From IMG/VR virus record IMGVR_UViG_3300044646_002106, positions 1-23,054 of that record: 23,054 nucleotides of DNA; one strand, written 5' to 3'. The notes beneath the pieces are model-generated. The model was not told the DNA's origin. It saw only the letters and a program-made list of their open reading frames with translations, and made no database searches. The stretch comes from a virus. The translations under genes were made by a program, and so were the position numbers. How positions within the stretch are numbered: position 1 is the first letter of the stretch; each line of letters begins with the position of its first letter. Positions 1-23,054 of this stretch are shown here, in pieces.

Positions 1-1
1 A

Positions 2-73
2 GAGTGGACGGAAATCTTCCACAAACTAGCCACATTAAATACTTTAAGAGTTCAAACTCCTAATAGTAATTAA
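2..73 (+). CDS. C-terminal end of an upstream gene (partial)
   Basis: Twenty-three codons are open from the window edge to a TAA at 71-73, reading EWTEIFHKLATLNTL and onward to a short polar tail. A strong terminator follows directly. Position just before the connector/tail genes suggests a head gene such as the capsid protein, but so little is visible that this is only inference. The alternative frame starting at base 1 stays open to 63, so even the frame is not certain. Confidence 0.4.
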   Translation, partial: EWTEIFHKLATLNTLRVQTPNSN

Positions 74-82
74 TCCCTAGAC

Positions 83-128
83 CAGAAACCCCGACAGAGC
101 GCAGGCTGTTGGGGTTTCTGCTTTTGTG
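83..128 (+). terminator. Strong intrinsic terminator
   Basis: A 15-bp stem pairs 83-97 (CAGAAACCCCGACAG) with 106-120 (CTGTTGGGGTTTCTG), with a single G-T wobble. The 8-base loop is 98-105 and the stem is followed by CTTTTGTGTG. It separates the upstream (probably head) gene from the sugar-modification cassette, so that cassette probably has its own promoter or depends on read-through. This is the clearest intrinsic terminator in the window. Confidence 0.85.
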
Positions 129-170
129 TGTGTAGGATTTATTTAACTGCGATTTTTATGGAGAACCTGC

Positions 171-1424
171 GTGGATAAAAAGCAAGCGAATAATCAAAAA
201 TCAAACATTGCATCTTTGATGAATAAAAAACTTAATCAAGATCATCAACCTAGAATCTTATGGAACTCTAATGCGCCTTGGGCACCAACAGGTTATGGTA
301 TGCAAACAGCACAAGTCGTTAGAAGATTGAAACAAAATAATTATGATGTTGCAATTGCACCAAATTATGGTTTAGAAGGTGCTTCAACTATTTGGCCAAC
401 TCAATTTGGTGATGTTGAAGTTTATCCTCGAGGCGATGAAAATTATTCAAATGATGTTGTTCCAGCGCACATGTACGACTGGGCAAAACGAAATCCTGAT
501 GCAAAAAATCTTTTAATTACTCTTTACGATGTTTGGGTTTTTAAAGGTAAAAAATGGGCAGATTGGAATGTTGCTTCTTGGGTTCCTATCGATCATTTAC
601 CCGCCCCTCATGATGTTATTAAATGGTGCAAACAAGATTTTGTTACCCCTATTGCTATGAGCAAATATGGTAAAACAATGATCGAAAATGTTGGTGTTGA
701 ATCTGAATATGTTCCTCACGCTTTAGAAAAAATTTATCGACCAACTAATGAAATTAAAACTCTTGATGGTGATGTTATAACTGCACGCGAATTTATTGGT
801 ATTGATGAAAATAAATTTGTTGTTGGTATGAACGCCGCTAATAAAGGTATCGTTCCTAATCGCAAAGCGTTTGGTGAAAATATTTTAGCGTTTTCAATGT
901 TTGCTCAAAAACATGATGATGCTGTTTTGTATTTACATACAAATATTTTTGGTGCCGGTGGCGGAATTGCTTTAATGGATTTAATTCAAGCAGTTGGTTT
1001 GAAACCTCATCAATACAAATTTATTGATCCTTATTTGTATCGAACTGCTTTAGCACCTGAAATCGTTGCTGCAACCTATACAGCGATGGACGTATTGTTA
1101 GCAGTTTCGATGGGAGAAGGATTTGGAATTCCAACTCTTGAGGCACAAGCCTGTGGAACGCGTGTTATTGTTTCAGATTTTGCTGCAAGTTCAGAACTCG
1201 TTGGTGAGGGTTGGTTGGTTGAGGGTCAACCATTTTGGGATCCTATGCAAAAATCTTTTTTCTTTACACCGTCTGTTCCATCTATTGTTGATCAACTTGA
1301 AAAAGCGTATAACAATGGTAGATCGCGTAGTGATCGCGCAATTGAGTTTGCTAAGTTGTATGACGCTGATGATATTTTTGAAACACATTGGAAACCGGTG
1401 CTTTCAAAACTTCTTAGCAAATAG
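171..1424 (+). CDS. Glycosyltransferase family 4 (GT-B fold)
   Basis: This 417-residue protein matches the plan of GT4 retaining glycosyltransferases, which move a sugar from a nucleotide-sugar to an acceptor. The N-terminal Rossmann-like half contains NAPWAPTGYG, a typical early glycine-rich loop. The C-terminal half has the diagnostic E-x7-E motif at E316/E324 within GEGFGIPTLEAQACG, which contacts the nucleotide-sugar. The start is GTG at 171, preceded by GGAG at 160-163. It is the first gene after the terminator and leads three further sugar-related genes. Donor and acceptor cannot be read from sequence. The acceptor may be a virion protein, given its place among structural genes, or a host surface glycan. 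The family call is secure and the role is inferred. Confidence 0.88.
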   Translation: MDKKQANNQKSNIASLMNKKLNQDHQPRILWNSNAPWAPTGYGMQTAQVVRRLKQNNYDVAIAPNYGLEGASTIWPTQFGDVEVYPRGDENYSNDVVPAHMYDWAKRNPDAKNLLITLYDVWVFKGKKWADWNVASWVPIDHLPAPHDVIKWCKQDFVTPIAMSKYGKTMIENVGVESEYVPHALEKIYRPTNEIKTLDGDVITAREFIGIDENKFVVGMNAANKGIVPNRKAFGENILAFSMFAQKHDDAVLYLHTNIFGAGGGIALMDLIQAVGLKPHQYKFIDPYLYRTALAPEIVAATYTAMDVLLAVSMGEGFGIPTLEAQACGTRVIVSDFAASSELVGEGWLVEGQPFWDPMQKSFFFTPSVPSIVDQLEKAYNNGRSRSDRAIEFAKLYDADDIFETHWKPVLSKLLSK

Positions 1425-1481
1425 GGTTTAAAAGCAAAATAAAGGCAAAATTAGGCACTTTTAGTTATGAGGGATACAAAG

Positions 1482-2132
1482 ATGATACCTGCGATGATTG
1501 TTCCTGTTTTAACACGTCATGATTTGTTATACAGAATGATTGAATCAATTAATTATCCGATCAAAGATTTAGTAATCATTGATAACGGGGCACGCGATCA
1601 CGATTGGTCGCCTAACTGGAATCAATGGATTTCAAAAGTTTGGCATTTAAAAATGCCATCAAATCTTGGTGTTGCTTCTTCTTGGAATCTTGGAATCAAA
1701 TCTTTACCGATGAGCGAATATTGGTTAATTTCAAATTTTGATGTTGAGTGGGGTGGCGATAGTTTAAAAATGTTCGCGGAACAATCTTCTGCAGAAAAAC
1801 TTATTTTATCAAATGGTGCTCCTGAGTGGTGTGCATTTTCGATCGGTTGGCAAATTATAAATAAAGTTGGTTTATTTGATGAAGCATTTCACCCTGCATA
1901 TTTTGAAGATAATGATATGCAACGACGAATAATAAATAAAAATATGGAAATCGTTCAATCATTTATTCCTATTGCTCACGATAATTCCTCAACTTTGAAA
2001 AATGGTTTTCAAAAAATAAACGATATAACTTTTAGCGATAACGCTAAACATTGGCAAAACAAACAAGATAATGAAGATTTTTCTGAAGGTGGTTGGCAAT
2101 TGCGTCGTAGAAGAAAAAACTCATGGGATTAA
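1482..2132 (+). CDS. Glycosyltransferase family 2-like (GT-A fold)
   Basis: The protein opens with a beta strand and VPVLTRHDLLYRMIESI, followed by VIIDNGA, SNLGVASSWNLGI and an acidic metal-site-like SNFDVEW, which is the usual order in GT2 enzymes. AYFEDNDMQRRI near residue 145 resembles the ED motif of the family's catalytic region. An in-frame ATG lies at 1467. I prefer ATG 1482 because GAGGG at 1469-1473 sits 8 bases before it. The 3' end overlaps the cytidylyltransferase by 10 bases, so the two are probably translated together. Length, about 216 residues, is short for the family and fits a bare catalytic domain. Confidence 0.82.
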   Translation: MIPAMIVPVLTRHDLLYRMIESINYPIKDLVIIDNGARDHDWSPNWNQWISKVWHLKMPSNLGVASSWNLGIKSLPMSEYWLISNFDVEWGGDSLKMFAEQSSAEKLILSNGAPEWCAFSIGWQIINKVGLFDEAFHPAYFEDNDMQRRIINKNMEIVQSFIPIAHDNSSTLKNGFQKINDITFSDNAKHWQNKQDNEDFSEGGWQLRRRRKNSWD

Positions 2133-2548
2133 GAGTTTATACAGGTGGAACTTTTGATTTATTTCACGCAGGTCATATTAACTTTTTGAAACGTTGTGCT
2201 GAAATTGCTGGTATTGGTGGGACTGTAACTGTGTCCTTGAATACAGATGAGTTCATTTTTGAATACAAAAAATCAACACCTATTTTGAATTATCAAGAAC
2301 GCTTTATTGTTTTAGATGCTTGTAAATTTGTAAATTTTGTTGTTCCTAATATTGGTGGGGCTGACTCAAAACCTGCTATTGAGGATTGCAAACCTGATGT
2401 GATTGCTATTGGTTCTGATTGGGCAAGAAAAGATTATTACAAGCAAATGCAATTTGATCAAGATTGGTTAGATGAACGAAATATTAGTTTAATTTATATT
2501 CCTTATACTAAAGGCATTTCTAGTACGTTGATTAAACAAAAAATATGA
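2123..2548 (+). CDS. Glycerol-3-phosphate cytidylyltransferase-like protein (TagD type)
   Basis: The protein has 141 residues, the size of a single-domain cytidylyltransferase. The nucleotide-binding signature GGTFDLFHAGH is at residues 8-18 with H15 and H18 forming HxGH. STDEF-like NTDEF, IAIGSDW and the C-terminal GISSTLIK (131-138) match the TagD plan of GTFDL, ISTDEF, GDDW and GISTTKI. Known members make CDP-glycerol or related CDP-alcohols from CTP for teichoic-acid-type polymers. It overlaps genes on both sides (10 bases upstream, ATGA downstream), tying it to the glycosyltransferases. A related nucleotidyltransferase substrate such as a heptose or ethanolamine phosphate cannot be excluded. 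Confidence 0.82.
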   Translation: MGLRVYTGGTFDLFHAGHINFLKRCAEIAGIGGTVTVSLNTDEFIFEYKKSTPILNYQERFIVLDACKFVNFVVPNIGGADSKPAIEDCKPDVIAIGSDWARKDYYKQMQFDQDWLDERNISLIYIPYTKGISSTLIKQKI

Positions 2549-3063
2549 TTGTTATTGGAACAACGCCTGGACGAGAAAATTGGCTTAATGATTGTTTAAG
2601 TTCTTTAAATAAATCATGTTTAGTTTTATCTGATTTTTCTTATGAATTAGGAAAAATAAATTGGTGCAAAAAACATTTAAATAAACCATTTTTTTTCTTT
2701 CAAGATTCTATTGTTTTTAAATCAACTGATTGGATTGATGAATTGTTTGATCGCAAAAAAAGTGTTGCTTTAACTAATGATCCAAGTTCTTATGGAATGT
2801 ATATGGGCATTTATGATCCGATTGTTTTAAATATGGTTGAAATTCCAAAAGTTAAAAATAAAGTCGAAGCAATAAAATATGAAATTGAATGGACAAATAA
2901 ATATGTTAATTATGCTGTTGATGTCGATATTGCTTTTCCTGAACTTTGTGATTCTCGTGCTAGTGGTAAAGAAATTAGGCATGGGCGAGAATGCCTTGTT
3001 TTAGAAAATGAGTATTTAATAAAATATAAAGGTAATTGGGGACAAAAACCTGCTATAGACTAG
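2545..3063 (+). CDS. Putative GT-A-like sugar-cassette protein
   Basis: This 172-residue protein starts at the ATGA overlap with the cytidylyltransferase. It begins with IVIGTTPGRENWLNDCLSSL, like the first beta-alpha unit of GT2-type enzymes, and has an acidic FFFFQDSIVF after a strand, where GT-A enzymes place the DxD metal site. A normal GT2 core is about 220 residues, so this is short, and I see no clear catalytic motif. Its tight coupling supports a job in the same pathway. It could be a degenerate or specialised glycosyltransferase, or an unrelated partner protein. Confidence 0.6.
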   Translation: MIVIGTTPGRENWLNDCLSSLNKSCLVLSDFSYELGKINWCKKHLNKPFFFFQDSIVFKSTDWIDELFDRKKSVALTNDPSSYGMYMGIYDPIVLNMVEIPKVKNKVEAIKYEIEWTNKYVNYAVDVDIAFPELCDSRASGKEIRHGRECLVLENEYLIKYKGNWGQKPAID

Positions 3064-3085
3064 ATTCATAGAGTTTTGGAGTTTT

Positions 3086-3691
3086 ATGGCAATTACAAAT
3101 GGTTACGCAACTTTAACTCAAGTTAAAGCGGCGTTAAGAATAACTGATAGTACAGAAGATTCATTGCTTGAATTAGCAATCGAGGCTGCCTCAAGAGCAA
3201 TTGATGGTAATACACAACGAAATTTTTATAGCGCTGGCACAGCAGTTAGATATTTTGCTGCTGAAGATGATTTTGTTTTATTAACAGACGATATTGCTGG
3301 AACAGCAGTAACGATTCAAACAGCAAATAATGCTGACGGTGTTTATGACACAACATGGGGAACAGATGATTATCAACTTGAACCTTTAAATGGTAATTCT
3401 GATGGGATCGCTTGGCCGTATACAAGAATTCGTGCTATCGGCGATTATTTGTGGCCAATTTCAGGTGGCGAAGCATTAATTAAAATTACGGGTGTTTGGG
3501 GTTGGAGTTCAATTCCGATCGCTGTAACACAAGCATGTGTAATTCAATCTTCAAGAATTTATAAACGTCTTGATTCACCTCTTGGTGTTGCAGGATTTGG
3601 TGACATGGGCGTAATGCGTGTAACACGCGATCTCGATCCCGATGTTGCTCAACTGATCGGCACGTATCGTAAGGTCAGAAACATTGGCTAA
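3086..3691 (+). CDS. Head-tail connector protein (gp6/adaptor-like)
   Basis: The 201-residue protein begins with TNGYATLTQVKAAL and continues with TEDSLLELAIEAASRAIDGNTQRNFY. This is the helical opening typical of phage gp6-like head-tail connectors, which form the ring under the portal. The C-terminal half is beta-rich and ends in a helix with VTQACVIQSSRIYKRLDSPLGVAGFGDMG, also characteristic. GGAG at 3076-3079 precedes the ATG. It is the first structural gene after the sugar cassette and overlaps the next gene by 8 bases. Confidence 0.8.
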   Translation: MAITNGYATLTQVKAALRITDSTEDSLLELAIEAASRAIDGNTQRNFYSAGTAVRYFAAEDDFVLLTDDIAGTAVTIQTANNADGVYDTTWGTDDYQLEPLNGNSDGIAWPYTRIRAIGDYLWPISGGEALIKITGVWGWSSIPIAVTQACVIQSSRIYKRLDSPLGVAGFGDMGVMRVTRDLDPDVAQLIGTYRKVRNIG

Positions 3692-4088
3692 TATAACTAA
3701 TATTCGCGCTGGTTTAGCAACAAGACTTGCAACAATTTCTGGTTTACGTGTTGCAGCAGAACAACCAGATAATCCAAATCCACCTATTGCAATTATTATT
3801 CCGGATTTAACACGTTACGACGACACATTTCAACGTGGTATGGATACAACAACTTTTAGAATTATTCTTATTGTTTCAAGAGCCGCTGAAAAATATGCTC
3901 AAAAAAAATTAGATACTTATGTTTCAACAACAGGTTCAACAAGTATTAAAGCAGCAATCGAGGGTGATCGAACTCTTGGTGGAACTGTTTTTGATTGTCG
4001 CGTTACCGAGATGAGAAATTATGGTCAAATATCTGTCGGAGATGTGACATACTTAGGTTGTGAGTTTATTGTACTCACTTACGCGTAA
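3684..4088 (+). CDS. Tail terminator / neck-like protein
   Basis: The 134-residue protein uses a TTG start at 3684, inside the end of the connector gene, with AAGGT at 3671-3675 upstream. It reads NITNIRAGLATRLATISGL at the N-terminus, then strands separated by a loop, resembling tail terminator or tail completion proteins. These cap the tail tube at its junction with the head. Position between the connector and the major tail protein supports this. No catalytic motif is present or expected. The exact neck role is inferred from order and fold impression. Confidence 0.65.
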   Translation: MANITNIRAGLATRLATISGLRVAAEQPDNPNPPIAIIIPDLTRYDDTFQRGMDTTTFRIILIVSRAAEKYAQKKLDTYVSTTGSTSIKAAIEGDRTLGGTVFDCRVTEMRNYGQISVGDVTYLGCEFIVLTYA

Positions 4089-4108
4089 GAGAGAAAGAAG
4101 AAAATAAA

Positions 4109-4516
4109 ATGCCGAAATTCGCCGCAACGGATTTCAACGTATTAATTAACGGAGCAAATTTTTCAACTAGCCTTAACTCAGTTGAATTAACTCTTTCAGC
4201 AGACGACTTAGAAACAACAGCGTTTGGTGGAGAGTGGAGAACCAGAATTGCTGGTTTAAAGTCAGGATCACTTACTTTAAACTTTATGCAAGATTTTGGT
4301 TCTGCTTCAGTTGATGCAACGTTGTATCCACTTTTTGGAAGCAATGCCACAGTTGTTATCAAACCAACTTCAGCAACTGTTTCCAGCACAAATCCTGCAT
4401 ATACCGCTGTGGCTTTAGTCACTGCTTATAGCCCTTACAGTTCAAGCGTTGGGGATATTGCTACGCTAAGTGTTACTTGGCCTACCACTGGCACAGTTAC
4501 AAGAGCAACTGCTTAA
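4109..4516 (+). CDS. Major tail (tube) protein
   Basis: The 135-residue, beta-rich protein is rich in Ser, Thr and Ala. It opens with FAATDFNVLINGANFSTSLN and ends in a strand plus VTWPTTGTVTRATA. The phrase LETTAFGGEWRTRIAGLKSGSLTLNF is typical of small siphovirus tail tube proteins (damage to symmetry avoided by a short beta-sandwich). The position directly before the frameshifting chaperone gene is the canonical one. It lacks the extra immunoglobulin-like C-terminal domain that some tail proteins carry. Confidence 0.8.
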   Translation: MPKFAATDFNVLINGANFSTSLNSVELTLSADDLETTAFGGEWRTRIAGLKSGSLTLNFMQDFGSASVDATLYPLFGSNATVVIKPTSATVSSTNPAYTAVALVTAYSPYSSSVGDIATLSVTWPTTGTVTRATA

Positions 4517-4524
4517 GGAAAAAA

Positions 4525-4824
4525 ATGTATTTAAACCTGCGCATTACATTAAAAGATGAAAGCACTCGAGACGTTAAAGCAGAGTGGCCAGACTTTATTG
4601 CGTTTGAAGATGAATTTGATGCACCAATAACAGTTGTTTTTGATTCAAAAAAAGTTAGATTAAAACATACAACATGGTTATGTTGGCATAACGAATTTAG
4701 AAATAAAATTACAGTAAAAGATTTTAAAGAGTGGTCAGAAGAAATTGCGTATTGTGGTTTTGTTCCCGATAGTGAGGTTGAAGATATAAACCCCCTGGAG
4801 AGCAAAGCGCGCACTGGCGCTTAA
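4525..4824 (+). CDS. Tail assembly chaperone, short form (gpG-like)
   Basis: The frame-0 product has 99 residues, starting at ATG 4525 with AAGG at 4515-4518 upstream. An in-frame ATG at 4477 lies within the previous gene and lacks a site. The product is acidic and helical, for example RDVKAEWPDFIAFEDEFD and KDFKEWSEEIAYCGFVPDSEVED. Its place between the major tail protein and the tape measure is the standard place for gpG-type chaperones, which coat the tape measure while the tail assembles. Near its 3' end it contains a canonical slippery heptamer, and a second coding stretch continues in the -1 frame. Confidence 0.82.
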   Translation: MYLNLRITLKDESTRDVKAEWPDFIAFEDEFDAPITVVFDSKKVRLKHTTWLCWHNEFRNKITVKDFKEWSEEIAYCGFVPDSEVEDINPLESKARTGA

Positions 4825-4952
4825 TTCACCTCGCTTACGAATTTCATTTAAATCCAAATGATCTTTTAAATTTATCGCCTAGAATTATAAGAACAATGGA
4901 ACGCTATTTGCGCTGGCGTATTACTGAAACAAATAATCGATCAAGGAAATAA
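4525..4952 (+). CDS. Tail assembly chaperone, frameshifted long form (gpGT-like)
   Basis: A -1 shift at A AAC CCC (4788-4794) joins 90 codons of the short form to a 52-residue extension read from 4794 to the TAA at 4950-4952, giving about 142 residues. The extension begins PGEQSAHWRLIHLAYEF and ends RYLRWRITETNNRSRK, a helical, Trp/Arg-rich tail like known T domains. It has no suitable start codon near its beginning, so frameshifting best explains why it is kept open. Its stop abuts the next ATG (TAA-ATG). Coordinates span both segments with the slip at 4794. Confidence 0.82.
4788..4822 (+). promoter_or_regulatory. Programmed -1 frameshift signal with downstream hairpin
   Basis: The heptamer A AAC CCC (4788-4794) fits X XXY YYZ exactly in the zero frame of the chaperone gene. 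After a 10-base spacer, AAGCGC (4805-4810) can pair with GCGCTT (4817-4822) around the loop GCACTG. This gives a GC-rich 6-bp hairpin at a distance usual for a stimulatory element. The zero-frame stop begins at the hairpin's last base. Confidence 0.8.
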
Positions 4953-5513
4953 ATGGCTGGCAATGGAAGTATTCGCTTTGAGGGCGCCGCTGAACTTATC
5001 ATGGATTTAAAAAAATATGAACAAACAGATTTAAAAAATACGCTTGTAAAAGAGTTTGGAAAAATTGCTCAACCTATTGTTAAAGATATTGAATTTTTTC
5101 TTCCATCAACTGAAAATCAATTATCTAATTGGGGTGGGAAAAACTCAGGACCAGGATCAAATGCGGGCGTAGAACGATCTTCAGGTGGATTTCCTATATA
5201 TAACGCTGGTCGAGCAAAATCAGGTATTAAAGTTAAAAAAGGATTACCGGGCAAACGACCAAGAAAAAACTTTTATTCAAATCTTTTATCTATTTGGCAA
5301 ACCGATGGTGCTGCAACTGTTTTTGAGTGGGCTGGAACAAAATCAAATAATACGTTTACAAAAAATTTAACAGCGAAATTTGGTCGCCCGATGAGAGCAC
5401 TGTTTAAAGCAGTTGATAAAAATATGCCTGCCGTCGAAAAAGCAACAATTAATGCGATAATGGAAACAGAAAAAGAGTGGAATACTCGTCAAGCAAAAAA
5501 TCGAGGAAATTAA
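4953..5513 (+). CDS. HK97 gp10-like / minor structural protein
   Basis: This 186-residue basic protein starts exactly after the TAA of the long chaperone product, with AAGGA at 4943-4947. It has an N-terminal helix (GAAELIMDLKKYEQTDLKNTLVKEFGKIAQPIVKDI), a Gly-rich middle, and a C-terminal helix ending KEWNTRQAKNRGN. This resembles the HK97 gp10-like family of tail-completion or neck proteins, which often reads LKKL followed by Lys/Arg-rich loops. Such genes usually sit before the tail terminator. Here it lies between the chaperone and the tape measure, which is unusual. A tail-specific role is therefore also possible. Confidence 0.5.
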   Translation: MAGNGSIRFEGAAELIMDLKKYEQTDLKNTLVKEFGKIAQPIVKDIEFFLPSTENQLSNWGGKNSGPGSNAGVERSSGGFPIYNAGRAKSGIKVKKGLPGKRPRKNFYSNLLSIWQTDGAATVFEWAGTKSNNTFTKNLTAKFGRPMRALFKAVDKNMPAVEKATINAIMETEKEWNTRQAKNRGN

Positions 5514-7745
5514 ATGGCATTAATCGCTAGTATTATTTCAACTTTTGATCCTCGTGGTGTTAATAATGCACGCAAATCTTTTGCTGCATTAACTGATTCA
5601 AACGTATCTTCTTCAAAAAAACAAGCAATTGCTATGAAACTTGTTGGTGGCGCTATTGCTGCTGCCGGTGTTGCTGCTACCGCGTTTGCTTTAAAAATTG
5701 GTCGTGATGGTGTTCGAGCAGCATTGGCAGATGAAAAATCTCTTGCAATGCTTAACAAAACTTTATTAAATGTTGGTGAAGGATTTCGATCGACTGCTGT
5801 AAATAATTTTATTGATAATTTACAATTTACAACTGGAATTGCAGATGACGAATTAAGACCGGCACTCAACAGGTTACTTTTAGCGACTGGTTCAGTTACA
5901 GAAGCACAATCTCTTTTATCTACAGCGCTTGATGTTTCTGCCGGTACAGGTCGCGATCTTGAAAGCGTAACCACTGCTCTTGCAAAGGCAGCCTCGGGGC
6001 AAACAACTGCTTTATCAAGACTTGGTGTTGGTTTAGATAAAAATATTTTAAAAACAGCAAATTTAAGTGATATTCAAACTGCTTTAAATCAAAAATTTTC
6101 TGGACAAGCAACTGTTGCAGCAAATACTTATGCAGGACGTTTACAAATTCTTTCTCGCGGTGCTGATGAAGCACAAGAAGCAATAGGTTATGGATTACTT
6201 GATGCAATTTTTAGAGTTAATCAAGCACTTGGTAATAACGCAACAGGTATGGCAGGTAGTTTGCAATCTGCTGGAGATAGTTTAGGTAACGCAATTCGTG
6301 GTGTTGGTGAATTAGTTGCACGATTTATTGAACTTTCTGATGAAAGTAAAAATGCAGAAAAATCTGTTGGAGGACTTTTTGCAACAATTGTTAAAGATAT
6401 AACATCAGCAAGTTTTGCGCCATTAATAAGTTTAGTTGATAAATTAATTGCAATTGGTGAAGCATCACGTTACGCAGATTATGTTCCTAAATATGGAACA
6501 ATGCATCAAGCGCGTATTGCTCGCGAAAATAAAAAAATATTAGATAAAATTTCACAAGATGAAGAAGCAAGAAAAGAAGCAGAAGCAGAAGCCGAGCGTA
6601 AAGCAGCGGAAGCAACTCGCGAACGTGAACGAGCATTAAAAGAATTAGAACAACAACAAAAGCGTGTTAATAAAACTTCACAAGATTTTGCAAAATTTGC
6701 TGCAGGTACTGGACCTGAAACTGTTCAAGGTTCAAGTGATTTAGCAACTAAAGCATTAGCAGATATGAAAAACGAATTAGGGAAAACACGTTATTTAACT
6801 GCTGACACTGCTGACAAATTTGATGAATTTTCAAACATTATTGAAAACAATTTTTCAAATGCTTTAAGTATGGCAACATCGCAATTAGATGAAGCAAAAA
6901 CTGCTTTTGCTGATTTTAAAAATGCTATTTCAGGATCAATAACTGGAACAATTGATTTTGCTTCTGCTATTGAAAATACTGATTTTCTTACAGGTTTACA
7001 AGCACAAGCAGATACAGCATTAAAGTTTTCTGATCGTGTTTCAAAACTTTTACAAATGGGTTTATCTGAAAGAGCATTACAGCAAGTTTTAAATGCTGGT
7101 GCTGAAACCGGTATTGCTATCGCTGATCAAATTATTGCTGGTGGTTCAACTGTTGTAACTAAAGTTAATGATCTTTTAAGTTCAGTTGCTACGGTTGCTG
7201 ATCAAGTTGGAACTTCTGGTGCTCAATTATTTTATTCTGCTGGTGTTACACAAGGACAAAGTTTAGTTGATGGTATTAAAGCATCAATTACAAGTGCTGC
7301 TGGAGAAATCGCAGCGTTAGCCGCGTCGTTGGTTGGAGCGACTGCACCTGTTATTACAACCGCATCAAATGTTGTTGCTCCAAGTGTTTCACCAAAACCA
7401 GGACCAAAAGTATCTCCATTAACAACAACTGAAAAAATTGTTAAAGCGGCAGGTGGCGCACAATCAACTGCAGCGAGCAGAAGTTACACAGCAATGGCAG
7501 CAGCGATGGGTAAAATTCGTTTAGCCGAAGGTGGAATTGTTATGGGACCAACAAACGCTCTTATCGGTGAAGCAGGACCTGAAGCAGTAATTCCTTTATC
7601 TGGAATTAATTCAAAACTTGGTACAACAATAAATATAACTGTTAATGCGGGTATCGGAACAAACGGCGCACAAGTTGGTAGAGAAATTGTTGACGCAATA
7701 AAAAAATATGAAAGAACTTCCGGACCTGTTTTTGCGAGCGCGTAA
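5514..7745 (+). CDS. Tape measure protein
   Basis: At 743 residues this is the largest gene in the window. It is rich in Ala, helical, and follows the chaperone genes. After a short leader it has a hydrophobic Gly/Ala stretch (KLVGGAIAAAGVAATAFAL) near residues 43-61. A charged coiled-coil, Glu/Lys/Ala/Arg-rich, spans about 335-390. The C-terminus carries AEGGIVMGPTNALIGEAGPE near residue 670, a recurrent tape-measure signature before the final strand. Known scaling of about 1.5 angstrom per residue would give a tail of roughly 110 nm. No peptidase or transglycosylase domain is apparent. Translation abuts both neighbours (TAA-ATG at the 3' end). Confidence 0.93.
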   Translation: MALIASIISTFDPRGVNNARKSFAALTDSNVSSSKKQAIAMKLVGGAIAAAGVAATAFALKIGRDGVRAALADEKSLAMLNKTLLNVGEGFRSTAVNNFIDNLQFTTGIADDELRPALNRLLLATGSVTEAQSLLSTALDVSAGTGRDLESVTTALAKAASGQTTALSRLGVGLDKNILKTANLSDIQTALNQKFSGQATVAANTYAGRLQILSRGADEAQEAIGYGLLDAIFRVNQALGNNATGMAGSLQSAGDSLGNAIRGVGELVARFIELSDESKNAEKSVGGLFATIVKDITSASFAPLISLVDKLIAIGEASRYADYVPKYGTMHQARIARENKKILDKISQDEEARKEAEAEAERKAAEATRERERALKELEQQQKRVNKTSQDFAKFAAGTGPETVQGSSDLATKALADMKNELGKTRYLTADTADKFDEFSNIIENNFSNALSMATSQLDEAKTAFADFKNAISGSITGTIDFASAIENTDFLTGLQAQADTALKFSDRVSKLLQMGLSERALQQVLNAGAETGIAIADQIIAGGSTVVTKVNDLLSSVATVADQVGTSGAQLFYSAGVTQGQSLVDGIKASITSAAGEIAALAASLVGATAPVITTASNVVAPSVSPKPGPKVSPLTTTEKIVKAAGGAQSTAASRSYTAMAAAMGKIRLAEGGIVMGPTNALIGEAGPEAVIPLSGINSKLGTTINITVNAGIGTNGAQVGREIVDAIKKYERTSGPVFASA

Positions 7746-8972
7746 ATGAGTGTTCCAAATACAACTGTTGAAATCGGTTTTGATTTATCAAGTCTTGGTG
7801 GACCATTTTTTACTTTAAATGATTCTGTTCAAGGTGTTTTAAATAATACAGAATTTACTTTAGGTGGAACTTTGTTTTATGATGTTTCAGAATTTCTTTT
7901 GGGTGTTCAAGTAAGTCGTGGTAAAAGTCGTGAATTAGATCGTTATAACGCAGGACAATCAAGTGTATTATTAGATAATCGTGCAAGAACTTTTGATCCT
8001 CTTTATTCTTCAAGTCCTTACTCTGGGCAAATTGTTCCTCATAGAGAGATAAGAATTAAATCAAATGGTTCAGCAGTTTTTTATGGGGTCATTGATGATT
8101 GGAATTTAGATTATTCACCTAATGGTGATAATACTGCAACAGCAATTTCTTCTGATGGGTTTACTCTTTTAGCAACGCAATCTTTAAGCGCACATACAGC
8201 AACTTCTCAATTAACCGGTGCAAGAGTTAATGCTGTTTTGGATCGATCTGAAGTTAATTGGCCACTTGCAAGCAGAACTGTTGAAACTGGTAAAGCCACT
8301 TTGCAAGCAGATGTCGTTGACGAAGGAACTAATGCTTTAGAGTATTTACAAATAGTTGAAAAGTCTGAACCAGGTGCAGTATTCATTGGTAAAGATGGTT
8401 ATTTTAACTTTCAAGAACGAACACAACAAATATCATCAACAGCGGTAAAAACTTTTGCCGATGATGGGACAGGTATAGATTTTAACAATTTGCAAGTTGT
8501 TTATGGTTCAGAGCAATTATATAATCGTATTGTTATTACTCGCGCTAATGGTACAGCGCAAATCGCTGATGATACTGATTCACAAAACCAATATGGTATT
8601 TCAACTCTAGATGAAAATAATCTTTTATTAGCAACAGATTCAGCATCTTTAGATTTAGCAAATTATCTTTTAACTCGTTATTCTGAACCTGAATATCGAT
8701 TTGAAGCAGTGGAAATTGAATTAGCAAATCTTCCAACAGCACAGCAAAATGATGTTTTAAGTCTTGAATTAACTGACGTTGTGAGAGTAAAATTTACCCC
8801 TAATGGCATAGGATCGGCAATTGATCAATATGCTTTAATTACGGGCATAACTCATCGAACAAATTCTATTTCACATTCCGTTACAATAGGATTGAGCACA
8901 TTAGACTATGCTAATTTTATATTAGATGATTCTGTCTTTGGGCAACTAGATAACGATAGGTTAGGGTTCTAA
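7746..8972 (+). CDS. Minor tail protein (distal tail / hub-like)
   Basis: The 408-residue protein abuts the tape measure gene. The N-terminal part has a beta-sandwich pattern with VQVSRGKSRELDRYNAGQSS, then VLLDNRARTFDPLYSSSPYSG and VPHREIRIKSNG followed by VFYGVIDDWNLDY. These phrases are typical of actinophage minor tail proteins that join the tube to the tip. The rest has hub-like features such as YLQIVEKSEPGAVFIGKDGY and a final LVTG-type strand (YALITGITHRTNSISHSV). It probably combines distal tail and baseplate-hub roles in one chain. No lytic domain is seen. Confidence 0.8.
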   Translation: MSVPNTTVEIGFDLSSLGGPFFTLNDSVQGVLNNTEFTLGGTLFYDVSEFLLGVQVSRGKSRELDRYNAGQSSVLLDNRARTFDPLYSSSPYSGQIVPHREIRIKSNGSAVFYGVIDDWNLDYSPNGDNTATAISSDGFTLLATQSLSAHTATSQLTGARVNAVLDRSEVNWPLASRTVETGKATLQADVVDEGTNALEYLQIVEKSEPGAVFIGKDGYFNFQERTQQISSTAVKTFADDGTGIDFNNLQVVYGSEQLYNRIVITRANGTAQIADDTDSQNQYGISTLDENNLLLATDSASLDLANYLLTRYSEPEYRFEAVEIELANLPTAQQNDVLSLELTDVVRVKFTPNGIGSAIDQYALITGITHRTNSISHSVTIGLSTLDYANFILDDSVFGQLDNDRLGF

Positions 8973-9446
8973 ATGGCAAGTAAAACTTTTACAGCAGGAG
9001 AAGTGCTAACTGCTTCTGACACGAACGCATATCTTAATAATTATCGAGCAGAATTAATTTCACCTGCTGAAACTGCAACAATTGCTGGTAGTGCTGCTTC
9101 AGGAACAGTTATTTGTAATATTGCTGATACATCTGTAACTTATTACACTTCAAACGCTAGCGCAAACTTCACTCTTAATTTTAGAGGTAATTCAACATTA
9201 ACGGCAAGTTCATTTATTCAAACCAATGATGCTGTCACTCATGTTTTCTTAAATACAAACGGAACAACTGCTTATTACCCAACAGCGTTTCAAATTGATG
9301 GAACAGCAGGAACCCCTATCTGGCAAGGTGGTGCCGCACCAACAGCCGGAAATGCTTCCTCTGTTGATGCTTATTCTTTTACGATCATAAAAACTGCTGC
9401 GACTCCAACTTATAAAATTTTGGCTTCGCAAACCCAGTTCAAATAA
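8973..9446 (+). CDS. Small tail-tip or fibre-associated protein
   Basis: The 157-residue protein starts MASKTFTAGEVLTASDTNAYL, a leader common in phage tail proteins that attach other parts to the tip. The rest is beta-rich, with many Thr, Ala and Asn and few charges, as expected for a virion surface protein. It abuts the hub gene (TAA-ATG) and precedes the three paralogous fibre-like genes. Its receptor-binding or adaptor role is inferred from order. Confidence 0.6.
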   Translation: MASKTFTAGEVLTASDTNAYLNNYRAELISPAETATIAGSAASGTVICNIADTSVTYYTSNASANFTLNFRGNSTLTASSFIQTNDAVTHVFLNTNGTTAYYPTAFQIDGTAGTPIWQGGAAPTAGNASSVDAYSFTIIKTAATPTYKILASQTQFK

Positions 9447-9461
9447 AAAAGGGAATCAATT

Positions 9462-10064
9462 ATGCCTATTGTTGGTTCTTTTGCTGGTGCTTCAGCACGC
9501 GCCTATGGTTTAGGTGCAGGTGGAGTTTTAATTGGTGACTTCGAATCTATTTCAACTGTGACAGTTGGAACAGCAACAGCAACAGTTACTTTTAGTTCTA
9601 TTCCAGCAACCTACACACATTTACAAATCCGTGCTTCTTTGCAAACTGTAAGAGCAACTTATCCTTTGAATAAGATTTTTTGGCGTTTCAATTCTGATAC
9701 TGCATCTAATTATTCGTCTCATTCTGTTTTTGGTGATGGTGCATCGGCAACTTCTAGTACTGAAAACACAACTGCGATTTCTGGTTTTGATAACTTTTCT
9801 ACTAATACTGGTAACTCGTCAGAAGTTTATGGTGTTTTAATTATGGATATTCTTGATTATGCAAACACAAATAAATATAAGACAAGTCGTGCGTTGAGTG
9901 GTTTTGATGTTAATGGAACGATTGCTGGTTATGGTGGTCGGGTTGGTTTAACTTCAGGTAACTGGCGTTCAACAAGTGCAATTACCTCTGTGACTTTTAC
10001 TGTGGATAATGCTGCAAATTTTACTGTTGATTCTTCTTTTGCTTTGTATGGGGTGAAAGCGTAA
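9462..10064 (+). CDS. Tail fibre-like surface protein, paralogue 1 of 3
   Basis: The 200-residue protein begins with a Gly/Ala-rich leader (VGSFAGASARAYGLGAGG) that the two following genes lack. It then has the shared core: TVGTATATVTFSSIPATYTHL, WRFNSDTASNYS, DYANTNKYKT, GNWRSTSAITSVTF and a terminal LYGVKA. The composition is Ser/Thr/Asn-rich and beta-like, suiting a virion fibre or decoration subunit that recognises the cell. AAGGGAA upstream of ATG 9462 is a ribosome-binding site. Its leader may attach the set to the tail. Function is inferred from place and composition. Confidence 0.62.
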   Translation: MPIVGSFAGASARAYGLGAGGVLIGDFESISTVTVGTATATVTFSSIPATYTHLQIRASLQTVRATYPLNKIFWRFNSDTASNYSSHSVFGDGASATSSTENTTAISGFDNFSTNTGNSSEVYGVLIMDILDYANTNKYKTSRALSGFDVNGTIAGYGGRVGLTSGNWRSTSAITSVTFTVDNAANFTVDSSFALYGVKA

Positions 10065-10553
10065 ATGCCTAAAACATACGAACCGATTGCATCAACAACA
10101 GTTGGAACAGCAACAACAACAGTTACTTTAAGTAATATTCCTCAAACTTACACAGATTTAGTTGTAGTGGCTAATGCCGCAACTCCTTCAGGTGGAATTG
10201 TTTTTTCTGTTCGTTTCAATTCTGATACTGGTTCAAATTATTCTGGTACTCGTTTAGGTGGCACAGGAACTGCAACTTTTTCAGATAGAAGTTCATCTGC
10301 TACTTCTATTGGTGCAACTATCTTGAAAAGCAGCGCGCAACCTGATGGTGCTTATATTATTCATATTCAAAATTATGCAAATACAAATACCTATAAAACT
10401 TGTCTTATCAGAGGTAATGCAACTCAAGTCGGTGTAACAGCAGGTTTGTGGCGTAGCACTAGCGCGATTACTTCCGTTTCATTTGGTGGAGAATTTACTG
10501 CTGATGTTATTGCTGGTTCAACTTTTGTTCTTTATGGTATTAAGGCGGCATAG
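10065..10553 (+). CDS. Tail fibre-like surface protein, paralogue 2 of 3
   Basis: The 162-residue protein abuts paralogue 1 (TAA-ATG). It starts directly in the shared core with IASTTVGTATTTVTLSNIPQTYTDL and has VRFNSDTGSNYSG, QNYANTNTYKT, GLWRSTSAITSVSFG and terminal LYGIKAA. The end motifs are nearly identical to paralogue 1, whereas the middle (after SNYS) diverges. That pattern fits duplicated surface proteins in which framework strands are kept and exposed loops vary. No enzyme motif is visible. Confidence 0.62.
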   Translation: MPKTYEPIASTTVGTATTTVTLSNIPQTYTDLVVVANAATPSGGIVFSVRFNSDTGSNYSGTRLGGTGTATFSDRSSSATSIGATILKSSAQPDGAYIIHIQNYANTNTYKTCLIRGNATQVGVTAGLWRSTSAITSVSFGGEFTADVIAGSTFVLYGIKAA

Positions 10554-11059
10554 TGGCTAATACTTTTGTTAAAATTCAAACTGTTACTGTTGGCTCAGCA
10601 ACACCAACAGCAAGTTTTACTTCTATACCACAAACATACACAGATTTAGTTTTAGTATTTTCATCAAGAACTTCTAGAGCATCTGATAGTGATGGAATGT
10701 TCATCACATTTAATTCTGTAACAACAGGTTATACGCAAAGGGATTTACTTGGAAGTGGAACTGCTGCTGTTAGTGGAAATAGTGCAACAAGATATATCGG
10801 TGAAACTTCAGGAAATAATGCTACTGCCTCAGTTTTTGGAAACGCACAAGTTTATATTCTTAATTACACTTCTGCAAATTACAAATCTTATAGTATTGAT
10901 GCTGTTGCTGAAGATAATGATTCAAGTGCTTATGTTTCTTTAGTTGCTGGTTTGTGGTCAAATACTGCTGCAATAACAACTATCGCAATTAGTCCTCAAA
11001 CTGGTCCTAACTTAAATCAATACACCACAGCAACTCTTTATGGCATAAAATCTAGTTAA
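10553..11059 (+). CDS. Tail fibre-like surface protein, paralogue 3 of 3
   Basis: The 168-residue protein uses a GTG start whose G is the last base of the TAG ending paralogue 2, so translation is likely coupled. The core is QTVTVGSATPTASFTSIPQTYTDL, then a diverged middle, LNYTSANYKSYS, AGLWSNTAAITTIAIS and terminal LYGIKSS. It is the most diverged of the three, for example TFNSVTTGY in place of RFNSDTGSN. Beta-rich and poor in charge, it probably is a virion surface protein like its neighbours. Confidence 0.6.
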   Translation: MANTFVKIQTVTVGSATPTASFTSIPQTYTDLVLVFSSRTSRASDSDGMFITFNSVTTGYTQRDLLGSGTAAVSGNSATRYIGETSGNNATASVFGNAQVYILNYTSANYKSYSIDAVAEDNDSSAYVSLVAGLWSNTAAITTIAISPQTGPNLNQYTTATLYGIKSS

Positions 11060-11077
11060 AAGAAAAGGAAAACAATA

Positions 11078-11308
11078 ATGGCAAACCCAACCAAACTCGT
11101 AGTCGATTGCTCAACAGGCATCACCGAGGAAATAGAACTAACAGATGCCGAAGTGGCACAAATGCAAGCAGACGCAGAAGCCTACGCTGAAGCCAAAGCC
11201 GCAGAAGAAGCAGCAAAAGCAGAAGCCGAAGCGAAAAAAGAATCAGGCAAAGCCAAACTAAAAGCACTCGGATTATCTGACGCTGAAATAAAAGCATTGG
11301 TCGGCTAA
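11078..11308 (+). CDS. Small Ala/Glu/Lys-rich helical protein
   Basis: The 76-residue protein has a short beta-like start (TKLVVDCSTGITEEIELTD) followed by a long Ala/Glu/Lys helix and a terminal LGLSDAEIKALVG. Small proteins of this plan recur just after tail fibre genes in many phages, but their job is not known to me. AAAAGGAAAACAATAATG gives a clear ribosome-binding site. Third-codon bases are visibly richer in C and G than in the neighbouring genes, which suggests a separate origin or strong codon constraint. The stop shares a base with the next ATG. Confidence 0.65.
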   Translation: MANPTKLVVDCSTGITEEIELTDAEVAQMQADAEAYAEAKAAEEAAKAEAEAKKESGKAKLKALGLSDAEIKALVG

Positions 11309-11559
11309 TGAATACAAAAATTATCAAAGACGTAATTTTTCGATCGATTGCTTTATTTTTAGTTACAGCACTTCCCGCAATTGGTGCTGGTTCTTTTATT
11401 GGTGTTGAACCAATTAATTCTGCTGTTATTGCTGGAGCGTTAGCAGTTAGCCGTATTGTTACCGATCTCGCTAAAGCATTTCTTGATGATGGAAAATTAA
11501 CTCAAGAAGAAGTTGACGCTATATTTAAAAAAGCAAATAAGAAAGAAGAATCTAAATAA
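11308..11559 (+). CDS. Holin-like small membrane protein
   Basis: The 83-residue protein has two hydrophobic segments, about residues 11-30 (RSIALFLVTALPAIGAGSFI) and 36-52 (INSAVIAGALAVSRIVT). A charged C-terminal tail follows, containing DDGKLTQEEVDAIFKKANKK. This is the size and layout of phage holins, which time lysis by permeabilising the membrane, and a DG-L-T-EE tail is frequent in such proteins. It directly precedes the M23 endopeptidase gene (TAA-ATG), the usual holin position. Two other small membrane proteins nearby could share or take this role. Confidence 0.62.
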   Translation: MNTKIIKDVIFRSIALFLVTALPAIGAGSFIGVEPINSAVIAGALAVSRIVTDLAKAFLDDGKLTQEEVDAIFKKANKKEESK

Positions 11560-11955
11560 ATGGGTTTACCAATTGTTAATGGCAAAATTACAACTGCGTA
11601 TAAAAAACTTGGCAAAATGTGGAGCAAAGGTTATCACACCGGTGTTGATTTCGCTGTACCTCAAGGTACTAATATTGTTGCTGTTGCTGATGGAAAAGTT
11701 GCTAATGCTAATTGGGGTAAATCCTACGGAACTCAAATTGTACAAAAAATTGAAGATCAAAATATTTGGGTTATTTATGCACATCTTTCTAAATCATTGG
11801 TTAAACCTGGAGATGAAATCAAAAAAGGGCAACATATAGGAGAGTCTGGAAATACAGGTAATTCTTCTGGTCCTCATTTGCATTTTGAAGCAAGGAATAA
11901 CATTCGTTGGTCTGCTGGGCAAGATGTCGATCCTAAAGGAATATTGGAAGCATAA
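11560..11955 (+). CDS. M23-family peptidase (LytM-type endolysin)
   Basis: The 131-residue protein is essentially one M23 domain that cuts peptide cross-links in peptidoglycan. The zinc and catalytic residues are in place: H26 and D30 in YHTGVDF (HxxxD), H75 in YAHLS, and H106/H108 in GPHLHFE. The VADGKVANANW and PGDEIKKGQHIGESGNTGNS segments fit the family's beta fold. No signal peptide and no cell-wall-binding domain are seen, so it probably depends on the adjacent holin for release. It is followed immediately by the secreted protein gene. Confidence 0.9.
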   Translation: MGLPIVNGKITTAYKKLGKMWSKGYHTGVDFAVPQGTNIVAVADGKVANANWGKSYGTQIVQKIEDQNIWVIYAHLSKSLVKPGDEIKKGQHIGESGNTGNSSGPHLHFEARNNIRWSAGQDVDPKGILEA

Positions 11956-12900
11956 TTGAATAAGCGCGCCAAACTGCGCTTACTTTTAGTTTTTATTTTT
12001 ATTGGTTTTATTATCGCGCCTGCTTTCGCTGATGATCAAACAATTAAATTATCGCCTGAAGTTCCTTATGTTGATGTAACAGTTGAAGCAACAGCGCCAA
12101 CACAAATAACAATTGAAACAATAACTGGTACACCACAAACTAATTCTGGTTTTATTGATTCTTGGATTGAACTTTGGCAAGGTGTTAACAAATTATTTGC
12201 TAACGACGATGGCGCTCATTCTGCAACAAATGTTTTAGCGTCTTATATTTCTGCGCCTATCGAAGCAGGAACATATTTTATTAGAGCAACTTCATACGCA
12301 TTAATGTGTTGCAATCAAACACCTACAGGAAATTATTTATTAACTTGGAACGGTGTTACAACTATTCCTACAATTATTCCAACACCAACCCTAATACCAA
12401 CTGAAACAATTATTGAAGAACCTACACTTACACCGACGATAGAACCGACACAAACAATAGAACCAACACCAACACAAGAACCAATCGTAGATAACGAACC
12501 GATTTTAGTTGAGGAAACTCAATCAGCAATACCTGAACCAACATTAATAATAGAAGCAATCCCAGAACCAGAAATAGTTGAACAAATAATTGAAGAAGAA
12601 ACAATTGAAACCCTAATCATTGAAGAAGAAGTTACAGCACAAGAAATTCAAGAACAAATCGATGAACAATATATTCAAGAAAATACAATAGAATTAAGTG
12701 TACCAACTGCGCTTGAGAACATTCCGGGTGCTGAACAAATTTTTGCTGCAACAGAGGCAATTTTAAATGTTGGATCGGATATGACTCAGGAACAAAGAGA
12801 AGAATCACAAGCGGTTGTTGTTGCTACCATTGTTGTATCACAAATTGCTTCAATGGCTTCTGTAACAGCATCTACTCAAAACAAAAGGTTTAAAAAATGA
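11956..12900 (+). CDS. Secreted Pro/Thr/Glu-rich surface protein with C-terminal anchor
   Basis: The 314-residue protein uses a TTG start directly after the endolysin TAA, with GGAAG just upstream. Residues 1-25 are a clear signal peptide: a basic start, a hydrophobic core, and AFA before DD. Residues 26 to about 130 resemble a PPC (pre-peptidase C-terminal)-type beta domain: SWIELWQ, LFANDDGAHS and IEAGTYFIRATSY. A Pro/Thr then Glu/Ile-rich stalk follows, to about residue 235. Residues 286-303 form a moderately hydrophobic segment, then a basic tail NKRFKK. The layout suggests a cell-envelope protein held at its C-terminus. Roles in lysis or superinfection control are possible but unproven. 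Confidence 0.75.
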   Translation: MNKRAKLRLLLVFIFIGFIIAPAFADDQTIKLSPEVPYVDVTVEATAPTQITIETITGTPQTNSGFIDSWIELWQGVNKLFANDDGAHSATNVLASYISAPIEAGTYFIRATSYALMCCNQTPTGNYLLTWNGVTTIPTIIPTPTLIPTETIIEEPTLTPTIEPTQTIEPTPTQEPIVDNEPILVEETQSAIPEPTLIIEAIPEPEIVEQIIEEETIETLIIEEEVTAQEIQEQIDEQYIQENTIELSVPTALENIPGAEQIFAATEAILNVGSDMTQEQREESQAVVVATIVVSQIASMASVTASTQNKRFKK

Positions 12901-13070
12901 ATTGGTTTAAAAAATATTTAATTGCTTTTGCTTCTGACACTTGGACTTATGTTGGACTTTTAATTGCTTTTTTCACACTTGATGGTTCTGCTAAAGTCGT
13001 CACAGGTTATTTAATTTTAGGTGGATTAGCGATTTGGTTAATCTCTTTACCTTGGAGAGAAGATTCTTAA
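12897..13070 (+). CDS. Small two-helix membrane protein
   Basis: This 57-residue protein overlaps the secreted protein gene at ATGA. It begins MNWFKKYLIAFASDTW and has two hydrophobic stretches, about residues 16-28 (TWTYVGLLIAFFT) and 37-52 (YLILGGLAIWLISL). It ends WREDS. The basic N-terminus and double-helix layout suit a holin or antiholin, and it lies in the lysis cassette. Family membership cannot be recognised. The next gene abuts it (TAA-ATG). Confidence 0.7.
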   Translation: MNWFKKYLIAFASDTWTYVGLLIAFFTLDGSAKVVTGYLILGGLAIWLISLPWREDS

Positions 13071-13328
13071 ATGTGGATTTTAACTGTTGGTCAATACGCT
13101 GCAGCACTTTCAGCAATATTGGCTTTATTAGCGATCATTGTTAAATACGGTATTTTGAAACCTATAAAAATTTATATTGATACAGCAACTTACCCAATTC
13201 ACCCTGAGGCAAACGGCGGTAGATCGTTACCGGACGCGATAGCAGGGATTTCTCGTATTGAAGAAAAAGTGTACGAAATCGATCAAAGATTACTAATTTT
13301 AGAGCAAAAAAAGCGTTTTAAAGCATAA
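13071..13328 (+). CDS. Small membrane protein with coiled-coil tail
   Basis: The 85-residue protein has one transmembrane helix at about residues 7-25 (GQYAAALSAILALLAIIVK). A linker containing PIHPEANGGRSLPDAIAG and a C-terminal heptad-like segment (ISRIEEKVYEIDQRLLILEQKK) follow. Phage proteins of this form in lysis cassettes are often annotated as holin-like or as minor membrane proteins, but I cannot settle the job. It ends the lysis cassette, 25 bases before the first TTGTTATACG element. Confidence 0.65.
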   Translation: MWILTVGQYAAALSAILALLAIIVKYGILKPIKIYIDTATYPIHPEANGGRSLPDAIAGISRIEEKVYEIDQRLLILEQKKRFKA

Positions 13329-13344
13329 TTTGTCATACTCTCAG

Positions 13345-13370
13345 GTTATATTTTGTTATACGCCGATAGA
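13345..13370 (+). promoter_or_regulatory. TTGTTATACG element, copy 1
   Basis: The 10-mer TTGTTATACG (13353-13362) is followed by CCGATAGAGAGG. GTTATA also occurs at 13345-13350 and 13355-13360, a repeat spaced 10 bases apart (one helical turn). TTGTCA at 13330-13335 could act as a -35 box. The element lies 19 bases before the first gene of the right-hand region. Probable promoter or operator, judged by its recurrence at two other gene-block starts. Confidence 0.6.
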
Positions 13371-13381
13371 GAGGACAAAAC

Positions 13382-13507
13382 ATGGCGGATCAAATACTGA
13401 TCGATAAATTAATACAAGAAGCAGATTCAGCAAATATTAATTGCTCAAATTGTATGGCAATTAATTGCGATTGCGATTCAGAACCAGGAGAGCCTTATGG
13501 GTTTTGA
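13382..13507 (+). CDS. Cys-rich microprotein A
   Basis: A 41-residue product starts at ATG 13382 with GAGAGGA about 9 bases before. It is acidic and ends with a Cys cluster CSNCMAINCDCD (residues 21-32), which could bind zinc or iron. The end overlaps the next gene's start by 11 bases, and the pair is probably coupled. It has the same place, length and C-terminal Cys cluster as the microprotein at 16371-16502. It is the first gene of the DNA-metabolism region, just after the TTGTTATACG element. Function unknown. Confidence 0.6.
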   Translation: MADQILIDKLIQEADSANINCSNCMAINCDCDSEPGEPYGF

Positions 13508-14135
13508 TTTATCTCAATACGAAACAGTTGATGAACGATTGCATAAATGGTTTGAACAAAATCCTAATGCACGCGTTTATACTGAACTAATTTCTTTTTC
13601 AGATACACAATTTATTGTTAAAGCAAGCATTTATAAAAATGCTGACGATACTTATGCAATCGCAACAGGTTACGCTGAAGAACGCGTTGGATCGTCGATG
13701 GTAAATAAATCATCTGCTTTAGAGAATTGTGAAACGTCGGCTTTGGGCCGCGCTTTAGCCAATGCGGCAGTTAGCGCAAAAGGTAAAAGGCCGAGCGCAA
13801 CTGAAATGGCAAAAGCAGATCGAACTGAATCAACTCATGTTGGCGGGCAACCTTTTTCAAACGCTGCTAGTGAAAAACAAATTGCTTTTGTTAAAACAAT
13901 TTGTGAAGATGCGTTTATGAATTCTGGTTGGCACAATAATCCAGACGGTTTATTACACGTTACAGAGTGGTTAGGTAATAAAAGACACGTAACGTCGTTT
14001 AATGAGTTTAGTAAAAAAGAAGCAAGTCAAATCATTAACGACAAAATGGGAACTCAAGGTGTCACGAACCTTGTAAAGTTCTTACAATCAAAACAACCTG
14101 CTGATCGTGATCCTTGGGAAACACCCAAAGATTAA
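13497..14135 (+). CDS. Putative ERF/Rad52-like ssDNA-annealing protein
   Basis: The 212-residue protein starts MGFDLSQYETVDERLHKWFEQ with GGAG at 13487-13490. The middle carries YAIATGYAEE and SALENCETSALGRALANA (about residues 75-92), a pattern seen in phage single-strand annealing and ssDNA-binding proteins that assist recombination. The C-terminal part, SEKQIAFVKTICEDAF onward, has a small helical region ending in NKDPWE-like DRDPWETPKD. It opens the DNA-metabolism block together with the Cys-rich microprotein. The match is by motif impression only, and another ssDNA-binding family is possible. Confidence 0.5.
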   Translation: MGFDLSQYETVDERLHKWFEQNPNARVYTELISFSDTQFIVKASIYKNADDTYAIATGYAEERVGSSMVNKSSALENCETSALGRALANAAVSAKGKRPSATEMAKADRTESTHVGGQPFSNAASEKQIAFVKTICEDAFMNSGWHNNPDGLLHVTEWLGNKRHVTSFNEFSKKEASQIINDKMGTQGVTNLVKFLQSKQPADRDPWETPKD

Positions 14136-14151
14136 TATCAAAGGATAATAC

Positions 14152-14559
14152 ATGTTAGAAGCATTTTTCTTGGCTCTTTTTGGAATTCCAACGGAACACG
14201 AATTTCGTAATCCGAATTTACAAAGAGCCGAGATAAGTGTTCACAGTTCGCGAACACGAGATTTTGTGCAATACGCTGAAATAAAAATTAATAACGATAA
14301 AGAATTTAAATGTTTTGATGAACTTATGCACCGAGAATCTTCTTGGCGCACTCGAAAAAATCCTGAATTAGCCGATAATCCTCGATCTAGTGCTTACGGT
14401 ATTCCTCAAGCACTTCCGGGTGAAAAAATGGCTTCAGCAGGACACGATTGGAAAACTAACCCAATAACCCAAATTCGTTGGGCTTTGCAATATATTGAGG
14501 ATCGATATTCAACGCCATGTGAGGCACTTGAATTTCATAATAGAAAAGGCTGGTATTAA
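14152..14559 (+). CDS. Lytic transglycosylase / lysozyme-like protein (APF-Rpf type)
   Basis: The 135-residue protein has an aggregation-promoting-factor-like muramidase core. ELMHRESSWRTRKNP puts the probable catalytic Glu at E62. SSAYGIPQALPGEKMASAGHDW (about 79-100) and TQIRWALQYIEDRY (106-119) follow, then a terminal GWY. C54 and C123 could form a disulphide. The N-terminus MLEAFFLALFGIP is hydrophobic but short and not a convincing signal peptide. It sits amid DNA-metabolism genes, far from the M23 gene. It ends where the next ATG starts (TAATG). Likely acts on peptidoglycan, with its delivery route unknown. Confidence 0.78.
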   Translation: MLEAFFLALFGIPTEHEFRNPNLQRAEISVHSSRTRDFVQYAEIKINNDKEFKCFDELMHRESSWRTRKNPELADNPRSSAYGIPQALPGEKMASAGHDWKTNPITQIRWALQYIEDRYSTPCEALEFHNRKGWY

Positions 14560-14792
14560 TGGGATTGTCGGATTCTTTAAAAACTGAGGTAGCAAAAAAG
14601 CGTTTATGCGGTGTTGAACTTTTAAAACAAAAGTTAAATGAAATCGATCGAAAAGTTTTTGATGATGCTTTGAAAGATCGAAATATAGCAACTATTCATA
14701 TTTATAGGGCGTTGCGCGCTGAAGGTCACACAATTCACGATAAAGTGATTTCACGCCATCGTCGAGGAGAGTGCCTTTGTGAGTCTAAATGA
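14559..14792 (+). CDS. Small helix-turn-helix-like protein
   Basis: The 77-residue basic protein contains KVFDDALKDRNIATIHIYRALRAEGHTIHDKVISRHRRGECLC. The helix-turn-helix (about 40-68) with a recognition-like VISRHRRG resembles small actinophage DNA-binding proteins. It precedes the metallophosphoesterase gene, whose start lies inside its end. The Cys pair at C72/C74 may bind metal. The partner or target site cannot be read from sequence. A role in regulation or replication is possible. Confidence 0.55.
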   Translation: MGLSDSLKTEVAKKRLCGVELLKQKLNEIDRKVFDDALKDRNIATIHIYRALRAEGHTIHDKVISRHRRGECLCESK

Positions 14793-15969
14793 TTCTTTAA
14801 ACGATGAAATAGATAATTCAAATTCGAGCAAAGAACAAAAACCTTGGGCAGAAATTGGACTTGATGGGGGCGAACTTTTTACAGGAATTTTAGATTCGCC
14901 AATTGCTGAGGATTGGTCGCCAATTTTACGATCTTTTGGACTTGATCCAAATGTTTTTATGGTCGTTGATGACAAAGTACGAATGTCAAAATGGCAGCAA
15001 AGCCGTAGAACTGATGATGGTGATCGTGACGTAATTTGGTTGTATTCGTATAAAGCAATTTTTAAAAGAAAAGCAGGAGTTTATTTATCTGAAGATGAAT
15101 TAACTAAATATCGAACTGATTTAAATAAATGGAAGCCTACAAAATTTCAAAATAAATTAAACGAAAATCCTACAACTTTTGTTGTTAATTGGGCAGATTG
15201 GCAACTAGGTAAATCAGCAGGTGGCGGAATTGATGCAACTATTGCTCGTGTTCTTGAATCATTTGATAAAACTGTTGCTCGTATTAAAGAGTTAAGAAAA
15301 CTTGGTAGAAACATTGATGAAATTGTTATTTCAAATATGGGAGATCCAATTGAGGCATGCACCGGCCATTATGCTTCTCAAGAGTTTAGCGTGCAAGCAA
15401 CTCAACGCCAACAACTTTTATTAGCACTTGATTTGTGGACTCTTGGTGTAAAAACTATTGCGCCTTTAGCAGAAAAAGTTAAATTTGTTTCAACTTTAAG
15501 TAATCATGGTGAGTGGCAAAGAAGAAATGGTAAAAATTTTACAACGGATTCTGATTCTGCTGATGGTTTCCTTGCTGATACTTTGAAACGAATTTTTGAA
15601 GGAACAGATTTTATTACTGAGTGGGTTATCCCTCATGATGAAATGTGTGTTCAAATTGAAACAAATAATGTGCCTGTTGCTTTTACGCATGGTCACAAAA
15701 TTACGGGTAAAGAAATTGATTGGTTACGTGGTCAATCAATTAAACTTTTACGCGATCATAATAAAGAACCTAAACTTTGGGTAACGGCTCATAAACATCA
15801 TGTTAAGTTAGATGATTTTGGTCCTTGGTGGAGATTTCAATGCCCTAGTTTAGATGGCGGAAGTAAATGGTATGAAGATTCTGCTGCTGCTTGGAGTACG
15901 CCCGGAACCCTTACTTTTATTGTCGATCCTAGAAATAAAAATTATTGGTCAGATATGGAAGTGCTATGA
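14779..15969 (+). CDS. Calcineurin-like metallophosphoesterase
   Basis: The 396-residue protein starts at GTG 14779, with GAGGAGA 8 bases before. Its C-terminal two-thirds has the metallophosphoesterase metal-site order. D140 in ADWQLGK takes the DxH place (with Gln for His), then GD at 188-189, NH at 242-243 in SNHGEW, H304/H306 in THGH, and H338/H340/H341 in TAHKHH. The enzyme may act on nucleic acid phosphodiesters, as related Mre11-type nucleases do, and DNA-metabolism neighbours support this. The N-terminal 120 residues have no recognised domain. Substrate is inferred. Confidence 0.78.
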   Translation: MSLNDSLNDEIDNSNSSKEQKPWAEIGLDGGELFTGILDSPIAEDWSPILRSFGLDPNVFMVVDDKVRMSKWQQSRRTDDGDRDVIWLYSYKAIFKRKAGVYLSEDELTKYRTDLNKWKPTKFQNKLNENPTTFVVNWADWQLGKSAGGGIDATIARVLESFDKTVARIKELRKLGRNIDEIVISNMGDPIEACTGHYASQEFSVQATQRQQLLLALDLWTLGVKTIAPLAEKVKFVSTLSNHGEWQRRNGKNFTTDSDSADGFLADTLKRIFEGTDFITEWVIPHDEMCVQIETNNVPVAFTHGHKITGKEIDWLRGQSIKLLRDHNKEPKLWVTAHKHHVKLDDFGPWWRFQCPSLDGGSKWYEDSAAAWSTPGTLTFIVDPRNKNYWSDMEVL

Positions 15970-16211
15970 CAAAAAATCAATTAGCATTAGCAATTGGCCA
16001 TACGATTTCAAATGTTATGTCACGAATTTTAAATATTGGTGCTCAACAATATGATTTAGGTGACGTTCAAAAAATTGAAACGAAATCTATTACTGAAGTA
16101 CTTGATGAAAGCCTTGAAGAATTAGACGATCTTTTAGCGTATATTAGTTATGCAAGAATTCGTGTGTCTTTGCTGCGCGCAAAGATATCCGATTACGATC
16201 CGATCAACTAA
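15966..16211 (+). CDS. Small acidic-helical protein of unknown function
   Basis: The 81-residue protein starts at ATG 15966, which overlaps the metallophosphoesterase stop. An in-frame start at 15945 would extend it into that gene without a ribosome-binding site. The middle has TEVLDESLEELDDLLAYISYAR, an acidic helix vaguely like the ExxE-ExxD region of MazG-type NTP pyrophosphatases, but the second half is missing. The call is therefore weak. It is the last gene of the block before the double hairpin at 16201-16278. Confidence 0.55.
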   Translation: MTKNQLALAIGHTISNVMSRILNIGAQQYDLGDVQKIETKSITEVLDESLEELDDLLAYISYARIRVSLLRAKISDYDPIN

Positions 16212-16283
16212 CCCGCCTCTGGTTAGTTTGATCGTTCCGCGCACCCTTGAGATCCATGTCCCTATCTTGGGGGTGCGCTTTCC
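16201..16283 (+). terminator. Double hairpin, probable transcription end
   Basis: The first hairpin pairs CGATCAACTAACC (16201-16213) with GGTTAGTTTGATCG (16221-16234), with one bulged T. It overlaps the preceding stop codon. The second pairs GCGCACCC (16239-16246) with GGGTGCGC (16271-16278) and is followed by TTTCC. Neither has a long T tract, so termination strength is uncertain. A processed 3' end is another option. Confidence 0.55.
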
Positions 16284-16315
16284 TGCGTGAAACGCCGGTG
16301 CTCCTCAAATACGCA

Positions 16316-16356
16316 AATCGGTATAACACATAATATATATTGTTATACGTCCGATT
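16316..16356 (+). promoter_or_regulatory. TTGTTATACG element, copy 2, with operator-like palindrome
   Basis: TTGTTATACG at 16340-16349 is followed by TCCGATTAGAGG, like copy 1. Upstream, GTATAACA (16321-16328) is a perfect inverted copy of TGTTATAC (16341-16348), 12 bases apart. AATCG (16316-16320) and CGATT (16352-16356) extend the symmetry with a 3-base interruption. The AT-rich centre could also be a -10 region. The start of microprotein B is 21 bases downstream. Confidence 0.6.
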
Positions 16357-16370
16357 AGAGGAGAGGTTTT

Positions 16371-16502
16371 ATGGACGAAATAGATCGATACGAAATGCAA
16401 GACGATCCTGAATTAACTGCTATGTATTTACAGTTTTTACAATCATCTTGCGAATGTACAACAAAATACACTTGCAGAAAATGCGTGCAGTCTTATGTCT
16501 AA
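16371..16502 (+). CDS. Cys-rich microprotein B
   Basis: A 43-residue product starts at ATG 16371 with GAGGAGAGG 7-15 bases before. It is acidic at the start and ends with the cluster CECTTKYTCRKC (residues 27-38). The end overlaps the next gene's start by 8 bases. Its place, size and Cys-rich end mirror the microprotein at 13382-13507, though the sequences are otherwise unlike. It may bind metal. Function unknown. Confidence 0.6.
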   Translation: MDEIDRYEMQDDPELTAMYLQFLQSSCECTTKYTCRKCVQSYV

Positions 16503-16968
16503 TCAAATTTCTGAACGCGCTATAAATGCAATTGTTGAAGGTACTGATGGAATGACCTTTGATGATAATGGTCAAATTGTTACGATTGAATCTAAAGCAG
16601 GTATAGATTTATTTCGTATCAGACTTTTGTATACAGGTTTAGCGTTTGAAATAAAATTCAAAACTAAACAAACAAGAGGAATTAATTTGCTTCAATCAGC
16701 GAATCAGTTTTTTGATCGTACTTTTAAAAACAAGCGTGAAGCATTTAATTTTATTCACGAATTGTTAAGAGTCAATAAATACGAAATTATGAATATTTGC
16801 TATATGGCAGATTGCCCTGGTCTTAAATTTAACAATTTTTGGAATCAGGCTATCGGCAAATATAAAATTTCGTGGGAAACACCAAACGAAATTAAAACAG
16901 AACTTGTCGAACTTTGTCAAGATTGTTTTGATTTCTTTAGTTCAGAAGGGAAACTTGATGTTTTATAG
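16495..16968 (+). CDS. Protein of unknown function (157 aa)
   Basis: The protein is not recognised. It starts within the end of microprotein B. The first half is beta-like (FDDNGQIVTIESKAGIDLFRIRLLYTGLAFEIKF). The second half has helices with FNFIHELLRVNKYEIMNICY and two Cys-containing stretches (MADCPGL and ELCQDCFDF). Length and charge suggest a compact cytoplasmic protein. It overlaps the following small gene by 11 bases, so coupled translation is probable. Confidence 0.65.
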   Translation: MSNQISERAINAIVEGTDGMTFDDNGQIVTIESKAGIDLFRIRLLYTGLAFEIKFKTKQTRGINLLQSANQFFDRTFKNKREAFNFIHELLRVNKYEIMNICYMADCPGLKFNNFWNQAIGKYKISWETPNEIKTELVELCQDCFDFFSSEGKLDVL

Positions 16969-17119
16969 TCAAAGAGTTGAATTAGAAAATGAATTAGCAA
17001 GAGTTGTAAATAGTTTAGAAAACGGTGTTGAAATGCTCGTAGGACGTCTTTCAACACTTACAACAGAAAAGCAATTACAAGTGTTGCTTGATTATTTTAA
17101 AAAGGAGAATAATGTCTGA
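16958..17119 (+). CDS. Small helical protein (53 aa)
   Basis: The ATG at 16958 is preceded by GAAGGG (7 bases before). It is a better start than the upstream in-frame 16904, which lies in the previous gene. The product, MFYSQRVELENELARVVNSLENG and onward to DYFKKENNV, is predicted to be nearly all helix, with heptad-like leucines. It overlaps the next gene, a ribbon-helix-helix protein, by 8 bases. It might be a partner or antitoxin-like helper, but that is speculation. Confidence 0.5.
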   Translation: MFYSQRVELENELARVVNSLENGVEMLVGRLSTLTTEKQLQVLLDYFKKENNV

Positions 17120-17264
17120 TAAATCCGGTAAGGAAAATTTGATTGCGTTGCGTTTGAATAATGAACAAATGCAAGCAGTTAAACAATTTGCTTTGCAGCA
17201 TAACGCAAGTGTTTCACAGGTAATTCGTTCAGCGATCGAAATTATGACAGGAGCAAAACAATGA
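17112..17264 (+). CDS. Ribbon-helix-helix (CopG/Arc-like) regulator
   Basis: This 50-residue protein, start ATG 17112 with AAAGGAG 6 bases before, has the single-domain RHH pattern. A short strand ENLIALRLN (8-16) is followed by helix EQMQAVKQFALQHN and helix SVSQVIRSAIEIM. Known RHH dimers use the strand pair to read the DNA major groove and control phage or toxin-antitoxin promoters. It is a reasonable candidate to bind the repeated TTGTTATACG elements. The next gene starts at the ATGA overlap. Confidence 0.72.
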   Translation: MSDKSGKENLIALRLNNEQMQAVKQFALQHNASVSQVIRSAIEIMTGAKQ

Positions 17265-17557
17265 ATAAATCTGCTCAGGCTGCAGAAATATTAATTAAGT
17301 ATTCTTGGTTGCGAAACCATGAAGCCTTTGCTGGAACTGATTGCGAAATTAATTTTATTGATTGGAACAAAATTAATAATTTTGATTGGTCATTTCAGCA
17401 AGCAATTATGATTGAAGTGTTCAAATTTATAACACTTGAAGAATCAAATGTTTCACTTGACGATCTTTTAGCGTTAAGTCCTGTTGATCGTCAAGCAGTT
17501 GTTATGGCAATTAACGCCAAGTTTTCTATTAAAGAACTTCAAGAAAATTTGGTGTAA
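17261..17557 (+). CDS. Protein of unknown function (98 aa)
   Basis: Not recognised. The sequence is mainly helical, with AAEILIKYSWLRNHEAF near the start, a Trp-rich patch (FIDWNKINNFDWSFQQ) and DDLLALSPVDRQAVVMAINAKF near the end. Coupled to the RHH gene by ATGA, so the two are probably made together. It could be a partner of that regulator. No toxin family was recognised. The next ATG follows the stop by 2 bases. Confidence 0.6.
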   Translation: MNKSAQAAEILIKYSWLRNHEAFAGTDCEINFIDWNKINNFDWSFQQAIMIEVFKFITLEESNVSLDDLLALSPVDRQAVVMAINAKFSIKELQENLV

Positions 17558-17559
17558 CA

Positions 17560-17949
17560 ATGGAATGTCCACATGGGGAACCTCGCGGTGAAATGTATTG
17601 CCCTTTTTGCCGGAACGAAAAGGGCATTGTTTTTATTCCAGCGCATAAACGTAAACCTGTGGAATCTAATGGAATCAGGGTGTCGGCGAGGCACCCTGAA
17701 ACCTCTGTTCGTGCAGCACAAAAAGCGTTTCCTAAATCTGGTACAAAGAAAAAAATTATTTATGATTTAATTGTGTTTGCTGGTGTTAATGGTATGTGCG
17801 ATCATGAACTTGAAATTAAAACAGGTTTTCGTCATGAATCAACAAGTGCTACACGTAATACATTAATGAACGATGGTTGGATTATTGATTCAGGTTTTAG
17901 ACGCGAAACACCGCAGGGTAATCCGGCAATTGTTTGGATCGCCGTTTAA
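17560..17949 (+). CDS. Zinc-ribbon plus winged-helix-like protein
   Basis: The 129-residue protein starts MECPHGEPRGEMYCPFCRNEKG, a compact zinc-binding motif (C3, H5, C14, C17). After a basic linker, residues about 62-129 (KKIIYDLIVFAGVNGMCDHELEIKTGF and onward to GWIIDSGFRRET) have the order helix, helix, recognition helix and wing of a winged helix domain. Phage proteins of this kind bind nucleic acid and may regulate late or middle genes. It is the last gene before the 460-base gap. Confidence 0.62.
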   Translation: MECPHGEPRGEMYCPFCRNEKGIVFIPAHKRKPVESNGIRVSARHPETSVRAAQKAFPKSGTKKKIIYDLIVFAGVNGMCDHELEIKTGFRHESTSATRNTLMNDGWIIDSGFRRETPQGNPAIVWIAV

Positions 17950-17970
17950 TATAAATTTTACTGGTTCGCA

Positions 17971-18090
17971 ATGATACCCGAGTAAGAGTGCCGTAGTCGG
18001 TACCACCAGCATTAAAAGTGACAGAGGCTTTGAAACTCTGGTTCCATTAACAGTGGAATAAACCGCCGTTAGAGGGCGTATTTTGTTTTT
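17971..18090 (+). ncRNA. Candidate structured RNA with terminator-like end
   Basis: CTGGT (17971-17975) can pair with ACCAG (18005-18009), enclosing a hairpin GTGCCG-TAGT-CGGTAC (17988-18003). CAGAG (18022-18026) pairs with CTCTG (18036-18040). TTCCA (18042-18046) pairs with TGGAA (18054-18058). A short CGCC/GGCG stem (18064-18067 with 18075-18078) precedes TATTTTGTTTTT, terminator-like though the stem is only 4 bp. Could instead be the 3' end of the upstream transcript. No known RNA family recognised. Confidence 0.35.
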
Positions 18091-18141
18091 GCTTTGTTAT
18101 GCAAACGTGAGGAACGTCGAAAACCCTCGAGACTTTTAGAT

Positions 18142-18247
18142 GATATTGAAACGGGTCGCCCAATATCGATTTAAAGCAATTTAAAGGTCATATGGCGCGA
18201 TTAAGAGAAATCTTCCATGAAATCCCTATGCTCGCCTATATTGGGCG
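18142..18247 (+). repeat. Mutually exclusive inverted repeats
   Basis: GATATTG (18142-18148) is complementary to CAATATC (18161-18167). CGCCCAATAT (18157-18166) is complementary to ATATTGGGCG (18238-18247). The middle arm is shared, so only one pairing can form at a time, as in attenuators or riboswitch-like leaders. The second stem encloses about 70 bases including the possible 19-codon leader frame. Confidence 0.5.
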
Positions 18248-18379
18248 TTAAAGGATCGAAATGGTGCTTTTAATGGCCATTTCTGCCCTGTCTCAACCTG
18301 CTTGAACGTTAAATTCGTACATTTGTTCGATTGCAACGATTTGATAACAATGTTTGAAAACGCTGAAAATGACTGTACT

Positions 18380-18389
18380 TTGTTATACG
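18380..18389 (+). promoter_or_regulatory. TTGTTATACG element, copy 3
   Basis: A third exact copy of TTGTTATACG lies at the end of the gene-free region, followed by an AT-rich stretch (ATATTATTTATATAT) and the gene at 18436. Unlike copies 1 and 2 it is followed by TTCAG rather than (T)CCGAT, so only the 10-mer is shared by all three. Probable promoter or operator for the small-gene block. Confidence 0.55.
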
Positions 18390-18435
18390 TTCAGCATATT
18401 ATTTATATATGAGATCAAACGAAAGAGGTAAAGCA

Positions 18436-18765
18436 ATGGGATTAGATTACAAAAATTATTCATTAACAGGTTTTGCTGTTTCAAGTGATTTTGATTCTGT
18501 TGGTGTTTTAATGAATGAAGGAAAAATTGAAAACGTTTATGCACCAAACGAAATTGATTTATTAGGTGCGGCTGAATGGTTGGCAACTTATCAAGTTGGA
18601 TCTGATTTAGAACAAGCACAATCATTAGCAAATGTCATTGCTTTTCTAGATTTAACTGTTCAATCAAGAAGAAATCGTAAAACTTTAGCAGAAGCAAAAA
18701 GACAATATGCAGCAACTCATGGAGTAAAAGTTAGTCAAGTTAAAATTAAAAAGGAAGCAAAATAA
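18436..18765 (+). CDS. Protein of unknown function (109 aa)
   Basis: Start ATG 18436 is chosen because GAAAGAGG ends 7 bases before. An in-frame ATG at 18409 has no ribosome-binding site but lies 19 bases after the TTGTTATACG element, so it is not fully excluded. The product begins MGLDYKNYSLTGFAVSSDFDSVGVLMNEGKI, beta-like, followed by an acidic helix (LGAAEWLATYQVGSDLEQA). It ends in a basic helix NRKTLAEAKRQYAATHGV and KIKKEAK. The basic tail could bind nucleic acid. The family is not recognised. Confidence 0.6.
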   Translation: MGLDYKNYSLTGFAVSSDFDSVGVLMNEGKIENVYAPNEIDLLGAAEWLATYQVGSDLEQAQSLANVIAFLDLTVQSRRNRKTLAEAKRQYAATHGVKVSQVKIKKEAK

Positions 18766-18941
18766 TGAGTAAAGAAATTGTTCCTAACGTTGCTCAAGTT
18801 GGTTTTGCGTTGCGTCATGGTCATATTAATAAGTTTGAAGCCGCTGCGCTTGATCCTGCTAACTGGGAGCACTTGCTAGATAATTCTGTAACAAAAGTTG
18901 TGGGAACATTTTCGATTGATTTGAAGCAGTTCGATAAATAA
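18765..18941 (+). CDS. Small protein of unknown function (58 aa)
   Basis: The start overlaps the TAA of the previous gene by one base (TAATG). The product, MSKEIVPNVAQVGFALRHGHINKFEAAALDPANWEHLLDN and onward to DLKQFDK, has Trp and acid-rich helix-like parts and a short beta-like end. No motif is recognised. It is followed by a 9-bp hairpin. Confidence 0.55.
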   Translation: MSKEIVPNVAQVGFALRHGHINKFEAAALDPANWEHLLDNSVTKVVGTFSIDLKQFDK

Positions 18942-18947
18942 AGATTT

Positions 18948-18970
18948 CTGAAGTCGAGGGACGATTTCAG
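18948..18970 (+). repeat. Intergenic hairpin
   Basis: CTGAAGTCG (18948-18956) pairs with CGATTTCAG (18962-18970), with one G-T wobble, around the 5-base loop AGGGA. No T tract follows. It lies 24 bases before the next ATG. It may act as an RNA processing or stability element rather than a terminator. Confidence 0.5.
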
Positions 18971-18994
18971 ATTAAAAAGAAAAGAGGCAACACA

Positions 18995-19336
18995 ATGTTT
19001 CAAAAAGAAATAGCAGCAAGAAATGAATTAAAAAAAGCATTTATAAATGATTCTTTAACACACTTTGTTACTCAAAGCGAATATACAATAGATCACAATT
19101 TAAACGATCTATATATTTTCCTTAATAACAAATTTGTGATTACGATCCACTTTAATCATGAATTAACTCAATATATAAATATTGGAGAAATTGATCATGA
19201 ACTTGGTGGTTTTAGTAAAAGAATTAGCACTTTTAGTTTAGATAAATTCTTTACACCTGAAATGACAGTTAAAGTTCTTCATAGAGCAATTGTTGAACTT
19301 CAAAACTCTTACGCACTTGTTTTGAGTGATAACTAA
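18995..19336 (+). CDS. Protein of unknown function (113 aa)
   Basis: AAAGAGG lies 9 bases before ATG 18995. The product has an N-terminal helix (KEIAARNELKKAFINDSLTHF), a beta-like middle (LNDLYIFLNNKFVITIHFNHELTQYINIGEID) and a C-terminal helix (PEMTVKVLHRAIVELQNSY). The layout suggests a small alpha-beta fold. No family is recognised. It overlaps the next gene by one base (TAATG). Confidence 0.6.
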   Translation: MFQKEIAARNELKKAFINDSLTHFVTQSEYTIDHNLNDLYIFLNNKFVITIHFNHELTQYINIGEIDHELGGFSKRISTFSLDKFFTPEMTVKVLHRAIVELQNSYALVLSDN

Positions 19337-19557
19337 TGACTAAAAAACATTTCCAAACAATTGCGACTAATTTTGGTTATCAATTGCGCTTTATCGATCC
19401 TGAAAACTTTGATCAAATCAAAGGCTTTTGGATTGCTGTCGGTGCTTTTGAAGTAGCAGCAAAAGAATTTAATGCTGCTTTTGATGAAGCAAAGTTTGAA
19501 GATTGGATTCTTGATGTATTCAAGAAGAAGCGCGATCTTGATGGGAAAAAAAACTAA
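19336..19557 (+). CDS. Small protein of unknown function (73 aa)
   Basis: The sequence is aromatic and acidic: HFQTIATNFGYQLRFIDPE, then GFWIAVGAFEVAAKEFNAAFDEAKFEDWILDVFKKK. Mainly helix in the second half, with alternating aromatic residues. Translation is coupled on both sides (TAATG upstream, TAA-ATG downstream). Function is unknown. Confidence 0.6.
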   Translation: MTKKHFQTIATNFGYQLRFIDPENFDQIKGFWIAVGAFEVAAKEFNAAFDEAKFEDWILDVFKKKRDLDGKKN

Positions 19558-19749
19558 ATGATTAAAAATCATGAAGAGGCATTAGAACTGGCGCTATTTC
19601 TTTCAGTAGTGGCGCCAGACGATAAACGCAGCGAGCAAGCGCAAAAACTTGCTCAAAGTTTAATTGATGAAATGAAAACAGAAGTTGTAGCAAAAGTTGT
19701 TAAACGTGTTGAAAAACAATTAGAGGAGATGAGAAATGAAAATAAGTAA
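19558..19749 (+). CDS. Small helical protein (63 aa)
   Basis: Almost entirely helix-forming: NHEEALELALFLSVVAPDDKRSEQAQKLAQSLIDEM, then a heptad-like KTEVVAKVVKRVEKQLEEM. It could dimerise as a coiled coil. It abuts the preceding gene and overlaps the next by 14 bases, where GAGGAGATGAGAAATG supplies the next ribosome-binding site. Function unknown. Confidence 0.58.
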   Translation: MIKNHEEALELALFLSVVAPDDKRSEQAQKLAQSLIDEMKTEVVAKVVKRVEKQLEEMRNENK

Positions 19750-20140
19750 AGATGGGGATTATATTATTGTTCCTGTTCCACAGCGCGACCTGGAGAGCAT
19801 GGCAAGATTTATTGCTCACTCAGTTGTGAACGAAGAAAATCCTTTTATGAAATTGTCACATGAAATTGTTTCAGGGGATTTGTCAAAGCAAGATGAGTTT
19901 GTTAAAAAATATATTCAAGCGTTAGGGATCGAAAATTGGGTTATGGTTTTATCTGGTCCTGAAGCCCTTGAATTGTGTGATGAACTTGCTGAAAAGATTT
20001 ATGAGGAAGTTCCTGGTCCTGTTTTAAAAAAGCAGCAAGAGGAAAAGAAATCGCATTTAAGGCTTGTGACTATTTGTGTTCATTGTCATAAAGCAAAAAT
20101 TAAGGGTGATGATTGTGAAAGGTGTGGGGTGAAAATATGA
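19736..20140 (+). CDS. Protein with C-terminal zinc ribbon (134 aa)
   Basis: The first 100 residues are helical (VPQRDLESMARFIAHSV, ENWVMVLSGPEALELCDELAEKIYEE) and unrecognised. Residues about 113-132 read CVHCHKAKIKGDDCERCGV, a four-Cys zinc ribbon of the CxxC-x10-CxxC type. The start has GAGGAGATGAG a few bases before. Such fusions often contact nucleic acid or a polymerase. It overlaps the next microprotein at ATGA. Confidence 0.62.
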   Translation: MKISKDGDYIIVPVPQRDLESMARFIAHSVVNEENPFMKLSHEIVSGDLSKQDEFVKKYIQALGIENWVMVLSGPEALELCDELAEKIYEEVPGPVLKKQQEEKKSHLRLVTICVHCHKAKIKGDDCERCGVKI

Positions 20141-20238
20141 GTAAATACGATCTAATTGTTTGGGCGTGTTTCTTGTTTTTATTAACACTTCCTTGGACAA
20201 TTGAATATCTGCCACCACGACGAAGGAAACAAAAATGA
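20137..20238 (+). CDS. Single-pass membrane microprotein (33 aa)
   Basis: The protein overlaps its neighbours at ATGA on both sides. The product starts MSKYDLIVWACFLFLLTLPW, a hydrophobic helix at about residues 6-20, then PPRRRKQK, a basic tail expected to be cytoplasmic. Short size makes the call provisional, but the tight overlaps and good hydrophobic pattern support a real gene. Function unknown. Confidence 0.55.
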   Translation: MSKYDLIVWACFLFLLTLPWTIEYLPPRRRKQK

Positions 20239-20378
20239 TTGAGCGACATAATGAAGATGGTTCAATAACTTTTGTTTATGAGTCTTGGGACGAATTTTTG
20301 AAACAAGAACCTAAATGGCAACCCGATCCTGATTTGGCTGCTAAAGATCGTGAAGATGAAAGAATTTGGGGTTATTAA
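20235..20378 (+). CDS. Small acidic protein (47 aa)
   Basis: The 47-residue product, MIERHNEDGSITFVYESWDE and onward to DREDERIWGY, is acidic and Trp-rich, and overlaps the upstream microprotein at ATGA. GAAGGAAAC lies just before the start. A role as a small binding or anti-host protein is possible, but nothing in the sequence shows one. Confidence 0.52.
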   Translation: MIERHNEDGSITFVYESWDEFLKQEPKWQPDPDLAAKDREDERIWGY

Positions 20379-20456
20379 ATGGAATGGATAATTATTGCAA
20401 TGCAAGTTGCTATTTTGTGGTTCCTCGTTAAAGGATTAAACTCAAAAAACAAATGA
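20379..20456 (+). CDS. Membrane microprotein (25 aa)
   Basis: The start abuts the TAA of the previous gene, and the stop overlaps the next gene at ATGA. The product MEWIIIAMQVAILWFLVKG is a single hydrophobic helix followed by NSKNK. At 25 residues it may be a translated spacer rather than a functional protein. Frame overlap with neighbours argues for translation. Confidence 0.42.
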   Translation: MEWIIIAMQVAILWFLVKGLNSKNK

Positions 20457-20830
20457 GTAAATCAAAGCAAAAAGGAACATTCGCTGAAACAGCAATTGTC
20501 GAATATTTAAAACAATTCTGGTCAAACGTTGAAAGACGTGCTTTATCAGGATCGAATGATAAAGGCGACATAGCAAATGTTCCTAATGCTGTAATCGAAA
20601 TAAAAAATCAAAAGTCTTACAAAATACCGGAATGGATGAAAGAAACCGAGCAGGAAAGAATAAACGCCGGGACCCCTTACGGTGTTTTAGTTATCAAACC
20701 CAATAAAGTTGGTATCACCAAAATAAATCAATGGTGGGCAGTAATGCCTTTAGAACAGATTGTGAGTTTGTTAGTTGAGTTTGAAAAATTGCAATCACAA
20801 CAATCTGCCTCGAACACAAATCTGTCCTAA
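20453..20830 (+). CDS. Holliday-junction-resolvase-like PD-(D/E)XK nuclease
   Basis: The 125-residue protein begins SKSKQKGTFAETAIVEYL (E12 as in resolvase helices). It has GSNDKGDIANVPNAVIEIKNQKS, where D39, E49 and K51 give the D-x(n)-ExK active site. Archaeal-type and actinophage resolvases of similar size have this order, cutting four-way DNA junctions during recombination or DNA packaging. Neighbouring SSB, ERF-like and HNH genes agree. A related restriction-like nuclease is possible. The WhiB gene begins inside its 3' end. Confidence 0.72.
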   Translation: MSKSKQKGTFAETAIVEYLKQFWSNVERRALSGSNDKGDIANVPNAVIEIKNQKSYKIPEWMKETEQERINAGTPYGVLVIKPNKVGITKINQWWAVMPLEQIVSLLVEFEKLQSQQSASNTNLS

Positions 20831-21119
20831 GTGTGAAGCACCTGATGGTTGGCAACATTTTGCTTTATGCACAATGGAAGATTTAGATTTCATGTTTCCT
20901 GATGAAACAGATCCAATGCTTGTTTCTAAATGTAAAGCGTTATGCCAAAACTGTCCGGTAAAAGGTTTTTGTTTAGAAATCGGTTTTAATGATGATTTTG
21001 GTATTTGGGCAGGCTTTACAACTGCTGAACGTAAAAGATTAAGGAAAGTTTTTTCTTTAAAAGATAAATCAAAAATCGATCGACGTGTAATGATTCGCAC
21101 CATTGCACATCGTTTATAA
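20775..21119 (+). CDS. WhiB-family iron-sulphur transcription factor
   Basis: The conserved cluster is C32 (ALCTMEDLDFMFP) with C57, C60 and C66 in CQNCPVKGFC. The G(I/V)WAG turn follows (GIWAGFTTAERKRLR), then a basic tail. WhiB proteins bind a 4Fe-4S cluster and act with the sigma factor in Actinobacteria, and phage copies can modulate host transcription. The start is uncertain: TTG 20775 lies inside the nuclease gene, with TTG 20781 next. An extra CPKC pair (C17/C20) precedes the core if the longer start is used. This gene is the best evidence for an actinobacterial host. Confidence 0.85.
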   Translation: MSLKNCNHNNLPRTQICPKCEAPDGWQHFALCTMEDLDFMFPDETDPMLVSKCKALCQNCPVKGFCLEIGFNDDFGIWAGFTTAERKRLRKVFSLKDKSKIDRRVMIRTIAHRL

Positions 21120-21122
21120 CTT

Positions 21123-21198
21123 GGGGTGATAGTTTAATGTTAGAACAGGCTCTATTCCAAGAGTCAAGTGGCGGTTCAAATCCGACCTCACCTCTCCA
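21123..21198 (+). tRNA. tRNA-Gly(UCC)-like element, degenerate
   Basis: A 76-base cloverleaf can be drawn. Acceptor GGGGTGA (21123-21129) pairs with TCACCTC (21188-21194), one G-T. D stem GTTT/GAAC (21132-21135, 21143-21146). Anticodon stem GGCTC/GAGTC around the 8-base loop TATTCCAA (21153-21160), with TCC as anticodon. T loop TTCAAAT (21175-21181). T73 and an encoded CCA end (21196-21198). C35, C36 and U73 fit glycine identity. Departures are the 8-base (or 6-bp stem plus 6-base) anticodon loop, a bulge in the T stem, and U for G19. It may be a working unusual tRNA or a decayed one. Confidence 0.6.
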
Positions 21199-21724
21199 AC
21201 TTAAATTTGTTGTTGTTAAAGCACAACTTGCTTGTGATCTTAATGAAAAGTGGCATAGTCGTTTACCAAGAATTCATTGGTCAAATGTTGTTCGATCTAA
21301 ATACAATGTTTGTTTTGGTGCAACTTTTGAAAATAGATTTATTGCTAGTGCTATTTGGTCAAGTCCGGTTGCTCGCAATTATGATTTTAATCAGGTTTTA
21401 GAATTGCGCCGTATGGCGTTAAGTGCTGATTGCCCAAAGAATACGGCTACTCGCATGATTTCATTTATGACTAAATACATTAAAAAAGCATTTCCTGAGA
21501 TTGCTTTATTGATTTCGTATCAAGATACAGAAGTTCACACAGGAACAATTTATAAAGCCGCAAATTGGATTCCAGCAAATCGAACTAAGTTTGCTTCTTG
21601 GAACGTGTCGCGTGAAAGGAATAGTGATCAAAGCACAGCAGATAAAGTTAGATGGGAATATAAAATAAAAGAAATGCAAGCACGTAAAGAAAAAATAAAA
21701 CACGAACAAACATCATTAATTTAA
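21137..21724 (+). CDS. Mom-like GNAT acyltransferase
   Basis: The 195-residue protein contains WHSRLPRIHWSNV, FIASAIWSSPVARNYD, LELRRMALSADCPKNTATRMI and LLISYQDTEVHTGTIYKAANW. This order is typical of the Mom-related phage acyltransferases, known in Mu to modify adenine and protect phage DNA from restriction. The only canonical start before the domain is ATG 21137, inside the tRNA-like element. The element's GGGGTGAT serves as a good Shine-Dalgarno sequence 7 bases before it. The first about 20 residues are therefore read from tRNA-like sequence. The modification made is inferred. Confidence 0.68.
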   Translation: MLEQALFQESSGGSNPTSPLQLKFVVVKAQLACDLNEKWHSRLPRIHWSNVVRSKYNVCFGATFENRFIASAIWSSPVARNYDFNQVLELRRMALSADCPKNTATRMISFMTKYIKKAFPEIALLISYQDTEVHTGTIYKAANWIPANRTKFASWNVSRERNSDQSTADKVRWEYKIKEMQARKEKIKHEQTSLI

Positions 21725-21733
21725 GGAGAAAAT

Positions 21734-22168
21734 ATGGCATTACCATTTATTAGCGCAACAGGTAATTTAACTCAAGATATTGAACTTAATGTTACAAAAT
21801 CGGGTAAATCGGTTGCAACAATAAAAATTGCTTGCAATGATCGTAAATATGTTAATAATCAATGGGTTGATGGTGACGTCATTTATTTAACTGGTATTGC
21901 TTGGAATAGCACAGCAGAGAACGCTGTAGCAACGTTAAATAAAGGTGACACAGTAACTATTACAGGAAAACTTTCTCAAAGAAGTTACACAGCAAAAGAC
22001 GGCACAGAAAAAACAGTTACAGAAATACAAATTGATTCACTTGGTGCTGAGTTACGTCGAACAGCATTTTTGAAAACAGGTATTCAAAAAGAACCTAAAG
22101 CACCTCAAAATACAAATGATGCTTGGTCAGTACCATTGTCTGATAATTCTGTTGGGGTAAATTTTTAA
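21734..22168 (+). CDS. Single-stranded DNA-binding protein
   Basis: The 144-residue protein has an OB fold pattern: FISATGNLTQDIELNVTKSGKSVATIKIACNDRKY, then DVIYLTGIAWNSTAENAVATLNKGDTVTITGKL and TAKDGTEKTVTEIQIDSLG. Strong AAGGAG lies 6 bases before the ATG. The role is to coat ssDNA in phage replication and recombination. The C-terminus is short and ends NSVGVNF, without the acidic DDDxPF-like tip that bacterial SSBs use to recruit partners. Next gene abuts (TAA-ATG). Confidence 0.88.
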   Translation: MALPFISATGNLTQDIELNVTKSGKSVATIKIACNDRKYVNNQWVDGDVIYLTGIAWNSTAENAVATLNKGDTVTITGKLSQRSYTAKDGTEKTVTEIQIDSLGAELRRTAFLKTGIQKEPKAPQNTNDAWSVPLSDNSVGVNF

Positions 22169-22438
22169 ATGATTCGTAAGCGATCACCAAAGATGGCAAA
22201 ACTTTATAAAGATCAACGTGTCCCTTTGGTGAAACGCTTGTTGTCAGAAAATCCTACGTGTCAAAAATGTTTTTTAGCACGATCTCAAGATGTTCATGAA
22301 GTTAAAAGTCGTGCTCGCGGTGGATCGATAACCGATATTAAAAACTTACGTTGTCTTTGTCGCCCATGCCATAATTGGATTACGTCGCACCCTGAAGAAG
22401 CACATGCTCAAGGTTGGTTGAAGTGGAGTTGGGAATGA
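22169..22438 (+). CDS. HNH endonuclease
   Basis: The 89-residue protein has the HNH core: C31/C34 and C64/C67 as a zinc site, HE at 43-44 (DVHEVKSRARGG), N59 (IKNLRCLC) and H68 (PCHNW). Small HNH proteins of this type nick or cut DNA in packaging, repair or mobility. It abuts SSB, and its end overlaps the next gene at ATGA. It stands among DNA-metabolism genes rather than beside the terminase, so a recombination or homing role is more likely than a packaging one. Confidence 0.85.
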   Translation: MIRKRSPKMAKLYKDQRVPLVKRLLSENPTCQKCFLARSQDVHEVKSRARGGSITDIKNLRCLCRPCHNWITSHPEEAHAQGWLKWSWE

Positions 22439-22743
22439 ATTCTATTTTTGAGGGTTTAATTGGTCAGCGAATGCTTAATAAATATATTCAACATGCCTAC
22501 GATAAAAACTATAAAGGATCGCACGACGATCTATTAGACACCATTGACGCTTTGGAAAGTGTTGTGTCAATTGCGAAAACTTCTATCACAGATGTTATAC
22601 GTGGTGAAATTGATGTGCTTTCAGTTCGATTAGTTGATGAACCGGATAATCAACGACTCACAATGTTTATTGCCGGTTTGTTACACGCGTGCGACATTAT
22701 CGAAGAAGATAAATCATTAATTGGTAAAGGTGCTTTAGAATAA
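22435..22743 (+). CDS. Protein of unknown function (102 aa)
   Basis: ATG 22435 is preferred over the in-frame 22414 because the former forms the ATGA overlap with the HNH gene. The sequence is mostly helical: LIGQRMLNKYIQHAYDK, HDDLLDTIDALESVVSIAK, GEIDVLSVRLVDEPDNQRLTMFIAGLLHACDIIEE. It carries an acidic surface. No family is recognised. TGTTATACG also occurs inside it (22593-22601) and is probably chance. Confidence 0.6.
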   Translation: MNSIFEGLIGQRMLNKYIQHAYDKNYKGSHDDLLDTIDALESVVSIAKTSITDVIRGEIDVLSVRLVDEPDNQRLTMFIAGLLHACDIIEEDKSLIGKGALE

Positions 22744-22747
22744 CCTC

Positions 22748-22942
22748 ATGGCAAAAAGAGGTAAATCTTCTGGGATCAGGAACTCTGATCGTAAATGCGG
22801 TAAAGCATGGAAGAAAATTAAAAAGAAGCAACGTAAAACAGGTAGAACTATTAATGGTTATAAGCCTGAAAAAATTGAATTAAGAAGAATTAAAAGACTC
22901 AACCCTGTTAAATCTGATAGTGAAGTGTTAGTAGATGAGTAA
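22748..22942 (+). CDS. Small basic protein (64 aa)
   Basis: The 64-residue protein is strongly basic: RGKSSGIRNSDRKCGKAWKKIKKKQRK, KPEKIELRRIKRLNP, then an acidic end (SDSEVLVDE). It could bind nucleic acid. The start has no clear ribosome-binding site beyond a weak upstream AACCTC. The stop overlaps the next microprotein by 8 bases. Family not recognised. Confidence 0.55.
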   Translation: MAKRGKSSGIRNSDRKCGKAWKKIKKKQRKTGRTINGYKPEKIELRRIKRLNPVKSDSEVLVDE

Positions 22943-23042
22943 TTGCCGATCAGGTTGTGAAACGCAAGATCACAATACTTATGCTGAGTGTTTACAAGAA
23001 GCAAACATAAGTATCGATAAAGAAAGTTTAAAAGTTAAATGA
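22935..23042 (+). CDS. Cys-rich microprotein C
   Basis: The 35-residue product MSNCRSGCETQDHNTYAECLQ and onward to KESLKVK has three Cys residues (C4, C8, C19) and a DHNTYAECL phrase common in small actinophage proteins. It starts within the end of the basic protein gene and ends at an ATGA overlap with another start at 23039. A metal-binding or adaptor role is guessed. Confidence 0.5.
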   Translation: MSNCRSGCETQDHNTYAECLQEANISIDKESLKVK

Positions 23043-23054
23043 CAACTATTGCTA
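23039..23054 (+). CDS. Start of a further gene, cut by the window edge
   Basis: ATG 23039 overlaps the previous stop (ATGA) and reads MTTIA to the end of the window. Only five codons are visible. The same overlap style as neighbouring genes is the only evidence. Confidence 0.4.

Follow-up and report, generated by a model that had tools for sequence, protein, structure and literature searches.

Positions 21,123 to 21,198 (plus strand) of the window, by which is meant the whole 23,054-base IMG/VR virus record analyzed here, contain a 76-nt tRNA-Gly(UCC)-like element with U73 and an encoded CCA, and this element lies within a gene for a Mom-family DNA modification enzyme (mom). Judged from sequence comparison, its cloverleaf is real and not that of a decaying tRNA, and mom-tied elements of this kind form a large, previously unnoticed family of phage RNAs. 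By sequence and by analogy with known systems, the element is probably a tRNA dedicated to Mom, a protein of GNAT fold: glycylated but non-proteogenic, it would supply the enzyme's glycine.

The acceptor stem has 7 bp with one G.U pair and is formed by GGGGTGA (21,123-21,129) and TCACCTC (21,188-21,194), the latter followed by U73 and CCA up to 21,198. The D arm (GTTT-AATGTTA-GAAC, 21,132-21,146) has a 4-bp stem and contains the mom ATG (21,137-21,139). The anticodon arm (GGCTCT-AUUCCA-AGAGTC, 21,148-21,165; anticodon UCC at 21,156-21,158) can be drawn as a 6-bp stem with the 6-nt loop AUUCCA or equally as 5 bp with 8 nt, and the T arm (GGCGG-TTCAAAT-CCG(A)CC, 21,170-21,187) carries a conserved bulged A at 21,185. 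All arms are on the plus strand and were assigned from sequence, fold, alignment, and family covariation. Lacking a 7-nt anticodon loop and having a T stem broken by the bulged A, the element departs from the norm for decoding and EF-Tu binding. Sequence and fold agree with the original prediction of a 76-base cloverleaf with a 7-bp acceptor stem, a TTCAAAT T-loop, T73, and CCA, and its description as tRNA-Gly(UCC)-like with an expanded anticodon loop (8 bases, or 6 on a 6-bp stem) stands.

The fold z score of the element is −2.07, and its score against the Rfam tRNA model (RF00005) is 28.6 bits, just under the gathering threshold of 29 (E = 6e-4 for 501 bp × 4227 families). ARAGORN reported 0 genes at this position with default parameters; at relaxed thresholds, as had been recommended with the prediction, the element was found with a 6-base loop. 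Several relatives' elements were called tRNA-Gly or tRNA-??? by the same program. Given that tRNA finders reject or mislabel these elements and that gene callers run through them, the family has been invisible to annotation. The window element is nevertheless far beyond chance, since homologues with compensatory changes in all four stems occur on more than 100 other viral contigs.

The mom gene (21,137-21,724, plus strand) was assigned by matches to PHROG 1384 (E = 1.3e-26) and Pfam PF25680 (E = 2.2e-20; 73.7 bits against a curated cut-off of 27.1), by AlphaFold modeling, and by similarity to PDB 8bv8, the phage Mu Mom, which was the best solved structure match (VIA Z 15.9; profile E = 4.7e-33). 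By these methods the ORF belongs to the same family as Mu Mom, and its modification activity is predicted. The ORF begins in the D-loop and continues in frame through the remainder of the element. Because the D-loop ATG is the only in-frame ATG, GTG, or TTG start ahead of the Mom domain in the window, the element encodes Mom residues 1-20. AlphaFold2 (90 Mom sequences) modeled the protein well as a GNAT fold beginning at residue 21 (overall pLDDT 85) and left residues 1-20 unstructured (pLDDT about 59). The gene is flanked by a WhiB-like regulator gene (20,775-21,119, plus strand, from profile searches), whose stop lies 3 nt before the element, and by an SSB gene. The element had been described as lying in an otherwise protein-dense region; it does not occupy a gap between genes but lies in mom and is mom-linked throughout its family, which the original prediction had missed.

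The WhiB-like gene suggests an actinobacterial host for the window phage. Judged by translation, WhiB-like genes also occur in the three nearest phage contigs (L032, 252-605; L042, 3400-3753; L051, 2710-3045), and this recurrence suggests actinobacterial hosts for the phages nearest the window. At the left end of the window (171-2548), glycosyltransferase-like and nucleotidyltransferase-like ORFs were recognized, also by translation.

Of the three contigs, L032 was retrieved with the exact D-arm pattern, and L042 and L051 with a T-arm pattern. Their elements are nearly identical to that of the window, conservation spans exactly G1 to A76 while the flanks differ, and their mom genes are only about one-third identical to the window Mom. 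A scan based on a Mom alignment recovered at least 80 mom loci, about 30 of them with a diverged homologous element in frame. A degenerate pattern describing only the RNA was first checked on loci already known and then run on IMG/VR, where it produced at least 117 matches. Among those listed, 115 adjoin mom, 111 of them at its 5′ end and 4 at its 3′ end, and the contigs of the remaining two end 0 and 25 bases past the element. Every evaluable listed match (115/115) is therefore beside a same-strand mom. The corresponding figure was 0/119 for control loci (0.99 Mb) drawn from IMG/VR by an unrelated 14-base pattern, nearly all of which are chance matches. The family is known from metagenomic contigs, and the locus counts are lower bounds.

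The RNA-only pattern matched three times in 84,980 bacterial and archaeal genomes: two matches are an element with mom (on Pricia and Pseudomonadota MAG contigs), and the third, with an unpaired acceptor, is due to chance. The D-arm pattern with the 8-nt loop had no match in bacterial genomes. A blastn search of the window 3′ end or of an element against 50,697 phage records returned no real relative, the one weak match being a tRNA-Cys, and no mom-linked element was found in the sampled isolates.

Structure is strongly maintained across the family. Standard pairs filled 99.4% of the pair cells in 23 distinct elements, and double changes occurred in 17 of 22 pairs; none of 500 shuffles reached the observed pairing or covariation, and no slide came near either. 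In 62 distinct 76-nt elements, 98% were paired, with double (compensatory) changes in 18 of 22 pairs. G1-C72 and G3-C70 are invariant in this set, and pair 2-71 is C-G in 59 elements and G.U (G2.U71) in the window's group. The bacterial glycine identity set (U73, G1-C72, C2-G71, G3-C70, C35, and C36; PMC9976931) is complete in 59/62, a count in which U73, C35, and C36 are fixed by the pattern itself; by design, positions U33-C36, A63, C70, C72, and U73 are fixed in all pattern-selected statistics. Two elements were found through mom, free of the pattern: L256 retains U73, C35, and C36, and L247 has A73. The L256 element (2969-3041, fused to mom) has the loop CAACCA with anticodon ACC, having kept C35 and C36 and lost U33 and U34. 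G18G19 is variable across the family, and the CCA is not encoded in L185 and L364. Located at the EF-Tu contact, the bulged A separates T-stem pairs 2 and 3; it is present in all pattern matches (the pattern requires it) as well as in L247 and L256. Decay, which the original prediction had offered as the alternative on account of the T-stem bulge and odd D-loop, is not consistent with a bulge that is family-wide.

A glycine tRNA at mom was considered worth following because the product of Mu Mom is an adenine glycinamide. The glycinamide nature of the Mu modification was reportedly described by Swinton et al. in 1983, and to our knowledge the donor has been an open question since the 1980s. 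The linkage to mom leads to a specific proposal for this donor, namely glycyl-tRNA. Earlier work suggested an acyl-CoA, for instance glycyl-CoA (PMC7824862), the only donor proposal found in the openly accessible literature; a search of that literature for Mom together with glycyl-tRNA found nothing. As far as is known, a phage-encoded, mom-embedded tRNA family would be new even if a tRNA-dependent Mom had already been reported.

With somewhat less assurance than for the donor role itself, we favor a reading in which Mom enzymes are glycyl-tRNA:DNA-adenine transferases with a private, ribosome-excluded tRNA, the transcript becoming either donor or enzyme and the glycinamide arising by acyl transfer and rearrangement. 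In the probable donor model, the mom transcript would have two mutually exclusive fates, tRNA or Mom mRNA. In the first, the RNA would fold, be cut by RNase P at G1 and trimmed at its 3′ end to CCA, and be charged by the host glycyl-tRNA synthetase. In the second, translation from a start codon within or just upstream of the tRNA would yield Mom. The glycyl-tRNA would be barred from the ribosome by its T-stem bulge, placed where EF-Tu makes contact, and by its tight 6-nt anticodon loop, and Mom, as a GNAT-fold transferase, would move the glycyl group to adenine N6 of phage DNA. A likely chemistry would begin with acyl transfer to N6. The purine C6 would then move intramolecularly, in a Smiles-type shift, to the nitrogen of the glycine, converting N6-glycyl-adenine into its isomer α-N-(purin-6-yl)glycinamide, the known Mu product, and making a separate amidation step unneeded; this shift appears plausible on purely chemical grounds. 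Processing, charging, EF-Tu evasion, the donor role, and the chemistry are all what we infer for the element. Several points count against the donor model: the many mom genes without the element, G2.U71 in the window's group, the missing CCA of L185 and L364, the ACC anticodon of L256, A73 in L247, the rival glycyl-CoA proposal, and the need for some partition between the two products of one RNA, as translation through the tRNA would unfold it.

The proposal has precedents, and the element has known counterparts. The phage elements share with bacterial tRNA-Gly(UCC) the cloverleaf, UCC, U73, G1-C72, G3-C70, usually C2-G71, the CCA, and the T-loop; they differ in the 6-nt/8-nt loop on a 6-bp stem (fused copies), the bulged T-stem A, variable G18G19, in-frame gene overlap, and mom linkage. 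In staphylococci, the Fem transferases draw on a non-proteinogenic tRNA-Gly whose T stem is weakened and whose G18G19 is replaced (PMC4052509). The Staphylococcus aureus tRNA, donor for FemX/A/B, resembles the element in altered G18G19 and in a T stem whose changes are predicted to make EF-Tu bind less tightly, and by analogy in serving an aminoacyl transferase. In contrast, the element is phage-borne, has a bulge instead of weak pairs, and lies inside the transferase gene, and adenine in DNA is the acceptor proposed for it. Among GNAT toxins, the majority act on Gly-tRNA (PMC9177977), and TacT recognizes U73 and G71 (PMC9976931). TacT and AtaT2 share with Mom the GNAT fold and recognize Gly-tRNA(Gly), but their reaction is acetylation of the glycyl group from acetyl-CoA, whereas with Mom that group itself would be transferred. 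The thrS tRNA-like operator and viral tRNA-like structures also have a tRNA shape within mRNA; the element differs in being complete up to a CCA boundary, coding in frame, and occurring outside mRNA leaders as well. In phage Mu, unlike at the window mom, Com binds the mom mRNA and controls its translation, and we know of no tRNA in Mu mom.

Many mom genes are without the element (43 of 90 tree rows), and a dedicated tRNA is thus optional; if the donor model holds, these genes must use host Gly-tRNA. On the Mom tree, which was sampled partly by element, well-supported branches require at least 9 changes of the element trait, and parsimony gives 13. A single weak match, in a tRNA array, came from 46 IMG/VR records whose mom genes have no element. 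On one contig (L212, 21-2385), mom is preceded by ordinary tRNAs in an array (Asn, Leu, Ala, and others). Mom N-termini without a fused tRNA (L002, L225, L227, L229, L339) often start with a motif such as QDDLF, QEDLF, QLNLF, or ERLDLF, which resembles a sliding-clamp binding motif.

Among the alternatives, the element might be a tRNA mimic acting in cis in the mom mRNA leader, where the cloverleaf would mask both the start codon and the ribosome site, and mom translation would be set by whichever of Mom, GlyRS, or RNase P binds it, as at the thrS operator, with no donor role; we regard this as unlikely, though worth weighing. It would explain why 111 of 115 listed copies are at the mom 5′ end, and it agrees with the acceptor strand of the window, where GGGGTGAT (21,123-21,130) resembles a Shine-Dalgarno sequence for the start codon in the D-loop. 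Mom is toxic on expression and silent in lysogens (PMC12707154), which also suits such control. The element lies in the leader over the mom start in most fused copies but not in the 3′ copies. Among 92 fused copies, mom starts inside the element in 14, only upstream of it in 41, and possibly at either place in 37, and an operator is poorly matched to the 41. The glycine identity bases, U73, and CCA would be superfluous unless a tRNA enzyme binds the operator.

Placement variants bear on the same question. The element overlaps the mom 3′ end in L276, L289/L334, and L370, lies upstream of mom and separated by a stop in L339, and is upstream in another frame in L351; neither 3′ nor unfused copies can hide the mom start. 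Elsewhere one element accompanies two or three diverged tandem mom genes (L051, 7397-9497, minus strand; L178, 3000-5147; L189; L191; L194). Such placements, the L247 fusion described next among them, point to a tRNA that diffuses more than to an operator in the leader, and the 3′-located copies with a normal 7-nt loop (L276 and L289, which have no encoded CCA) argue for a role in trans. In L247 (2492-2920), the element is fused in frame to another small ORF (GHCYIATEALFYSL...HWWIVD...DPTA) directly upstream of mom; from its sequence, this ORF is a possible Cys-His-Asp enzyme that could act in the same modification pathway.

It is much less probable that the element is an ordinary phage tRNA-Gly decoding GGA/GGG, or a +1 frameshift suppressor by way of its 8-nt loop. 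The anticodon UCC, the CCA, and the glycine identity bases would suit a decoding tRNA, but the exclusive mom linkage among evaluable listed matches, the T-stem bulge at the EF-Tu contact throughout, and the 6-bp stem with 6-nt loop, whose closing pair covaries (U-A/C-G) in fused copies, would not. The 8-base loop had been put forward as a cue for +1 frameshifting; it is fixed in mom-fused copies, but the loop has 7 nt in unfused ones, so frameshifting does not characterize the family.

Less probable again is a dead tRNA captured as the Mom N-terminus and conserved as peptide. The ORF is indeed open through nearly all fused elements, 91 of 92 of which are 76 nt (1 mod 3); the sole 77-nt element has a stop immediately before its D-loop ATG. 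The L247 element (7-nt loop, longer D-loop) is also 76 nt, and that of L256 is 73 nt. Translation of mom begins within the element or upstream of it, which is why the ORF extends across it. The extra anticodon-loop base would keep the overlapping frame open and is presumably tolerated because the tRNA does not decode. Against conservation as peptide, differences in the element are flat over codon positions in fused gene pairs of 50-97% Mom identity (third/(first + second) 0.44-0.54), whereas in the mom body of the same pairs they are mostly at third positions (1.0-2.6), and compensatory changes alter amino acids. Flat changes together with unstructured residues 1-20 indicate that selection acts on the RNA and not on the encoded peptide. 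Stems compensated in relatives above a peptide without constraint are the reverse of what the original prediction named as grounds for its refutation. The same tRNA also occurs outside mom ORFs, and mom genes of the same clade (L174, L203) are without it. A sliding-clamp motif in the tRNA-encoded peptide of fused copies was considered and dropped, as this peptide has no coding constraint. Least credible is descent from a host tRNA gene as a site of recombination or attachment: different mom genes do stand behind near-identical elements (the window and L032/L042/L051) and the cassette varies in position relative to rusA-like and whiB genes, but the cloverleaf is full length with compensatory changes in all arms, not in a 3′ half alone, and its 8-nt-loop D-arm pattern is unmatched in bacterial genomes.

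The family presents a full tRNA evolving within a protein-coding frame in many phages. Peptidoglycan, lipids, proteins, and antibiotics are acceptors for aminoacyl-tRNA. If the donor reading is true, DNA would join this list, the missing donor of the phage Mu modification would be named, and, as far as we know, an aminoacyl-tRNA would for the first time be the source of a DNA base modification.
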